Both the position numbers and the translations under genes were made by a program. Below the pieces are notes generated by a model that was given only the letters and a program-made list of their open reading frames with translations, made no database searches and was not told where the DNA came from. Below are positions 1 to 64,000 of a stretch of DNA of 64,000 nucleotides, piece by piece. Source of the stretch: Gracilimonas mengyeensis (GTDB taxonomy: Bacteria > Bacteroidota > Rhodothermia > Balneolales > Balneolaceae); assembly GCF_900182705.1 (NCBI RefSeq), contig NZ_FXTP01000017.1:1-64000 (forward strand), in the 5' to 3' direction. The first letter of the stretch is position 1. Each line of letters starts with the position of its first letter.

Positions 1-422
1 TGGGTATCCTGGAATACGGTTTGATCCGCGATCTCGTTGATGTCGCCAGCCAAAGCTGCGATCTGGTCGCCGATGTAAGCGCGCTCGTCATCACCAAGAG
101 TGTCGTTAGCAGCTTGCGTGGCCAGACCTTTCATTTCAACCAGGTTGTCCATTACCGTACTGAAGCTGGACTCAGCAATATCCAATACAGATTTGGCATC
201 TCCTACGTTACGCAGGGCTTGATCCAAACCTTCTACACGGCTGTTCAATTTAGTGGCGATAGAATATCCGGCAGCGTCATCTTCGGCCTTGTTGATACGA
301 AGACCTGTGGACATACGCAGCTGGTTGTCCGCCATACTTTTATTAATCTTGTTCAGTGAAAGCTGAGCATCCAGTGACTGGATGTTCGTATTCACTCTGT
401 TTAAATCACCAAAACTTGCCAT
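1..422 (-). CDS. flagellin, 5' part (truncated by window edge)
   Basis: First 140 codons of a flagellin, the filament subunit exported through the flagellar type III apparatus. It starts at the ATG complementary to 420-422 and stays open to base 1. The encoded N-terminal D0/D1 coiled-coil region is almost identical to the complete flagellin at 1090-2037: I see about three amino-acid differences (for example LGDDER against LGADER) and otherwise scattered synonymous changes. The first 60 or so bases and the leader immediately upstream are identical in the two genes, which points to recent tandem duplication or gene conversion. The rest of the gene, including the C-terminal coiled coil, lies outside the window. 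Confidence 0.93.
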   Translation of the reverse strand, partial: MASFGDLNRVNTNIQSLDAQLSLNKINKSMADNQLRMSTGLRINKAEDDAAGYSIATKLNSRVEGLDQALRNVGDAKSVLDIAESSFSTVMDNLVEMKGLATQAANDTLGDDERAYIGDQIAALAGDINEIADQTVFQDT

Positions 423-485
423 AATGATTCACCTTTGAGTTTGTTGTGGTTCGTTGCTTAATGCTTTTGCGTTTGGTTATTTAAG

Positions 486-514
486 TTATCGTACCCAAAA
501 AGACGGTCTTAAAT
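486..514 (-). promoter_or_regulatory. candidate flagellin promoter (sigma-28-like), first gene
   Basis: Reading the minus strand, TTTAAG is followed about 15 bases later by TACGATAA, resembling the sigma-28 (FliA) -10 GCCGATAA with a weak TAAA-type -35. The same arrangement is found upstream of the second flagellin (2102-2130) although bases between the two boxes differ there. It lies 64 bases upstream of the start codon. The match is partial, so the sigma factor is inference. Confidence 0.35.
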
Positions 515-585
515 TTTATTTTAGTTATTTGTTGAAATTATTTTCGATTGCAATCCGCCCCCCTAATCATCTGACGGCTTGTACT

Positions 586-755
586 CATCTGACGGCTAAC
601 TTTACGCCCCGTGCACCCAACCCTACAGAGAGCCGTCCGATGAATGTCTTCAGCCTCGATATTTTTTCGTAAGTGTTGATACTTTGGAAATCGTCGGACC
701 GCTGATACATTATTTTCTTCCAATAGCCTTTCCCGAATCGGTCAGACGAAAATTG
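586..755. repeat. 170-bp two-hairpin repeat, copy 1
   Basis: Copy 1 of a four-member family found only around the flagellin genes here. It opens with CATCTGACGGCT, matched about 30 bases later by AGCCGTCCGATGAAT (first imperfect inverted repeat). After a spacer containing TCGATATTTTT it has GTCGGACCGCTGATAC, matched by CGGTCAGACGAAAATTG (second inverted repeat). An extra copy of the first arm lies just outside at 568-580. The small open reading frames over it are repeats of the same frame and not genes. Confidence 0.85.
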
Positions 756-814
756 TAGAGTGAAGACAAGAACATTGAATATTGAATATTGAAAATTGCT
801 TTAAACCCCATATT

Positions 815-982
815 CATCTGACGGCTAACTTTACGCCCCGTACCTGCAATCCTGCAGAGAGCCGTCCGATGAATCTTTTCCGCTTCGATGTTTTTCGTAA
901 GAGTCGATACTGAGGAAATCGTCGGACCGCTGATACATTGTTTCTTCCAATACCCTTTCCCGAAGCGGTCAGACGAAAATTG
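815..982. repeat. 170-bp two-hairpin repeat, copy 2
   Basis: Same architecture as 586-755: CATCTGACGGCT with AGCCGTCCGATGAAT, then GTCGGACCGCTGATAC with AGCGGTCAGACGAAAATTG. This copy is separated from copy 1 by an AT-rich stretch with short direct repeats of ATTGAATATTGA (772-797). It sits between copy 1 and the flagellin terminator. Confidence 0.85.
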
Positions 983-1025
983 AGGCCTAATGATTATTCA
1001 CTCTTAATTACCTACATCCCCTAAA

Positions 1026-1061
1026 CAAAAAAATCCATGCCCTCCTTTCGGAAAGCATGGA
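1026..1061 (-). terminator. Rho-independent terminator of the complete flagellin gene
   Basis: On the minus strand, a 12-bp stem (TCCATGC paired with GCATGGA and extended by G-U and G-C pairs) closes a GAAA tetraloop and is followed by seven T. It lies about 30 bases after the flagellin stop codon. Confidence 0.9.
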
Positions 1062-1089
1062 CTGATTACGTTGGCTTTACTACTTCGGA

Positions 1090-2037
1090 TTAACCGAGGA
1101 AGCCAAGTACAGATTGTGGTCCCATGTTGGCCTGAGCCAGAGCAGAAGTAGAAGTCTGCTGCAGAATCTGCAGTCGTACAGACTCAGATTGCTCCTTGGC
1201 AAAGTCAGCATCCATGATGCGGCTGGCAGCAGAACTGTTGGCCGAGATGGATTGTGACAGGGTTACTTCACGGGTACTCAATGAAGACTGTGCCATACCG
1301 ATCTGGTTTACACGGTCGTTCATAGAACCGATGGCTGTGTCAATTGAGTCGATAAAGTCACGGTAGTCAGTAGCTGTTGCAGCTGTACCACCACCGGTTT
1401 CGAATGTCAGGGCTCCTTGCTGTCCACCAGAGGTAGAAACGGCAATGTTACCACTCGCTACATCAGTACCTACACTGCTGAACAGTGCGCTGATGTTTAC
1501 AGCGTCGATAGAAGCGTCAAGTGTATCAGAAGAACGCTCGCCAACCTGGAAGGTCAGGCTCAGGGTTCCGGAGAAAGCACTCGCGCCAGTGTTTGCAGGG
1601 TCACCGTTTAATAACTGGGTGTCCTGGAATACAGTTTGGTCAGCAATTTCGTTAACGTCGCTGGCCAAAGCAGCAATCTGGTCGCCAATATAAGCACGCT
1701 CGTCGGCACCAAGGGTGTCGTTAGCAGCTTGCGTGGCCAGACCTTTCATTTCAACCAGGTTGTCCATAACGGTACTGAAGCTGGACTCAGCAATATCCAA
1801 TACAGATTTTGCATCCCCTACGTTACGCAGGGCCTGATCCAAGCCTTCAACACGGCTGTTCAATTTAGTGGCGATAGAATATCCGGCAGCGTCGTCTTCG
1901 GCCTTATTGATACGAAGACCTGTGGACATACGCAGCTGGTTGTCCGCCATACTTTTATTAATCTTGTTCAGTGAAAGCTGAGCATCCAGTGACTGGATGT
2001 TCGTATTCACTCTGTTTAAATCACCAAAACTTGCCAT
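1090..2037 (-). CDS. flagellin (complete)
   Basis: A 315-residue flagellin, the structural subunit of the flagellar filament. The N-terminal D0/D1 helices (residues 1-140, with the conserved 'STGLRINKAEDDAAGYSIA' block) and the C-terminal helices (about 230-315, ending ANMGPQSVLGFLG) are well conserved. The variable middle is short, about 90 residues, so the outer D2/D3 domains are reduced. The start at 2037 is preceded on the minus strand by AAAGGTGAATCATT, a fair ribosome site. Its neighbour at 1-422 is a near-copy, giving a tandem pair with separate leaders and, for this gene, its own terminator, so each may be transcribed alone. No other flagellar genes are in the window. Confidence 0.97.
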   Translation of the reverse strand: MASFGDLNRVNTNIQSLDAQLSLNKINKSMADNQLRMSTGLRINKAEDDAAGYSIATKLNSRVEGLDQALRNVGDAKSVLDIAESSFSTVMDNLVEMKGLATQAANDTLGADERAYIGDQIAALASDVNEIADQTVFQDTQLLNGDPANTGASAFSGTLSLTFQVGERSSDTLDASIDAVNISALFSSVGTDVASGNIAVSTSGGQQGALTFETGGGTAATATDYRDFIDSIDTAIGSMNDRVNQIGMAQSSLSTREVTLSQSISANSSAASRIMDADFAKEQSESVRLQILQQTSTSALAQANMGPQSVLGFLG

Positions 2038-2101
2038 AATGATTCACCTTTGAGTTTGTTGTGGTTCGTTGCTTAATGCTTTTTGCGTTTGGTTACTGCA
2101 G

Positions 2102-2130
2102 TTATCGTACGCGAAAAGGCGGTCTTAAAT
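2102..2130 (-). promoter_or_regulatory. candidate flagellin promoter (sigma-28-like), second gene
   Basis: The minus strand carries TTTAAG then TACGATAA, 65 bases before the start codon, at the same distance and spacing as in the first flagellin gene (486-514). Conservation of the boxes while the bases between them differ supports a real promoter. The sigma-28 assignment is inference from a 6-of-8 match to GCCGATAA. Confidence 0.35.
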
Positions 2131-2201
2131 TTTATTTTAGTTATTTGTTGAAATTATTTTCGATTGCAATCCTACCCCATAATCATCTGACGGCTCGTAC
2201 T

Positions 2202-2372
2202 CATCTGACGGCTGGCTTTACGCCCCGTACCTTCAACCTTACAGAGAGCCGTCCGATGAATGTCTTCGGCCTCGATATTTTTTGGTAAGTGTTGATACTG
2301 AGGAAATCGTCGGACCGCTGAAACTTCTTTACCTCTCCAACTTTTTCCCATAGCGGTCGGATGAGGCTTGGG
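2202..2372. repeat. 170-bp two-hairpin repeat, copy 3
   Basis: Same order of elements as copy 1: CATCTGACGGCTGG with AGCCGTCCGATGAATG, then GTCGGACCGCTGA with AGCGGTCGGATGAGG. An additional first arm lies just upstream (2184-2194), as in copy 1, so copies 1 and 3 are the orthologous positions in the duplicated flagellin unit. Confidence 0.85.
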
Positions 2373-2546
2373 GTGCTCCATTGCATGCCAAACAACCCAA
2401 ACAGTATAGAAGTCTAAGACTTCTCTGGTTCATGGTATTTGCCATGTCTGCAAAACTCAGGGCTTCTGCTTTTCAGTTACAAACTGAAAAGATCATTGGG
2501 AAATATGTAACTGAAAGATGGAAGATTACAAATTTGCCCCGTACAT

Positions 2547-2717
2547 CATCCGACGGCTGGCTTTACGTCCCGTCACCTCAATCCTGCAAAGAGCCGTCTG
2601 ATGAATTTTGAAGGCCAGGTTCCTTAAGTGAGTTTTAGTGCTATCGAAATCGTCAGACCGCTGAGACTTCTTTCCCTCACCGGCTTTTTCCTGAAGCGGT
2701 CGGACGAGGGTTGGGGT
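2547..2717. repeat. 170-bp two-hairpin repeat, copy 4
   Basis: The most diverged copy: CATCCGACGGCTGG with AGCCGTCTGATGAAT, then GTCAGACCGCTGAG with AGCGGTCGGACGAGG. Changes in one arm are partly matched in the other (for example GTCAGACCGCT against AGCGGTCGGAC keeps most pairs), suggesting that the paired structure matters. Between this copy and the ArsR start (2718-2841) there is only AT-rich sequence. Confidence 0.8.
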
Positions 2718-2841
2718 TAATACCCTTTTCTTGTGATGACTCTTTCTCCTCTTTTTAAGACTAACATCTCTTACTGCAAAAAATAATTTTTTCTGATTAT
2801 TGACAGTGATGTTGATCTCTATTATTTTACCAATCAGTTAA

Positions 2842-2857
2842 TTAACTATTTAGTTAA
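2842..2857. promoter_or_regulatory. candidate ArsR operator
   Basis: A perfect inverted repeat, TTAACTA-TT-TAGTTAA, 14 bases before the ArsR start. Position and size fit an autoregulatory site of the ArsR/SmtB-type regulator that follows. A second ArsR gene at 46298 has two 16-bp palindromes of related sequence upstream. Confidence 0.5.
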
Positions 2858-2871
2858 ATAAATAATTATTC

Positions 2872-3216
2872 ATGCCAGCAGATCAACTCAGTACTACGTT
2901 TCAAGCTTTAGCCGACCCTACACGCCGTGCCATTCTCTCCAGTTTAACCACAGGAGAAAAAACGGTTTCCGATTTGGCTGAACCGTTTGATATGAGCATG
3001 CCGGCAATCACCAAGCATTTGAAAGTGCTGGAAAAAGCACAATTGATTGAACGGAGCCGGAAAGCTCAATACCGTCCCTGCCGGCTTCATCCCGAACCCC
3101 TGAAGGACATTGACGAATGGATGGAACAGTATCGCAAATTTTTTGAGGCAAGCTTTGACCGCCTGGATGATTATTTAAAACAAATACAAACTAAAGAGGA
3201 TAACAATGACGGATGA
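2872..3216 (+). CDS. ArsR-family transcriptional regulator
   Basis: A 114-residue winged-helix protein. The segment 'FQALADPTRRAILSSL' (residues 10-25) and the recognition helix 'MSMPAITKHLKVLEKA' (about 43-58) are typical of ArsR regulators that are paired with AHSA1/SRPBCC proteins. No clustered metal-binding cysteines are present, so it is probably not an arsenic or metal sensor; the ligand is unknown. It overlaps the next gene by 11 bases, so the two are translationally coupled, and it probably represses the 2872-6465 run through the palindrome at 2842-2857. Confidence 0.92.
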   Translation: MPADQLSTTFQALADPTRRAILSSLTTGEKTVSDLAEPFDMSMPAITKHLKVLEKAQLIERSRKAQYRPCRLHPEPLKDIDEWMEQYRKFFEASFDRLDDYLKQIQTKEDNNDG

Positions 3217-3700
3217 TAAGATGAAGGTAGAAACCGAAGGACGAAAACTGATTATGAAACGCATCTTTGAGGCTCCACCCCAGCTGATGTTCGAGGTATG
3301 GTCGAGTTGCGAACACTTGATGCACTGGTGGGGACCAAAGGAATGGCCTATAAATGAATGTGACATGGACTTTCGGGTAGGAGGAACCTGGCTCTATTGT
3401 ATGCGGGGCCCCAATGAAGGAGATGAAGCATGGGGAAAAGTGATTTATGAAGAAATCCACAAGCCCACAAAAATTATTTATCGGGACTATTTCTCGGATA
3501 GTGAAGGGAACATCAATGAAAATCTACCCGGTTCCAAAACCGTGCTGGAGTTTAAGGAACACAATGGAATGACCCGGCAGGTAAGCACTACGTGGTATGA
3601 ATCACCCGAAAGCCTCCAAAAAGTTCTGGATATGGGTATGATTGAAGGCACCGAAAGCCAAATGGAGCGCCTGGATGAATACTTACCAACCTTACAATAA
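3206..3700 (+). CDS. SRPBCC (AHSA1-like) domain protein
   Basis: A 164-residue protein of the START/SRPBCC fold (Aha1-C-like), a hydrophobic-cavity fold that binds small ligands. Family signs are 'MKRIFEAPPQLMFEVWSS' near residue 17, 'WWGPKEWPI' at 39-47 and 'FRVGGTWLYCMRGP' at about 55-68. Biochemical function is not known for this family branch. Its start codon lies inside the ArsR gene, so the regulator and this protein form a pair, a recurring arrangement in bacteria. Cytoplasmic; no signal peptide. Confidence 0.88.
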   Translation: MTDDKMKVETEGRKLIMKRIFEAPPQLMFEVWSSCEHLMHWWGPKEWPINECDMDFRVGGTWLYCMRGPNEGDEAWGKVIYEEIHKPTKIIYRDYFSDSEGNINENLPGSKTVLEFKEHNGMTRQVSTTWYESPESLQKVLDMGMIEGTESQMERLDEYLPTLQ

Positions 3701-3714
3701 TGGAATACAGCCCC

Positions 3715-3735
3715 GTCAGGTTTCAAAAACCTGAC
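3715..3735. repeat. short perfect inverted repeat between genes
   Basis: GTCAGGTTT and AAACCTGAC separated by CAA, 14 bases after the SRPBCC stop codon. It could fold at a transcript end, but no T-run follows on either strand, so it is better read as a REP-like palindrome than as a terminator. Confidence 0.6.
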
Positions 3736-3855
3736 AGGTGTGTTTAAGAAGTTGTCGTATTCACGCCTTCAGTTTTCCGGATTTACCGGACCCTGTATCC
3801 AAAATTTGTAACACATTTAAAACGTCCTTGCAAATTCAATTCAATAAATAATGCT

Positions 3856-4773
3856 ATGAGTACACAAAAAATCATCCCTCACCTTTGGTTTGATGATCAA
3901 GCTGAAGAAGCTGCCCATTTTTATATGTCCTTGTTTAACAAGCATTCGGTTGAGACAGACAAAACCTATTACAACGAAGCTGGCCAAGAAATCCATGGGA
4001 AAAAAGCAGGTTCCGTGATGACGGTAGACTTTGAACTTGATGGCTATAAAATGATTGCTCTAAATGGCGGCCCTCATTTTAAATTTACGCCTGCTATCTC
4101 TTTCTATGTTACCTGTTCCACAGAGAATGAAGTGGACGAACTTTGGAAGGCGTTATCTAATGGAGGAACTCCTTTAATGCCTCTGGACCAATATGAATGG
4201 AGTAAAAAATATGGCTGGATTAAGGATAAATTCGGTCTAAGCTGGCAAATTTCGTTGGGTAAACTGGATGATGTACACGGCCAAAAAATCATTCCTTGCC
4301 TCATGTATGTAAGTAAAGAAGGCGAGGCTGAAGAAGCCATTACGCTCTACACTTCCCTTTTCGATAATTCAGAAATCACCGGGATATTGCGATATGGTAA
4401 AGACGAAAATCAGCCTGAGGGCAGCGTGAAACACAGCCAGTTTCTACTTAATAAAGAAGAAGTTTTCATGGCCATGGACAGCTCGTCCGAACACGCTGAA
4501 TTTACTTTTAATGAAGCGATATCGCTACTGGTTCAATGCGAAGATCAGGATGAGATCAATCATTTTTGGGAGAAGCTTTCAGCTGCCCCCAAGGCTGAAC
4601 AATGTGGCTGGCTGAAAGACAAATTCGGCCTTTCCTGGCAGGTGGTTCCGAAGGGAATGAATGAAATGCTAAATGCTGATGATCCCCAAAAAACCAAACG
4701 GGCAATGAATGCCATGCTTCAAATGAAGAAACTTGACATACAAAAATTAAAGGACGCTTTCGAAGGTAATTAA
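3856..4773 (+). CDS. two-domain PhnB-like VOC family protein
   Basis: A 305-residue protein made of two copies of the PhnB/3-demethylubiquinone-methyltransferase-like VOC domain. The first begins at 'KIIPHLWFDDQAEEAAHFY' (about 5-23) and the second at 'KIIPCLMYVSKEGEAEEA' (about 144-161); both end in 'WLKDKFGLSWQ' or 'WIKDKFGLSWQI'. VOC proteins are metal-dependent dioxygenases, isomerases or resistance proteins; the substrate here is unknown. The start is the ATG at 3856. It lies 155 bases after the ArsR-SRPBCC pair on the same strand and may belong to the same stress-response group. Confidence 0.88.
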   Translation: MSTQKIIPHLWFDDQAEEAAHFYMSLFNKHSVETDKTYYNEAGQEIHGKKAGSVMTVDFELDGYKMIALNGGPHFKFTPAISFYVTCSTENEVDELWKALSNGGTPLMPLDQYEWSKKYGWIKDKFGLSWQISLGKLDDVHGQKIIPCLMYVSKEGEAEEAITLYTSLFDNSEITGILRYGKDENQPEGSVKHSQFLLNKEEVFMAMDSSSEHAEFTFNEAISLLVQCEDQDEINHFWEKLSAAPKAEQCGWLKDKFGLSWQVVPKGMNEMLNADDPQKTKRAMNAMLQMKKLDIQKLKDAFEGN

Positions 4774-4838
4774 CTTAGCGTTCTTCGTGCCCTTTGCGGT
4801 TGTATTTTGTTAACCGCTAAGGTGCAAAGAGTGCAAGA
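4774..4838. repeat. imperfect palindrome of the CGCAAAG/CTTTGCG class
   Basis: Arms TCTTCGTGCCCTTTGCGGTT and AACCGCTAAGGTGCAAAGAG face each other around TGTATTTTG. Similar palindromes occur at 23168-23232 and, with different arms, around the gene at 22153. No protein or terminator signal explains it. Confidence 0.65.
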
Positions 4839-4910
4839 CTAAACCACTCTGCCCTGAAAGTGCTGGGTTTTACCCCTGAGCTGGGATCAATAAAATAAAC
4901 AACTAAACCA

Positions 4911-5363
4911 ATGAAAGACCGAGCCATACATATTTCCAGAGAATTTGATGCGCCAAGAGCGCTGGTTTTTGAAGCCTTCAGCCAACACGAGCATATCGGC
5001 AAGTGGTGGGGCCCCGATGGCTTCTCAACATCCACCAAAAGCATGGCATTTGCCATAGGCGGTGAATGGATCTTTACCATGCACGGCCCGGATGGTACCG
5101 ACTACCCCAACCGCGTGGTTTATACTGAAATAGACAAACCAAAGCTGTTGAAATACGATCACTTTGCCAATTATGAGGATAATGGAGAACCTCCTCATTT
5201 CAAAACAACCATCACTTTTAAGGAAGCGAATGGAAAAACTACGATTGAAATTAATATGCTCTTCCCAACTGCTAAGAAACGAGAGCAAGCCGCAGAATTT
5301 GGTGCTGTGGAAGGAGGACATCAAACACTTACACGGTTGTCTGAATTTTTGACGAATCACTAA
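4911..5363 (+). CDS. SRPBCC (AHSA1-like) domain protein
   Basis: A 150-residue START-fold protein related to the one at 3206. It shows 'ISREFDAPRALVFEAFSQ' (7-24), 'KWWGPDGFSTSTK' (30-42) and 'AIGGEWIFTMHGPDGT' (46-61). The C-terminal helix 'GAVEGGHQTLTRLSEFL' is the usual ending. Function unknown beyond the ligand-binding fold. It is followed after 29 bases by a VOC gene, repeating the SRPBCC-VOC order of the two upstream genes, as if the pair had duplicated. Confidence 0.88.
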   Translation: MKDRAIHISREFDAPRALVFEAFSQHEHIGKWWGPDGFSTSTKSMAFAIGGEWIFTMHGPDGTDYPNRVVYTEIDKPKLLKYDHFANYEDNGEPPHFKTTITFKEANGKTTIEINMLFPTAKKREQAAEFGAVEGGHQTLTRLSEFLTNH

Positions 5364-5392
5364 TCAATTTGTAACAATTAACCAAAAAAACC

Positions 5393-5818
5393 ATGCCAAC
5401 TATCAATCCATATCTCAATTTCCAGGGAAACACAGAAGAAGCTTTCAACTTCTATAAATCCATTTTTGGCGGAGATTTTATTGGAGGAATCAGTCGCTTT
5501 AAAGATACCCCCGAAGCAGAAAAACTGTCCGGGAACGAATTAGATAAAATAATGCATATAGCCCTACCCTTTGGCGATGCGAATATGCTTATGGCTACCG
5601 ATGCCCTCGAATCCATGAATCAAAAGGTAAAACAGGGGAATAATATCTATTTATGCATTTCGGCCGACAGCAAGCAACAAGCCGATGACTTTTTTGCGGG
5701 TCTTGCCACTGGAGGAGATGTCGAGCTGGACATGCACGAAGCTTTTTGGGGTGATTACTTCGGGATGCTGAAAGACAAGTTTGGCATCAAATGGATGATT
5801 AGCTTTACTGATAGGTAA
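5393..5818 (+). CDS. PhnB-like VOC family protein
   Basis: A 141-residue single VOC domain. 'INPYLNFQGNTEEAFNFY' (4-21) and 'FKSIFGGDF'-like text are PhnB-family hallmarks, and 'MLKDKFGIKWMISF' closes the domain. Members of this branch are usually annotated as glyoxalase or bleomycin-resistance-like without known substrate. It is 29 bases downstream of the SRPBCC gene at 4911 and likely co-transcribed with it. Confidence 0.9.
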   Translation: MPTINPYLNFQGNTEEAFNFYKSIFGGDFIGGISRFKDTPEAEKLSGNELDKIMHIALPFGDANMLMATDALESMNQKVKQGNNIYLCISADSKQQADDFFAGLATGGDVELDMHEAFWGDYFGMLKDKFGIKWMISFTDR

Positions 5819-5907
5819 TAGATACACCATCAGCTTTAAAAGCTGGTTTTCGATGGCGTTACTAAGCCACACTTCTTAAACAAACTATCTCATAAACAGG
5901 ATATTCG

Positions 5908-6465
5908 ATGCCTAAAATTTCTGTGTACATTGCTACCAGCCTGGATGGTTTTATTGCCCGTAAAGATGGAGACATTGAATGGCTGCATACCAGCGGCCAA
6001 GGAAAGGTGGCTTCAGACGAAGACTTTGGCTATAAAGTATTCATGGAAAATATTGACGTTTTGCTGATGGGCCGAAATACTTTTGAAAAGGTTTTATCCT
6101 TTGGTGGAGAGTGGCCTTACGGGAAAAAGCCGGTGATAGTTCTCACCAGCCGTGCGATAGAAATTCCTAAGGAAATAAGTGAGACAGTTTCTTCTATGTC
6201 CGGTTCACCTGAAGAAATTGTATCCGCTTTGGATCAACAAGGATTTGAGGATTTATACCTGGATGGAGGATTCACCATTCAAAGGTTTTTAGAGGCTGGA
6301 TTGGTTAATGAGCTAACCGTCACGCGCATCCCTATCCTGATTGGAGAAGGCATTCCGCTTTTTGGTCCGCTAACCGAAGATATCCCCCTCAAACACCTGG
6401 AAACTCAATCCTGGAATAATGGTTTTGTGCAGAGCAGGTATAAGGTACTAAGTGGAGCATCATAA
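5908..6465 (+). CDS. RibD C-terminal domain (dihydrofolate-reductase-like) protein
   Basis: A 185-residue protein of the RibD-C/YwjB group, NADPH-dependent reductase-like fold. It starts 'ISVYIATSLDGFIARKDG' (4-21), has 'MGRNTFEKVLSFG' (about 52-64) and 'LYLDGGFTIQRFLEAGLV' (about 116-133), the expected order of strands and cofactor-binding loops. Lacks the deaminase half of RibD, so it is unlikely to act in riboflavin synthesis; the substrate is unknown. It is the last gene of the same-strand series starting at 2872 and converges with the beta-galactosidase gene. Confidence 0.88.
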   Translation: MPKISVYIATSLDGFIARKDGDIEWLHTSGQGKVASDEDFGYKVFMENIDVLLMGRNTFEKVLSFGGEWPYGKKPVIVLTSRAIEIPKEISETVSSMSGSPEEIVSALDQQGFEDLYLDGGFTIQRFLEAGLVNELTVTRIPILIGEGIPLFGPLTEDIPLKHLETQSWNNGFVQSRYKVLSGAS

Positions 6466-6525
6466 GATTACTCCACTTAATTCCTTGTCTTTTCCAGTAA
6501 ATTTTCAATGATAAATAACAGGATA

Positions 6526-9753
<3,228 letters not shown>

Positions 9754-9889
9754 TTAGGCTTGATGATAACGATAACATACTGAAACCAAAAAAACCAGTT
9801 AATTCAGTGGCTAATTCGAAAATGAGATCCCTTAAAGCCAAGATTCTCATAAACGTTTCGTAGCCTTTTAAATAGGATCATAAACAAAT

Positions 9890-9924
9890 AAAAAAACCAA
9901 CCAGGTTATTGCTTACCTGGCTGG
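9890..9924 (-). terminator. strong intrinsic terminator in the region upstream of the beta-galactosidase
   Basis: On the minus strand CCAGCCAGG and CCTGGTTGG form a 9-bp stem around GTAAGCAATAA-like loop sequence, followed by seven T. No protein gene on the minus strand ends here, so it must terminate either an untranslated RNA started near 10160 or a leader of the downstream beta-galactosidase gene. Confidence 0.7.
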
Positions 9925-10170
9925 CTTTTGGGTCTTGAGTAGAACGAAAATGTTGTGCTCATCTGCTACAGATCAACACAAACTCAATCAGCAATCCCAC
10001 CTTATAACACTTGGATTGCTGAGTCATCAATACCCATACGGCGCCATCATTAAAAACGCTACAATGTCTTTGAGATGATGTAGCGTTGTGCCCCTTTCCT
10101 GCGTATTGGCAAGTAACAAGGCTGAAATTATGAGCAGGTTTATCCTGAAATCGTAGCAAGTATAAAATTA
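9890..10170 (-). ncRNA. candidate structured RNA or leader between the beta-galactosidase and sigma genes
   Basis: The 477-base gap holds a series of minus-strand hairpins with no convincing protein: AACGCTACA with TGTAGCGTT followed by TTTTTA (10051-10087), AGCAATCC with GGATTGCT (9988-10022), TGTTGTG...CATCTG with CAGAT...CAACACA (9951-9981), and a final terminator at 9890-9924. A TATACT box lies on the minus strand near 10160. It does not show the conserved cores I know for tmRNA, RNase P RNA or SRP RNA. It could be a small RNA or an attenuating leader of the beta-galactosidase. A 66-codon frame here has no domain or ribosome site and is not called. Confidence 0.35.
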
Positions 10171-10221
10171 TCAGCGTACCCTTAACACTTAAGTGCCATA
10201 TTCAATATTGATATTTACCCG

Positions 10222-10833
10222 GTGAAGAAAAATATTGCGGGCCAAATACCTGATAAATCCAATACCCATAATTCCGGCCGTGTGAACCCAGCTGATGAGC
10301 AAACACTTGATGACCTAATTAACGGCTGCCGGGAGCAGGATATCCACAGCCAGGAGAGATTGTATAAACAATTTTACGGATATGCCATGAGCGTAGCTTT
10401 AACCTATGGACAATCAAAAGCGGATGCTGTTGAAGTAGTGAACGACAGTTTTATGAAGGTATTTAAAAACATTCACACCTTTAAAACGTCCGAACCTTTC
10501 AAACCCTGGTTTCGCAAAATTGTAGTGCATACCGCCATAGACCGGGCCCGCGCTAATAAAAAGTTTCAAAAAGAAGTACAGGTAGAAGACTTTCTGCCCC
10601 AGGCCCCGGTTGACATCGAAGCTGAATTAAATGCCCGGCAAATTTACAAGTTATTGGATGAACTGCCGGATTTACTCCGTTTCGTTTTTAACATGTATGA
10701 GATTGAAGGATACAGCCATCGTGAAATCTCTGACCAACTGGATATCGCAGAAAGTTCTTCCCGAACCTACCTGACCAGAGCCAAAGCCCAACTGAGGAAA
10801 TTGTACCAATCTACATTTATGGATGAGCAATGA
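10222..10833 (+). CDS. ECF-type RNA polymerase sigma factor
   Basis: A 203-residue sigma-70 family factor of the extracytoplasmic-function type. Region 2 runs about 30-110 ('DLINGCREQDIHSQERLY', then 'PWFRKIVVHTAIDRARA'), and region 4 about 135-198 with 'MYEIEGYSHREISDQL' and 'ESSSRTYLTRAKAQLRKL'. The start is GTG at 10222; the next in-frame Met would remove region 2. The stop codon overlaps the ATG of the next gene (ATGA), so it is co-translated with a membrane protein that probably controls it. Confidence 0.92.
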   Translation: MKKNIAGQIPDKSNTHNSGRVNPADEQTLDDLINGCREQDIHSQERLYKQFYGYAMSVALTYGQSKADAVEVVNDSFMKVFKNIHTFKTSEPFKPWFRKIVVHTAIDRARANKKFQKEVQVEDFLPQAPVDIEAELNARQIYKLLDELPDLLRFVFNMYEIEGYSHREISDQLDIAESSSRTYLTRAKAQLRKLYQSTFMDEQ

Positions 10834-12125
10834 AGGATAAAGATCAACATAAAGAATTGACGGATCACATCCGGGAAACCTTGCTTGAGCATGAAGAGCC
10901 CTATGTGCTTGGTTCATGGGAAAGGTTTCAGAAGCATGCGCAGCACAAAGATGCAGCAAGCCGACGAAAAATGATATATGCAGCTGCCGCTTCACTTTTG
11001 CTTTTGGTGAGCGCAGCCGTGGCCTGGAGCACCTGGCCAACCGTTCCCGAACAGCAATTAGCATCTAATGAAACAATTACATCACCCCAAGTACAGCCTC
11101 CTGCAGATTCTCAGCAGGAAAATGTACCTGTACCGACACAAGAGGAAAATAACATTGCAGCAGGAGAAGAAGTCATACCTTCATCCAGTTTATCTCCTAC
11201 ACAAAACAGCCGGGAAACATTGGCCACTACCTCTGCGCCCCCTTCTAACGATACCCAGCCTGGTCCGGATCGCATGATGCCTTTGATCTATGACATCCAG
11301 ATAGAAACCGTAAGTGAGGGGCTGGCATCCTTGCCTGCTGCCTCAGCTCAACAGAGACAGTCTGGCCCATCAAAAGATCTTTCTGAGAGATCATCAATGA
11401 CGATGGATTCACTGATGTTTACTGCAAATCCAACTTCCCTGCCGGTGATCACGGAGCTTTCACCCTCCAAAAAACTGACTTTTAGTGCCGGATATGCCTC
11501 TGTTGTAAACGTACACGATACTCAGGCCGACTTAGGAATGGGCGGAGGATTCTACACCGACTGGAATTTTTCAAAGCGGATTTCAATCTCGTCTGGTCTT
11601 TTCATTGCTCAGAATCAGCTTAAATATGAGCAAATACCAAACGGAGCCAAAATTTCCGTTAGTAGTGCTGAATCAGGATTTAGCGTAGCCTCTCCAAGCA
11701 GTCCATATTTAGCATATATGCAATTGGATCTGATAAACCTGGAAATTCCTCTAAACCTTAAACTGCAAGTATCAGAGCATTTTACAGTTTCTGCCGGTAT
11801 CTCTTCTCTTACCTACCTTAAAGAGAATTACAATTACGTGTATGAATTCCAAAAAAATGTACAGGTTAATGACCGAAATATAGCCAATGACGTGGAGCCG
11901 GTCACCCAAACGATAACCTTGCAGACTTCACAAACCCAATCAGAGTCTACATTAAAAAGAATGGACTGGGCCGCTTTTTATACTTTTTCTCTGGGATATG
12001 AGCGACCATTTGTGGGCGATACTTATGCCACGCTGGAACCTTTTGTTAAAATACCCGCCGGGCAGATTACTTCCCTGGGAGTCCGTTACACCACCGGAGG
12101 ACTTCAGCTTAAAATTTCTTTCTGA
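10830..12125 (+). CDS. membrane protein coupled to the ECF sigma factor: anti-sigma-like N-terminus, beta-barrel-like C-terminus
   Basis: A 431-residue protein. A charged cytoplasmic N-terminus (1-47, with 'VLGSWERFQKHAQHKDAASR') precedes one transmembrane helix (about 49-66), then a long Pro/Gln/Ser-rich low-complexity linker (about 70-205). The rest (about 208-431) alternates strands and ends in 'TTGGLQLKISF', an aromatic C-terminus like outer-membrane beta-barrels. The arrangement suggests an inner-membrane anti-sigma factor whose periplasmic part reaches towards, or resembles part of, an outer-membrane barrel. ATGA overlap with the sigma gene supports a sigma/anti-sigma pair. No ASD zinc motif (HxxxCxxC) is seen, so the anti-sigma role is inference from context. 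Confidence 0.7.
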   Translation: MKDKDQHKELTDHIRETLLEHEEPYVLGSWERFQKHAQHKDAASRRKMIYAAAASLLLLVSAAVAWSTWPTVPEQQLASNETITSPQVQPPADSQQENVPVPTQEENNIAAGEEVIPSSSLSPTQNSRETLATTSAPPSNDTQPGPDRMMPLIYDIQIETVSEGLASLPAASAQQRQSGPSKDLSERSSMTMDSLMFTANPTSLPVITELSPSKKLTFSAGYASVVNVHDTQADLGMGGGFYTDWNFSKRISISSGLFIAQNQLKYEQIPNGAKISVSSAESGFSVASPSSPYLAYMQLDLINLEIPLNLKLQVSEHFTVSAGISSLTYLKENYNYVYEFQKNVQVNDRNIANDVEPVTQTITLQTSQTQSESTLKRMDWAAFYTFSLGYERPFVGDTYATLEPFVKIPAGQITSLGVRYTTGGLQLKISF

Positions 12126-12233
12126 TAAGCTGTAGCACTCTTCGGTTCATTCTCGTATCCGGTTATGAAGGACATTAGCTATCTGCCAAGAAAAATCTTC
12201 GGTAGTAATTAAACATAAACCTAATCCATATTA

Positions 12234-13202
12234 ATGCACAAACCGGTCTCTGGTATTCTCCCTATTTTCATGATCTGCGGAATAGCCATTCTATTTCAAT
12301 CCTGCCTTACCACCATCGAAAGTGATCTTGAAAAACAAGTTAACAAAGCCGACAAGGCCATCGAACAGTATCTCACTGAAAATAATATTGAGGCAGAGAA
12401 ACAGCCCAGCGGTGTATATATCGAAATGATTTCGGAAAACGATGAAGGGCTACCGGTTTTGGATGATCAAGTAGTGGGCATTACGTACACTATGCGGCTG
12501 TTACGGGATAATAAACTGATAGAAAGCCATACAGATACAACGAATCCGTTACGATTTAGTAACAGTTACAGCTACAATACTACCAGTCTCCATCCGGCAG
12601 GTCTAAATTACGAGATAGGCCAAATGCGGCTTGGGGAAACCTTTCGTTTCTACATCCCATCCTATCAGGCCTATAACAATTATGACCACGGAGATCTGTT
12701 CCCTGCTCAAGCCAATTTTATTATTGAAGTTTCGGTTGTAGAGCTGAAAACCGAGGAAGAAATCTTTGAAGAAGAACTAATGGTTATTCATGATTACATA
12801 GGAGATAGTTTTTCGGAAGCGGAGAGTTTTCCAGATGGTTTATACTATCAGGTTCAGCAAGCCGGGGATGGGGAAATGCCAACCCAAAATGACCTCGTTG
12901 ATTTCCATTACAAACTATCCTACTTAAACGGAGAGGTCATCGATACCACCGCCCAGAAAAGTCCGGTTCAAATCAGACTAACTGATGACTTTCCAGTTGC
13001 AGGACTTCGAACCGGCCTGTTGATGATGAAAGAAGGCGAAAAAGCAAAACTGGTTCTTCCCTCTGGTCTCGCCTTTGGCAAAAGCGTGCAGGTACTGCCC
13101 CAAAAGCTACGCAATGACTGGGCTGAAAACGGTCAAATTGATCCTCTTACCAAACCTTATTCCCCTGTTGTATTTGATGTAGAGCTCATCAATATAAATT
13201 GA
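12234..13202 (+). CDS. FKBP-type peptidyl-prolyl isomerase lipoprotein, two domains
   Basis: A 322-residue lipoprotein: hydrophobic segment with lipobox 'LFQSC' (Cys24). Two FKBP-like domains follow, about 65-165 ('LDDQVVGITYTMRLLRDNKL', 'GLNYEIGQMRLGETFRFYIP') and about 215-320 ('NDLVDFHYKLSYLNGEVID', 'MMKEGEKAKLVLPSGLAFG'). FKBPs speed up prolyl isomerisation and assist folding of envelope proteins. The first domain has lost several of the aromatic pocket residues, so it may be structural. Located in the periplasm, anchored to a membrane. The ATG at 12234 is 108 bases past the previous gene. Confidence 0.88.
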   Translation: MHKPVSGILPIFMICGIAILFQSCLTTIESDLEKQVNKADKAIEQYLTENNIEAEKQPSGVYIEMISENDEGLPVLDDQVVGITYTMRLLRDNKLIESHTDTTNPLRFSNSYSYNTTSLHPAGLNYEIGQMRLGETFRFYIPSYQAYNNYDHGDLFPAQANFIIEVSVVELKTEEEIFEEELMVIHDYIGDSFSEAESFPDGLYYQVQQAGDGEMPTQNDLVDFHYKLSYLNGEVIDTTAQKSPVQIRLTDDFPVAGLRTGLLMMKEGEKAKLVLPSGLAFGKSVQVLPQKLRNDWAENGQIDPLTKPYSPVVFDVELININ

Positions 13203-13413
13203 TTAACAAATATTGTAGAACCACTTTAATTATCCATTTCAAGAGAATCAATCTGCAATGCTCCATGAAGGTCAATTGAAAACTATTTTGGATTGTTTTT
13301 TTAAGGATAGAATCATGGGATACCATCCCTCCTGTACCCTCTGGTTTGAATAATTATGCTACCCATAATCTTTACCAAATGATATCTTTAGCCAAATATA
13401 GCAGGAGGAGCGC

Positions 13414-14538
13414 ATGTCTGCCTTTAGCATATTAATATTGGGAGGATATGGAAACGTATCCCGGTATCTATGCGATTTTATTTTGCAACACACCGATGTA
13501 TCTATCATCATTTCAGGCAGAAATCCCTGCAAAGCCGAGGCTTTCAAGAAAGAACTCTCCAATAAACATTCTGCATCCAGGATTGATACCCGCGAGGTTG
13601 ATGCTTCTCAAACGAATTCTCTTGTTGAAGCCTTTAAAGGAGCCGATTTCATAATCAATTCGGCCAGCACCCTGGAACATACCTCCAACATCATTGAAGC
13701 ACTGCTGATCACCAAAAAGAATTACTACGATCTCCTGACCTCTTCTCCTCAAAAACTGAAGCAGCTCAAAGATGCTGAAAAAACATTTATAAAAAATGAT
13801 CAGTGCATTATTACCGACGGTGGCTTTCATCCGGGCATCCCGCTGGCCATGGTAAAATATGCTTCTAAAGAGTTCGATGTACTGCATCAAGCCAACGTGG
13901 GCAGTTTGTTAAACATAGACTGGAAGTTTGAAAAGTCTTCTCAAGATACTATTGATGAATTTATCCGGGAAATGAAGGATTATGACCCCACAGCTTATGC
14001 CGATGGCCGCTGGCAAAAATTAGGCTATCGTTCAGCCAAACACTTTGATTTTGGAGAACCCTTTGGGAGAAAAACTTGTGTCCCTATGAAATTGGAAGAA
14101 ATGACTTATGCCCCGTTTCTCTATCCTTCCCTTCAGGAAACCGGCTTTTATATTGCAGGATTTAATTGGTTTACCGATTTCGTTGTAATGCCATTATTGT
14201 TTTTAGGCATTAACATGTTTCCCCAAAAAAGGCTCAACCGACTGACTTCGCTATTTAGGTGGAGCCTGAAGAAATTCAATCGCCAGCCCTACAAAATTAT
14301 ACTCCAGCTTGAGGCTAAGGGGGTAAAAGAAAGCCATCCCAAAAATTATCGTTTGATGATTTCCCACAATGATGGCTATGCCCTCACGGCCATCTCTGCT
14401 ACGGCCTACCTTTTTCAATACCTGGATGGTACTATCGGGGAGGCCGGTTTACATTTTCAGGCCAATATGGTAAATCCCGATCGGTTTATTGAAGATCTAA
14501 ACAGCTTAGGCTGTACTATAGATGAGAAGCAGCTTTAG
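13414..14538 (+). CDS. saccharopine dehydrogenase family oxidoreductase
   Basis: A 374-residue protein with an N-terminal Rossmann fold, 'ILILGGYGNVSRYLCDFIL' (6-24), followed by 'RIDTREVDASQTNSLVEAF' (about 56-74), the start of the saccharopine dehydrogenase NADP-binding domain. A catalytic-domain-like C-terminal part runs about 130-374. Members act on varied carbonyl or amine substrates, or are trans-acting enoyl reductases; the substrate cannot be told from sequence. The start is supported by AGGAGGAG 7 bases upstream. It converges with the UbiB gene with only three bases between stop codons. Confidence 0.85.
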   Translation: MSAFSILILGGYGNVSRYLCDFILQHTDVSIIISGRNPCKAEAFKKELSNKHSASRIDTREVDASQTNSLVEAFKGADFIINSASTLEHTSNIIEALLITKKNYYDLLTSSPQKLKQLKDAEKTFIKNDQCIITDGGFHPGIPLAMVKYASKEFDVLHQANVGSLLNIDWKFEKSSQDTIDEFIREMKDYDPTAYADGRWQKLGYRSAKHFDFGEPFGRKTCVPMKLEEMTYAPFLYPSLQETGFYIAGFNWFTDFVVMPLLFLGINMFPQKRLNRLTSLFRWSLKKFNRQPYKIILQLEAKGVKESHPKNYRLMISHNDGYALTAISATAYLFQYLDGTIGEAGLHFQANMVNPDRFIEDLNSLGCTIDEKQL

Positions 14539-14541
14539 CTA

Positions 14542-16200
14542 TTACCTAAAGTCTTCATCTTTGAAGATGATATAATAGGTTAGCAAAACACCACCTGTTG
14601 CGGCCAATAAAAAGAAAATCATCGCCAACCCCGGATAGCCAAAGACGGTGAAATCAGTAGGTACGTTCATCAGCATGGCTGCACCAATGATAGTGGCCGC
14701 AATGATGAGCCCTAGCGTGATGCGATTGGCCACTTTCTGAAAACCATCGGTAAGCCGTTTTTCATCTATGGCATCCACTTTTATTTCAAGTTCATTTTCC
14801 GCCAATTTTTTGGTGATTTTATTGAGCCGCTCCGGTAAATGTTCTGCCAGTTTTTTAGCCTCCACCAACACGGACAGAAAATTCTCCGGTTTGATTTCCT
14901 CCTTCATCTTCTTTTCCATCAGCTTCCAGATGTGCTTCCGGATAGCTCCCCGCATATCAAATTCGGGATCCAGCTTGCTGATGATTTGGTCCAGGTTCAA
15001 CAAAACCTTACCCAAAATATTAACCTCTGTTGGCAACTTTATACCATTTTGAGCCGCCGACTGGTTCATCTGGATAAGCATTCGACCGGTTTTCATTTCG
15101 CTGGCTGTAGCATTTTGGCTTTCCATCACCAGGTAATTCACGGTTTTGCGGAATCTATCTTCATCATAATCGTCCCGCAAAGTGGACATATCCAGCAAAA
15201 TATCCCCTACTTTCTCCCCGCTGTCTTCGCTTAAAGCCGCCATAAACTGTAACAAGTGCTCCCTGTTTTTAGCCGAAATATGAGCCACCATTCCCAGATC
15301 AAGCAAGGCTAATTTGTTTTCTTTAGTTAAATGAATGTTACCGGGGTGCGGATCGGCATGCAAAAAACCATCTACCATCACCTGCTTCAGATACGCCTCT
15401 ACAAACTCGTCAGCCAGCTCTTCTGAATGCATCTCAATCTGCTTCAGGGGGGACAAGCTCACTACTTTTTTCCCGTCCATAAATTCCATGGTCAGGATTT
15501 TAGAAGTAGAGTAATCATCCACGGGTAAAGGCACCGTCAGGTGTTTGAAGTCTTTCAGGTTTTCATGGATGCGTATCAGGTTCTGAGCTTCTTTGGAGTA
15601 GTTTAATTCATTTGTAAGAATCTGTTGCAACTCACTCACAAGTTCATCCAGGGCAAATTTTCGGGCAGTTTCGGTGTGTTCTACTGCCCAGTCCACAATC
15701 TCTTGCAATACTTCAAGGTCCGTAAAAAACTGTTCCCTGATACCTGGCCGTTGAACCTTCACCACTACTTCCTTCCCGGAACGGATGGTTGCCTTATGGA
15801 CCTGTCCAATAGAGGCGCTAGCCAGTGGTTCCTCATCAAAATGGGCAAAAGCTTTAGAGATTTCTGTTCCCAGTTCTTCTTCAACAATCTCCTGAACGGT
15901 ATCAAAGTCTATGGGCTCAGCGTCATCCTGAAGATCCGATAACGCATCCAGGTAAGGATCAGGGAGTAAATCGGGACGGGTAGAAAGCAATTGCCCCAGT
16001 TTGATATAGGTTGGCCCCATCTCTTCCAAATCATCAGCCAGCTCTTCAGGAGACTGATCATAATCCCGAACCTGTTGGGCATCTATATCCGCTCCCATAG
16101 CGTTAGAGGCGGTTTCACTGAGCAGGTCGCTATTCCAATAGGTTAATACAAAACTAAGCAGCTTACGGTATTGGTTAATTTTATCGGATGATAGAGCCAT
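14542..16200 (-). CDS. ABC1/AarF/UbiB family atypical kinase
   Basis: A 552-residue protein of the ABC1 (UbiB/COQ8) atypical kinase family, linked to quinone biosynthesis and lipid homeostasis. Landmarks: KxGQ motif in 'YIKLGQLLSTRPDLLP' (65-80), Ala-rich nucleotide loop 'ASASIGQVHKA' (about 127-137), the lysine of 'VVVKVQRPG' (about 148), and the metal-binding 'HADPHPGNIH' (about 281-290). Two C-terminal transmembrane helices (about 493-545) anchor it in the inner membrane. It lies 52 bases after a phospholipase D gene on the same strand, so both may act on membrane lipids in one transcript. Confidence 0.95.
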   Translation of the reverse strand: MALSSDKINQYRKLLSFVLTYWNSDLLSETASNAMGADIDAQQVRDYDQSPEELADDLEEMGPTYIKLGQLLSTRPDLLPDPYLDALSDLQDDAEPIDFDTVQEIVEEELGTEISKAFAHFDEEPLASASIGQVHKATIRSGKEVVVKVQRPGIREQFFTDLEVLQEIVDWAVEHTETARKFALDELVSELQQILTNELNYSKEAQNLIRIHENLKDFKHLTVPLPVDDYSTSKILTMEFMDGKKVVSLSPLKQIEMHSEELADEFVEAYLKQVMVDGFLHADPHPGNIHLTKENKLALLDLGMVAHISAKNREHLLQFMAALSEDSGEKVGDILLDMSTLRDDYDEDRFRKTVNYLVMESQNATASEMKTGRMLIQMNQSAAQNGIKLPTEVNILGKVLLNLDQIISKLDPEFDMRGAIRKHIWKLMEKKMKEEIKPENFLSVLVEAKKLAEHLPERLNKITKKLAENELEIKVDAIDEKRLTDGFQKVANRITLGLIIAATIIGAAMLMNVPTDFTVFGYPGLAMIFFLLAATGGVLLTYYIIFKDEDFR

Positions 16201-16252
16201 AAAGGCGTCCTGATTTAGGATTAGAATTAATACTAATTAAGAGAATTGAATC

Positions 16253-17410
16253 TTAAATCTGCCGGCTAAAGATGCGCGTTACTTTCTCAGTTGCCTTTTT
16301 TAATACACCGCGCTTTTTCCAGTTGGTTTCGTCAATTTTCTCGCACTCTGCGAGATCATCTTCAAAGTGCTTATTTAGTTTCTTAGTCACCTCTTCATCA
16401 AGAATCACCACATTTACTTCGTCATCTTTCAGCATTGACCGGTGATTGAAATTGGCTGAACCTACACAGCTCAGACGATCATCCACGGTAATGACTTTTG
16501 AATGAAGCATGGTTTTTTGATAATACCAGAGCTTAACGTCCGATTCTAATAAGTCCTCAAAACTTTCGTCACCGGCTATTCGAGCAATTTGTTTATCAAT
16601 TTTTTCACCCGGTACCATAATTTGCACATCTACCCCCCTTGCAGCGGCCTGCTTTAATAACCCAATCATAACTTCGTTGGGATTAAAATAGGCCGTAGTG
16701 ATGCGGATATTCTCTTTAGCCATCTTAATAAGAGCCTGGTATAACATCACAATATCACTCCACCGAACCGAAGCGGAAGTCCTTATTACCTGTACCGCTG
16801 TTTCCTTTCCCGGAGCGGGCGTTCCCTTAATGGTGTGATCAAACTCCAGATGATCGGCTCCCTCCACCCAATTTTCCATAAAAGCCGCTTGCAGCCCAAA
16901 TACAGCCGGCCCTTCAATTCTAAAATGGGTATCTCTCCACTCTTCTTCGTTACGGGCATCGCCCTCCCACTCGGATGCTATTCCAACGCCCCCGGTAAAG
17001 GCTACTTCTCCATCACATATCAGCACCTTTCGGTGGGTTCTGTTATCCACTTTCCAGATTTTCCATTGTGGCATTGGACGAAACCACTGAAGCTGCACCC
17101 CGCTGTTTTCCATCATTTTATACAATTCGGAAGGCATTTTGGCCGCCCCAAAGCTATCTAAAATAACAAATACCTCTACGCCTTCTTCGGCTTTACGGGC
17201 AAGGGCTCGGGCAAATTCCCGTGCAATATTTCCCTTCCAGTACACAAAAGTTAAAAACTCTATCCGCTCTTCAGCATTACGAATAGCCTCAAGCATGGAT
17301 GGGAATATTTGATCCCCGTTTTTTAGAACCTCAATTTTATTTCCGAAACTAAATGGAATACCAAGGCTTTGCTCCAGTAGTCCCTGGTAATATGATGTTG
17401 AATCTGACAT
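16253..17410 (-). CDS. phospholipase D / cardiolipin synthase family protein
   Basis: A 385-residue protein with two HKD catalytic motifs: 'HRKVLICD' (H126, K128, D133) and 'HSKVITVD' (about 302-309) followed by 'VGSANFNHRS'. Two such motifs in one chain form the active site of cardiolipin synthases (ClsA/B type), which join phosphatidylglycerol or related lipids. It lacks the two N-terminal transmembrane helices of ClsA, so it is closer to the ClsB class. Probably peripheral at the inner membrane. Upstream lies the DUF1328 gene and its terminator, so transcription of this gene and the UbiB gene starts in the short gap after 17452 or by read-through. Confidence 0.93.
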   Translation of the reverse strand: MSDSTSYYQGLLEQSLGIPFSFGNKIEVLKNGDQIFPSMLEAIRNAEERIEFLTFVYWKGNIAREFARALARKAEEGVEVFVILDSFGAAKMPSELYKMMENSGVQLQWFRPMPQWKIWKVDNRTHRKVLICDGEVAFTGGVGIASEWEGDARNEEEWRDTHFRIEGPAVFGLQAAFMENWVEGADHLEFDHTIKGTPAPGKETAVQVIRTSASVRWSDIVMLYQALIKMAKENIRITTAYFNPNEVMIGLLKQAAARGVDVQIMVPGEKIDKQIARIAGDESFEDLLESDVKLWYYQKTMLHSKVITVDDRLSCVGSANFNHRSMLKDDEVNVVILDEEVTKKLNKHFEDDLAECEKIDETNWKKRGVLKKATEKVTRIFSRQI

Positions 17411-17421
17411 GTTCTAATATA

Positions 17422-17452
17422 TAAAAAGCCGGTTAAGATACACCGGCTTTTT
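17422..17452 (-). terminator. Rho-independent terminator after the DUF1328 gene
   Basis: On the minus strand AAAAGCCGG and CCGGCTTTT form a stem around TGTATCTTAA and run into a T-rich tail. It lies 27 bases after the stop of the small membrane protein gene and just before the phospholipase D start. Confidence 0.8.
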
Positions 17453-17478
17453 TCATTTCTAATTTAGTAGTGATATCG

Positions 17479-17643
17479 TCATACCTTCGGTTTTCGTCCG
17501 AAAATTAGGGATACAACAAACAACACCAGAAATACATAAAACAAAATTTCTGCTATACCTGCAGCGGCTCCTGCAATACCTCCAAAGCCAAAAATAGCAG
17601 CAATAATTGCTATGATTAAAAATGTAATGGTCCAGCGTAACAT
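17479..17643 (-). CDS. DUF1328 small membrane protein
   Basis: A 54-residue protein read directly from the sequence. It begins '[20 protein letters not shown]', continues with a Gly/Ala stretch '[20 protein letters not shown]' and ends '[13 protein letters not shown]', the exact layout of DUF1328 (YtjA-like) proteins with two transmembrane helices and a basic C-terminus. Function is unknown; family members often sit with stress and envelope genes. AAGAGAG lies 6 bases before the ATG on the minus strand, and its own terminator follows at 17422-17452. Confidence 0.92.
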
Positions 17644-17819
17644 ATTAACTCTCTTTTTTTGTTGATGGTTATATATTCCTATTTATTAAAGCCAATTATG
17701 TTCCCGCTAACATAGATTTTTCCTTTTCAGCACTTTTATTATCTCGAATAGAAATAGAGTAAGGCATGTAAAAAAGCCGGAAAAAATTATCGTAACAAAT
17801 TTAAGTAGCAGATTCTTCT

Positions 17820-18092
17820 TTATAAAAGTCCAAATACAACAATCCCAAAAGTACCCAAAGCTGCTATTAAAGCGAGTAACGCCAATAAGCCGTCATGCGT
17901 GATAAGAGAAAGCCCAAAGAAAGTAAATGCAAGTCCGGCTACATTTGCACTAAAGGGTATCACTTCCATAAATGGTAAGCATAATGCTATAAGTGAACAG
18001 ATTACAGCTATAACCATCTGCCCTGTCTTCTGTACAAGTGGAGTTAACCGTACTTTTAACCAGCGGTCAATGTATGATGCCGGTTTATACAT
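17820..18092 (-). pseudogene. ExoD-family protein, C-terminal fragment after frameshift
   Basis: Ninety codons giving 'MYKPASYIDRWLKVRLTPLV' and three hydrophobic helices, the second half of the ExoD (exopolysaccharide synthesis) family. Homologues continue straight from the text of the fragment at 18056-18412 ('ILERSLETSKVEKGVDW'), so this is not a separate gene. The Met at 18092 is an internal residue. A 5-bp tandem duplication CCAGT-CCAGT at 18093-18102 (plus strand) causes the break; removing one unit joins the frames as VDW-MYKPASYIDRW. Confidence 0.8.
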
Positions 18093-18412
18093 CCAGTCCA
18101 GTCCACTCCCTTCTCTACTTTACTTGTTTCTAAAGAACGTTCGAGTATCCATTTCGGGAACCAAAAGTGCTCTTGCTGCAAAAATATTTGTACAGTTGTT
18201 AATAGTACAAGAATGCCCATCATAGTTGGGACCCCCGGGATATCTCCTACAACCGGTGCCAAGGTTATGATACCGGCAAATAACAATAGTGGCGCAAATG
18301 AACGGCGCCCCAACTCATCTAAAATGTTATCAATGGTTACTTCATCTAGTCCTTTACAAGCCTCTTTAATTTGATCTAATAATTCTTCTGTAGTTGTAAT
18401 TTTATTGCCCAT
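18056..18412 (-). pseudogene. ExoD-family protein, N-terminal fragment before frameshift
   Basis: Codons 1-105 carry the ExoD-family N-terminus: 'TIDNILDELGRRSFAPLLLF' (about 26-45), the proline-rich 'LAPVVGDIPGVPTMMGILVL' and 'FWFPKWILERSL'. After Asp-Trp the frame slips into 13 unrelated residues (TGCINRHHTLTAG) and stops. ExoD proteins are inner-membrane proteins of about 200 residues implicated in exopolysaccharide production and stress; a joined frame here would be about 193. Either an assembly error or a recent inactivation; the short exact duplication favours a slippage mutation. Confidence 0.82.
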
Positions 18413-18691
18413 AGCAGATTATTCATTATAAAAAAAGCACCTCAAATATTTTGTACTCCTGTTCTTAAAGCATCCCAGCAAACCTTACTGGATAAGTCTC
18501 CCCGTGTCGAGTCAGCTTCTCTATCCTCGCCACCTTCCTATTCTTCATAATTAATATTATATGGCAGGGCTTTTCTTAGTTTTTATATTCCTACGATTTG
18601 CAACAAGAAAATAGAGTCAGTGTTCCCTTTTTTTAAAAAGAAACTATAATCTTGAAATGCTCATAGCGACAATTATCTCCAATTCCTGTAT

Positions 18692-21013
18692 TTAAAATTC
18701 AATTCTGTAACTCAAATTAGGTACTACTACAGCCTCACGATCATCTTCAATGCGCTCTTTCTTGAGGTTGTATACATAACCGTAAAACTGCTGATAGCCG
18801 CTCACATTAATGACCTGCAGCGCCCATACCGTAGCAATGTTTTTTTTATTTTTTCGATACTCTAAAGTGATGTCACCGAACACAACATCCGGCTCCTGAT
18901 TGGCGTAAGCCCGGTATTCATCATAGAAAACTTCCCGCTCTTCAAAAGTCCTCATTCGATCCACCGGAGAAATCCGCTTGCCCCCCATCATATTTAAGCG
19001 GGCATTGATACTAAAATATCGCACCCGGTCTGGATCTCTGAACTCCCATTCCTTTCCACCTAAAAGAGTCACCAGATATCCGCGGTCAAAGCGGGTATTT
19101 CGCCAAACCTGATCACCACCCTTGTATCTTGATTCAAACAGAGATCCGGCAAAAAGCCCGTACCATCCATTTGAAAGGTTTCGTTCGAGCGTGAAGTCTA
19201 CCCCGTAGTTTTCGCCAACACCGTCATTTTCCATACGTTCCTCTAAAAACCAGTCTTCTTCCATGTTCAGTGCAGAAAAACTGGAATCTGGAATCACCGG
19301 AACATGCGAAAGCCACTGGTAATAGAATTCAAGATTCATAAATAGATTTTCACTTATTGACCGACTGTATCCGGCCACAAAATGATCAGCCTTAGTTAAA
19401 GTAAGTGAGCGGTTATCAGGATGTGCAAAATAGATGGAAAGCGGCTCCACTTGTGAGTGCCGGCCATAAGCCAAGCTAAAACTGTTTTTATTTGGTTTAA
19501 ACTGTACGGCCAAACGAGGCTCCAATGAAGTCGCATTCGTAAGCTCAAAATGCTGGAGATGAAAACCTCCTGTAATCAGAAATTTCCCAAAATCAAAGCG
19601 AGACTGAGTGAAGGCCTGATACAGGTAACTGTGTCCGGTTTCATCCAAAATCAGACGCATCGGCTCAGACGGATCATCCGAGTAGCGGGATTCCTGCCGA
19701 TAGCTCAACCGGTTTACCAAAGCGCCACTACGGTTCGTATGGCTACCGCTCACCTTGGTGTTCAGTACCGATTTGGCAGTTATTTTCCACGCTCTGCTGC
19801 GTATGTATTCACGGGGATACAGAGTAGAGCCATCCTCCGTATAGCGATCTAAATTCCAGTTGAAGCCACTACCGGAACCTACCAATGATGTGGACAGATA
19901 GGCTCGTTTCCCTAATAACAAGCGATGTTTGAATCCGGCAGCACCAAAGGCTGTAGGACTATCCACATCTTCCCGGTCGTAATGATAGGTCCAGTCCTCG
20001 GGATTATCTTCTGGCGGCCCACCTGAGTAATCGTTAGCCCCTATTCCCCAAAGACTAAAGGTGCCTGCTTTTCTGGTTGGTACATTAATTTTGTAGGATA
20101 AATTCTGATACCGGATAAGATCAGCTCCGTCAGGCAGCAAAGGGGCAATCAGCGAAAAGGTTGATAAGCGATAGTTAAACAGGTAAGACGCATCTCCTGC
20201 AATCGGTCCTTCTGAGGCCACATCAATCCCAATAATCCCGGCCTCCACCGTATGTTCGTATTGTCGGTTGTTGCCGTTGCGCAAATTTAAGTCGAAAACC
20301 CCGGATAAGGCATTGCCATATTCAGCGGGAAAAGCCCCGGTGTAAAAATCAGAATCCGCTACCAGTTGACTGCTGAGTGCCGTAATACCTCCTCCCCCAA
20401 GCACGGTGATATTGGCAAAATGGCTGGGTGTTGGAATCTCTACGCCCTCCATCTGCCAAAGCATTCCTTTTGGCGCATTACCCCGTATAACCAAAGCATT
20501 ATCATCCAGATTGCCTGCTACACCCGCAAATGAAGCCGCCAGCCGGGCTGGGTCATCAAAACCTCCTGCATACCGGGAGGCTTCTTCCATACTCAACTGC
20601 CGCGCACTGGAAACTGCCATCGCATTGATAGGCTGATTTTTGATCCTTCCGGGATTCACCACCACTTCCTCCATCTCTGTCACGGATTCAGTCATTGTGA
20701 TATTTAATACCACCTCGCGCGCCGAACCTACCATGATATCTGCCGCAACATGTGTCTCATATCCCACAAAAGAGAACCTTAGTGTTTGACGACCTACGGG
20801 CACCTGGTGTAAACTAAATCTACCGTTCGCATCTGTTGATGTGCCTTTGACCGGATCTGATTCCAGCAATAAAATGCTGACCCCAGCCAAAGGACTGCCG
20901 GAAGCCGCATCCGTTACTTGTCCCCGTATGGTTTGTGTAGGAACTTGTGCATTTACGAAAACAGTAGAAAAAAGACATACTATTACCGTACCCCAATAGA
21001 TGATATATTTCAT
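18692..21013 (-). CDS. TonB-dependent outer-membrane receptor with carboxypeptidase-like domain
   Basis: A 773-residue receptor. A signal peptide ends at VNAQ (about 23), a CarboxypepD_reg-like domain covers about 28-110 ('IRGQVTDAASGSPLAGVSIL', 'LRFSFVGYETH'), then a plug domain (about 115-245) and a barrel to the last residue (terminal Phe in 'NLSYRIEF'). Such receptors use TonB/ExbBD energy to import large ligands. No TonB box or SusD partner is identifiable, so the ligand is unknown. It is divergent from a WYL regulator whose start lies 112 bases away, which may control it. Confidence 0.9.
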   Translation of the reverse strand: MKYIIYWGTVIVCLFSTVFVNAQVPTQTIRGQVTDAASGSPLAGVSILLLESDPVKGTSTDANGRFSLHQVPVGRQTLRFSFVGYETHVAADIMVGSAREVVLNITMTESVTEMEEVVVNPGRIKNQPINAMAVSSARQLSMEEASRYAGGFDDPARLAASFAGVAGNLDDNALVIRGNAPKGMLWQMEGVEIPTPSHFANITVLGGGGITALSSQLVADSDFYTGAFPAEYGNALSGVFDLNLRNGNNRQYEHTVEAGIIGIDVASEGPIAGDASYLFNYRLSTFSLIAPLLPDGADLIRYQNLSYKINVPTRKAGTFSLWGIGANDYSGGPPEDNPEDWTYHYDREDVDSPTAFGAAGFKHRLLLGKRAYLSTSLVGSGSGFNWNLDRYTEDGSTLYPREYIRSRAWKITAKSVLNTKVSGSHTNRSGALVNRLSYRQESRYSDDPSEPMRLILDETGHSYLYQAFTQSRFDFGKFLITGGFHLQHFELTNATSLEPRLAVQFKPNKNSFSLAYGRHSQVEPLSIYFAHPDNRSLTLTKADHFVAGYSRSISENLFMNLEFYYQWLSHVPVIPDSSFSALNMEEDWFLEERMENDGVGENYGVDFTLERNLSNGWYGLFAGSLFESRYKGGDQVWRNTRFDRGYLVTLLGGKEWEFRDPDRVRYFSINARLNMMGGKRISPVDRMRTFEEREVFYDEYRAYANQEPDVVFGDITLEYRKNKKNIATVWALQVINVSGYQQFYGYVYNLKKERIEDDREAVVVPNLSYRIEF

Positions 21014-21125
21014 TAGTGACTTGTATTTTTCTTATTTGATACCCGCTATAATTTCCCCATTATATTTTATATATACAAAAAAAGCCTCTTTATTTTCATG
21101 TGGCCCAAACATTTATAGATTTAGA

Positions 21126-22076
21126 ATGAATCGCATTGACCGTCTTACCGCCATCATCATTTATTTGCAGGGACGAACGTATGTGACTGTTGAAGACTTG
21201 TCCGAACGGTATGGCATTAGCGGGCGGACAGTATATCGGGATTTGGCAGCCTTGCAGGAAGCCGGTGTTCCCATTGGCTCCGAACCGGGGCGCGGCTATT
21301 TTATAGTGAAGGGCTATCATCTCCCTCCAGTAATGTTTGATCGTAACGAAGCCTCAGCCCTGCTAGCAGGGGAGCGATTAATGCAGAAATGGAATCATAC
21401 CGAAATTGGGAAATCTTATTTGTCTGCATTGGATAAAGTACGTTCTGTATTGCCTCCGGATGAGAAAGAATATTTTGAGATACAGGATGAACACATGCAG
21501 GCTTTTCACTACAAAAATGAACACCTGCCCCAGCCGGATGACCGTATTTTTGTTTGGATGCAAAAAGCCATCTTTAAAAAGGAAGTCATTGAAATCTGCT
21601 ATGAGTCTCCTTATAAGGGAGAAAAAATTACACGGAATATTGAACCGTTGGGGCTTTTACTAAAGGACAACCAATGGTACCTGGCAGCCTGGTGCCGGCT
21701 ACGTAAGGATTACCGCATGTTTCGCCTGGATCGTTTTCATGATTTCAAATTAACCGGAAAGAAACTGCCTGATTCTTCTGATCATACACTGAAGGAATTC
21801 CATGCCCGGAATCTGGATAAGGAAAGAGAGCTGACCGAAGTAACAATATGGTTTAAACAAGATATGGTGCGTCTCATCGGTGATTCAAAATATCATCATG
21901 GCTGGGCCTGGGAGAAAGAAGTGGATGATGGGTTAGAAATCACCTTCCTCACCTCCCACCCGGAATACCTGGCCCGCTGGTCGTTACTTTGGGGTAATGG
22001 CGCTAAAGTGCTAAAACCGGAAAGTGTAAAAGAAAAAGCAAAAGCGTTGGTGAAAGAACTTTATGAGCATTATTAG
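21126..22076 (+). CDS. YafY-like transcriptional regulator (HTH-WYL)
   Basis: A 316-residue regulator. The N-terminal HTH_11 winged helix is seen in 'MNRIDRLTAIIIYLQGRTYV' and 'YGISGRTVYRDLAALQEAG' (about 29-47), followed by a WYL domain (about 135-215, 'NIEPLGLLLKDNQWYLAAWC') and a WCX C-terminal part. WYL proteins sense ligands, sometimes nucleic acids or cyclic nucleotides, and regulate neighbouring genes. I chose the ATG at 21126 over the longer reading from 21000, which would add 42 residues lacking similarity and overlap the divergent receptor gene. Confidence 0.92.
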   Translation: MNRIDRLTAIIIYLQGRTYVTVEDLSERYGISGRTVYRDLAALQEAGVPIGSEPGRGYFIVKGYHLPPVMFDRNEASALLAGERLMQKWNHTEIGKSYLSALDKVRSVLPPDEKEYFEIQDEHMQAFHYKNEHLPQPDDRIFVWMQKAIFKKEVIEICYESPYKGEKITRNIEPLGLLLKDNQWYLAAWCRLRKDYRMFRLDRFHDFKLTGKKLPDSSDHTLKEFHARNLDKERELTEVTIWFKQDMVRLIGDSKYHHGWAWEKEVDDGLEITFLTSHPEYLARWSLLWGNGAKVLKPESVKEKAKALVKELYEHY

Positions 22077-22095
22077 TAGAATTCGGGTATAATAT

Positions 22096-22126
22096 CACGG
22101 AGGTACACGGAGCAGTCACAGAGATA
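22096..22126 (+). repeat. left arm of inverted repeat bracketing the GxxExxY gene
   Basis: CACGGAGGTACACGGAGCAG followed by TCACAGAGATAT. Its reverse complement is found, with a few changes, at 22532-22572 on the other side of the 22153 gene. The internal CACGGAG/CACAGAG heptads recur within each arm. Confidence 0.75.
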
Positions 22127-22152
22127 TAGCGATTTATTTTGGGGAAAGGGAT

Positions 22153-22524
22153 ATGGAACTTAACAAGATAACTGAATTGATTATTGGCGGGGCCATTGAA
22201 GTACATAAATATTTAGGACCGGGGCTATTGGAGTCGTCTTATGAAGAATGCCTCGCTTATGAATTAAAAAATACCGGACTTTATTTACAGCGACAGGTTC
22301 CAGTCCCTGTTATTTATAAGGATATTCATTTGGATTGTGGATACAGGATAGATCTGTTAGTCGAGAATTCTGTAATCATTGAACTTAAAACCGTAGAAGC
22401 CCTACACCCTGTACATACCGCACAAATCCTTACCTATCTTAAATTTGCAAACAAACCACTGGGACTACTTATCAACTTTAACGTTACGCTCCTTAAAAAC
22501 GGACTTAAAAGATATCGTCTCTAG
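22153..22524 (+). CDS. GxxExxY family protein (PD-(D/E)xK nuclease-like fold)
   Basis: A 123-residue protein with the signature G24-L-L-E27-S-S-Y30 that names the family. A PD-(D/E)xK-like core can be followed through D67 ('GYRIDLLV'), E77 and K79 ('IIELKTVE'), so a nuclease-like fold is likely. The biological role is not established; members are scattered in genomes and behave as accessory genes. The ATG at 22153 is preceded by GGGGAAAGGG. The gene is exactly bracketed by inverted repeats (22096-22126 and 22532-22572), suggesting that gene plus flanks moved as one unit. Confidence 0.9.
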
Positions 22525-22531
22525 CATAGAA

Positions 22532-22572
22532 ATATCTCCGTACCCTCTGTGACTACTCCGTGTATCTCTGTG
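22532..22572 (-). repeat. right arm of inverted repeat bracketing the GxxExxY gene
   Basis: Read on the minus strand it is CACAGAGATACACGGAGTAG followed by TCACAGAGGGTACGGAGATAT, matching the left arm at 22096-22126 apart from a few substitutions and a 10-base extension. Confidence 0.75.
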
Positions 22573-22661
22573 TAATTTTATTGAGTCAATTCCATTGACA
22601 TAGGGTTGTCAGTAGCCGCTTGTACATTGCCTGCCAACCTTTTAACATTATCCCGATAATC

Positions 22662-23162
22662 ATGGAAAACGAAGTCAAAACCTCCCCTGTCATCACCCCA
22701 GAACAAATGCTCGAACACTGGCAAGGGCACCGCAGCCTCACCCGCCGAACCATTGAAGCCTTCCCCGAAGACAAACTTTTCACCCACACCATTGGTGGAA
22801 TGCGTCCTTTTTCTGAAATGGTCATAGAGATGATCAAGATGGCCGCGCCGGGAGCCAAGGGCATTGCCACCGGAGAATGGGGCGAATGGGGTACCTTTGA
22901 AGCAGATGGCCTGTCCACTACCCCGAAAACCAAGGAAGAATTACTGGAACTTTGGGATTGGAGCACCGACCAAATCAACCATTGGTGGGCAAAAATTCCC
23001 GCAGGACGATTACAGGAAAAAGATGTAGCCTTTGGGCAATGGGAAGGCCTAACCTGGTGGCACCTCTTTTACTTTATTGACAATGAAATTCATCACCGCG
23101 GGCAAGGATATGTTTATCTCCGCTCGCTGGATATTGAACCTCCTTTCTTCTGGGAACGATGA
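22662..23162 (+). CDS. DinB family protein
   Basis: A 166-residue four-helix-bundle protein of the DinB/YfiT superfamily, which includes metal-dependent thiol transferases and many damage-inducible proteins without known function. The metal-type histidine motif is 'FIDNEIHHRGQGYVYLRSL' near residues 138-156. I start at the ATG at 22662; the upstream TTG frame adds 14 residues with no similarity. The following gene is another DinB protein, giving a pair separated by a palindrome. Confidence 0.88.
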   Translation: MENEVKTSPVITPEQMLEHWQGHRSLTRRTIEAFPEDKLFTHTIGGMRPFSEMVIEMIKMAAPGAKGIATGEWGEWGTFEADGLSTTPKTKEELLELWDWSTDQINHWWAKIPAGRLQEKDVAFGQWEGLTWWHLFYFIDNEIHHRGQGYVYLRSLDIEPPFFWER

Positions 23163-23167
23163 TAATT

Positions 23168-23232
23168 AACCGCGAAGACGCAGAGAGCGCTAAAACATCA
23201 ATAGCATAGCGTTCTTTGCGCCCTTAGCGGTT
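23168..23232. repeat. imperfect palindrome of the CGCAGAG/CTTTGCG class
   Basis: AACCGCGAAGACGCAGAGAG faces TTCTTTGCGCCCTTAGCGGTT across an AT-rich centre. It sits in the gap between the two DinB genes and is of the same type as 4774-4838. Confidence 0.7.
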
Positions 23233-23262
23233 TTAAAAGAATAAATCTTTAAAACTGTCACC

Positions 23263-23766
23263 ATGCAACATCCTGCCATAACACAATACAAATACCACCA
23301 ATGGGCGAATGATCGAATCTTTGGTCGATTACTTGAATTACCAGACGAAGTATATGACCAATCCATCAAAAGCGTATTTAACTCCATTCAGGAAGTGCTT
23401 GCCCACATATACCAAACCGATGGCATGTGGTTGAGTGTAATGTCTGGGGATGATTTTGCTCAAACCGTAGAGACACTAAAACAGATAAAAGAAAAGTGCG
23501 ATAACAAATCTCTTACTCAGATTGATGATCTTTATAAAGCAATGAATACGCAGTACCTCGATTTCCTCAACAAGCAGGATGATCTCGACAGAGAACTTAC
23601 CATCAAGCCCCCCAAATACGGCCCTCTTGAAATTTCCGTAACCGAAATGGTTAAGCATGTGGTTAACCATGGTACTTACCACCGGGGAAACATTACTGCC
23701 ATGTTGCGTCAACAGGGGCACGCCGGCGTACCTACCGATTACATCTTTTACCTATATGATCGATAA
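23263..23766 (+). CDS. DinB family protein
   Basis: A 167-residue DinB superfamily member. The three usual metal-binding histidines are visible: 'EVLAHIYQTDGMWL' (about His49), and 'HVVNHGTYHRGNITAML' (about His132 and His136). This form resembles Bacillus DinB more closely than the upstream paralogue does. Substrate unknown, cytoplasmic. The ATG at 23263 follows the palindrome by 30 bases. Confidence 0.9.
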   Translation: MQHPAITQYKYHQWANDRIFGRLLELPDEVYDQSIKSVFNSIQEVLAHIYQTDGMWLSVMSGDDFAQTVETLKQIKEKCDNKSLTQIDDLYKAMNTQYLDFLNKQDDLDRELTIKPPKYGPLEISVTEMVKHVVNHGTYHRGNITAMLRQQGHAGVPTDYIFYLYDR

Positions 23767-23932
23767 AAGTGCCACGTCTATCATGCAGCTAATTTGAACA
23801 AACGAACTCTATTCACCTCCAAAAACGATATAAAATTTTTAAGCATCGGAAGCACTATTTTTAGCACCTGTTTTTTATCCAAGCTGATTATTGATACCTT
23901 GTCTGTCGGACATTTTAAAGGCTTTTCCGATC

Positions 23933-24559
23933 ATGCACATATCATTGCCCGAAAATGAAAAAGCGTTAGGTATTTTAAAGGAACAGGGGCCGGTTTCTAT
24001 CTCTGAGATGGCGGATCACCTGAACATTACCAACGAAGGCGCCCGCTTCCATCTACTTAAGCTTCAAAAGGAAGAGTTGGTAAAAGCCAAAACCAAGATT
24101 GAAGGCCGCGGACGCCCAAAACAAATATGGAGCCTGACACAAAAAGGCCATGACCGCTTTCCCAATAAACATGCTGAACTCACGGTAAATATCATTCACA
24201 TGGTACAGGAAACCCTGGGTGAAGACGCACTGAAGCGGATTATTGGACAGCATCAGAATAAGATGCTCAGCCGGTATGAGGAACAAATACCCGATGACAT
24301 GAAGTTAGAAGATCGCGTCTCCAAGCTTACAGAGATACGCTCTAAAGACGGTTATATGGCTGAATACCATAAGACTGATGATCATTTCATCTTTATCGAA
24401 AATCATTGTCCTATTTGCTCGGCAGCTAAAGTTTGTCAGGGATTTTGTGATGCGGAATTGGCAACCTTCCAAGCAATTTTAGGAGAAGATGTTACGGTAG
24501 AACGCACCGAACATATCGTAAGCGGTAAACGCAGATGTGCCTATAAAATCTCCAAATAG
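23933..24559 (+). CDS. SufR-like HTH transcriptional regulator with Fe-S cysteines
   Basis: A 208-residue protein. An N-terminal winged helix ('VSISEMADHLNITNEGARFH', about 19-38, then 'GRGRPKQIWSLTQKG') is followed by a helical dimer part and a C-terminal cysteine cluster: 'ENHCPICSAAKVCQGFC' (about 157-173) and 'SGKRRCAYKI'. This spacing matches SufR, the [4Fe-4S] repressor of Fe-S assembly genes. No suf genes are nearby, so the target is unknown and it could be a paralogue sensing redox or iron. The ATG at 23933 is preferred over the TTG at 23891. Confidence 0.85.
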   Translation: MHISLPENEKALGILKEQGPVSISEMADHLNITNEGARFHLLKLQKEELVKAKTKIEGRGRPKQIWSLTQKGHDRFPNKHAELTVNIIHMVQETLGEDALKRIIGQHQNKMLSRYEEQIPDDMKLEDRVSKLTEIRSKDGYMAEYHKTDDHFIFIENHCPICSAAKVCQGFCDAELATFQAILGEDVTVERTEHIVSGKRRCAYKISK

Positions 24560-24620
24560 TATGGATGCCTTCCTTATTTTCCCTTTTCTTTCAAACTATT
24601 CCTGAATCTCAAATATAGTG

Positions 24621-25028
24621 ATGGCATCTGATCCAGTACATCTATTTGTATATGGCACACTCAAGATAGGCTGTAAAAATCCGACAGCCCGTTTCTTACA
24701 CTCCACCCAAAAACACGTGGGCAAAGCCCATTTTCCCGGCAAACTTTTCAGGGTAAGCTTTTATCCGGGAGCCGTTTACGTACCTGAATCAGATAACAAG
24801 GTTTATGGCGACCTCTTTGAAATCACCAGTCAAAGAGAACGACTTTTTTCCGTTTTGGATGAATATGAAGGCATTGGCAATACATTTGACGCCGCCCAGG
24901 AATTCAAACGAAAGACGATCCCGGTTCACTATCAGGGAGAACAAATCCCGACTTTAAGCTATCTCTTTGATCAGGATTACAGCTCCTACCCTCTGATAGA
25001 ATCCGGTAATTTTGAAATATTCGAATAA
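24621..25028 (+). CDS. gamma-glutamylcyclotransferase (AIG2/GGCT-like) protein
   Basis: A 135-residue protein of the GGCT fold. 'VHLFVYGTLKIGCKN' (6-20) contains the YGTL loop that binds the gamma-glutamyl group, and the catalytic glutamate is expected in 'LDEYEGIGN' (about 76). Such enzymes convert gamma-glutamyl amines or dipeptides to 5-oxoproline. A GTG lies directly before the ATG; the ATG is the simpler start. Confidence 0.87.
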   Translation: MASDPVHLFVYGTLKIGCKNPTARFLHSTQKHVGKAHFPGKLFRVSFYPGAVYVPESDNKVYGDLFEITSQRERLFSVLDEYEGIGNTFDAAQEFKRKTIPVHYQGEQIPTLSYLFDQDYSSYPLIESGNFEIFE

Positions 25029-25511
25029 CTACCGACCACATTGAGGTCTCCCTATATTTTGGTTCTCCTCGTAAGATAAATCTGCCTCCCATCTCATCTA
25101 CAACAAATATATCATGCACTCTTGCGCACAGCATTTTTCTTCAGATATGCATTGAGTTTGATTTAACAAGTTTAGTCTCCCGTTACACTTTACCTGAGAC
25201 AAAGCGCTTCCACTTTTTATGTGCTTTTTTCGTAGAGATAAGTCATCCACAAAAACCCCTCTATCCTACTATAAATAAATGATTAACAGGAAAGTGTGAT
25301 TTACCAAAGCCTCAATACTTCCTACTCCACTTTTCAATGAAGCACGAAATCTGAGTTCTTTATTAGATTTTTCTTGACAGACATCGTTTTTTTGCGCAAG
25401 TTAAGTTATCGGTTAAGTAAAAAATCGTAATTAATTAGTGGATTAGAGTTACCGGTTACTAATCTTAGTAACCAAGGGTATGATTTTATTCGGGATAAAA
25501 GTTCACACCTA
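25029..25511 (+). promoter_or_regulatory. regulatory gap before the TonB receptor, with a palindrome at 25454-25473
   Basis: This 483-base gap has no gene. The only clear signal is GGTTACT-AATCTT-AGTAACC, a perfect 7-bp inverted repeat 38 bases before the receptor start, preceded by TTGACA at about 25374. A regulator site controlling the receptor/beta-helix transcript is a reasonable guess. Confidence 0.4.
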
Positions 25512-28505
25512 ATGAAACCAAAGCAGCTTTTTATGAAATACATATTTCTCTTTCTATGCCTAACATTATCAAATCATTTACTTTATGCTCAAGGTACTAT
25601 CGAAGGTGTCGTCACCGACCAGCTTAGCGAAGAAACCTTAGTGGGCGCCAGTGTATTTATTATTGGAACTTCACTTGGAACCGCTACCAATATAGAAGGT
25701 GAATATACTATTAGAAGAGTGCCCACCGGCGATATCCAGTTACGTGTGTCATATATCGGTTATGAATCTAAAGTTATTGACCTGACCGTAACGGAAGATA
25801 CCGTAATTACTTTGAATGTAGAGCTGCTGGCTGCTTCTATTGAAGGTGAGGAAATTAACATCACCGCCCAGGCAAGAGGACAAATAGCTGCCATCAACCA
25901 GCAAAAAGCTTCCGATGCTATAGTAAATGTCATTTCAGAAGAAAAAATCCAGGAACTGCCTGATGCAAACGCCGCAGAATCAATAGGCCGGCTATCGGGG
26001 GTTTCCATCCAGCGTTCCGGAGGCGAGGCCAATAAAGTTATGTTGCGTGGATTGAGCGATAAGTATTTAACGGTTACAGTAGATGGCGTTCGTTTACCAG
26101 CTACGGATGCCTTAGGCCGTGGAATTGACCTGAGTGCTATTTCTCAAAACTCTCTCGCGGGTATTGAACTCTTTAAATCTATTACTCCGGATAAAGACGG
26201 TGATGCCATTGCCGGGTCCATTAACCTGGTAACACGGCAGGCACCCTCTGAACGTATGTTTAGGGTGATAGCAAAAGGCAGCTATAACGAAATCATGAAT
26301 TCTGCCAGTCAATATGAATTTAGCGGCAAGTACGGGGAGCGCTTTTTTGATGATCTCGTCGGTTTACAAATCAATGGAAACTTAGAACGAAAGATCCGAA
26401 GCAACGAACGTAGTTCTATTTCTTATTCAACCGATACAGATAATGAAGACGAATACTATATAAGTGGTGCTAATCTGCGTTTTACCGACGAAATAAGAAC
26501 CCGTAATGGATTCGGTGGTATTGTAGATGTTAATACGGCTGATAATGGAAACATAAAACTATCTACCTCCTACAGCTTCACCAAAAGAGATTACTTAAAT
26601 CATAACAGGGACTATCCAGCATCAACCCGGGATGTATTCTATTCTTACAGAGAAACCGAGCAAGAGATTTCGATTCTGACCAATTCCATTATTGGAGAAA
26701 ATTATTTTCTGGGGATGGATGCTAACTGGGGAGCATCATATACACGCTCTGAATCTAAAACTCCCTTCGATTACGAGCTGACTTTCAAAGAAGCGAATGG
26801 GATGGAAAATGTCCCCCGGATAGAAAGTGACCCAGAACAGTTGATTTCATATGCACGGAATAATTTTCGGGCTGCAACCATAGACGAAGGCTACGAATAC
26901 AGCCAGGACAATAGTCAGGGAGAGCTTTCTGCCTACATTGATCTTAAAACTCAGTATAACATTGGAGATGCTGTTACAGCAGAAATTAAAGGTGGTGCCA
27001 AGTTCAGATCACAAAGCCGCCAGAATACCAGCTTACGGAAATTTGCTCCCTACCGGCTTGGTTTCTGGAGAGCTTATGAACAACTGGATGATGGGACTAT
27101 TGTAGATAAAGATTTCAGTGGCACCTATTTCGAGGATTTTTATGAAAGTTTTCAAGAAAATCCGGCATTCCGTCAAATCTCTTTCAGCAGCTTCCTGGCT
27201 TCAAATCCTGATTCCAAGTTTATTCTTGACGACTGGAAGATGAATCCCTTAATCAGCAGAGATCGTTTCCGCCAGTGGTACAACCTTAATATCGATGGGG
27301 TGAACCAAAATGGCACGCAACCTGAGTATTATGATGATCCTTCCTCAGAAGCCAATACTTATGATATAACGGAGACCGTTTCAGCCGCCTATCTCATGAA
27401 CACCTTTAAGTTTGGACAACGGGTTACAGCTATTGCCGGAGTTCGAATGGAGCAAGAGAATCATGATTACGAAAACAAATACTCTCCAAGACAAATCGGT
27501 GGATTTCCTATACCAGAACAAGGGGTTACAAGAGATACTTCTTCAACCTATTCCGAAACCATCTTTCTCCCCCATCTGCATTTAAATATCAAAACCACCG
27601 ATTTTATGAATGTGAGGCTGGCTGGTTACAGAGCCTTAGCCCGCCCGGATTATAATATGCGGTTACTATCCTTTTTTGCCTGGAGAGATTCTGAAACAGG
27701 CGGTGACAGGATTTTTATTACCGGTAACCCCATCCTTAAAACATCCAAAGCATGGAACTTTGAATTAAGCACGGCATTCCACGGGAATAAGATTGGCTTG
27801 TTCACCATCTCTGCCTTTTACAAGCAGATCGATGATATGTATCACATGCTAAACGGGCTATCCACCAAAGACAATGTAATTCTTGAAGAGCTCGGTTTAG
27901 ATATCGAATCTCCCCACACGGCTGGTTACCGCTTATATGTACCCTATAACTCACCGGATCCTTCCTTTGTAAGAGGGATAGAAATTGACCATCAAATTAA
28001 CTTTTCCTGGTTGCCAGGATTGTTACGAAATATCGTACTGAATTATAATGTCTCGCTTGTGAATTCAGAAACTACATTAAGAGGCCAAAGAACTGATACA
28101 ACCTATGTAGAGGATCCTATTCTTGGGGAGTTGCCACGTTACAATCCAGTTCCAATTATCTACACACAGGAGATGGAAAACCAACCTGAATTATTTGGAA
28201 ATATTTCTCTGGGATATGACATCGGCGGATTTTCGGGCCGGGTATCCCTCTTCCACCAAGCTGAATACTATCGCTCATTTTCTCCAAGAGGGACCAATGA
28301 CCCGCTCTCAGGAGCGTATACCAAAGTGGACGTGACTTTGAATTATAAGTTCACAGATTATCTAACGGTAATGGCCAATTTCAACAATATCACAAGTATG
28401 AAAGAAGAGAATATTCGCCATAACCGACGTGCCGGTTACAAAGTACCAACCTCGACAGAATTTTACGGAATGACCTTTGATTTTGGAGTCAGGATAGATC
28501 TTTAA
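25512..28505 (+). CDS. large TonB-dependent receptor
   Basis: A 997-residue outer-membrane receptor. A signal peptide (ending LLYAQG, about 33), a CarboxypepD_reg-like domain (about 35-118, 'VVTDQLSEETLVGASVFIIG'), a plug (about 128-245 with 'SDAIVNVISEEKIQELPDAN') and a barrel ending 'MTFDFGVRIDL'. The 'ELPDANAAESIGRLSGVSIQ' plug text is typical of receptors for oligosaccharides in marine Bacteroidetes and Proteobacteria. The gene is followed 69 bases later by a secreted beta-helix protein, so the two are probably one operon in which the beta-helix protein supplies or binds the ligand. Met8 is an alternative start. Confidence 0.93.
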   Translation: MKPKQLFMKYIFLFLCLTLSNHLLYAQGTIEGVVTDQLSEETLVGASVFIIGTSLGTATNIEGEYTIRRVPTGDIQLRVSYIGYESKVIDLTVTEDTVITLNVELLAASIEGEEINITAQARGQIAAINQQKASDAIVNVISEEKIQELPDANAAESIGRLSGVSIQRSGGEANKVMLRGLSDKYLTVTVDGVRLPATDALGRGIDLSAISQNSLAGIELFKSITPDKDGDAIAGSINLVTRQAPSERMFRVIAKGSYNEIMNSASQYEFSGKYGERFFDDLVGLQINGNLERKIRSNERSSISYSTDTDNEDEYYISGANLRFTDEIRTRNGFGGIVDVNTADNGNIKLSTSYSFTKRDYLNHNRDYPASTRDVFYSYRETEQEISILTNSIIGENYFLGMDANWGASYTRSESKTPFDYELTFKEANGMENVPRIESDPEQLISYARNNFRAATIDEGYEYSQDNSQGELSAYIDLKTQYNIGDAVTAEIKGGAKFRSQSRQNTSLRKFAPYRLGFWRAYEQLDDGTIVDKDFSGTYFEDFYESFQENPAFRQISFSSFLASNPDSKFILDDWKMNPLISRDRFRQWYNLNIDGVNQNGTQPEYYDDPSSEANTYDITETVSAAYLMNTFKFGQRVTAIAGVRMEQENHDYENKYSPRQIGGFPIPEQGVTRDTSSTYSETIFLPHLHLNIKTTDFMNVRLAGYRALARPDYNMRLLSFFAWRDSETGGDRIFITGNPILKTSKAWNFELSTAFHGNKIGLFTISAFYKQIDDMYHMLNGLSTKDNVILEELGLDIESPHTAGYRLYVPYNSPDPSFVRGIEIDHQINFSWLPGLLRNIVLNYNVSLVNSETTLRGQRTDTTYVEDPILGELPRYNPVPIIYTQEMENQPELFGNISLGYDIGGFSGRVSLFHQAEYYRSFSPRGTNDPLSGAYTKVDVTLNYKFTDYLTVMANFNNITSMKEENIRHNRRAGYKVPTSTEFYGMTFDFGVRIDL

Positions 28506-28574
28506 TAAACACAATAATTTAGAGGATTTTCTCTAATACAAACAGAAACAAATAATAAATAGGAGGTATCAATT

Positions 28575-31500
28575 ATGATATCATATAGATACAAATACTT
28601 CAGGTTTGTGGGTATGCTTTTAGCAGCATGCTTTCTACTTACGAGCCATGCTCTTGCCCAAGACGAAAATGTACTGGTATTGGACCCGTACAATGTTAAT
28701 CAGGAATCATTAGCAGATCAGATTTTTGCTGATACTCTTGAAGGCAGCGCCATTCCGGAAGGACGAGTTTATGAACTTCAATCGGGGGAAATTTACCTGA
28801 ATGACGCACAGATAGAAGTCAGAGGCGGTTCTCACTTACACATCCGTGCCACCAATCCCAGTGAAAAAGCGATCGTATACCAGTTCCCTACCGGTACCGG
28901 TGATGATCCTCAAAACCCACCAGGCTATTTAGCCCGTGTGTATGATGGTAATCTGACCGTGGAAGGACTCGCCATTTCCGGGTACTACGAACCGGGCTTC
29001 TCTGACGATGAGACCGAATACGATCAGTTATACACTGTGCAGGGCGGTTTATTCCGCAACGACAGTGAAGGCGCACGTTTTATCATGAAGAATAACACCT
29101 TCTCTAACGTGGCCGGTCAAATTCTGCGTGTAAACAGTAATGCTACATTAATTCATTCAGAAGATAATGTATATGCCAACTTAGGCGCACTGTCTACCTC
29201 TAACTTTGGTGCTGGTAAAGGTATTGACCTCAGGGAATCTGTCATTGATTCATTAATACTGAGAAACAACACCTTTGTGAATTACCAGGATCGTCCTATT
29301 CGTCACTACAACTGGGGCAACCCGACCGAAGGTACCGGTGACATTATTTACGGAGAAATCGATCACAATACCTTTGTAAACGGTATGGGTTTCCATGGCG
29401 TGTTATCCTTAGGAAACCTGGGTGAAGAGATGATCATCACCAACAACCTGTTTGTAGACGCCTTTGCAGCCGGCGAAGATTCTACTGATGAAACCCGTTC
29501 TGCCGAATGGGGCAACGTAGGCAATACCTATGAAAATGGTAACAACAAAATGTCATGGATCTTCGGAGCTCCTGACACCGACGTTGAGTACATGATTAGC
29601 AATAATTTCTACGCTGTTTCTGATGAAGGACAAGCCTGGTTAGATTCACATGCAGAAATCACCGTGGGACAGCCCCTCTCCGACTTTATCCGTGAGCAGC
29701 TGGGCGATGATGCTGATGCAGCCTTTGCGATGATTGATGCTCCCGACATGACTAACATCCCCGATCTGATGATTGGCTTGATGGATTACTATGTGGATGT
29801 AGCTGATAAGACCAAAGACACTCCTAATGATGTTTGGGATCCGGCCGTTCATGATATGGACCGTCGTCCGATCACCTACTATCTCAGCGATTTTGACGCC
29901 TCTTACTCTACCTCTTCCCCAGCCTACAGCGGCGGCGAAGACGGATTCCCTGCCGGTGACCTTAACTGGTTCCCCGCTGAGAAAGAAGAATGGATGTCAG
30001 GTTCTGGAGAGCCACAAGAAGACGTATTGGTATTAGATCCATACAACGTGAACCAGGAATCATTGGCTGATCAGATTTTTGCTGATACGCTTTCCGGCAG
30101 TGCTATTCCGGAAGGAAGAGTCTATGAACTACAATCCGGTGAAATTTACCTGAATGATGCACAGATAGAAGTAAGAGGCGGTTCTCACCTGCATATCCGT
30201 GCTACCAATCCTGATGAAAAGGCGGTTGTTTACCAATTCCCTACAGGCGCAGGTGATGATCCTCAGAACCCACCTGGATACCTGGCTCGTGTTTATGACG
30301 GCCATCTTACCGTGGAAGGACTTGCCATTTCCGGGTACTACGAACCAGGTTTCTCTGACGATGAATCTGAATATGAGCAACTCTACACCGTGCAGGGTGG
30401 TTTATTCCGCAACGACAGTGAAGGCGCTCGGTTTATCATGAAGAATAACATCTTCTCTAACGTAGCCGGTCAAATTCTGCGCGTGAACAGCAACGCCGCC
30501 CTAGTGCATTCAGAAGATAACATATACGCTAACTTAGGCGCGTTGTCTACTTCGAACTTTGGCGCCGGTAAAGGAATTGACCTCAGGGAGTCTGTAATTG
30601 ACGAACTGATCTTGAGAAACAACACTTTCGTTAACTACCAAGATCGTCCTATTCGCCACTACAACTATGGCAACCCAACCGAAGGAACCGGAGATATCAT
30701 CTATGGTGAAATCGACCACAACACCTTTGTAAACGGCATGGGCTTCCATGGCGTGCTATCCTTAGGGAACCTGGGCGACGAGATCATCATCACCAACAAC
30801 CTGTTTGTGGATGGTTTTGCTGCCGGGGAAGACTCTACCGATGAAACCCGATCTGCCGAATGGGGCAACGTTGGCGATACCTACGAAAACGGAAACAACA
30901 GAATGTCGTGGATCTTCGGAGCTCCTGATACCGATGTGGAATATATGGTTAGCAATAACTTCTATGCCGTATCGGACGAAGGACAAGCTTGGTTAGACAA
31001 GCACGAAGAAATCACCGTGGGCCAGCCTCTTTCCGACTTCATCCGTGAGCAATTGGGCGATGATGCAGATGCTGCATTCTCTATGATTGACGCCCCGGAC
31101 ATGACCAACATCCCCGATCTGATGATTGGCCTGATGGACTACTATGTGGACGTAGCCGAAAAAACCAAAGATACCCCCAATGACGTTTGGGATCCGGCTG
31201 TTCACGATATGGACCGACGTCCGATTACCTACTACATGAATGATTTTGATGCTTCCTACTCTACCTCTTCCCCAGCCTACAATGGTGGCGAAGATGGCTT
31301 CCCTGCCGGAGACCTAAACTGGTTCCCCGCTGAGAAAGACGATTGGATGACAACGAGTACAGATGAAGTACCTGGCAACAATGAATTGCCACGACAAATC
31401 ACCTTGCATCAGAACTATCCCAATCCCTTCAACCCAACAACTACTATCAGCTACCAGTTATCTAAAACTGCTGAAGTTCAGTTAGAAGTGTTTGATGTAT

Positions 31501-31658
31501 TGGGACAAAAAGTTGCCACCGTAGTTAATGGAGCCCGTCAACAAGCCGGTGAATACACCGTAAGATTTGACGCCACCAACTTAAGCAGTGGCATGTACTT
31601 CTACATGCTGAAAGCCGGCGATGTAGTACAAACCAAGAAAATGACATTGATCAAATAA
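28575..31658 (+). CDS. secreted right-handed beta-helix protein with two near-identical modules and a type-9-like sorting domain
   Basis: A 1027-residue exported protein; signal peptide to about residue 29 (SHALAQ). Two tandem modules, about 32-480 and 482-930, each start 'VLVLDPYNVNQESLADQIF' and differ at only about 30 positions by eye. They have the repetitive Asn-rich turns of a parallel beta-helix ('MKNNTFSNVAGQILRVNSN', 'LILRNNTFVNYQDRPIRHYN'), as in polysaccharide lyases of family 6 and pectate-lyase folds. The C-terminus has 'NYPNPFNPTTTISYQLS' and 'LSSGMYFYMLKAGD', a type-9-like sorting module. No catalytic residues can be assigned, so lyase activity is only a possibility; it may be a binding or surface protein. 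A strong AGGAGGT lies 8 bases before the ATG. Confidence 0.88.
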   Translation: MISYRYKYFRFVGMLLAACFLLTSHALAQDENVLVLDPYNVNQESLADQIFADTLEGSAIPEGRVYELQSGEIYLNDAQIEVRGGSHLHIRATNPSEKAIVYQFPTGTGDDPQNPPGYLARVYDGNLTVEGLAISGYYEPGFSDDETEYDQLYTVQGGLFRNDSEGARFIMKNNTFSNVAGQILRVNSNATLIHSEDNVYANLGALSTSNFGAGKGIDLRESVIDSLILRNNTFVNYQDRPIRHYNWGNPTEGTGDIIYGEIDHNTFVNGMGFHGVLSLGNLGEEMIITNNLFVDAFAAGEDSTDETRSAEWGNVGNTYENGNNKMSWIFGAPDTDVEYMISNNFYAVSDEGQAWLDSHAEITVGQPLSDFIREQLGDDADAAFAMIDAPDMTNIPDLMIGLMDYYVDVADKTKDTPNDVWDPAVHDMDRRPITYYLSDFDASYSTSSPAYSGGEDGFPAGDLNWFPAEKEEWMSGSGEPQEDVLVLDPYNVNQESLADQIFADTLSGSAIPEGRVYELQSGEIYLNDAQIEVRGGSHLHIRATNPDEKAVVYQFPTGAGDDPQNPPGYLARVYDGHLTVEGLAISGYYEPGFSDDESEYEQLYTVQGGLFRNDSEGARFIMKNNIFSNVAGQILRVNSNAALVHSEDNIYANLGALSTSNFGAGKGIDLRESVIDELILRNNTFVNYQDRPIRHYNYGNPTEGTGDIIYGEIDHNTFVNGMGFHGVLSLGNLGDEIIITNNLFVDGFAAGEDSTDETRSAEWGNVGDTYENGNNRMSWIFGAPDTDVEYMVSNNFYAVSDEGQAWLDKHEEITVGQPLSDFIREQLGDDADAAFSMIDAPDMTNIPDLMIGLMDYYVDVAEKTKDTPNDVWDPAVHDMDRRPITYYMNDFDASYSTSSPAYNGGEDGFPAGDLNWFPAEKDDWMTTSTDEVPGNNELPRQITLHQNYPNPFNPTTTISYQLSKTAEVQLEVFDVLGQKVATVVNGARQQAGEYTVRFDATNLSSGMYFYMLKAGDVVQTKKMTLIK

Positions 31659-31703
31659 ATGTCACGTTAGGTTAGTTAGTCTCTTCATACTAATAAACCA
31701 CCG

Positions 31704-31735
31704 AGCCCCTGCAACAAATTGCAGGGGCTTTTTTT
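31704..31735 (+). terminator. Rho-independent terminator after the beta-helix gene
   Basis: AGCCCCTGCAA pairs with TTGCAGGGGCT around CAAA and is followed by seven T, 45 bases after the stop codon. It closes the receptor/beta-helix transcript. Confidence 0.92.
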
Positions 31736-31892
31736 ATATAGCTTACTTCACACTCATTGCTGCCTCTTAGGCTTTATTATTGTTTTAGCAGAAACGGCAA
31801 GTATTTTATTATTTTACCTAACAATCAGCATATTAATTTAGTATCGGATCGATTCCGGTATTTCTCAGAATTATCAAAACAAATAAATAATA

Positions 31893-32822
31893 GTGAAAAG
31901 TCTTTTTGCCCTCCTCCTGGCACTGATATGGTTTAATGCACAAGGTCAGGAAAAAACCATGTGTATTACGGTCGATGACTTACCCGTCGTATCTTATGGC
32001 AACAATGATCCCGATTTTCACCGGCAGGTCATACAAGAACTTGTTCAAACCTTTGATGAATACGATGTACCGGCTATAGGGTATGTGAATGAATATAAAC
32101 TATATGAAGAAGGCCACATTGATTCCAATCAGCTACAGCTGCTTGAAATTTGGCTGCAGAGTGGATATGAGTTGGGCAATCATACCTATTCCCATAGAAA
32201 CTATCACAAAGTATCTTTTGATGACTTTACTGATGACATCATTAAAGGAGAAAAAATTAGCAAAGGGCTTTCTCAAAAATACGGCAGCCCCTACCACTAT
32301 TTCCGCCATCCTTATTTACGACATGGGCTCTCTGAGGCTCATGCCGATTCACTGCGAGATTTTTTGCTTCAACATGGCTATACGGAAGCACCAGTAACTA
32401 TCGACAATACGGACTACCTTTTCGCCAAAGCGTACCATGAGGCATTTGAAAACGAAAACACAGAGCTCATGAAAAAAATCGGAAGCGCCTATGTAGATTA
32501 TATGACCACAAAACTGGACTTTTATGAAACCTCATCCCAAAAGTTGTTTGATCGAAAAATCGCCCAAACGCTGCTTGTACATGCCAGTCTGTTAAACGCT
32601 CATTACCTGGATGACTTAATCCGTGTTTTTAAAGATTATGGATATCATTTTATCTCTCAGACTGAAGTTCTCAAAGATCCGGCTTATCAAACGGAATTTA
32701 CACGATATGGTGACTGGGGGATTTCCTGGATTGATCGCTGGGCTTTAACCCGCGGTGTGGATCGGAAGTTTTTTGAAGGAAACCCTATGACTCCCGATTT
32801 TATCATAAAGTTAAATAACTGA
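31893..32822 (+). CDS. exported polysaccharide deacetylase family protein
   Basis: A 309-residue protein of the NodB-homology (carbohydrate esterase 4) fold. A short signal peptide ends at NAQG. Motif 1 is 'CITVDDLPVVSYG' (Asp-Asp near 28-29), motif 2 'GNHTYSHRNYH' (two histidines of the metal site, about 98-102) and motif 3 'YFRHPYLRHG' (about 137-146). It removes N- or O-acetyl groups from a polysaccharide such as peptidoglycan or a capsule. The start is GTG at 31893, because the next Met would delete the signal peptide. It stands alone after a terminator. Confidence 0.88.
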   Translation: MKSLFALLLALIWFNAQGQEKTMCITVDDLPVVSYGNNDPDFHRQVIQELVQTFDEYDVPAIGYVNEYKLYEEGHIDSNQLQLLEIWLQSGYELGNHTYSHRNYHKVSFDDFTDDIIKGEKISKGLSQKYGSPYHYFRHPYLRHGLSEAHADSLRDFLLQHGYTEAPVTIDNTDYLFAKAYHEAFENENTELMKKIGSAYVDYMTTKLDFYETSSQKLFDRKIAQTLLVHASLLNAHYLDDLIRVFKDYGYHFISQTEVLKDPAYQTEFTRYGDWGISWIDRWALTRGVDRKFFEGNPMTPDFIIKLNN

Positions 32823-33154
32823 GCACAACCAGCTACAGTTTCTGTTTTAAATTAATACAGGATGTTATTTCACGCTGGATAGTTGGCACTTCTAAAAGGC
32901 CTAAAACAGAACTTTCATGGATATGATAAAATTGTGTACATTTTGGTTGGCTAGATTGAGAAAACTGGGTATTACAAACTACTTTATTACTATAGCCAGA
33001 AGGACTTATTAAGATTATAAAATTAAATCAGCACACTTAAGATTTTAATCTTTTCGGGCGATAATATTATCCCTGTACACACTTATTAATCTGTTTCAAG
33101 ATTATCTTATGCAGGATCATTTTTTAACTACCTGCAAACACAAAGTGGAATAAC
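32823..33154. other. gap before the TPR kinase, no gene seen
   Basis: AT-rich, 332 bases. The one feature is the inverted repeat AAGATT-TT-AATCTT at 33039-33052, about 100 bases before the kinase start. Nothing else supported. Confidence 0.6.
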
Positions 33155-35200
33155 TTGCATTATAAAAAATCTACTTTTTTACTAATTCTGCTCTTCGGTA
33201 TTGTGGGTTCATTATATGTTGTGCAGGCTCAGCAACGTTCTGATAGTCTTTTGCTTCAGCGTTTGGATTCCTTGAAACAGTTACCGCATGCCGACTCTTC
33301 TCTCTATACAACATATTATCAACTTTCCCTTCTAAATCTACGGAGAGATTCTGCAAAAGCTGCTCAATATGCCCAGCAAGCCATCCATTTAGCAGATAGT
33401 TTAGAAAACCACCTGGGTATGGGAATTGGTAAAATGGCCTTGGGTGCTCATAATGTCATACAAGGTGATTTTATGGATGGGCTAAAGCATTCCTTTGAAG
33501 CTGAACAGATTTTTAAGCAACTGAACCGTGGTGATTACCTCTCGGCATTGTACAGTTACATCGGCATCGGATATAACCGGCTTGGAAACAACAATGAAGC
33601 CCTTCGTTATTACCTTCTGTCTGATTCCCTGATGAAAATTCACGGAAGCCCAATGGAACAAGCCCAGGTTAAAGCCAATATTGGAATTATTCATAGCAGC
33701 CAGGGTCATCATGAGCAAACCATCGAATATTTCAAAGAAGCCAGAACAATTATAAGCAAGCAGGGAAGTCCTGGGCATATTGCCATGATGGATCACAATA
33801 TCGGGGTGGCATACCGGCACTTAAACCAACATGATTCTGCTTTGGTTTACCTTGAAAAAGCCATGGAGCAGCGCAGAAGAATCAATGACAAGCATGGCCT
33901 CGCTTCTACCTACCAGAATCTAGGAAAAGTTTACATTGATCAACAGCAATATGAATTTGCACTTAACTACATAGAAACTGCTCTTCAAATACAAGAAGAA
34001 ATTGGGGACCAGGTTAATATATCAGCTACCCAACTCTATGCTGCACGTATTTTTTATAATTTAAATGATTACGATCAAGCTGAGTATTACGGCCAAAGAT
34101 CTCTCGAGACCTCCAGCAATACCGGACGCTTAGACCACCAGGCTGAAGCCTTACAATTTTTAAGCAAGGTAGAGGAAGCCCAATCAAATCCTGGAGCAGC
34201 CCTCAACTATCTTCGCCGATATACCAATTTGCAGGATTCTTTAAACCAACAGAATCAGGTTGAAGCCTTTGAAGAGATGAGGGCTCGATACCAAACTACC
34301 GAGATGGAGCAAAAAATTGAGCTGTTGAATAAAGAACAAAAAATAAAGGAAGCCGACCTTGCCCGTGCAAAATTGTTTAGAAACAGCCTGATCGGGGGTT
34401 CTACAGCTTTATTAATTATCCTGATGTTGCTTTATACCCGCTTCCGCGCCAGCAAAAAACACGAAAGAGAATTGCAGGAAAAGAACAAAAGACTGGAAGA
34501 ACTGAGTGAAGAAAAAAGTGAATACCTTCATATTGCCGCCCATGATTTAAAGACCCCTTTAAGCGGCATTCTTGGATTTTCAGAGTTGATAAAAGATCCC
34601 GATTGCCCGCCTGAAGAAATTCGCGAACACGCCCGCTTTATTCATATTTCTGCTTACCGTATGCTGGACCTAATTAAACAGTTCCTGGATGTGAATGCCA
34701 TAGAATCTGGAAAAAAAATGGCAGAGGTTGAACCAATCAATCTCTATCCCGAGTTAAAGCAGGTGTTAGAACATTATGAATATCGCGCCAAGTGGAAAAA
34801 TATTTCCCTCATCGAGGAACTCCATTCTGAGTGCCTGCCTGCTATTGCTGATTCCTCCATTTTCCAGGAAGTAATGGAAAACGTGCTTTCAAATGCCGTC
34901 AAATATTCCCCCAAAGGAAGCCGGGTTTGGATTCGAAGTGAACAATGCACGGAATTCCTCCGCATTGCCGTAATTGACGAAGGCCCCGGTTTAAGTGAAG
35001 ACGAACAAAAGCAGCTCTTCCAAAAATTTAAGCGCCTCTCTCCTGATCCCACCGAAGGCGAAGGCTCCACCGGCCTTGGGCTCTACATCGTTAAAAAAAT
35101 GATGGACGCCATGAACGGCAAAGTTTGGTGCGAAAGTACCCCGGGCGAAGGTTCCACCTTCTATATCGAATTGCCCCTGGCTGAAGGGGTTGAAGCGTAG
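33155..35200 (+). CDS. TPR-containing sensor histidine kinase
   Basis: A 681-residue membrane kinase. Signal peptide to about residue 24 (VVQAQQ), six or more tetratricopeptide repeats (about 70-365, for example 'ASTYQNLGKVYIDQQQYEFA'), a coiled coil, one transmembrane helix (about 412-430), then HisKA with the phospho-acceptor His463 in 'AAHDLKTPLSGILGF' and HATPase with N-box 'ENVLSNAVKYSP', 'DEGPGLS' and 'GLGLYIVKK'. The periplasmic TPR sensor part is common in this phylum. No receiver domain and no response regulator are adjacent, so its partner is elsewhere. The start is TTG at 33155; no other start keeps the signal peptide. Confidence 0.92.
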   Translation: MHYKKSTFLLILLFGIVGSLYVVQAQQRSDSLLLQRLDSLKQLPHADSSLYTTYYQLSLLNLRRDSAKAAQYAQQAIHLADSLENHLGMGIGKMALGAHNVIQGDFMDGLKHSFEAEQIFKQLNRGDYLSALYSYIGIGYNRLGNNNEALRYYLLSDSLMKIHGSPMEQAQVKANIGIIHSSQGHHEQTIEYFKEARTIISKQGSPGHIAMMDHNIGVAYRHLNQHDSALVYLEKAMEQRRRINDKHGLASTYQNLGKVYIDQQQYEFALNYIETALQIQEEIGDQVNISATQLYAARIFYNLNDYDQAEYYGQRSLETSSNTGRLDHQAEALQFLSKVEEAQSNPGAALNYLRRYTNLQDSLNQQNQVEAFEEMRARYQTTEMEQKIELLNKEQKIKEADLARAKLFRNSLIGGSTALLIILMLLYTRFRASKKHERELQEKNKRLEELSEEKSEYLHIAAHDLKTPLSGILGFSELIKDPDCPPEEIREHARFIHISAYRMLDLIKQFLDVNAIESGKKMAEVEPINLYPELKQVLEHYEYRAKWKNISLIEELHSECLPAIADSSIFQEVMENVLSNAVKYSPKGSRVWIRSEQCTEFLRIAVIDEGPGLSEDEQKQLFQKFKRLSPDPTEGEGSTGLGLYIVKKMMDAMNGKVWCESTPGEGSTFYIELPLAEGVEA

Positions 35201-35357
35201 TTTTTTGTGTTTGATGTAATAAAAAAACATCACAGTACATCATACAGATCACAACTATCACAGTTATCTGCTGATACTTTTATGAGAAGTGAGAGCTAAA
35301 AACACATAAAAAAAAATACACTGATTTACTGATCTCTGCTAACTCTATACTGTAGAA

Positions 35358-37145
35358 TCACACCTTAACTTCTCCCGATTGAACCATCCATAGCTGATGA
35401 TAAAGCCTCTCCCGGTCCACCAACTCATTATGAGTACCAGATTCAGCCAGTTCTCCATCTTCTAAAACAAAAATATTGTCTGCATTACGCACGGTAGAAA
35501 GCCGGTGGGCAATGATAACAGTGGTTCGATCTTTGGCAATTTTGAAAAGCGAACGCTGGATAGCTGCTTCCGTCTCGTTGTCAACGGCCGAGGTAGCTTC
35601 ATCCAAAATCAGGATGGGTGGGTCTTTGAGGATGGCACGGGCCAGGGAAATGCGCTGGCGCTGTCCGCCCGAGAGTTTTTGTCCCCGCTCGCCTACCACC
35701 GTTTTGTATCCGTCTGGTAAACCCATGATGAAGTCGTGGGCTTCGGCCAGTTTTGCTGCTCGTTCTATCTCTTCCCGGCTGGCATCAAAACTGCCATAGC
35801 GGATATTCTCGGTCACCGTGCCGTGAAACAGGAACACATCCTGGCTGACCAATCCGGCCGCACTCACCAAATCATTGAGCTTATATTCCCTCAAATCTCT
35901 TCCATCCAGCAAAATACGTCCGCCGGTTACATCGTAAAACCGCATCAACAGTTTGATGAGGCTGCTTTTCCCCGCCCCGGTCGCACCTACAATGCCTACC
36001 GTCTGACCGGATTTTATTTCGAGATTTAATTTCTTCAACACAGGTCCGCCCGTACGGTATTCAAAGTCTACATCTTCAAACTGGTATTCTCCTTCCACCT
36101 TATCGGCAGGAAGTGGCTGATCGCCGTCGGGAAGGTGCTCGGTGGTCTTCAGCAGACTCATCACTCGTTTGGTACTGGCCATGGCCCGCTGGTATAAATC
36201 AAAGGTTTCACCGAGGCGGGTTAGCGGCCACAGCAGTCGCTGTGTGACAAATATCAGCACGCTGTATAAACCCACTTCCATCCCGCCTTCCAGCGTTTTG
36301 AAACCGGCAAAAATCAAAATCCCAATAAATCCAGACAAAATGAGCATACGAATCAACGGCACAAAAGCTGAACTGAGGCGAATCACCCGCTGGTTGGCTT
36401 TCTTGTAGTTGTCGGAAAGCCGACCGATACGTTCGTTCTCATACTCCTGCGTGCCAAAGCTTTTGATGGTAGCCATGCCGCCAAGGTTATTGACTAGCTG
36501 TGAGCTAAGCTCCCCTGCTTTATTGCGAACCAGGCTGTAGCGTGGTGCCAGCTTTTTCTGAAACCATACCGATCCCCATATGATAAACGGCATGGGCACC
36601 AGGGCCATCCACCCAATTTCCGGGGCAGAAAACATAAAAATGGAACCAATCACAGTAACGGTGATAAACACCTGTATCAAATCGTTGGCCCCATGGTCCA
36701 GAAAACGCTCCAGCTGGTTGATATCGTCGTTGAGGATGGCAATAAGATCGCCGGAGGAGCGGTCTTCAAAATAGGCCAGCTCCTGTTGCTGCATGTTACG
36801 GTAAGTATCTTTGCGAAGGCTGTCTTGGGTGAACTGCGCCAGGTCTCGCCAGTACACCTCAAACAGGTATTGAAACACCGACTCAAACACCCACACCACC
36901 ACGGTGATACCTGCCAGCCACAATAGCTGTGTGAAAGGATCCTTGATGCCAAGGCTGGCAATCAGGCTCTCCTCACCCTGCACCACAATATCCACGGCCG
37001 CCCCGATGAGTATAGGCGGAGCCAAATCAAAAAGTTTATTCAGTACGGAGAAAAGCGTGGCCAGACGAACTTTTCCCCGGAAGGGTTTCATGTATTGCAA
37101 CAGCTGGAAAAGCGGCGCTTTGTCAGCACCGGGAATGCGACTCAT
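35358..37145 (-). CDS. ABC exporter, fused permease and ATPase
   Basis: A 595-residue half-transporter of the MsbA/MDR type. Six transmembrane helices lie in about 25-325 and the ATPase in about 345-590 with Walker A 'GATGAGKSSLIKLL', signature 'LSGGQRQRISLARAIL' and Walker B 'ILILDEATSAVDNETEA', plus an H-loop 'IIAHRLSTV'. It probably works as a homodimer exporting a lipid or amphiphile across the inner membrane. Single gene, convergent with the kinase. Confidence 0.95.
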   Translation of the reverse strand: MSRIPGADKAPLFQLLQYMKPFRGKVRLATLFSVLNKLFDLAPPILIGAAVDIVVQGEESLIASLGIKDPFTQLLWLAGITVVVWVFESVFQYLFEVYWRDLAQFTQDSLRKDTYRNMQQQELAYFEDRSSGDLIAILNDDINQLERFLDHGANDLIQVFITVTVIGSIFMFSAPEIGWMALVPMPFIIWGSVWFQKKLAPRYSLVRNKAGELSSQLVNNLGGMATIKSFGTQEYENERIGRLSDNYKKANQRVIRLSSAFVPLIRMLILSGFIGILIFAGFKTLEGGMEVGLYSVLIFVTQRLLWPLTRLGETFDLYQRAMASTKRVMSLLKTTEHLPDGDQPLPADKVEGEYQFEDVDFEYRTGGPVLKKLNLEIKSGQTVGIVGATGAGKSSLIKLLMRFYDVTGGRILLDGRDLREYKLNDLVSAAGLVSQDVFLFHGTVTENIRYGSFDASREEIERAAKLAEAHDFIMGLPDGYKTVVGERGQKLSGGQRQRISLARAILKDPPILILDEATSAVDNETEAAIQRSLFKIAKDRTTVIIAHRLSTVRNADNIFVLEDGELAESGTHNELVDRERLYHQLWMVQSGEVKV

Positions 37146-37291
37146 AGGATTGGTTTAGATCATATATTGAAGTGTTCCGAAAACTTAGGAGAGCTGAAAA
37201 TAACGGCTTGGAGGCTTAATGACTAATTGATTTGGTATTTGGTTGAGAAGATTGAGTTACGGAACCCTGACAACGGCATTGCGCATTTTGG

Positions 37292-37481
37292 CATCTCACA
37301 TCCCCCTGTAAATTACCAAGGTAATTTCCGGTCCCTCTTCAAAGAGGGATTTTCTCTCTGGCAATTCAGAAATGTATTTAAAGATCAGATCTTGACCATA
37401 TCAAATCGATAAATTGAGAATTCTCCCTTTGAAGGGAGACCGCTTGAAAGCCCTGGCTTTCAAGCAGAGGGATGTGCGATG
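37292..37481. mobile_element. 190-bp palindromic MITE-like element, copy A
   Basis: Ends CATCTCACATCCCCCTG and CAGAGGGATGTGCGATG are inverted copies of each other with two mismatches. Inside are paired blocks: CCCTCTTCAAAGAGGG, TCTCCCTTTGAAGGGAG and GCTTGAAAGCCCTGGCTTTC. Copies B and C share the ends and blocks. No open reading frame, so it would need a transposase or nuclease supplied elsewhere. No clear target-site duplication is visible. Confidence 0.8.
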
Positions 37482-37561
37482 GTGGATTCAAGAAGCAATG
37501 GTCTTCTTTGGTCCACTACATAAAAGCGGTCTTAGGTAATGATCAAACCAACACTTTTAAA

Positions 37562-38482
37562 CTATGAGTTAGCAATCTTCGTCTTTGAATTATTGAATTG
37601 CGTAAATATCACCCCAACTAAAACAATAGCGAGGCCAGTGATATCCATCCATTTTATGGTATCACCAAATGCCAGCCAGGCCATGAGCATGGTGACCGGC
37701 GGACCGAGATAAAACAGGCTGGCTACTTTCGTGGTTTCCAGACGTTCTATAAGTAACCACATCAGGCCATAAGCTCCCAGTGACACCGCGAGGATCAGCC
37801 AGATCATTGTATAAATAAATACCGGTTCCCATTCCGTATATAAATTCTCGACAAATACGGCAGGAAAAAATACCACAACTGTAGTTGCCAGGCTTTGATA
37901 GAAAAGAGTTAGATCAAGCGGCAATTTCTCGCCCTTATCGTAAATATCCGCCCGGCGTTGAATCAAACTGGCAATGGTGATTCCTGCCACAGACAGTAAG
38001 GGAATCAGGTAGCCAAACACGGACTGGTAACTCCCAAAGTCAATTCTGAACCCTACAGTCACCAAAATCCCGGAAAATCCAAGAATCAATCCTATCCATT
38101 GAAAAATGTTTGTTCGCTCACCAGTAACCAATCCAGCAAGGGCTCCTGTAGCCATTGGCTGCAAGGCAACAACCAAAGCTATAATACCTGCCGGCACGTT
38201 GTTATCCAGAGCAAAAAGCACGCAGGTTAGCCATACCCCGTGTGCCAACAGCCCGATAAGCATATTGAAAAATGCTACACGCCAGCCAACCCAGCGGAGA
38301 CGATTTTTTATCACCAAAAAAATTACCAGAAGCAGCGTCAGAGCCATGTATCTCCAAAAAACCAGTGTAAAAGGCCCCGTATATGGAAGTCCATATTCTG
38401 CCCCAATGAACCCCGAATTCCAGAGGAGTACAAATCCCGCAGCTAATGCCAGCGTATATTTTTTTGTCTTATCGAATGTAAT
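37562..38482 (-). CDS. EamA (DMT) family transporter, start codon unclear
   Basis: A ten-helix drug/metabolite transporter of the EamA family, about 306 residues if read from the ATT at 38482. The first ATG (38347) would begin after helix 1, but the upstream in-frame text 'LALAAGFVLLWNSGFIGAEY' is clearly helix 1 and conserved in type. Between the in-frame stop (38501-38503) and 38347 there is no ATG, GTG or TTG, only ATT or CTG. Either an unusual start is used or the start codon has been lost. Two EamA repeats are seen (about 10-140 and 160-300). Substrate unknown. Confidence 0.8.
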   Translation of the reverse strand: MTFDKTKKYTLALAAGFVLLWNSGFIGAEYGLPYTGPFTLVFWRYMALTLLLVIFLVIKNRLRWVGWRVAFFNMLIGLLAHGVWLTCVLFALDNNVPAGIIALVVALQPMATGALAGLVTGERTNIFQWIGLILGFSGILVTVGFRIDFGSYQSVFGYLIPLLSVAGITIASLIQRRADIYDKGEKLPLDLTLFYQSLATTVVVFFPAVFVENLYTEWEPVFIYTMIWLILAVSLGAYGLMWLLIERLETTKVASLFYLGPPVTMLMAWLAFGDTIKWMDITGLAIVLVGVIFTQFNNSKTKIANS

Positions 38483-38708
38483 TCTACTGGACGTATTTTC
38501 TTAATAAATGAGCGGTAGCAAATGAACTTTCTTCCTTATTTAAAGACCATCATCCAGCTAATGTTTCAATGGTGATTCCAAAATGAAAACAAACTAATAA
38601 CGAGAGAAATTTACTGATGCGGTTTTAATGAGTTCGGGAATTTGGTATGAATTTGAGGCGTAGCTACTGGCCGGTGTGCATGAAATTGGACATCAATGCT
38701 CCTAATTA

Positions 38709-38901
38709 CATCTCACATCCCCCTGTAAATGAGCTTGCTCATTTACGGTCCCTCTTCGAAGAGGGATTTCTCTTTTGGCTAGCACAGATATAGTTTTAGC
38801 ATCTGAACTTGACAGTATTTTAGAATGGATTATATGATAAATCTCCCTTTGAAGGGAGACCGTTTGAAAGCCTTGGCTTTCAAACAGAGGGATGTGCGAT
38901 G
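38709..38901. mobile_element. 190-bp palindromic MITE-like element, copy B
   Basis: Same ends as copy A (CATCTCACATCCCCCTG and CAGAGGGATGTGCGATG) and the blocks GTAAATGAGCTTGCTCATTTAC, CCCTCTTCGAAGAGGG, CTCCCTTTGAAGGGAG and GTTTGAAAGCCTTGGCTTTC in order. The hairpin GTAAATGAG/CTCATTTAC is longer here than in copy A (TAAATTACCAAGGTAATTT), consistent with pair-preserving change. Confidence 0.85.
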
Positions 38902-38927
38902 GTGGATTTGAGATAGATTGAATGTTC

Positions 38928-39341
38928 TTAGCCTAGGCCGGTAAACATTTTCAATTCAATATGTTTTCCATACTGATCAAAATCTTTATCCGTAGTAAAT
39001 AAAGGCAACTCTCTTCTATAAGAAACTGCGCAAATCAAAAAATCGATGTGAGAACCCTGAATTCCTTTAACCCGGCACCGGTTAAAAAATTCTGCGGCCA
39101 GCTCGTAATCTTCAGTTTCGATAGGGATATCCTTGAATGGTTCCAGCCGTTTCTTTAAAACCTCGAACTGTTTGCTGCTTTTGATACCTGATAATAGTTC
39201 TTGCCTGATTGGTCCAATGATAGCAACCCGACCATCTTCAACAAGTGAAGTAAGCTGTGCTTTTATTTGCTCAGAATTTTTGCTTGAGATGCTATGCCGT
39301 AGTGCAACAGACCATACAGAAGTATCTACCAATACTTTCAT
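38928..39341 (-). CDS. VapC-type PIN-domain toxin
   Basis: A 137-residue PIN-domain ribonuclease. Acidic residues are in place: 'MKVLVDTSVWSVALRH' (Asp6), a mid-protein glutamate, 'GSHIDFLICAVSYRR' (Asp about 98) and 'FTTDKDFDQYGKH' (about 115-120). VapC toxins cut tRNA or rRNA and are held inactive by VapB. It is directly downstream of its antitoxin, 2 bases between stop and start, and lies between elements B and C. Confidence 0.9.
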   Translation of the reverse strand: MKVLVDTSVWSVALRHSISSKNSEQIKAQLTSLVEDGRVAIIGPIRQELLSGIKSSKQFEVLKKRLEPFKDIPIETEDYELAAEFFNRCRVKGIQGSHIDFLICAVSYRRELPLFTTDKDFDQYGKHIELKMFTGLG

Positions 39342-39343
39342 TT

Positions 39344-39538
39344 TCAGGAGCGGTGTTCTTTGTAGGAGTACGATTCATCATATTCAATCTCTCCAAAAAG
39401 CTCGGTAATCTTTTGCTGCTCTCTTTTCTCGATATACTCTTTCAGTGCACTTGTTACCGTTTCTTTTTTGGTCTTATGCTTCCCTATCTCTTGCGCCTTA
39501 ACAATTAGCTTGTTATCAATATCTAAATTTGTAGCCAT
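39344..39538 (-). CDS. VapB-type antitoxin
   Basis: A 64-residue protein starting at the ATG complementary to 39536-39538, with GAGGTG 6 bases before it. 'NLDIDNKLIVKAQEIGKHKT' and 'KKETVTSALKEYIEKREQQK' follow the VapB (DUF2191) ribbon-helix-helix pattern; the acidic C-terminus would wrap the toxin. A longer reading from 39709 would add 57 residues with no similarity. Autoregulation with VapC is expected for the family. Confidence 0.87.
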   Translation of the reverse strand: MATNLDIDNKLIVKAQEIGKHKTKKETVTSALKEYIEKREQQKITELFGEIEYDESYSYKEHRS

Positions 39539-39707
39539 TTTATTCACCTCACACATAGATTTACACATCAGGTTGTGTAACCATAATAGTTTTTTATTTG
39601 TTCTTCTACAATGGTGATTTTTGAAGTGAGGATATATGAAATGCCGGATATTGGGACGATTTGTTGGTAAGATTTTGACGTACTTAAGTATGGATGCCCT
39701 TTCCAAC

Positions 39708-39899
39708 ATCTCACATCCCCCTGAAAATGAGCGAGCTCATTTTCGGCCCCTCTTCGAAGAGGGAATTTCTCTTTTGATAATCTATAAATGAATTTTAGCA
39801 TCTAAGTTAGATACTATTTTGGCCATTCTATTCGAGAATTCTCCCTTTGAAGGGAGACCGCTTGAAAGCCCCGGCTTTCAAGCAGAGGGATGTCCGATG
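39708..39899. mobile_element. 190-bp palindromic MITE-like element, copy C
   Basis: Ends CATCTCACATCCCCCTG and CAGAGGGATGTCCGATG with the same inner blocks: GAAAATGAGCGAGCTCATTTTC, CCCTCTTCGAAGAGGG, CTCCCTTTGAAGGGAG, GCTTGAAAGCCCCGGCTTTC. This copy fills most of the 455-base gap between the vapB and VOC genes. Confidence 0.85.
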
Positions 39900-39993
39900 T
39901 GGTTAAAGATAGAATGCATTCCCTTAGAACTACCTCCAACACTGCGCTGCGAAGATAAGCCTTCGCAACGAGTGGGAGTACATACTTTTCTAC

Positions 39994-40380
39994 TTACAAT
40001 TTCCGTCTCGGCAATGCCTCTTCCTGATATAGTGAAAGCGGATGTCCATCTGGATCTTGAAAGTCGGCCGTCCATCCTCCTGGAGCTTCAGTAACCGGTG
40101 TGACGATATTCACCCCTTCTTTCGATAACCCATCCACCACATCGTCGATATAGCCTTCTTCAAGGCCAAAAACTACTACCGGAGACCTCCCGATCTGTTC
40201 TTCTCCTTCGAAGAAGATCAACTGAACCCCATTTTCCAAAACCGCAAGCAGCCACTCTCCTTCATGGTCACTGGGCTGACGCTGGACATCAATACCAATT
40301 ATATTCTTGTAAAACTGCTCGGTACGGTTGATATCCTTTACGTATAATACAACAGCGAAATCATTGAATTTTATTTTCAT
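39994..40380 (-). CDS. VOC family glyoxalase-like protein
   Basis: A 128-residue single VOC domain: 'FNDFAVVLYVKDINRTEQFY' at the start and 'GGWTADFQDPDGHPLSLYQE' near the end, the conserved metal-site strand of glyoxalase/dioxygenase proteins. Substrate unknown. It follows a sigma-like gene on the same strand after 66 bases, so the two are probably co-transcribed. Confidence 0.88.
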   Translation of the reverse strand: MKIKFNDFAVVLYVKDINRTEQFYKNIIGIDVQRQPSDHEGEWLLAVLENGVQLIFFEGEEQIGRSPVVVFGLEEGYIDDVVDGLSKEGVNIVTPVTEAPGGWTADFQDPDGHPLSLYQEEALPRRKL

Positions 40381-40446
40381 CTTTTTGTTGATTTAGAGTT
40401 TTGTGATAATGAACACAAAAACGTGATGAATTAACATCAGGGCGCT

Positions 40447-41127
40447 TTATGTCTTTGCTTCACCCTTACTGTTGCCACTGGCTTTTGTTTTGTGAGCAGA
40501 TTTTGAACGAAAAACCAAAAGATTTCCATCCGGATCAAAACTGCCTATGACTTTAGCGGGATCACCGTGAAAGGAATTGCGAAGCGAACGCCGCAGTAAA
40601 CCAATATCTAAATGATTGTCGGCTTCAGATTCAGTCCTGATTTCAAGACCGACCTCATTCTTTTCTGCATACAAGTCCCATTGTTTTCGCAATGCGGTAA
40701 GCCGTTGCCGGAAAGCCGTGTCGGTAATATCCAGCAGATACATAATTTCCTTTTTGTTTAAGGCACAATTTATGAGCCGGGCAGTTCTCTGTAGTGACGC
40801 GCTTAATTCATCAATAAAAACAGCTGGAAATTGTACCCTTTCATGCGACGGTTCACTCCCACTATTTTGACTCGTTCTTTCACGCTTTCGTCTGCGACCT
40901 TCTGAACGTGCGATAAAAGCTGCATGATTTCGAAGAAAGCCATGCGCCCAAGGCATGTAATTCTCATCAGAAATATTTCTTTCCGTTTGTACTGTTTCAA
41001 GCAGAAGATCTTGCACTAAATCCTCTGCCTCACTTTCCCGGCGGGAATATTTTGCAGCAAGTTTCAGCAATTCATCCATTGGCGGGAGATGCTGCTCTAT
41101 GTAAGAATTGCTTTGATTACCGGGCAT
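40447..41127 (-). CDS. sigma-70-like regulator with extended C-terminus
   Basis: A 226-residue protein. The first 80 residues resemble sigma region 2 ('DELLKLAAKYSRRESEAEDL', 'QDLLLETVQTERN', 'PWAHGFLRNHAAFIARSEGR'). The following part has a weak region-4-like helix-turn-helix ('LLDITDTAFRQRLTALRKQW') instead of the standard motif. The tail (about 165-226) is not recognised and contains 'VIGSFDPDGNLLVFRSKSAH'. Probably a divergent ECF-type sigma factor; its regulated partner may be the VOC gene after it. Confidence 0.7.
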   Translation of the reverse strand: MPGNQSNSYIEQHLPPMDELLKLAAKYSRRESEAEDLVQDLLLETVQTERNISDENYMPWAHGFLRNHAAFIARSEGRRRKRERTSQNSGSEPSHERVQFPAVFIDELSASLQRTARLINCALNKKEIMYLLDITDTAFRQRLTALRKQWDLYAEKNEVGLEIRTESEADNHLDIGLLRRSLRNSFHGDPAKVIGSFDPDGNLLVFRSKSAHKTKASGNSKGEAKT

Positions 41128-41250
41128 AGGATTAAATTTTGGGCCGAGACCTTCTCTCCAGTGGCTTTAAAGTTTGGAAAACAGTAACTCTTTATTTCCA
41201 AAAATACAATATCGGTACCTTGATAAGCTGAACAACACCAACCCTAATAT

Positions 41251-43998
41251 CTAAAAAAGCCCCAACTGCTCATTCTCTGACTGGTTGTAGGATTTCTTTG
41301 CACCCGATCGTACCCTGTCCATCAACATATCCGGAAGCTCCGCTATAAAGCGTGAGGCTTCCTGTGTCAACAGCTCCCCAAAACGTACCCGCTCTTTACT
41401 TCCGGTGATTTGTAACTCCTCTTCGGCGCGGGTCATTGCTACGTAAAACAGCCGCCGTTCTTCTTCCAAATCGATACTGTCACGATCTAAAGGCGTGATG
41501 CCTTCTTCGGCTCCGGCAATAAAAACTATGGGGAATTCGAGTCCTTTGGCTGCATGGAAAGTCAACAACTGCACAGCTTCGGATTTCAATCGTCCGGCAT
41601 CTGTGTAAGGATTGAGCTGCATCTGCTGCAGAAAGTCTTCGGCATCCCCCTCCGTTTCTTCGGCCAGGTCAAGCAGGGTTTCCTTTTTCAGCTGATCCGA
41701 TTCAGATAACTCTTCATCAGGCAAAAAATGCCTACAAATCACCTCCACAGCAGCAGCCAGTTGGTTTTCTTCAAGCTTCTTCTTCACTAACTGACAAATG
41801 GATCGCAGGTCTTCCAGCTCGCCTTTTCGTTTTATGGAGATAGACGCAAGCGCATCATTGCCGAAAAGTGTAGCTTTTTGATCATTAAGAGCAGTTACCA
41901 AAGATTCTACTTCGGAACGGCTCCATTCGTAGTTTTCTTCCATCACCGTACTTAGCAGCAAATGATTGGCAGGTTTCAACACCAGCTTAAGCAGGTTGGA
42001 GACTTTTGTAAAAGGAGCCTCGGCAAAAAAGGAGGAGCCATCTCCATAATGTACAGGAATGCCGGCTTTAACCAAGGCCTTGAAGAGCGCATCCCCGATG
42101 GTATGGGTTCTGAATAAGATGGCAATGTCACTCAGCCCAAAATCATAGCCTGAATCGGTGTATTTGCCGGATGACATGCTTTCAATGCCGCCCACATATT
42201 TTGCTATTTGATCCAAAATGTAATCCGCTTCTTTAAAAGGATTTTCCGCTTCAAAAACCTGAATTCGTATTCCTTCCGGCTTATTCGGTACCAAAGATAT
42301 ACCGCTGGTCAGGATGTTTTTACGGATGAGTGCTCCGGCGGCTTCCAGTACCTTGCCCGTCGACCGGTAATTTCTTTTGAGGGCAATTTCACGGGCTTCA
42401 AAATCTTTGGTGAACTGGAAAAACTGGCGGACATCAGAACCGCGGAATCCATAAATCGCCTGGTCCGGATCGCCAATGGCAAGCACATCTTGTCCACCGG
42501 CCAACAGCTGAACCAGCTTATACTGCATCGGATTGATATCCTGGAATTCATCTACCGCAAACACCTTGTACCAACTCCGAAATTTTTGCAACCATCCCGG
42601 CTCATCCTCCAAAAGCTCCACCATAGAACGGATCACCCCGGAAAGATCAACCGCACCCTGCTCCTCACAGTAATCCCGATAGCGGCAGATTTTCTGCTTG
42701 GTTTCCCTGTCCACCGGTGTATCCAGTTCCAAATATTGGACCAACTGCTCATTCAAATCCCTTAGCTCTGCGTGGTCCATTTCGGGGAACAGCATTCGAA
42801 GGCTCATTTTCCGGGCGGAAGCATCATAAATAGTTTGCAGTTCCGGACTAACCTCCCGCAACCATTTCCAGCAAAGCGCATGGAAAGTACCAGCTGTAAT
42901 TCTTCGGGCCTGTCGCCCAATTCTTTTGCTCAACCGTTCCTGTAATTCCGCAGCAGCTTTATTGGTAAAAGTTACCGCCAGTATTTCATCCGGTTCTTTA
43001 CGGCCGGATTCTGCCTGCCCGGTCAGCCATTCCACCAGCGTATGAGTCTTGCCGGTACCGGGGCCTGCCTTTACCAGTGTAGCACCTTCTTGCGCTTCGC
43101 ATACTTTTTGCTGTTCTTCATTCAAGCCAGTGCTTTGGGGTGATGTTGCTTCCTTTTCCAGCTGATGGGAAGGCTCCGGCTTGGCCACTTTCGTTTCCTT
43201 TTCCACCACGTATTCATCCAGGCCGAAGAACCCCATCTGTCCCCGTATACGATCAATTTCTCCGTCCTTAAATACTTTGATTTCACCAAATACGCCGTCA
43301 TATCCCGGATTTCGGAATACTTCGTTTTCCCTGATGTGTCGGATGGCCTCAGCCAGCACCGGTCCGCCCTTCCCTTCAATTTCCTCAACCGGAATTTCCC
43401 GCATCAAATCAAACTCGTTTCCAAATGTTGAAATCACTTTTTGAAATTCCCCGCGTACGGTTTTGGTCTTGGGCCCCACGCCCTCAATCTCTCCCAACAC
43501 CTCCGGCAACGGAATGATATATTCAAAACCCGATTTCTTTGCTGTCTCTTCCCGGTCAGCAAGTTCCTCCACCCGGCTCAACACGCCCACAGTCAGCGGT
43601 TTGCCGCACTCAGGACAAATATTATTGTACTTCCGGGTCTCTTTGGGTTCCAGTGAAATCCCACATTTTCTGTGGCCGTCGTGGTGATATTTCCCCTCCT
43701 CAGGATAAAATTCGTAGGTAGATGTCAGACCTTCACCGGTACGGAAGGCTTCAAACATGGCATCATAGGAAAGCTCCGTATTCAGCAAGTTGGCTTCCCT
43801 GCCCAGCTTGGAAGGCGAATGTGCATCCGAATTGGAAATAAGTACAAAGCGGTCCAGGTCACTCACTTTTCCGTTCATAGGAGGATCGGAGGAAAGCCCG
43901 GTTTCCAGCGCGAAAATATGCTCCGATAAATCCCGGAAACAGGCATCAATGCTGTCGTACCTGCTTTGGAGCCGAGGGTTGAAAACCAGGGTGTCCAA
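41251..43998 (-). pseudogene. PHP-UvrD fusion protein, helicase part after frameshift
   Basis: A 915-codon open frame. True sequence begins at about residue 14 ('RYDSIDACFRDLSEHIFALE'), continuing the PHP fragment of 43875-44489; the first codons are an artefact of the frame. A zinc-finger-like cluster 'CGISLEPKETRKYNNICPEC' lies near 112-131. A UvrD/Rep superfamily 1 helicase follows: Walker A 'KAGPGTGKTHTLVEW' (about 310-324), 'DEFQDINPMQYK' (about 482), 'GDPDQAIYGFRGS' (about 509), 'NYRSTGKVLEAA' and 'LFYVAMTRAEEELQ' (about 850-863). Every helicase motif looks intact, so the ORF may still be expressed from an internal start. The protein would act in DNA repair. Confidence 0.85.
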
Positions 43999-44489
43999 AC
44001 ATGAGCAGGAATCAGGTGCGCCCGCTCCGAGGTCTCCAGTACGATTTCCAGCAAATCCCGGGAAGGCAAACCCAAAATCGGTCGTCCATCGGCTTCCAGG
44101 TTCCCGATGGATGCCAGCTTGTGATTGATGCGGGCCACTGTATCCAAATCAGGAGCATATACCAGGTTGTGATTTTTCCGAACGCGGTCGCCATGTTTGT
44201 AGATGGAGCTGATTTCCGTAGTCAGGCAAAAGCGTACGTCAATATCCCGCGTTTTGATACCAGGGATAGCCGGATCGGCCGGCGGCTCCTTTAACACAAA
44301 AAAACCGTTCCCATCCGGTTGCAGCTTTTCTTTCAGCTCGGCAAACCAGGCCGGGTGTGTAAAATCACCGGTGCCCACCACATTGATTCCCTTGATCTTC
44401 GCCCATTGGTAGAGCGACTCGAGGTTTAAGTCCTTGCTGGTAGCCCGGGAATAATGAGAGTGTACGTGCAGATCGGCTATGTACCGCAT
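43875..44489 (-). pseudogene. PHP-UvrD fusion protein, N-terminal PHP (EndoQ-like) part before frameshift
   Basis: Starting at 44489, 'MRYIADLHVHSHYSRATSKD' gives the His-x-His-Ser-His metal motif of PHP phosphoesterases, and 'TEISSIYKHGDRVRKNHNLV' and 'RAHLIPAHVWTPWFSTLGSK' are typical of endonuclease-Q-like proteins that cut next to deaminated bases. Near 43957-43962 one base is missing: the frame goes to 'AGTTALMPVSGIYRSIF' instead of the family's 'YDSI' text, which appears in the next frame. Combined with the helicase part it would be about 1,080 residues. Confidence 0.85.
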
Positions 44490-44555
44490 AAATTCGCGTG
44501 ATTTGTTCCACACGAAAATGGGTATTGGAACCTACACATACAAATCTCTTTAGTC

Positions 44556-45647
44556 TTAATTTTTCGAAAAAGCGTAATCTGTGTATCCTTTTTCATCGGC
44601 AGAATAAAATGTGCTTTTATCTGCTTCCGCAAGCGGAATATTCTCCTGAAGACGACGCGGTAAATCAGGATTTGAGATAAAGGGCGCTCCGAATGCAACA
44701 AGATCAGCTCTTCCTTCTTTAAGTGCTTTCTCGGCAGACTCCCGGTCGTAGCCCCCATTCACAATTACCAGGTTATCAAACTTTTCACTAAGCACATTTA
44801 ACAATCCCGGACCTTTTTTGTGATCACGTGCAAAACCCTCAACCAAATGAATATAGGCAAGATCAAGTTTATTAAGTCCTTCTACCAGCTTGGTATATGT
44901 TTCGGGCGTTTCTTCATAGGCCGGCATATCATTAAAGGTGTTGAATGGTGAAAGCCTGATGCCGGTTTTTTCAGCCCCAATCGCGTTGGCAACGGATTCT
45001 GCCACTTCCAGTACAAAACGGATTCGGTTTTCAATACTTCCTCCATACTGATCGGTGCGAACATTCACATGAGGATTCAGGAATTGCTCCAACAGATAGC
45101 CACTTGCCCCGTGAAGTTCAACGCCATCAAAGCCGGCTGTAACGGCATCTTTGGCTGCCTGTGAAAATTCTGCGATGGTTTTTTTCAGGTCGTCTTCCGT
45201 CATAGCTTCGGGTTCTGGAATGGATTGCATGCCTGATTCATCCGTCCACATGTCTGAATCTGCCTGTACGGCCGAGGGACCAAGGACTTTGCCTTCGTGG
45301 GCAAAATTGGCGGGATGAGCAATGCGCCCTGTGTGCATAAACTGTATAAATATTTTAGCGCCTTTTTCGTGAGCGGCATGAGTGATTTTCTTCCATCCCT
45401 CAACCTGCTCCTTTGTATAGATGCCCGGAATCCTTGGATAGCCAAGTCCATTTGGAGAAGGTGAAGTGCCTTCCGTGATAATCAAACCCGCCGACGAACG
45501 CTGGCTATAGTATTCTGCCATCAGATCATTGGGGATGGACCCAATAGCCCTGGAACGGGTCATGGGCGCCATAGCGATGCGATTTTTTAGTTTTAGATTT
45601 TTCGTTTCAAAAGCTTCAAATAGGGATACCTCTGTGTCTTTTTTCAT
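44556..45647 (-). CDS. Old Yellow Enzyme family alkene reductase
   Basis: A 363-residue flavin-dependent ene-reductase close to N-ethylmaleimide reductase (NemA). Typical blocks are 'KNRIAMAPMTRSRA' (about 19-32), 'GFDGVELHGASGYLLEQFLN' with the His-x-x-Ser pair (about 170-189) and 'RTDQYGGSIENRIRFVLEV'. It reduces activated C=C bonds and quinone-like electrophiles with NAD(P)H. Its promoter region contains a 16-bp palindrome at 45673-45688, also present before the MarR gene, so the MarR protein probably represses it until an electrophile appears. Confidence 0.94.
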   Translation of the reverse strand: MKKDTEVSLFEAFETKNLKLKNRIAMAPMTRSRAIGSIPNDLMAEYYSQRSSAGLIITEGTSPSPNGLGYPRIPGIYTKEQVEGWKKITHAAHEKGAKIFIQFMHTGRIAHPANFAHEGKVLGPSAVQADSDMWTDESGMQSIPEPEAMTEDDLKKTIAEFSQAAKDAVTAGFDGVELHGASGYLLEQFLNPHVNVRTDQYGGSIENRIRFVLEVAESVANAIGAEKTGIRLSPFNTFNDMPAYEETPETYTKLVEGLNKLDLAYIHLVEGFARDHKKGPGLLNVLSEKFDNLVIVNGGYDRESAEKALKEGRADLVAFGAPFISNPDLPRRLQENIPLAEADKSTFYSADEKGYTDYAFSKN

Positions 45648-45672
45648 AATAATTTATTTTTGTTGTGACTAT

Positions 45673-45688
45673 ATTTGTTTAAACGAAT
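45673..45688. promoter_or_regulatory. candidate MarR operator before the Old Yellow Enzyme gene
   Basis: ATTTGTTTAAACGAAT, a near-perfect palindrome 26 bases before the reductase start codon, sits in the 57-base gap after the MarR gene. Confidence 0.75.
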
Positions 45689-45704
45689 GTGTGTGTAAAT
45701 TTTT

Positions 45705-46154
45705 TTAGCTTCTAAGTTTGTCCATCAAATTTGAAAGCTGTTCGGCTTCCGAATCTGATAAATTCTTCAAAAATTGATTCTGTTTATCTAATTCGGGATC
45801 GATCTCATCCAGAAGCTCAAGACCCTCTTTAGTGATGGTCAGTTGAACCTCCCGCCGGTTCTGCTCATTTACCGATCGCTCAATTAATCCCTTTTTTATA
45901 AGCCGGTCGCTTAAGCGGGTTACATCCGGATTTTTGGCAAGCATTACCTCTTTTACTTCTCCGCAAAGAGCCGGCTCCCCCTTTCTGCCCCGTAAAATCC
46001 GCAACACATTATACTGCTGACTGGTAATATCAAACTTCTTAAACGCTTGATTTACCTGGTCTGTGAGCTGGTTATAGGTATAGACCAGATTGATCCAAGC
46101 CTTTTGCTGTGGATTCTTAAAATTTTGTTGTTTTACGACTTCTTCAATTCTCAT
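45705..46154 (-). CDS. MarR-family transcriptional regulator
   Basis: A 149-residue winged-helix regulator, starting at 46154 ('MRIEEVVKQQNFKNPQQKAW'). The DNA-recognition part is 'LCGEVKEVMLAKNPDVTRLS' and the wing 'NEQNRREVQLTITKEG'. I chose this ATG over the reading from 46214, which adds 20 residues with no MarR similarity. It probably senses electrophiles or oxidants and represses itself and the adjacent reductase through two identical-type palindromes (46190-46205, 45673-45688). Confidence 0.93.
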   Translation of the reverse strand: MRIEEVVKQQNFKNPQQKAWINLVYTYNQLTDQVNQAFKKFDITSQQYNVLRILRGRKGEPALCGEVKEVMLAKNPDVTRLSDRLIKKGLIERSVNEQNRREVQLTITKEGLELLDEIDPELDKQNQFLKNLSDSEAEQLSNLMDKLRS

Positions 46155-46189
46155 GACTTGATGGTACGGCTTAATAAGATGAAAACAAA

Positions 46190-46205
46190 ATTTGTTTAAA
46201 CAAAT
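46190..46205. promoter_or_regulatory. candidate MarR operator before the MarR gene
   Basis: ATTTGTTTAAACAAAT, a perfect 16-bp palindrome 36 bases before the MarR start. The same sequence with one change lies before the reductase gene, so both are controlled together. Confidence 0.8.
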
Positions 46206-46239
46206 GTAGTACACCCAGCTTACTTCAAGATTAATTTGC

Positions 46240-46281
46240 GTAACTAAAAAGTTACATATATATTAGTAACCAAACAGTTAC
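46240..46281. promoter_or_regulatory. two tandem 16-bp ArsR operator candidates
   Basis: GTAACTAAAAAGTTAC (46240-46255) and GTAACCAAACAGTTAC (46266-46281), inverted repeats with half sites GTAAC/GTTAC spaced 26 bases apart, just before the ArsR start. Two regularly spaced dimer sites suggest cooperative autorepression. Confidence 0.65.
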
Positions 46282-46297
46282 CTATTAGTTTGATTTT

Positions 46298-46606
46298 ATG
46301 TCACAAGATGTTTTCCAGGCCATTGCCGACCCAACACGAAGAGAAATTATTGATGTACTTGCCGGACAATCGTTGCCGGTGAATGAAGTAGCCGAGCGGT
46401 TTGATATGAGCAGACCAGCTGTATCTAAACATATAAAAATATTGAATGAATGTGGTTTGGTGGTCATCCGGAAAGAAGGCCGCAAGCGATACTGCCGTGC
46501 CAATACCCAAAAGCTACAGGAAGTGATTGCCTGGGCGTACCGTTACCGAAAATTCTGGAATGATAAGCTGGATGCGTTGGAAGCAGCTTTGTTGGAAGAG
46601 GATTGA
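46298..46606 (+). CDS. ArsR-family transcriptional regulator
   Basis: A 102-residue winged helix: 'QAIADPTRREIIDVLAGQSL' (about 6-25) and the recognition helix 'FDMSRPAVSKHIKILNECGL' (about 35-54). No metal cysteines. It is related to the regulator at 2872 and, as there, belongs to the type that pairs with an AHSA1/SRPBCC gene; that partner is at 47238, beyond a two-gene insertion on the opposite strand. Confidence 0.93.
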   Translation: MSQDVFQAIADPTRREIIDVLAGQSLPVNEVAERFDMSRPAVSKHIKILNECGLVVIRKEGRKRYCRANTQKLQEVIAWAYRYRKFWNDKLDALEAALLEED

Positions 46607-46607
46607 A

Positions 46608-46946
46608 TTAACCCGTTAATTTTAACAAACAATTTTCATGATCATTCGCTACAAAATCGATGATATCATCTTTGTAATGTGAAATTAACTGAAAGATAAA
46701 TTCCGTGCTATTATTTCCACACAACAGATGGACTACTTTAGGTGGGCAACCATATAATTGGCTCAGTTCATCAAAATCACTGTCTTTCGTGAGGATTACC
46801 AAATCGTTTGATAAAGCGTGATCCCAAATATCCTGGTCCATTGCATATACAGATAAGGCATCCTTAACATGAACCGCCGCAATAGATTGGGATTCTAATT
46901 TCTCAATTAGCTTATATGACACATTATTATCAATCAGAAACTTCAT
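46608..46946 (-). CDS. DUF5615 PIN-like protein, probable toxin
   Basis: A 112-residue protein of the DUF5615 family: 'MKFLIDNNVSYKLIEKLESQ' with Asp6, and 'VILTKDSDFDELSQLYG' (about 50-66), the spaced acidic residues of a PIN-like nuclease fold. It overlaps its partner by four bases (ATGA) and the two are commonly found as a toxin-antitoxin-like pair. Activity is not proven from sequence. Confidence 0.88.
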   Translation of the reverse strand: MKFLIDNNVSYKLIEKLESQSIAAVHVKDALSVYAMDQDIWDHALSNDLVILTKDSDFDELSQLYGCPPKVVHLLCGNNSTEFIFQLISHYKDDIIDFVANDHENCLLKLTG

Positions 46947-47170
46947 GCCGAACGAAGCAGGCGGGTATGCTTTTCTGTATCGGAAGCATAATCGAGACAG
47001 GCTTTAATGTCTTCTTTGTTGAGTTCCGGAAAATCGCTGATAATTTCGTCGGTGGACATCCCGGAGGCCAAGTATCCAAGAACATCATACACGGTAATTC
47101 GCATTCCACGAATACATGGTTTACCGCTCCTCTTGCCCGGCTCTATGGTTATTATTTCTCTGTAGTCCAT
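46943..47170 (-). CDS. DUF433 protein, probable antitoxin
   Basis: A 75-residue DUF433 protein: 'ITIEPGKRSGKPCIRGMRIT' and 'VLGYLASGMSTDEIISDFPE' are the family signature, a helix-turn-helix-like fold. It precedes the DUF5615 gene and shares an ATGA overlap with it. Likely a DNA-binding antitoxin. Confidence 0.9.
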   Translation of the reverse strand: MDYREIITIEPGKRSGKPCIRGMRITVYDVLGYLASGMSTDEIISDFPELNKEDIKACLDYASDTEKHTRLLRSA

Positions 47171-47237
47171 ATTGAAATAGCTTTTTATTAACTCATTTAA
47201 GATACATTATTTACATAAATAAACCATGAGGAACACC

Positions 47238-47783
47238 ATGAACAAACAATACGGCATATTTACTGAACCGGGCACGGTTCAATTTGAACGATTACTTCCA
47301 GGACCTGCAGAGCGGATTTGGGATTACCTCACCAAATCTGAATTAAAGGCCAAATGGTTTTGCGCCGGTGATGTACAGCCTGAAACGGGTGGCAAGGTAG
47401 AATTCCGGTTTCAGCATAAAAATCTATCAGGAGAGGATGATCCTATCCCCAAAAAATATGAAGACATGGAAGATGGCTCCTCCTCAGAGGGACGTGTTAC
47501 CGAATGGAATCCTCCCAAAAAACTCAGTTATACCTGGGACGAGGATGAAGGCGAAGACTCAGAAGTAACCTTTGAACTCATCCCTAAAAAAGATGGCAAG
47601 GTTTTGTTACGTTTAACGCACCGACGATTAGGTGATGATCTGGACACCCTTTCCGGAGTGGGCGCCGGCTGGCATACTCACCTCGGTATTTTGGTTGATG
47701 TGCTGGAAGGTCGTAAACCCAAAGGATTTTGGTCGATACATATGCCTCTGGAAGAAGAGTACAAACGGATTGTCAGTGAATAG
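47238..47783 (+). CDS. SRPBCC (AHSA1-like) domain protein
   Basis: A 181-residue START-fold protein: 'VQFERLLPGPAERIWDYLTK' (about 15-34), 'KAKWFCAGDVQPETGGKVEF' and 'WNPPKKLSYTWDEDEGEDSE'. I start at 47238, which has GAGGAA 6-10 bases upstream, not at 47226. It is the likely partner of the ArsR gene at 46298, separated from it by the DUF433/DUF5615 pair on the other strand. Confidence 0.9.
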   Translation: MNKQYGIFTEPGTVQFERLLPGPAERIWDYLTKSELKAKWFCAGDVQPETGGKVEFRFQHKNLSGEDDPIPKKYEDMEDGSSSEGRVTEWNPPKKLSYTWDEDEGEDSEVTFELIPKKDGKVLLRLTHRRLGDDLDTLSGVGAGWHTHLGILVDVLEGRKPKGFWSIHMPLEEEYKRIVSE

Positions 47784-47801
47784 TTATTAGTTATTTGGAA
47801 T

Positions 47802-48386
47802 ATGTGGGGAGTTAAGAAGCTTGAAAAAGATAGTGAGCATCTGAAGTTTAAAATACAGGAAGATGGACAAACTATATCAAATAAGCAGTGTTTAAAACTA
47901 TTGAAAGGGAAACCGGCGTTTGTAGAATGGTATAACGGATTCCTGGCCGATTGCCCTTTTGAAGCTTTCTTTTGGGAAAACAAGCCGATGACCCAACATA
48001 ACCTGACTGAGGACTACGAATGCAACCTTGTTGAAAGTGATTTGCTTGCACGGGTTTCTCCTGACACCCAAACCTTCCGGTCTCACTTCCGGGAAAACAA
48101 GAATGCTGTATCATTTACGAACCTGGGCGGTGATGCCCAATTGGTAGCCCCCTGCCCTGTGTCAGCACACAGCGACTATACCCAAATTGGAAATTTTGTA
48201 CGAAAAGCTCCGGAAGAACAAATACTCGAATTCTGGCAATTAGTAGGAAAAGAAATGGAGGCTCATATCAGCGATAATCCAAAGTGGCTCAGCACCTCTG
48301 GCCTTGGGGTGTACTGGCTGCACGTTCGCATCGATTCCACCCCAAAATACTATCAAACCAAAGAATATAAAGTGGTTAGTGGTTAG
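47802..48386 (+). CDS. conserved protein, DUF6940-like
   Basis: A 194-residue soluble protein with no signal peptide. 'FVEWYNGFLADCPFEAFFWE' and 'NPKWLSTSGLGVYWLHVRID' look like a conserved family I associate with DUF6940; the assignment is from memory of the motifs. Function unknown. It lies 18 bases after the SRPBCC gene, on the same strand, so probably the same transcript. Confidence 0.65.
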   Translation: MWGVKKLEKDSEHLKFKIQEDGQTISNKQCLKLLKGKPAFVEWYNGFLADCPFEAFFWENKPMTQHNLTEDYECNLVESDLLARVSPDTQTFRSHFRENKNAVSFTNLGGDAQLVAPCPVSAHSDYTQIGNFVRKAPEEQILEFWQLVGKEMEAHISDNPKWLSTSGLGVYWLHVRIDSTPKYYQTKEYKVVSG

Positions 48387-48496
48387 TGAAACCTTGGCGA
48401 AGCTATTGCATAAGGCAAACTTTCAATTCAAAACTCAACATTCATCATTCAAAATTAATCCTTCATTTTAATCTTAAATTTTGAATCCAAAAAATA

Positions 48497-49546
48497 CTAT
48501 CCCTGCGTCCTCTCCCGCCATTTCTTGTATTCCAGGCGACGCCGGTGAGCTTTCAAATAGCGTTCATCCTCGGCATAGGTAGTCGGATAGATTTCAGGCA
48601 CAGGCTTGGGATTCATCTCTTCATCCACATTTACAAAAGTGAAGGTACAAACATTGGACAGAGCCCGCACTACCTGATCGTGACTAATACGCTCAATACT
48701 GATTTCAATGCTCAATGAAGTGTTCCCGGTGTAGGTTATGCGGCTGGTAAAATCCAGTTTATCGCCAATACGGACCGGGTTATAAAAATTGATGCGATTT
48801 ACCCGTACAAATACTGGCCGGTTTGGGGTGATTTCTTCAGCGTGCATCATAGCCAGTTCAAAAGCCCGGCGAATCACATAACCACCAAATATTTTCTTTG
48901 GCACATTCTCGTGTTCAGGGAACATGCGCTCCCAATTACCCCGAACAAGGTCGCCAGCCAGCAAGCCATCAAACCCCGGCTCTTCCTGTGCCTGATGGAT
49001 ATTCCGTAACATGGCATATTCTTCTTTGCTGGGCGGTTGCTGCAGGGCATCCATCTGGTTCCGGTATTCTTTGCGACGTGCTATGGCTGATTCATATCGT
49101 TTCTTTTCCAGTTCGTCCTCGTATTCCAGCGGATCAATGGGCAGGCTTTTTGCTTTGCCATCTTTCTCCAGGCGTGCTACCATGGTAAAATAACAAGAGG
49201 CCAGCGAATCGCCTTCTTCTCCATCCTGATCAACCCGAATACCCACTTCCATCGAAGTACGGCCCACATAATTGATGCGGGCGTGCAGGTTTAAATCACG
49301 GTGAATATCCACAGGGGTACGCAGCATAATGTCATCAATAGCTGCGGTCACCACCTTTGCATTTTCATTAATGCGGTGCACGTATTCCAGGGCGATGTCT
49401 TCCGCCAGCTTGTCCAGCTCTTCCAACAGTTTACCCCATCGCAGGTTTCCGGGAATATCTTTATCCACAATCATGAAGCGGCGACGTAAGTTTTCATCGC
49501 TGCTAAATTTTAGTACACGGCTTTTGGAGGTATCTACAGGTCTCAT
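48497..49546 (-). CDS. acyl-CoA thioesterase, two hotdog domains
   Basis: A 349-residue enzyme with two hotdog domains (about 45-165 and 205-330). The first contains 'KVVTAAIDDIMLRTPVDIHR' and the second 'IFGGYVIRRAFELAMMHAEE' and 'VFVRVNRINFYNPVRIGDKL', as in mitochondrial/bacterial acyl-CoA thioesterases of the ACOT9 type. It hydrolyses acyl-CoA thioesters. The start at 49546 excludes a longer reading that would translate the heptamer repeat at 49548-49582. Confidence 0.88.
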   Translation of the reverse strand: MRPVDTSKSRVLKFSSDENLRRRFMIVDKDIPGNLRWGKLLEELDKLAEDIALEYVHRINENAKVVTAAIDDIMLRTPVDIHRDLNLHARINYVGRTSMEVGIRVDQDGEEGDSLASCYFTMVARLEKDGKAKSLPIDPLEYEDELEKKRYESAIARRKEYRNQMDALQQPPSKEEYAMLRNIHQAQEEPGFDGLLAGDLVRGNWERMFPEHENVPKKIFGGYVIRRAFELAMMHAEEITPNRPVFVRVNRINFYNPVRIGDKLDFTSRITYTGNTSLSIEISIERISHDQVVRALSNVCTFTFVNVDEEMNPKPVPEIYPTTYAEDERYLKAHRRRLEYKKWRERTQG

Positions 49547-49547
49547 A

Positions 49548-49582
49548 GTTGCTGGTTGCTGGTTGCTGGTTGCTGGTTGCTG
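49548..49582 (+). repeat. heptamer tandem repeat, five GTTGCTG units
   Basis: Five exact units of GTTGCTG (on the minus strand CAGCAAC) directly before the thioesterase start codon, in its leader. In-frame with the gene it would extend the protein by Gln-Gln-Pro-Ala-Thr-like text; slippage here could alter spacing between promoter, ribosome site and start. Confidence 0.9.
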
Positions 49583-49654
49583 GTAAATTTGTCTTTTTTT
49601 GTGGGATGAATTCAAAGTAACTAAACTTCATTTGTGCCTCATAAATATTCACCG

Positions 49655-49712
49655 CCTAACGCAAGCGTCCCGCTTGTGGAATGACCTACAAGTCCTGATT
49701 GGTAAATACAAC
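49655..49712. repeat. CAAGCGTCCCGCTTG palindrome with flanking conserved tail
   Basis: CAAGCGTCCCGCTTGTGG, then AAGTCCTGATTGGTAAATAC. Similar text recurs at 50594-50640 (CAAGCGTCTCGCTTGTGG, then GTTTGGTAGATACAAC), so the pair brackets the methyltransferase gene. The rest of the gap up to 49870 has no gene. Confidence 0.7.
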
Positions 49713-49870
49713 CCTAATCTGCTCTAAAAGGCTTGCGATACTTACTTGGTAAAGTTCTTCAGTCCGTCTTGATTCACTCAGGTAAACTTGTCAAAAGTTT
49801 GGGGATAAGAAAAATAAATTTCCACAAAATTCGGCAAACCTCGTAGCTCTTTCTTTTTTATACTGACGAC

Positions 49871-50551
49871 ATGAATTCTGCAGAACTTTCATCCCAGCTT
49901 AGAAAACCAACCGGAGCCAACGGACTTGAAATAGCCGAGGCACTTAATGATTCAAACAAAAGCCTGTACGAACTTACCTTTGAGATGATAGCGCCGGAAT
50001 CAGGTCATCACCTTTTGGAAATCGGCTTTGGCAATGGCAAGCACTTTCCAAAGTATTTTGAGAAGGAACAAAACCTACAACTGACCGGTGTTGATTTTTC
50101 AAAAGATATGTGCCAGGCTGCCCGGCAGCTTAATGCTTCCCTGATTGAAACTGGCAAGCTTACTATTCATTGTGATGAGACCTCTTCTCTGCCCTTTCCC
50201 GAAGCACACTTTGATATGGCCATCGCTCTGAATGTAATCTACTTTTTGGATCCTCCCGAAACACATCTCAGAGAAATTCACCGCGTACTGAAACCCAACG
50301 GTTTGTTCTTAATAGGATATCGCCCGCGCCATACGGTAGAACACCTCGATTTTACCAAGCAGGGATTTACCCTGTATGAAGCAAATGAGCTTATTTCACT
50401 ATTAGAGAATAACGGTTTTCAGATAGTTAAAGAGCAGAATCAAGTAAGCAGTAAAACATCCGTAGAGGGAAAGGAAGTCACCGTAAAAGACGCCTGCCTT
50501 CTCGTAAAAAAAATCGCTCCGACGCAAAGCGCACGGAGCGAAAATCAATAG
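49871..50551 (+). CDS. class I SAM-dependent methyltransferase
   Basis: A 226-residue methyltransferase_11-type enzyme. The SAM-binding motif I is 'GHHLLEIGFGNGKHFPKYFE' (about 39-58), followed by 'LTGVDFSKDMCQAARQL' and 'FDMAIALNVIYFLDPPETHL' (motif IV region, about 114-133). Substrate cannot be told. Its flanks carry CAAGCG palindromes on both sides. Confidence 0.9.
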   Translation: MNSAELSSQLRKPTGANGLEIAEALNDSNKSLYELTFEMIAPESGHHLLEIGFGNGKHFPKYFEKEQNLQLTGVDFSKDMCQAARQLNASLIETGKLTIHCDETSSLPFPEAHFDMAIALNVIYFLDPPETHLREIHRVLKPNGLFLIGYRPRHTVEHLDFTKQGFTLYEANELISLLENNGFQIVKEQNQVSSKTSVEGKEVTVKDACLLVKKIAPTQSARSENQ

Positions 50552-50593
50552 CTGATTGCTAAGCCATACCTGCCCATGAATACCTTATACTCT

Positions 50594-50670
50594 ACCGCAA
50601 GCGTCTCGCTTGTGGGCTAAGTTATAAGCCTGGTTTGGTAGATACAACAATGGTACAAGCGGGACGCTTG
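50594..50670. repeat. facing pair of CAAGCG...CGCTTG palindromes
   Basis: CAAGCGTCTCGCTTG (50598-50612) and CAAGCGGGACGCTTG (50656-50670) lie in opposite orientation with 43 bases between. They match the palindrome at 49655. No terminator T-run follows. Confidence 0.7.
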
Positions 50671-50682
50671 CACCAGGTGTAA

Positions 50683-50745
50683 ATAGCTGATAGCTGATAG
50701 CTGATAGCTGATAGCTGATAGCTGATAGCTGATAGCTGATAGCTG
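50683..50745 (+). repeat. heptamer tandem repeat, nine ATAGCTG units
   Basis: Nine exact copies of ATAGCTG in 63 bases, in the convergent gap between the methyltransferase and the secreted nuclease-like gene. The unit length equals that of the GTTGCTG repeat at 49548-49582, 1.1 kb away. Confidence 0.95.
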
Positions 50746-50762
50746 AGCCTAAAAGCCCGTCA

Positions 50763-53345
50763 TTACTTAATCAACATCATCTTGCGGGTAAAGTGCTGCC
50801 CGGCCGCTGTTGACAAACGGTAAATGTACATCCCACTAGATAGGTTGGAGGCATCAAACTGTACTTCGTGACTCCCAGCAGCCATTCGCTCGCCGCTTAC
50901 CAGGGAAGCCACTTCACGACCAAGCATATCATATACTTTCAGGTTAACCGTGCTGTTCTGCGCCAGCTGGTAGCTTATAACGGTCGTTGGGTTGAAGGGG
51001 TTAGGATAGTTTTGATTCAGGGCAAAGTCAGTGGGCTGACCATCAACAATTGGTTCGTTGCTAACGGTTCCCTCGAAAGTAAAGCGGGTCCATATTGGGT
51101 AGTGATCCGAAGTGGAGCTCAGGTAACTGCCGATATAATTGGTGTTTTCCACCCGCTCGGTCCCTTCGAAATATTCATCCGACAGCTCGGAAGTAATGGT
51201 GATATGGTCGATTACAGAACCGCTGCTTTGAGATGAAAATCCGGCATCTTCCAAGCTCTGTGTGATGACCGTGTATTCGGTATCATCCACGAAGTTTTTG
51301 TAGGGAGAATCCTGCCCCGAGGTAATAGAGCCCGTTACATTATCATTATAATCACCCAGGAAAATCACATTGTCTTCGCCGTGGGCTTGATCCAAATACA
51401 ATTTGAGTTCACGTGATGCATTTTCTCTTTGGTTGTACGAATCGGAATCATCAAAAGCCTTGGCATGGATGTTAAAGGCGAATATATCTCTGGACTGACC
51501 GTCTATGGTTGCAGTGAAGTTGAACATCAACGGAAAACGGGCAAAGCTGCTGCTGTTGCCACCGGCCCAATAGTTGGAAGTCATGCCGTCAGAAATCACC
51601 CCGGAATCCAGTGAATCAATTTCACTGCGTTTGAATAAGTATGCTGTTTTTTGGTTTTGGGAGAAATCCGCAAGTACACCACCGTAAGCCTCGAGAGAAT
51701 CCACTAAATCTGCAAAAAGTGTGGGATTTGAAATTTCCTGGAAGGCGTAAACCTCAGCATCTATAGTTTCAACTACAGTCATTACATTTTCAAACTGCTC
51801 CTGATCATCTTCCGGGCCATTGCTGGCAGATCCAAACCATTCAATATTCCAGGTAACCACTTCAAAGGTTTCATCCCTGGAGATGTCTTCACCGGGATAA
51901 GTCGTTTCTTCGGCATCTACATCATCCGTATCCCGGGGAAGAAGTTGGTAAGTACCACGGAATTGTCCCACAACTCCTACAACGGTGGTTTCACCTTGCG
52001 GTGCTTCTGCTCCCACTAAATTGGTAAAGTTGTCGATACGGAGTTCTCCGGTTCCTGTGTTATCAGAAATATCGTAATTGGTATTGCCCTGGAACGCTCC
52101 GCTGTGATCAATATCCACGTTCATTGAAACCAGCTGGCTTTCAAAATCACCAGAATTCATCTGTTGAACGGTGATAGCTACGGGCTCCACCGTTTTGTTG
52201 CCTTCGGGATAATTAGAATAGGAAGTAGCATCTACAATCTGTAGTAAATCATTAAAAAAGCCGATCTCACCGGTTACTACTACAGAATCCCCACGTTCTA
52301 TATCTAAAGTAAATTCCTCTCGCATTCTGGCAAAATCAAACCATGCGATGCCACCACTTTCATCCTGAAAATAAACCGGTCCCGCAAATTCGTCTGTTAC
52401 GGTTACATGTCCGCTAACGGTTACCTGTGTTCCTTCGGATAGCTCTCTGGCTTCTGCAATTGAGATAGCCGTACCCGTTTCAATTCCTTCACCCAGCACA
52501 TCCAGCGTGAATGCACTTTCGTTTGTGGCATTGCTGTTTATTTGCAGCTGTCCCTGGAATGCGCCTTCGCTGTCAGGACTAAAGGTCAGTACGGTTTCCG
52601 CCGACTCGTTAAAGCCAAGGGTGATGCCTTCAAGGTCGTCAGAAAGACTGAAGCCGTTCCCCTGAATCGTCGCTTCCGATACTACCAGCGGTTCATTGCC
52701 AAGATTTGTTACTTCTATCGTCTTCGTTTTGCTGGACGATATGGTTGTTTGAGAAAAAGTTAGGCTACCACCTGAGCTTATTTCACTGCCGTCAACGTCT
52801 ACGGCCAGGGTTGGTTCTTCAGCGGGAGCTATATAATCTGAAATCTGTACATCATCCAGGTTCATGCGATCATCACCAGAAGCATGCACAAATTTAAAGC
52901 GGATGTTACCTTCTACATCTACCGGCAAACTTACTTCCCGGAGATTCTCAGTAGCTTCAACAGCCTCTCCCAGGTCCTGCCAATTGCTTCCCTGATCGGT
53001 GGAATATTGAACTTGCAGGGTATTGCCAGAGCTGCTTCCGTAATTGGCCAGGTAAAAAGAAATCTCACTGGCACCGTTGGGATAATCGAACTCCATATAA
53101 ATATTGGCTGCAATTCCATCCCGGCGATCAAGACGTACGCCTTGGGTACCATTGTAATTATCATTATCTAAATTCCCCAGAAGTGCTTCTTCCATAAACC
53201 AATCACCTGAAGCAAGGGTAACGGAACCGGCGGCATAACTACCTTTACTTCCATCTTCAAAATCTTCAAATAACTGGGCCTGGGCCGGTATAGCGGTAAT
53301 GAATAAGGCAAAAAGGGCGATAAAGGTGGTAACTGCTTTTCTCAT
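50763..53345 (-). CDS. secreted endonuclease/exonuclease/phosphatase family protein with type-9-like sorting domain
   Basis: An 860-residue exported protein; signal peptide 'FIALFALFITAIPAQAQ' (about 7-24). Then a carbohydrate-binding-like jelly roll (about 30-175), a choice-of-anchor/Ig-like repeat (about 185-285), an OB-fold-like region (about 290-480) and an endonuclease/exonuclease/phosphatase domain (about 500-760) with 'VVTWNIEWFG', 'YAFQEI', 'FAFNIHAKA', 'IFLGDYNDN' and 'TSDHYPIWTRF' in catalytic order. The end has 'NYPNPFNPTTVISYQL' and 'LSSGMYIYRLSTA', a type-9-like sorting module. Likely an extracellular nuclease. The first-Met reading from 53381 adds 12 residues before the signal peptide and is not preferred. 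Confidence 0.9.
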   Translation of the reverse strand: MRKAVTTFIALFALFITAIPAQAQLFEDFEDGSKGSYAAGSVTLASGDWFMEEALLGNLDNDNYNGTQGVRLDRRDGIAANIYMEFDYPNGASEISFYLANYGSSSGNTLQVQYSTDQGSNWQDLGEAVEATENLREVSLPVDVEGNIRFKFVHASGDDRMNLDDVQISDYIAPAEEPTLAVDVDGSEISSGGSLTFSQTTISSSKTKTIEVTNLGNEPLVVSEATIQGNGFSLSDDLEGITLGFNESAETVLTFSPDSEGAFQGQLQINSNATNESAFTLDVLGEGIETGTAISIAEARELSEGTQVTVSGHVTVTDEFAGPVYFQDESGGIAWFDFARMREEFTLDIERGDSVVVTGEIGFFNDLLQIVDATSYSNYPEGNKTVEPVAITVQQMNSGDFESQLVSMNVDIDHSGAFQGNTNYDISDNTGTGELRIDNFTNLVGAEAPQGETTVVGVVGQFRGTYQLLPRDTDDVDAEETTYPGEDISRDETFEVVTWNIEWFGSASNGPEDDQEQFENVMTVVETIDAEVYAFQEISNPTLFADLVDSLEAYGGVLADFSQNQKTAYLFKRSEIDSLDSGVISDGMTSNYWAGGNSSSFARFPLMFNFTATIDGQSRDIFAFNIHAKAFDDSDSYNQRENASRELKLYLDQAHGEDNVIFLGDYNDNVTGSITSGQDSPYKNFVDDTEYTVITQSLEDAGFSSQSSGSVIDHITITSELSDEYFEGTERVENTNYIGSYLSSTSDHYPIWTRFTFEGTVSNEPIVDGQPTDFALNQNYPNPFNPTTVISYQLAQNSTVNLKVYDMLGREVASLVSGERMAAGSHEVQFDASNLSSGMYIYRLSTAAGQHFTRKMMLIK

Positions 53346-53473
53346 AAATCGAATGACATCTATTAAAATTTGAGGGGACAAAGTATAGGGCTTTTATAAA
53401 CGCAGTGCGTATTGGAAATCGTTTTTTAACATATCAATAATGTTATTGGGTGTAGGAGCCCTTCTCTTTACAC

Positions 53474-54170
53474 GATCTTTTAAGTCTGAGACTTAAAAGT
53501 ACAAGCAAGCGAATAACAGACATGGTACGATGACAGAAATCTGCAATTCTCCGACTTGCTTACCAACCAAGAGCTTTGACATGAATATTTTTACTTAGAA
53601 ACTATTTTAATCCTTAGCACCAACACCTCACACAATCAAAACAGGAACTACTGTTTTGATTGATCTCTCCTCGAGGAGAGACTTTAACGAGTCGTAAAAA
53701 CCGTTTATAAACCGTACTACGGATCTTTTTAGTCTTGGACTTAAAAGTGTAAGCAAGCGGAAGACAGACATGGCACAATGACTGAAGTCTGCAAGTCTCC
53801 GACTTGCTTACCGTCTCGGAGCATGGCAGGATTATTCTTGCTTAGGCAACTACTTTAGTCCTTGGCACCATTTACCCACCCCTTTATCCCCGCCCAAGCG
53901 GGGGAATTCTTTGGTATGATTTAGGTTGTCTTAAACAAAAATCCATTGGTAGCCTATATTAACCTCGAACCGATCTTTTAAGTCTGAGACTTTAGAGTAC
54001 CAGTAAAAAGATCGCAGATATGATTCGATGTTGAAAACTGCAAGTCTCCGACTTGCTTACCGTCTCGATGTCTGGCAGGATTATTCTTGCTTAGGCAACT
54101 ACTTTAGTCCTTGGCACCATTTACCCACCCCTCCCCGAATAACTCGGGGCCGCCCATGCGGGGAAATTCA
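53474..54170. repeat. three 250-bp tandem repeat units
   Basis: The 938-base gap before the ergothioneine gene contains three imperfect copies starting at 53474, 53722 and 53972 with GATCTTTTAAGTCTGAGACTT or a variant. Each carries CAAGCAAG-type arms facing CTCCGACTTGCTTACC. Units 2 and 3 share GGCAGGATTATTCTTGCTTA and CTTTAGTCCTTGGCACC. Unit 1 additionally has CTCTCCTCGAGGAGAG and ATCAAAACAGGAACTACTGT/TTTTGAT hairpins. No open reading frame of interest is present. Confidence 0.8.
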
Positions 54171-54283
54171 ACGATGAGATTTGTGGGTGAGTTCAACAAA
54201 ATATCACTTCTATAAAGCATTTGGATGGAATAGAGGTTTTTAGCTCCCTATTGGTTTGCTAATTAAAACTTAGGTCAGAAAAA

Positions 54284-55576
54284 TTATTTAGCCAGACGAA
54301 TTCCATTAAACTGCCAGCGCTCGTTGGCATGGAAAAAATTACGATAGGTCTTTCGGAAGTGTGATTTCGAGGTAGCGCAAGAGCCTCCCCTCAGTACATA
54401 CTGGTTACACATGAACTTGCCGTTATATTCTCCCAGGGCGCCGGGCAGCGGCTTGTATCCGGGATAGGGGGCATAAGAACTTTGTGTCCACTGCCATACG
54501 GTTCCAAACATCTGCTTAAGGCCTGCTTTGGCACTTTGGAGTGCCACAGGATGCAAATGACCTGCATCTGCAAAAGGCCCTGATATTTCTACCGCCTCAG
54601 CCGCTACCTCCCACTCTTGCTCGGTCGGCAAGCGGTAGCCTTTCCAGCGGGCATAGGCGTCTGCTTCAAAGTAGCTTACATGGGTAACCGGTTCATTGGG
54701 ATCTACTTTCTGTTTACCACTCAGGGTAAACTGATACCACTCACCGTCTTTCTTTTCCCAATAAAGCGGGGCTTTCCAGCCATCATCTCTGACCGTGGAA
54801 AAACCTTCGTCCAGCCACCACTTGGGTTCTCCATAAGCGCCGGATTCTACAAATCGTATAAACTCGGCATTGGTTACCAGGCGATTAGCCAGTTCAAAAT
54901 CATGGATGTAAGTTTTGTGCCGTGGAAATTCGTTATCGTAGCCAAAGTCGCTGCCGGCATGGCCTACTTCATATACGCCTTCTTCAAAGGAAGTCCAGCT
55001 CAATTCCGGTACCGATTCTACCCTTGGCCGCTCCACTTCTTTGTAGGAAATATCCAGAGGGTTTTGAGCAAACATGTACTTCAGATCGGTCATCAGCAAC
55101 TCCTGATGCTGCTGCTCATGGTGTATCCCAATTTCAATGATGGGCGCCCATTCCTCATATTGCTGCTCACTGGCATTTTGAATCAGGTTGATGACATGCT
55201 CGTTGATACTTTCACGGTATTCAAACACTTGCTTCACGGTGGGACGAGAGATATTCCCACGCCGGGCCCGGCAATGAGGCACACCGGTTTGCAGATAATA
55301 GGAATTAAATAGATAACTATATTGTGGATGGATGGGATCGTAATCCTCCAGTTCTTTCTCCAACAAAAAGGTCTCAAAAAACCAGGTAGTATGGGCCAGA
55401 TGCCATTTGGCCGGACTTGCACTCTCCGTTACCTGTATAACATAATCTTCGATCTCAAGAGGATCTGTAATTTCTTCGGTAAAACTTCGTACGGTTTTGA
55501 AGTGCTTGGTTAATTCCTTTCTGGAAGGCAGATTGGATTTTTTATTGAGTGTTTCTTCGGCCGTTACCGTTTCCAT
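54284..55576 (-). CDS. egtB: EgtB-like ergothioneine biosynthesis sulfoxide synthase
   Basis: A 430-residue protein with an N-terminal DinB_2 domain (about 15-165, iron-binding 'HHEQQHQELLMTDLKYMF', the HxxxHxE motif near 150-156) and a C-terminal FGE-sulfatase domain (about 185-430, 'RFVESGAYGEPKWWLDEG', 'RLPTEQEWEVAAEA', 'WQWTQSSYAPYPGY', 'NQYVLRGGSCATSKSHFR'). EgtB joins a thiol to trimethylhistidine with oxygen, the key step to the antioxidant ergothioneine. EgtD is not in the window, so completeness of the pathway is unknown; ovothiol-type OvoA is less likely as it has an extra methyltransferase domain. Confidence 0.92.
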   Translation of the reverse strand: METVTAEETLNKKSNLPSRKELTKHFKTVRSFTEEITDPLEIEDYVIQVTESASPAKWHLAHTTWFFETFLLEKELEDYDPIHPQYSYLFNSYYLQTGVPHCRARRGNISRPTVKQVFEYRESINEHVINLIQNASEQQYEEWAPIIEIGIHHEQQHQELLMTDLKYMFAQNPLDISYKEVERPRVESVPELSWTSFEEGVYEVGHAGSDFGYDNEFPRHKTYIHDFELANRLVTNAEFIRFVESGAYGEPKWWLDEGFSTVRDDGWKAPLYWEKKDGEWYQFTLSGKQKVDPNEPVTHVSYFEADAYARWKGYRLPTEQEWEVAAEAVEISGPFADAGHLHPVALQSAKAGLKQMFGTVWQWTQSSYAPYPGYKPLPGALGEYNGKFMCNQYVLRGGSCATSKSHFRKTYRNFFHANERWQFNGIRLAK

Positions 55577-55704
55577 CTTGTTACCTCTTTTCTAATCTAA
55601 AATTGAATCCCTGTTAACCTCTTATTTAAATTCTTATCACAGCAAATTAGTTCGGATAAGAAAACATCTCTTTCAATCTACCATAAATAAGTTTTTGATG
55701 AGAA

Positions 55705-55740
55705 TAAAAAAAGCCCCACAATTACTTGCAGGGCTTTTTT
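55705..55740 (-). terminator. Rho-independent terminator after folE2
   Basis: On the minus strand AAAAAAGCCC pairs with GGGCTTTTTT around TGCAAGTAATTGTGG, ending in T-rich sequence. It lies 25 bases beyond the FolE2 stop codon; the opposite strand also shows a T-run. Confidence 0.85.
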
Positions 55741-55765
55741 ATGATTTCATTTGTTAGATGATCGC

Positions 55766-56665
55766 TTATCGCAATCCGTTTGGCAATCCTTTGCAAATAC
55801 GGCTTACCGCATCGTGGCTGTGTAGGCTTTCCATGTGTACACAGCGTACCACAAAATCACGGATGCTGTTGTAGCTGTCCAGTTCATCGTAAAGCAGGCG
55901 GGCTGCATCTTCTACGAACTTCTGATAGGCGCCATTCATTTCTGCAAAAGCCTGCTCGTCTTCACGTTTTACCATTACTTGTGTTTCGGTCTTCAGGGCA
56001 TTGCGACAGATTTGTACCAAATCTTCCACAAAAAATTCATCCTTTAGTGCCACTGTCACATTAGCTACACTGCGCTGGCTGTGTGGAATAGCCGCTACCT
56101 CACGGGTTTCGCGGGCATGTTCGGAAAGTTCATAACTGCACGGACAGGCACTGCTGTATTCAAAATCCAGATGCATATACTTCTGGAACTGATTGTAATT
56201 ATCCAGGCGTCCCTCCAGCTGCACTTTATAATATTGATATCCTTTCATTCCTGAGCGAAGGCTATCCATCAACATGGGATAGTTAAAACTGATGCGCAGG
56301 AAAGATTCCTGACTGTCCAAATCCTCTTTGTAAGCCTTCAGGATATCTTCCAATCGGTCCAGATGAAATACCTTGTCCTGGAACTTGTAGAAAGTCCGCA
56401 TAATGCGGCTCATGTTGATGCCCTTCTTGTCCATTTCCAGGCTCACATAGCCATCTACTGAAGCTTCAAGGGTGATGGGTTCGCCTTCACGGCGACGGAA
56501 TTTCAGCGGTAATTTAAAGTTGGAAATCCCCACTTGTTGGATGGGTACATTGGCGCCTTCAATCAGTGAGGCAGGACCATTTTGTAAGTCGGGCAGAGAT
56601 TCTTTGTATTCTTCTGTTACGGTGAACGTAGGGTCATAAAACCGTTGTATTTCATTTGAAATCAT
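55766..56665 (-). CDS. folE2: GTP cyclohydrolase FolE2 (type IB)
   Basis: A 299-residue GTP cyclohydrolase IB, the first enzyme of folate/queuosine pterin synthesis, converting GTP to dihydroneopterin triphosphate. 'SSACPCSYELSEHA' (about residues 172-185) carries the active-site cysteine, and 'HSQRSVANVTVALKD' and 'RCVHMESLHSHDAV' (near the end) hold conserved metal-site residues. It is used by organisms coping with zinc limitation or lacking FolE1. It follows the QueD gene by 38 bases in one operon. Confidence 0.94.
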   Translation of the reverse strand: MISNEIQRFYDPTFTVTEEYKESLPDLQNGPASLIEGANVPIQQVGISNFKLPLKFRRREGEPITLEASVDGYVSLEMDKKGINMSRIMRTFYKFQDKVFHLDRLEDILKAYKEDLDSQESFLRISFNYPMLMDSLRSGMKGYQYYKVQLEGRLDNYNQFQKYMHLDFEYSSACPCSYELSEHARETREVAAIPHSQRSVANVTVALKDEFFVEDLVQICRNALKTETQVMVKREDEQAFAEMNGAYQKFVEDAARLLYDELDSYNSIRDFVVRCVHMESLHSHDAVSRICKGLPNGLR

Positions 56666-56703
56666 AGTTCTTTCTTATAGCTAATTGGATAATGAATAGT
56701 CTT

Positions 56704-57135
56704 TTAAACTCCCCGATAAGGACAATATTCAGCGATGTTTCGTTCAGTCTCAAACAATTTCACTTTGTAGAGCTTTCCACCGTTTTTGCAAGCTTCTTCC
56801 ACATCGGGACGAAGCTGCTGGAAAAATGCGCGAACCAAATTTTCAGTGGTTGGAAGAATGCCTTTCAAAAAAGGGACATCAAGATTCAGGTTCCGGTGAT
56901 CGCAGGGATCCAAAACCTTTTCTTTGATGATGGCCTTTAAATCTCCCAGGTCAATCACATAGCCTGTTTCCGGATCAGGTTCACCGGCTACGGTAACTTC
57001 GATGACATAGTTATGCCCATGCCAGTTGGGGTAATTACATTTTCCAAAGGTTTCCTGGTTCCACTCGTCGCTTTTATCGGGGTTGTGTAAGCGATGGGCA
57101 GCATTAAAGTGAGATTTACGTGTTACAAAAATCAA
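56704..57135 (-). CDS. queD: 6-carboxytetrahydropterin synthase (QueD/PTPS family)
   Basis: A 143-residue 6-pyruvoyl-tetrahydropterin synthase fold enzyme. 'SHFNAAHRLHNPD' (His14) and 'GKCNYPNWHGHNYVIEV' (catalytic Cys33 and zinc histidines 39 and 41) match the family, and 'DPCDHRNLNLDVPFL' completes the site. It takes the product of FolE2 to 6-carboxytetrahydropterin, a queuosine tRNA-modification intermediate. It is upstream of folE2 in the same transcript; QueC and QueE are not visible here. A pterin-salvage PTPS role is possible. Confidence 0.92.
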   Translation of the reverse strand: MIFVTRKSHFNAAHRLHNPDKSDEWNQETFGKCNYPNWHGHNYVIEVTVAGEPDPETGYVIDLGDLKAIIKEKVLDPCDHRNLNLDVPFLKGILPTTENLVRAFFQQLRPDVEEACKNGGKLYKVKLFETERNIAEYCPYRGV

Positions 57136-57351
57136 TGTTAGACCGGTATAATTTTTTATTAGTTCAGCATATCAACATACAGAACGTACAAACAGTTCTT
57201 GAAGTTTAAAATTATTTGGCTTTGATGTCATCATTATTCCCTATTGAGCCAATAGCAGTAAACCTCTGTTATCTGAAACATTAATATTTACAAACGCGTA
57301 TTTACCGGGCTGTTATATTCTACCTGAAATTCTGAACCTCAATGCCCCTTT

Positions 57352-60207
57352 ATGAAACCTCGCTTCACGCTCCCCCTCTATTCCCTTGCGCTGTTACTAC
57401 TCACAGGACTTACTGTCTCTTGCTCCTCTTCAGAATCTGAGTCCAGTTCACTTCAAGTTGATTACGAAAAATTCACCCTCGATAATGGCCTGGAAGTCAT
57501 CTTCCATAAAGATGATTCCGACCCAGTTACCGCCGTAGCCCTCACCTTCCATGTAGGTTCTGCACGTGAAAAGGAAGGCCGAACCGGTTTTGCCCATCTT
57601 TTTGAGCACCTGCTGTTCCTTGAATCCGAAAACCTGGGTCAAGGCGGGCTCGATAAAATGAGCAGCCGCATCGGTGGCTCAGGCGCCAACGGCTCCACCA
57701 GTCGCGACCGCACCAACTACTTCCAAACTGTTCCCAATGATGCCCTTGAGAAAATGATTTGGGCTGAAGCCGATAAAATGGGCTTCTTCATTAATACCGT
57801 GACCGAAGCCGTACTGGCCAAAGAAAAACAAGTAGTAAAAAACGAAAAACGTCAGGGCGTGGATAATCAGCCTTACGGACATGCCAATTATGTAGTTGGA
57901 AAGAACCTCTATCCCGATGGCCACCCCTACAGCTGGCAGGTGATTGGCTCACTGGAAGATTTACAGAATGCCACCCTTGCCGATGTTAAAGAGTTCTACA
58001 ACCGCTGGTACGTACCCAATAACGCCACCCTGGTAATTGCCGGTGATTTTGACAGTGAACAAGCTAAGGAATGGGTGCATAAGTATTTCGATGAAATTCC
58101 CCGCGGTGAAGAAATTGAGCCGCTTCCCGATATGCCTGCCTCGCTCGATCAAACCAAGAAGAAATATTACGAAGATAACTTTGCCCGCCTGCCTGAGCTT
58201 CGCATGGTATGGCCCGGTACTCATCTGTATCACGATGATGCTTATGCCCTTGAAATCATGACAGAATTATTGGCTGAAGGCAAGAAAGCGCCACTCTACC
58301 AGGTACTGGTTGAAGAAGAAGAGCTGACTTCCAATGCGTATATGTACAGCAGCAACTCCGAACTGGCCGGTGAAGTGTCGCTGATTGTACGCGCTTATCC
58401 TGGAACCGATCTGGACTCTGTGGCTATGGGTGTGGACGAAGCCTTCCGCCGTTTTGAGGAAGATGGTTTTACTCAGGCTGATCTTGACCGAATCAAAGCT
58501 GGAATCGAAACCGATTTCTACAATGGCTTATCCAGTGTACTGGGTAAAGCATTTCAGCTGGCCCAATACAATATATTTGCGGGTGATCCCGGATATATCA
58601 ACCGCGACATCGAAAAGACATTGGCGGTTACCAAAGAAGATGTGATGCGTGTTTATGAGCAATACATCAAAGGTAAAGACTATGTAGCCACCAGCTTTGT
58701 GCCTCAAGGAGAAGCAGAACTGATGGTGGAAGGCTCTGAACCGGCCGAAGTGGTTGAAGAAGAAATTGTTCAAAATGGAGAAGGCGAAGAGTTTACTTTG
58801 CCCGAAGAAACTGCATATGAGAAAACCCCATCTTCTTTTGATCGCTCTGTAGAGCCTCCTTATGGCGAGAGTCCCGAGCTGAAAACCCCTGATATATGGA
58901 CCACTAAACTGGCTAATGGCCTGGAAGTGTACGGCATCAAAAACACGGAACTCCCGCTGGTAGAGTTTGAGATTGTACTGCAGGGCGGATTGATGCTGGA
59001 AGAACCTGGAAAAACAGGCATATCAAACCTGGTAGCTGAGTTAATGACTCGAGGAACCGCCAATAAAACCCCGGAAGAACTGGAAGAAGCCATTGCCATG
59101 CTGGGTGCTGAGATCAATATCTATGCCGACCGGCAGTATATCACCGTAAGTGGAAACTCGCTGGCCCGTAACTACGAAGCCACCCTGGCGCTGGTAGAAG
59201 AAATGTTGCTTGAACCCCGCTGGGATGAACGTGAATTTGAGTTAGCCCGTCAAAATGTTCTTAGCCAAATTGCCCAACAGAGCGCCAGCCCGAATAGCAT
59301 TGCCACCAATACTTACTACAAGTTGCTTTACGGGGATGATCACATTTTATCCTACAATCCTATCGGGACCACCAACAACATTGAAGCCGTAACCCTGCAG
59401 GATTTGAAAGATTATTACGATATGGCATTTTCTCCTACCATCGCAGACATGCATGTGGTTGGAGCCGTAGATCAAAGCCAGGTAGAATCTTCGCTGGCCA
59501 GCCTGGAGCAAAACTGGGCTCAGAAACCCGTTGATCTTCCCATCATTGACACGCCGGAACCTCCATCAGAATCTACCGTGTACTTTTATGATGTGCCCGG
59601 GGCCAAGCAATCGGTATTGCGCTTTGGATACCTCGCAATGCCTGAAACCCATCCCGATTTCTATCCGGCTACCATCATGAACTACAAACTGGGCGGTGGC
59701 GGCTTTGCTTCTCGTCTAACCCAGGAACTACGTGAAGGCAAGGGATACACCTATGGCATCTACTCCAACTTCTCAGGCACCGACATAGCCGGTCCGTTTA
59801 CCATAGCCAGTGGCGTTCGTACCAACGTAACCTACGAATCCGCTGCCCTTGTGAAAGAAATTCTCGAAGAATATCCCGATACCTTTTCTGATGAAGATCT
59901 CGAAAATACCAAGAGCTACCTTCTGAAGAGCAACGCACGCCGGTTTGAAACTTTGGGTGCCAAGCTCAACCTCTTGTCTGATATCAGCGCGTATGGCTGG
60001 GATGTAGATTACATCAAAGAGCGGGAAGAGCAGGTGCGGAATATCACCAAAGAAGAAATTTCAGAACTCGCCCGGAAATATGCCAATCCTGATAAAATGA
60101 TCTGGCTGGTAACCGGTGATGCCGAAACGCAACTCGATCGATTGAATGAACTTGGTTTTGGTGAGCCCGTTTTGGTAAATGATTATTTCAGTGACGGTGA
60201 TAATTAA
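57352..60207 (+). CDS. M16 family zinc protease lipoprotein, two insulinase domains
   Basis: A 951-residue protein: signal sequence with lipobox 'LTVSC' (Cys24). First M16 domain about 35-260 with the zinc motif HLFEH at 82-86 ('GRTGFAHLFEHLLFLES') and the third ligand in 'VKNEKRQGVD'. A second M16 pair lies about 515-940 but lacks HxxEH ('VAELMTRGTANKTPEELEE'), so one half is catalytic and the other forms the closed chamber. It degrades peptides in the periplasm. The 'FASRLTQELREGKGYTYGIYS' text is the conserved C-domain signature. It is a single gene. Confidence 0.95.
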   Translation: MKPRFTLPLYSLALLLLTGLTVSCSSSESESSSLQVDYEKFTLDNGLEVIFHKDDSDPVTAVALTFHVGSAREKEGRTGFAHLFEHLLFLESENLGQGGLDKMSSRIGGSGANGSTSRDRTNYFQTVPNDALEKMIWAEADKMGFFINTVTEAVLAKEKQVVKNEKRQGVDNQPYGHANYVVGKNLYPDGHPYSWQVIGSLEDLQNATLADVKEFYNRWYVPNNATLVIAGDFDSEQAKEWVHKYFDEIPRGEEIEPLPDMPASLDQTKKKYYEDNFARLPELRMVWPGTHLYHDDAYALEIMTELLAEGKKAPLYQVLVEEEELTSNAYMYSSNSELAGEVSLIVRAYPGTDLDSVAMGVDEAFRRFEEDGFTQADLDRIKAGIETDFYNGLSSVLGKAFQLAQYNIFAGDPGYINRDIEKTLAVTKEDVMRVYEQYIKGKDYVATSFVPQGEAELMVEGSEPAEVVEEEIVQNGEGEEFTLPEETAYEKTPSSFDRSVEPPYGESPELKTPDIWTTKLANGLEVYGIKNTELPLVEFEIVLQGGLMLEEPGKTGISNLVAELMTRGTANKTPEELEEAIAMLGAEINIYADRQYITVSGNSLARNYEATLALVEEMLLEPRWDEREFELARQNVLSQIAQQSASPNSIATNTYYKLLYGDDHILSYNPIGTTNNIEAVTLQDLKDYYDMAFSPTIADMHVVGAVDQSQVESSLASLEQNWAQKPVDLPIIDTPEPPSESTVYFYDVPGAKQSVLRFGYLAMPETHPDFYPATIMNYKLGGGGFASRLTQELREGKGYTYGIYSNFSGTDIAGPFTIASGVRTNVTYESAALVKEILEEYPDTFSDEDLENTKSYLLKSNARRFETLGAKLNLLSDISAYGWDVDYIKEREEQVRNITKEEISELARKYANPDKMIWLVTGDAETQLDRLNELGFGEPVLVNDYFSDGDN

Positions 60208-60219
60208 TTTTAGTCATTC

Positions 60220-60390
60220 ATTTACGTGGGTTCGATTTCCCCTGGGCGTCTTTGGCCCATTCCATCATTCCGTTTCTCTTAGGCAACGCCTTGATCGTCT
60301 CAGACGTGAAACGGGGTGATGGATACGTTCGATTGGGCATTGGTGCCTACATTTAACATGTTAAATGAGCTATTCAAACCCAAGGCAGAC
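60220..60390. repeat. long imperfect palindrome after the M16 gene
   Basis: The 187-base gap has inner arms CCATCATTCCGTTTC and GAAACGGGGTGATGG (two mismatches) and weaker outer arms TGGGTTCGATTT and ATTCAAACCCA. The centre is TCTTAGGCAACGCCTTGATCG-like. It may act as a terminator for both converging genes, though no T-run was seen. Confidence 0.55.
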
Positions 60391-60394
60391 TAAA

Positions 60395-61276
60395 TTAATA
60401 CGCGGTATAGAGCGCCCCCTCTTCCAGTTTCATCACTCCGTCTATAGTATGAAAGCGGACCGGAAGTGAAACAAAACCGCCTCCCTGTTTTGTTTTTTTG
60501 ACGGTAAAATGTAGATGAGGTCCTGTGGTAAAACCGGTATTTCCGGAATAACCGATAAGCTGTCCTCTTCTGATCTCCTGCCCTGTTTCTACCAGTACGC
60601 CATCTTTCTTAAGATGAATGTAATCGGCAAAAGTGCCATCACTGTGCATAATGGTGAGATAATTGGCCTTGTCCATATATTTATCTAAAGGTCCTCCAAG
60701 ATTGTTGGACTCTTCAAATTCCACCACCAATCCATCCCGCGCAGCATATACTTCTCCTCCTTCAGGCATGTCAAAATCAAGGGAGTAACTCAGATTGTCC
60801 TTGTGGGTAAAAGTGCTGTTGTAGCCTTGATTCACCCTGTAAGCCAGCCCTTTTTTGAATGGCAACCGGTAGGCATAAAAACTATCATGCTTTGCATGAA
60901 TATCTCCCATGAAATACCGGTACCTGGAGCCATACTTCCAGCTTTCACTTTTATTTTGATAGCTGAGCGTAGCTATTTTTTGTTGGTCATTCGCATCAAT
61001 TACCCCATTAAAAGGAAATTGATCCTGCGATGTCAAATTCTCCAGCTCAAACTGTACTTCGATAGTGATGGGGTAAATATGCCGATTTCGAACATATACA
61101 TAAATTTCATCTTCGCCTTCAACCTTAAAAACCGAAACAGGTTCATTGCCCTGGAACAACATCAAAGGCATAAGCATAAAAGCTACCAAACTAAGCTTCT
61201 GCAGATACCATACCCCTATATATTTTTTGCAGAAGGCAGCTAACAGATAGCTATATTTATATATGGATTTTGGCAT
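60395..61276 (-). CDS. M23 family metallopeptidase
   Basis: A 293-residue LytM-type peptidase. A hydrophobic segment (about 26-43) exports it. The zinc site follows the variant layout of exported M23 proteins: 'FTHKDNLSYSLDFDMPEG' and 'TGPHLHFTVKK' (HxH near the end), with 'YIHLKKDGVLVETGQEI' between. It cuts peptidoglycan cross-links or pentaglycine-like bridges. The start at 61276 overlaps the divergent sigma gene start by 14 bases, so the true start may be downstream, such as the internal Met cluster, or the sigma start may be later. Confidence 0.85.
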   Translation of the reverse strand: MPKSIYKYSYLLAAFCKKYIGVWYLQKLSLVAFMLMPLMLFQGNEPVSVFKVEGEDEIYVYVRNRHIYPITIEVQFELENLTSQDQFPFNGVIDANDQQKIATLSYQNKSESWKYGSRYRYFMGDIHAKHDSFYAYRLPFKKGLAYRVNQGYNSTFTHKDNLSYSLDFDMPEGGEVYAARDGLVVEFEESNNLGGPLDKYMDKANYLTIMHSDGTFADYIHLKKDGVLVETGQEIRRGQLIGYSGNTGFTTGPHLHFTVKKTKQGGGFVSLPVRFHTIDGVMKLEEGALYTAY

Positions 61277-61862
61277 TGCTCACTTACTAATATTTTTGGC
61301 AACCTCACTTAATGAAAAGTATGTAGAGGCCGAGTTATATACAAAAATCAAAAATGGGGATCACAAAGCCTTTAAAACTTTTTTTGAAGCTCATCATCAG
61401 CGCCTGTTTCGTTATTTGGTAAGCCGGGGTGTTTCCAGTGAAAGTGCCGAAGACCTGATTCAGCAAGCTTATGTTTACATTTGGGAAAACCGGTCCAAAA
61501 TTGATCCTGATAAATCCCTGCGATCCTATTTATTCCGCATTGCCTACACACGCATGCTAAATCATTTTCGGGATGAAGAGAAGTATAAAGATGACAGCGA
61601 GGTCTCAGAGCTGGAATCATCCCAGTTTAGCACCGATGAGAAACTGAACCGCCGGGAACTTCATCAAGCCATAGAAAAAGCTATTGAGGCCATGCCTGAA
61701 AAACGTCAACATGTATTCAGGCTGTGTTTCCTGGAAGAGTTTACCTACAAAGAAGCAGCCAACACTATGGAGGTTTCCGTAAAGACCATAGAAAACCACA
61801 TGAGGCTGGCCTTGAAAGATCTCAGGAATGCACTGGCCTGGGAAGCCGAAAATTTTTTATAA
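61263..61862 (+). CDS. ECF-type RNA polymerase sigma factor
   Basis: A sigma-70 family ECF factor. Region 2 is 'HHQRLFRYLVSRGVSSESAE' and 'DKSLRSYLFRIAYTRMLNHF'; region 4 is 'FLEEFTYKEAANTMEVSVKT' and 'IENHMRLALKDLRNAL'. This is the Bacteroidetes-type ECF that works with FecR anti-sigma factors, and FecR is two genes downstream. The ATG at 61263 gives 199 residues; TTG at 61296 (LATSLNEKYVEAEL) is more typical of the family's N-terminus and avoids the overlap with the divergent M23 gene. Confidence 0.93.
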   Translation: MDFGIAHLLIFLATSLNEKYVEAELYTKIKNGDHKAFKTFFEAHHQRLFRYLVSRGVSSESAEDLIQQAYVYIWENRSKIDPDKSLRSYLFRIAYTRMLNHFRDEEKYKDDSEVSELESSQFSTDEKLNRRELHQAIEKAIEAMPEKRQHVFRLCFLEEFTYKEAANTMEVSVKTIENHMRLALKDLRNALAWEAENFL

Positions 61863-61935
61863 TCGCTTTAGGGGTATCTCTGTTTTGATGTGTACTAACA
61901 GTAAATACACCATGAATTATTTAACCGATACTCCC

Positions 61936-63243
61936 ATGAAAACACTAACCAACCACTTTTTTAGATTACTTGTATTCGTATTCACTGTTACTTTAGCTGC
62001 AGGCTGTACCCTCGGAGATGTCTCCGAAAATATGGACCAGGATCAGCTGGATGCGGAAGAAATTGAAGCCGCCAGCCAGATTATGGGACAGGCTTTATCC
62101 GATGATAACGACGGCGTTTTTGCCAGCCTGAACGATGCGCTTACTGATATCTCATCCAGCGACTTCAGGGCAAATGCGCGTTTTAAATCTGGTCCGGAAA
62201 ACGGCAACGGCCATCATGGTAATGGTAATGGCCACGGACATTCAGGCCGCGGCAATGAAAATGATTATGAATACAGCTACGACCCGGTAACTGGAATCCA
62301 CTCCATCAGCTTTGACCGCTCTATAGATACTGAGAACTTCCAAAAAACAGTATCCGCCCAAATGACCTATATCTTCACAGATGACTCAGGGGAATTTATC
62401 GAGCAGCCACGTGAAAACTATGAGCTGGTTGAAAACATTGACTTTACTTCCCTGAAGACGGGAACCATGACCAGCCTTTATAAAGAGTCTGAGTTTAGCC
62501 GGGCCGATACTTTTGCCATTACCGGCGTAAGCGATGCTACTCCCGTTATGACCATTGACGGCAAACACTATGGCAACGGATTTTACAGTGGCGTTCGTGG
62601 CAATGGAAATACCTTTGAACGCAACTATGTAAATGAAATCAATTTCCTGGATATACAAATTGACAAAGCCCTTGTTGATGAGAACGGCTCGCTGCAAGAA
62701 GGAGTAACCGGCGTACTTAATTACGAGATGACCCTCTACAAAAACAACAATGGCGACGAATCCACCAAAAATATTACTGGTACTATTGAAATGGATGGTG
62801 ACGGCACCGCCCTTCTCCGCTTCAAAAACTTCACCAAGCTGTTTGAAGTAGACCTGGGTACCGGATTTGTTTCTGATAACGAAGCTGAAGAAGAGGGAAT
62901 CGTTGACTCTGTGGATGTTGAGAATGGCAAGGTCATTTTGGATAATGGCACCCTGATATCCGTGAATGAACGTACCGAAATAGAAGGCGATGACGGGCTG
63001 GTAACCCTGGCAGATGTCGCTAGTGCTATAGCTGCCGGTTTTGTTGTGGAAGCTGAAGCCGAAGGTTATCATAATCCTCAAAATCGTAACGAGCTGATCG
63101 CCGATAAAATTGAATTTGAAACCGATGATGACGGTTTTGATGAAGATGAGGATGAAGAGGAAAACGATGACGACGAGGAGGATGATGAAGACGAAGATGA
63201 AGAAGACGACGACCAGGATGATGATCAGAATGACGATGACTAA
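61936..63243 (+). CDS. lipoprotein with DUF5666-like domain and acidic tail
   Basis: A 435-residue lipoprotein starting at the ATG 61936; 'MKTLTNHFFRLLVFVFTVTL' and lipobox 'LAAGC' (Cys24). The middle (about 95-300) is not recognised and includes a His/Gly-rich stretch 'GNGHHGNGNGHGHSGRG'. A DUF5666-like part follows ('GIVDSVDVENGKVILDNG', 'VVEAEAEGYHN'), then about 40 residues almost all Asp and Glu. Such tails bind divalent cations. It lies between the sigma factor and the FecR-type gene, on the same strand, so it may be part of their regulated or sensory set. Longer readings from 61828 overlap the sigma gene and are not preferred. Confidence 0.8.
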   Translation: MKTLTNHFFRLLVFVFTVTLAAGCTLGDVSENMDQDQLDAEEIEAASQIMGQALSDDNDGVFASLNDALTDISSSDFRANARFKSGPENGNGHHGNGNGHGHSGRGNENDYEYSYDPVTGIHSISFDRSIDTENFQKTVSAQMTYIFTDDSGEFIEQPRENYELVENIDFTSLKTGTMTSLYKESEFSRADTFAITGVSDATPVMTIDGKHYGNGFYSGVRGNGNTFERNYVNEINFLDIQIDKALVDENGSLQEGVTGVLNYEMTLYKNNNGDESTKNITGTIEMDGDGTALLRFKNFTKLFEVDLGTGFVSDNEAEEEGIVDSVDVENGKVILDNGTLISVNERTEIEGDDGLVTLADVASAIAAGFVVEAEAEGYHNPQNRNELIADKIEFETDDDGFDEDEDEEENDDDEEDDEDEDEEDDDQDDDQNDDD

Positions 63244-63328
63244 AACACCTGAGTTCTGATCTCAACTCTCTGCCAGGCAGATTGCTAACATACAATCTGT
63301 CTGGTTTATTTATACTTTATACTGATTA

Positions 63329-64000
63329 ATGACCAAAAAAAACGACATATCACCCCAGAATCCGGATCTTATTCTTGCCCAGAAGATTGGTCGTGCTTTA
63401 CCTTTTGTCGATGATCTAAAAAAAGAAACAGATGATCCTTTTCTCGCCGGCCTGCTCCATTTCAAAGAAATTCATGCCAAAACACAGGCTAAGCATAAGC
63501 CCGATTCTGAAAAGATATGGAATGCTATTGAGCCGGCTCTTCATGACCGAAAACCTGACTCTAATGCCCGGATATTTAAGTTTAACCCGGCCCTCAAACG
63601 ATATGCTGTGGCTGCCGCCATTCTAATTGCAGGCTTTATTGGTTTGATGATGTATCAGCTTTCGGGACCTGCTCTTATCAAAGAAAGCCATGCTTCCATA
63701 GAAACAATTCAACTTACGGATGGCTCTACCATCACCCTGCGCCCCTACACAAAACTGTACAAAAGCCGTTCTGTCTTAAGCCAACCCAATTACCTACTGG
63801 AAGGAGAAGCCTACTTTGAGGTTACACCAAATCCAGACCGCGTTTTTAGGGTAGAAACCAGTCGTGCCATCGTACAGGTTCTTGGCACCAAGTTTGTGCT
63901 AAGTGACTGGGGCAAGGCCTCACTGGTGTACCTGGAAGAAGGAAGCATCCGCTACTCATCAGCCCGGGAGAAAGCATCTGATATAGTTTTGGAACCCGGG
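63329..64000 (+). CDS. FecR-family anti-sigma factor, truncated by window end
   Basis: The first 224 codons of a FecR-type protein. A cytoplasmic N-terminus is followed by a transmembrane helix (about 92-111, 'RYAVAAAILIAGFIGLMMYQ') and the periplasmic FecR domain ('TIQLTDGSTITLRPYTKLYK', 'LEGEAYFEVTPNPDRVFRVE', 'VLGTKFVLSDWGKASLVYLE'). FecR senses a TonB receptor and controls its cognate ECF sigma; the sigma gene is at 61263. The frame is open to the last base. Confidence 0.93.
   Translation, partial: MTKKNDISPQNPDLILAQKIGRALPFVDDLKKETDDPFLAGLLHFKEIHAKTQAKHKPDSEKIWNAIEPALHDRKPDSNARIFKFNPALKRYAVAAAILIAGFIGLMMYQLSGPALIKESHASIETIQLTDGSTITLRPYTKLYKSRSVLSQPNYLLEGEAYFEVTPNPDRVFRVETSRAIVQVLGTKFVLSDWGKASLVYLEEGSIRYSSAREKASDIVLEPG

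Follow-up and report, generated by a model that had tools for sequence, protein, structure and literature searches.

The window analysed here is a 64,000-nucleotide stretch of Gracilimonas mengyeensis DNA, at the start of which two flagellin genes lie on the minus strand together with four copies of a repeat of about 170 bp (Table 1). The copies occupy 586-755, 815-982, 2202-2372 and 2547-2717, as the earlier note had reported, and each carries two hairpins whose order and spacing are constant among copies. With at most one mismatch, the hairpin-1 arm CATCNGACGGCT has 12 matches in the window against 0.64 expected, 11 of them inside 568-2603 (one being a hairpin-2 arm) and the last a stray match at 51176; the hairpin-2 arm CGTCNGACCGCT has 8 matches against 0.30 expected, all inside 692-2706. 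Hairpin 2 of copy 3 is missing from our strict palindrome scan because its right arm reads GTCGGATG. Two features are additions to the earlier description: (i) solitary left half arms of hairpin 1 that adjoin copies 1 and 3 and (ii) three further copies (C19a, C19b, and C19c) in the flagellin cluster with which contig C19 ends. Pairwise identity among these seven flagellin-cluster copies is 70-88%, and contigs C17 and C19 both end within a flagellin gene. An Rfam search of positions 1-3200 returned nothing at E ≤ 1.

Table 1. Genes, signals and repeat hairpins at the start of the window.
Feature	Position	Strand	Remarks
Flagellin gene, N-terminal part	1..422	-	Truncated by contig end
Promoter-like motif of the truncated flagellin gene	485..512	-	TTAAG-N16-CGATAAC
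Solitary left arm of hairpin 1	568..579	+	Adjoins copy 1
Copy 1, hairpin 1	586..642	+	5 + 7 paired bases around a T.C mismatch; 33-nt loop
Copy 1, hairpin 2	692..748	+	Purine-purine mismatch on the + strand, so orientation opposite to hairpin 1
Copy 2, hairpin 1	815..871	+	
Copy 2, hairpin 2	920..975	+	
Intrinsic-terminator-like hairpin after the complete flagellin gene	1032..1063	-	14 pairs
Flagellin gene, complete	1090..2037	-	315 aa; Flagellin_N PF00669
Promoter-like motif of the complete flagellin gene	2101..2128	-	TTAAG-N16-CGATAAC; copy 3 upstream of motif
Solitary left arm of hairpin 1	2184..2195	+	Adjoins copy 3
Copy 3, hairpin 1	2202..2258	+	
Copy 3, hairpin 2	2308..2363	+	Copy-1-like to copy-4-like switch within
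Copy 4, hairpin 1	2547..2603	+	C.T mismatch
Copy 4, hairpin 2	2651..2706	+	

Copies 1 and 2 have the terminator-like hairpin of one flagellin gene on one side and, on the other, the promoter-like motif that belongs to the next flagellin gene. To judge from the order of these signals, with the repeat copies in the window past the terminator of a flagellin gene and on the upstream side of a promoter-like motif, the copies are probably outside flagellin mRNA. The terminator scan of positions 1-3200 found three sites against 2.9 expected by chance; no repeat copy is among its terminator-like sites, in agreement with the view that the repeats are not terminators.

Beyond the window, a model of hairpin 1 matches the G. 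mengyeensis genome in at least 35 places, 7 of them near flagellins. This count is a lower bound, with 150 of 953 candidates scored, and derives from 45 matches of which 10 are the opposite strand of listed hairpins. The repeats are intergenic: among 28 own copies examined (28 of the 35 places), 26 overlap no open reading frame of at least 90 aa, and the other two overlap frames of 117 and 123 aa. Their architectures are single, double, compact, or long, and a full copy on contig C12 as well as many single hairpins are all far from flagellins. The pattern for the compact second hairpin occurs at 7 sites in this genome and is present in 7 of 10 genus genomes, and its reversed control is present in none of the 10. 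Related genomes carry the family as well: all nine same-genus relatives searched have matches at E ≤ 0.1, and at E ≤ 1e-4 the model has matches in 19 of the phylum's 296 genomes, of which all but one (G. mengyeensis included among the 18) belong to the same family. A single match in genome G023, from the same order (E 0.03), was taken as chance. A strict pattern run across genome contigs gave three stretches: one Gracilimonas MAG has two of them, and the third is a 38-nt Rhizobium match taken as unrelated. No orthologous empty site was obtained for the C12 copy, as synteny is not conserved and the left and right genes are apart in relatives; at this site, the sole one compared, relatives have no hairpin beside the matching genes, and the model has just two matches there, both weak (E 0.05 and 0.06) and both in one of the 11 loci.

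This distribution bears on the proposal that the repeats are confined to flagellin upstream regions, which does not hold, as 28 of the 35 places have no flagellin within 5 kb. A flagellin-specific RNA element, whose transcribed hairpins would stabilise or process flagellin mRNA, could call on the seven copies (four in the window, three on C19) that lie in flagellin spacers or adjoin a flagellin gene and on copy 3, which folds well as RNA (-58.7 kcal/mol, z -4.5) with the arms of hairpin 1 paired to those of hairpin 2. Yet most places are away from flagellins, and conservation next to other flagellin genes was not found in five flagellated relatives, where none of 28 places is within 5 kb of a flagellin. 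Moreover, four same-genus genomes in which no flagellin was found still hold 10, 5, 36, and 3 matches (one of the four, G009, is only 83% complete), and the terminator-like hairpin and the promoter-like motif stand between the copies and the flagellin transcript. With repeats dispersed genus-wide, the transcript-stabiliser role suggested by the earlier note is highly unlikely. The repeats are better described as short mobile palindromes that a transposase has apparently dispersed in G. mengyeensis and related bacteria.

Within the flagellin cluster, duplication has left clear marks. Copies 1 and 3 have a common left flank (92%) and copies 2, C19a, and C19c a common right flank (65-72%), owing to flagellin-plus-spacer duplications. 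The excess of copies near flagellins is likely to be due largely to flagellin spacer duplication. Taken to its limit, this would make the repeats plain flanking DNA, copied with the flagellin genes and with no element of their own. The shared flanks fit such block duplication, but copy 4 and C19b keep the element (70-79% identical to the others) despite flanks at random level on both sides, and the full C12 copy and the many single hairpins far from flagellins refute it as the whole explanation, leaving pure block duplication scarcely credible. Copy 3 is a mosaic that matches copy 1 up to a point within hairpin 2 and copy 4 thereafter, and the hairpins may have served as recombination points behind flagellin duplication.

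The two hairpins of a unit are inverted relative to each other. On one and the same strand, hairpin 1 has a pyrimidine-pyrimidine (Y.Y) and hairpin 2 a purine-purine (R.R) centre in each of the genome's 8 full copies, and R.R on one strand is Y.Y on the other. Among 68 distinct aligned hairpins from this genome and relatives, the central position is never Watson-Crick paired and is Y.Y in 61; in G. mengyeensis alone it is Y.Y in 27 of 28 hairpin-1 copies. Around this retained mismatch, 95.6% of the stem cells in the aligned hairpins are paired, and 63 cells are changed on both sides against 17.8 in shuffles, a value reached by none of 500 shuffles. Further pair types as a measure of covariation show no excess (11 against 11.5). 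The compensatory changes lie among distant copies: 4 of 12 stem pairs (23 cells) have changed on both sides when all 28 distinct own hairpin-1 copies are compared, and none of 12 has done so in nine aligned hairpin-1 copies or in seven aligned hairpin-2 copies. Covariation had earlier been read from copy 4, where the swapped letters are in fact the central unpaired pyrimidine-pyrimidine position and not a stem pair; selection on structure is thus supported by the distant own-genome copies and the relatives and not by copy 4. With DNA energy parameters, the fold of copy 3 is only slightly more stable than those of shuffles (z -2.1 and -1.3), and RNAalifold on eight copies prefers two separate hairpins. 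As for a conserved 5′ tag, the 28 own copies show a weak CCC[CG] signal upstream and no GTAG/GTGG at the foot; the 5′ flank is weakly conserved, with CCGTAC (at most one change) in 10 of 28 against a background of 4.8%.

In relatives, hairpins of this kind flank genes for RAYT transposases, namely at L147, L160/L183, L189/L163, L182, and the same-genus locus L185. The L189/L163 gene is surrounded by hairpin arrays, one of three two-hairpin units and, across the gene, one of two. Of 92 loci with a Y1-transposase match, 8 were positive in a strict palindrome scan, which gave no hit in shuffles of the same loci; of the 8, L160 and L183 are one gene, and L196 was dropped since its long arm is unrelated. 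L142, a candidate from the model search, was also set aside, its hairpin being more than 1 kb from the gene. The L185 genome also has dispersed two-hairpin elements, and it is with their second hairpin that the hairpins flanking the RAYT gene align: each of 9 comparisons scores above all 60 shuffles, and the best has 68/93 identical positions and a score of 37.5 against a shuffled maximum of 11.0. Matches of the L185 flanking hairpin to hairpin 2 of the window are short throughout; it exceeds all shuffles in 3/3 comparisons each for copies 3 and 4, 2/3 for copy 2, and 0/3 for copy 1.

The RAYT protein matches Pfam Y1_Tnp at 27 bits (cut-off 23) and NCBIfam NF047646, the REP-associated tyrosine transposase, at 61.3 bits (E 9e-17), below the cut-off of 80. 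The clade has NH[YF]H in 15 of 16 rows (the sixteenth is partial) and YIH[QH]NP in 16 of 16, which on the basis of the accessible table of PMC6006769 correspond to the HUH and catalytic-tyrosine motifs, respectively. Flanked RAYTs fall on one side of a branch with 99/96 support, and the four own-genome RAYTs fall on the other; all but 6 of the clade's 16 RAYTs were scored as flanked, in some cases from weak matches (about 22 bits for L184 and L186). In the G. mengyeensis assembly itself (97.5% complete), no RAYT adjoining these hairpins was found. The best relative there is 39% identical, belongs to another clade, and has a different palindrome. The own-genome Y1 transposases (five found by Pfam and one by query P0001) were rejected as mobilisers, as other palindromes surround them by eye; the hairpin model found no member of this family at the five Pfam-found loci or at L201. 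Because no cognate RAYT was found in the assembly, the own copies look orphaned, possibly as remnants of an earlier cognate RAYT.

Two other accounts can be weighed against this linkage. The 170-bp unit might be a MITE that shares its terminal inverted repeats with a non-Y1 transposon, DDE-type or other, and is mobilised by it: the two outermost arms repeat one another in inverted form (CATCYGACGGCT / CRTCYGACCGCT), and one single copy adjoins an IS-like reading frame by eye. Each half is a complete hairpin that also occurs alone, though, and the hairpins flank RAYT genes (in a transposase search that covered Y1 only), so that a MITE is very improbable. Alternatively, the palindromes might serve a host function, as protein-binding or bidirectional regulatory sites kept by selection and only incidentally beside RAYT genes. 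Stems maintained by compensatory change would suit such a role, and REPs/BIMEs elsewhere, as described in the accessible text of PMC2817692, bind several proteins and have suggested roles in termination and in the organisation of the chromosome. Hairpin arrays on both sides of a RAYT gene, a palindrome type shared within one RAYT clade, the variety of architectures, and relatives that have no hairpin beside matching genes at the sole site compared all make this account improbable.

The reading we favour, with a probability of roughly 0.88, is that the repeats form a REP/BIME family of REPIN-like character, i.e., non-autonomous palindromes mobilised by a RAYT (TnpA_REP, Y1) transposase. The 170-bp element would be a REPIN-type bacterial interspersed mosaic element, non-autonomous mobile DNA made of two imperfect palindromes in inverted orientation. 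When single-stranded, as during replication, it would form a hairpin with an unpaired pyrimidine-pyrimidine mismatch, and hairpin and mismatch would be recognised by the RAYT, a Y1/HUH single-strand transposase related to those of IS200/IS605. By cutting and joining beside the hairpin, the RAYT would act in trans to scatter hairpins, singly, in pairs, or as arrays, through intergenic DNA. The flagellin cluster would have received a few insertions that were copied along with flagellin genes and spacers and then underwent exchange between copies. More tentatively, the Balneolaceae may possess a distinct RAYT-REP system that reads the Y.Y mismatch and a pyrimidine-rich foot instead of GTAG, has long loops, and through palindrome recombination helped multiply the flagellin genes of one species.

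The REP-RAYT type as such is known, and its tag-less, long-loop, mismatch-keeping version looks new; a literature search found no REP paper for the Balneolaceae group among the papers listed. The family offers a RAYT-REP pair with no GTAG tag and with clear linkage of hairpin and transposase, which makes the recognition of tag-less, "atypical" REPs testable, with the kept mismatch as an explicit prediction. It also sets right an easy mistake, that of taking dispersed repeats for regulators of flagellin.

As far as the accessible text of the relevant papers goes, the repeats resemble the REP/BIME-RAYT systems of E. coli and Pseudomonas in being short dispersed intergenic palindromes that occur as opposite-orientation pairs, in flanking a Y1 transposase gene (here in relatives), sometimes as arrays, and in keeping an unpaired stem mismatch like E. 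coli REPs (PMC2817692, PMC8266576, PMC3733652), in which the unpaired bulge is needed for activity (PMC8266576). In contrast to classical REPs, they have no GTAG/GTGG tag, their main form has longer loops (about 33 nt), the cognate RAYT was not found in their own genome, and they occupy at least 35 places, as against usually more than 100 per genome (PMC2817692, PMC8266576, PMC3733652). Like REPINs, they comprise two inverted REPs separated by a spacer, and copy 3 as RNA can form one long hairpin; unlike in REPINs as there described, each REP is a hairpin by itself with a long loop (PMC3116915), and eight copies folded jointly favour the two separate hairpins. CGTC-tagged REPs are also short palindromes reported from Bacteroidetes, and hairpin 2 happens to start with CGTC. 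They are described, in the accessible text, with an unpaired CGTC tag, stems of 8-9 bp, loops of 4-5 bp, and no linked transposase, and membership was rejected because here CGTC is paired in the hairpin-2 stem, the loop is 32-33 nt, and RAYTs are linked (PMC3733652). TnpA_REP subclass 2.6, mostly from Bacteroidetes, is noted for "atypical secondary structures" (PMC6006769). The present clade differs from its tabulated motifs, compared by eye, in having NH[YF]H against NH[LIV]H and, for 10 of 16 rows, GSLFR, which appears to replace the table's WQ. It shares with subclass 2.6, within the accessible part of PMC6006769, proteins of about 180-215 aa (179 in the table), the YIH[QN]NP motif, and flanking palindromes that have no GT[AG]G and recur elsewhere in the genome.

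The repeats of the window are a REP/BIME family of a clade of RAYTs (TnpA_REP, Y1 transposases); the family is real, while the flagellin context ascribed to it was mistaken. The four two-hairpin copies with constant hairpin order are present as the earlier note described, and their arm motifs occur in the window far above chance (12 matches versus 0.64 expected and 8 versus 0.30). Hairpin 1 comprises 5 + 7 stem pairs separated by one unpaired position, with a 33-nt loop, and hairpin 2 is built alike, its loop being 32–33 nt; an additional half arm precedes copies 1 and 3. The central mismatch of hairpin 2 is purine-purine (R.R) in all eight full copies of the own genome, and thus the two hairpins are oppositely oriented.

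Coordinates of the repeat copies and neighboring or related features
Feature	Location	Remarks
Copy 1	window 586-755	hairpin 1, then hairpin 2
Copy 2	window 815-982	hairpin 1, then hairpin 2
Copy 3	window 2202-2372	hairpin 1, then hairpin 2
Copy 4	window 2547-2717	hairpin 1, then hairpin 2
Contig break	window 1-422; C19 end (L031 19096-19516)	both contigs break at the identical point within a flagellin gene
Terminator-like hairpin	window 1032-1063	closes a flagellin gene
Run of short genes	window 2872-6465 (+)	resemble an ArsR-type regulator, then SRPBCC- and VOC-like proteins (by eye)
Tandem compact units	L036 9737-9982 (window's contig, C17, ~92.8-93.0 kb)	two two-hairpin units, short loops, one-base bulge (by eye)
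RAYT gene amid the G112 arrays	L163 6344-6951	frame-broken; palindromes well preserved

The covariation claimed for copy 4 is absent, as the copies first aligned, nine of hairpin 1 and seven of hairpin 2, contain no stem pair with both partners changed. Compensatory changes are borne out by more distant copies. In a set of 28 distinct own hairpins, from which four opposite-strand rows were left out, both-side changes occur at 4/12 pairs in 23 cells; for example, A-T replaces G-C at one inner pair in three copies. Across 68 distinct hairpins from the own genome, genus, and family, in an alignment fitted to the structure whose cells are non-independent and some of whose rows read one hairpin from the opposite strand, 95.6% of stem cells are paired (88.0 in shuffles), both-side changes affect 6/12 pairs (3.7 in shuffles, reached by 5/500), and 63 cells are changed on both sides (17.8 in shuffles, 0/500 as high). 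Further pair types show no excess in this set (11 versus 11.5). The stem centre is Watson-Crick in none of the 68, with 61 pyrimidine-pyrimidine (Y.Y), five R.R, one A.C, and one T.G; in the own genome alone, 27/28 are Y.Y and one is T.G. As RNA, copy 3 folds into a single long hairpin uniting both units (z -4.5), and the DNA fold effect is weak (z -2.1, -1.3). For eight copies, RNAalifold favours two hairpins together with a linker hairpin; the five both-side-changed pairs of that fold are confined to the linker, which also contains several broken pairs.

The earlier note confined the family to flagellin upstream regions, a view that fails because copies are dispersed in the own genome and genus-wide in relatives. 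Searching the own genome at the DNA level recovers three further complete copies (C19a–c) in the flagellin cluster at the C19 contig end, as well as a two-hairpin copy on contig C12 and isolated hairpins in other places. The covariance model R1, built from 15 own copies of hairpin 1, gives at least 45 matches at E<=1, or at least 35 places with both palindrome strands merged, a lower bound with 150/953 candidates scored. Seven of the 35 places lie <5 kb from a flagellin, all actually <1 kb, with a chance expectation well under one. All nine genus relatives have R1 matches at E<=0.1. Flagellin_N is present in 6/10 genus genomes, and the four in which it was not found still carry repeat matches (G002, 10; G006, 5; G008, 36; and G009, 3, its assembly being only 83% complete). 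In the five flagellated relatives, 0/28 places found lie within 5 kb of a same-contig flagellin, the closest at 26 kb. Across the phylum, searched with stricter filters than the genus, 19/296 genomes match at E<=1e-4, and 18, including the own, belong to the same family. A compact second-hairpin pattern occurs at seven own-genome sites and in 7/10 genus genomes; the reversed pattern, run as a control, occurs in none. The tandem compact units on C17 are possibly another form of the same repeat family. GATT-rich heptad-like tracts (>=3 units in 70 nt; background 0.4%) precede 5/28 own copies (L055, L057, L060, L061, and L072) and could reflect an insertion preference or a linked repeat.

Block duplication of flagellin plus flanks would explain some copies. 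Element identity among the seven flagellin-cluster copies is 70–88%, and most flanks are no more alike than random pairs (mean 0.476 and maximum 0.54 for 60 such pairs). Flank sharing is seen to the left of copies 1 and 3 (0.92) and to the right of copies 2, C19a, and C19c (0.65–0.72), and a few other values reach 0.55; some copies were thus duplicated along with flagellin and spacer. Such a duplication does not account for copy 4 and C19b, which retain the element with unshared flanks. Copy 3 resembles copy 1 as far as the left arm of hairpin 2 (54/58); past that arm it is closer to copy 4 (43/53) than to copy 1 (32/54), a switch that exchange within the repeat would be expected to produce. 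From their common breakpoint, the assembly of C17 and C19 there is probably collapsed, and the flagellin genes of the cluster may exceed the six seen.

A role in stabilizing the flagellin transcript is unlikely from the positions of the copies. All six flagellins examined, of seven own Flagellin_N matches, carry TTAAG-N16-CGATAAC, a putative sigma-28-type promoter, whose end is 53–73 nt upstream of the gene start. Copies 1 and 2 are on the far side of the flagellin terminator, copy 3 begins 73 nt past the promoter-like motif (55 nt for its half arm), and copy 4 is farther out.

The link to RAYTs comes from relatives. Of the 62 loci retrieved through Y1 matches, R1 hit three: L147 and L160, where hairpins stand at both sides of a RAYT-like gene, and L142, where the hairpin is >1 kb away. 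In the related genome G112, a RAYT-like gene is bordered by three two-hairpin units at one end and by two at the other end. The protein from L147, used as query (P0001), has relatives in 28/57 family genomes at E<=1e-10, including one in the own genome (39%), and R1 matched eight of 30 loci so found, some weakly (L182, L183, L184, L186, L189, L192, L193, and L194). L185, from the same genus, has hairpin-2-type palindromes at its flanks. All nine alignments of these to the second hairpins of elements dispersed in the same genome score 15.0–37.5, each above all 60 shuffles; matches to the window's hairpin 2 are short (best score 16.5) and exceed all shuffles in 3/3 comparisons for copies 3 and 4, 2/3 for copy 2, and 0/3 for copy 1. 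A strict palindrome scan matched 8/92 loci (L147, L160, L182, L183, L185, L189, L194, and L196, with L160 and L183 being one gene) and none of their shuffles; the L196 match was judged unrelated. In a 47-row tree, a branch (99/96) separates 10 rows called flanked by the palindrome scan or R1 (L196 not so labelled, 33 unlabelled rows uncounted) from four own-genome rows; 6/16 rows of the flanked clade are not called flanked. The protein is Y1_Tnp by Pfam, scores under the cut-off of the NCBIfam RAYT model, and matches TnpA_REP 4er8 in the PDB weakly (E 0.035).

The surroundings of the five own-genome Y1 transposases (Pfam) differ by eye from these hairpins, and the family is probably orphaned in its own genome. 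Four own RAYT-like genes (L045, L046, L047, and L201) each lie amid different palindromes by eye, so this genome seems to hold several REP families; the L047 palindrome, GTAGGACGGACAGATTTGTCCGTCC, resembles the classical GTAG-type REP.

No paper on REPs from Balneolota turned up in the literature search, and as far as seen both the sequence and the form of the family are new. PMC2817692, PMC3116915, PMC6006769, PMC8266576, and PMC3733652 describe REPs, BIMEs, REPINs, and RAYTs. The closest kind described there is TnpA_REP subclass 2.6, mostly from Bacteroidetes, with atypical flanking structures without GT[AG]G (PMC6006769). According to PMC8266576, an unpaired bulge is required for E. coli REP activity, whereas for two other kinds of REP with perfectly paired stems, introducing a mismatch impaired cutting. 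The mismatch kept in the window's family agrees with the E. coli REP kind.
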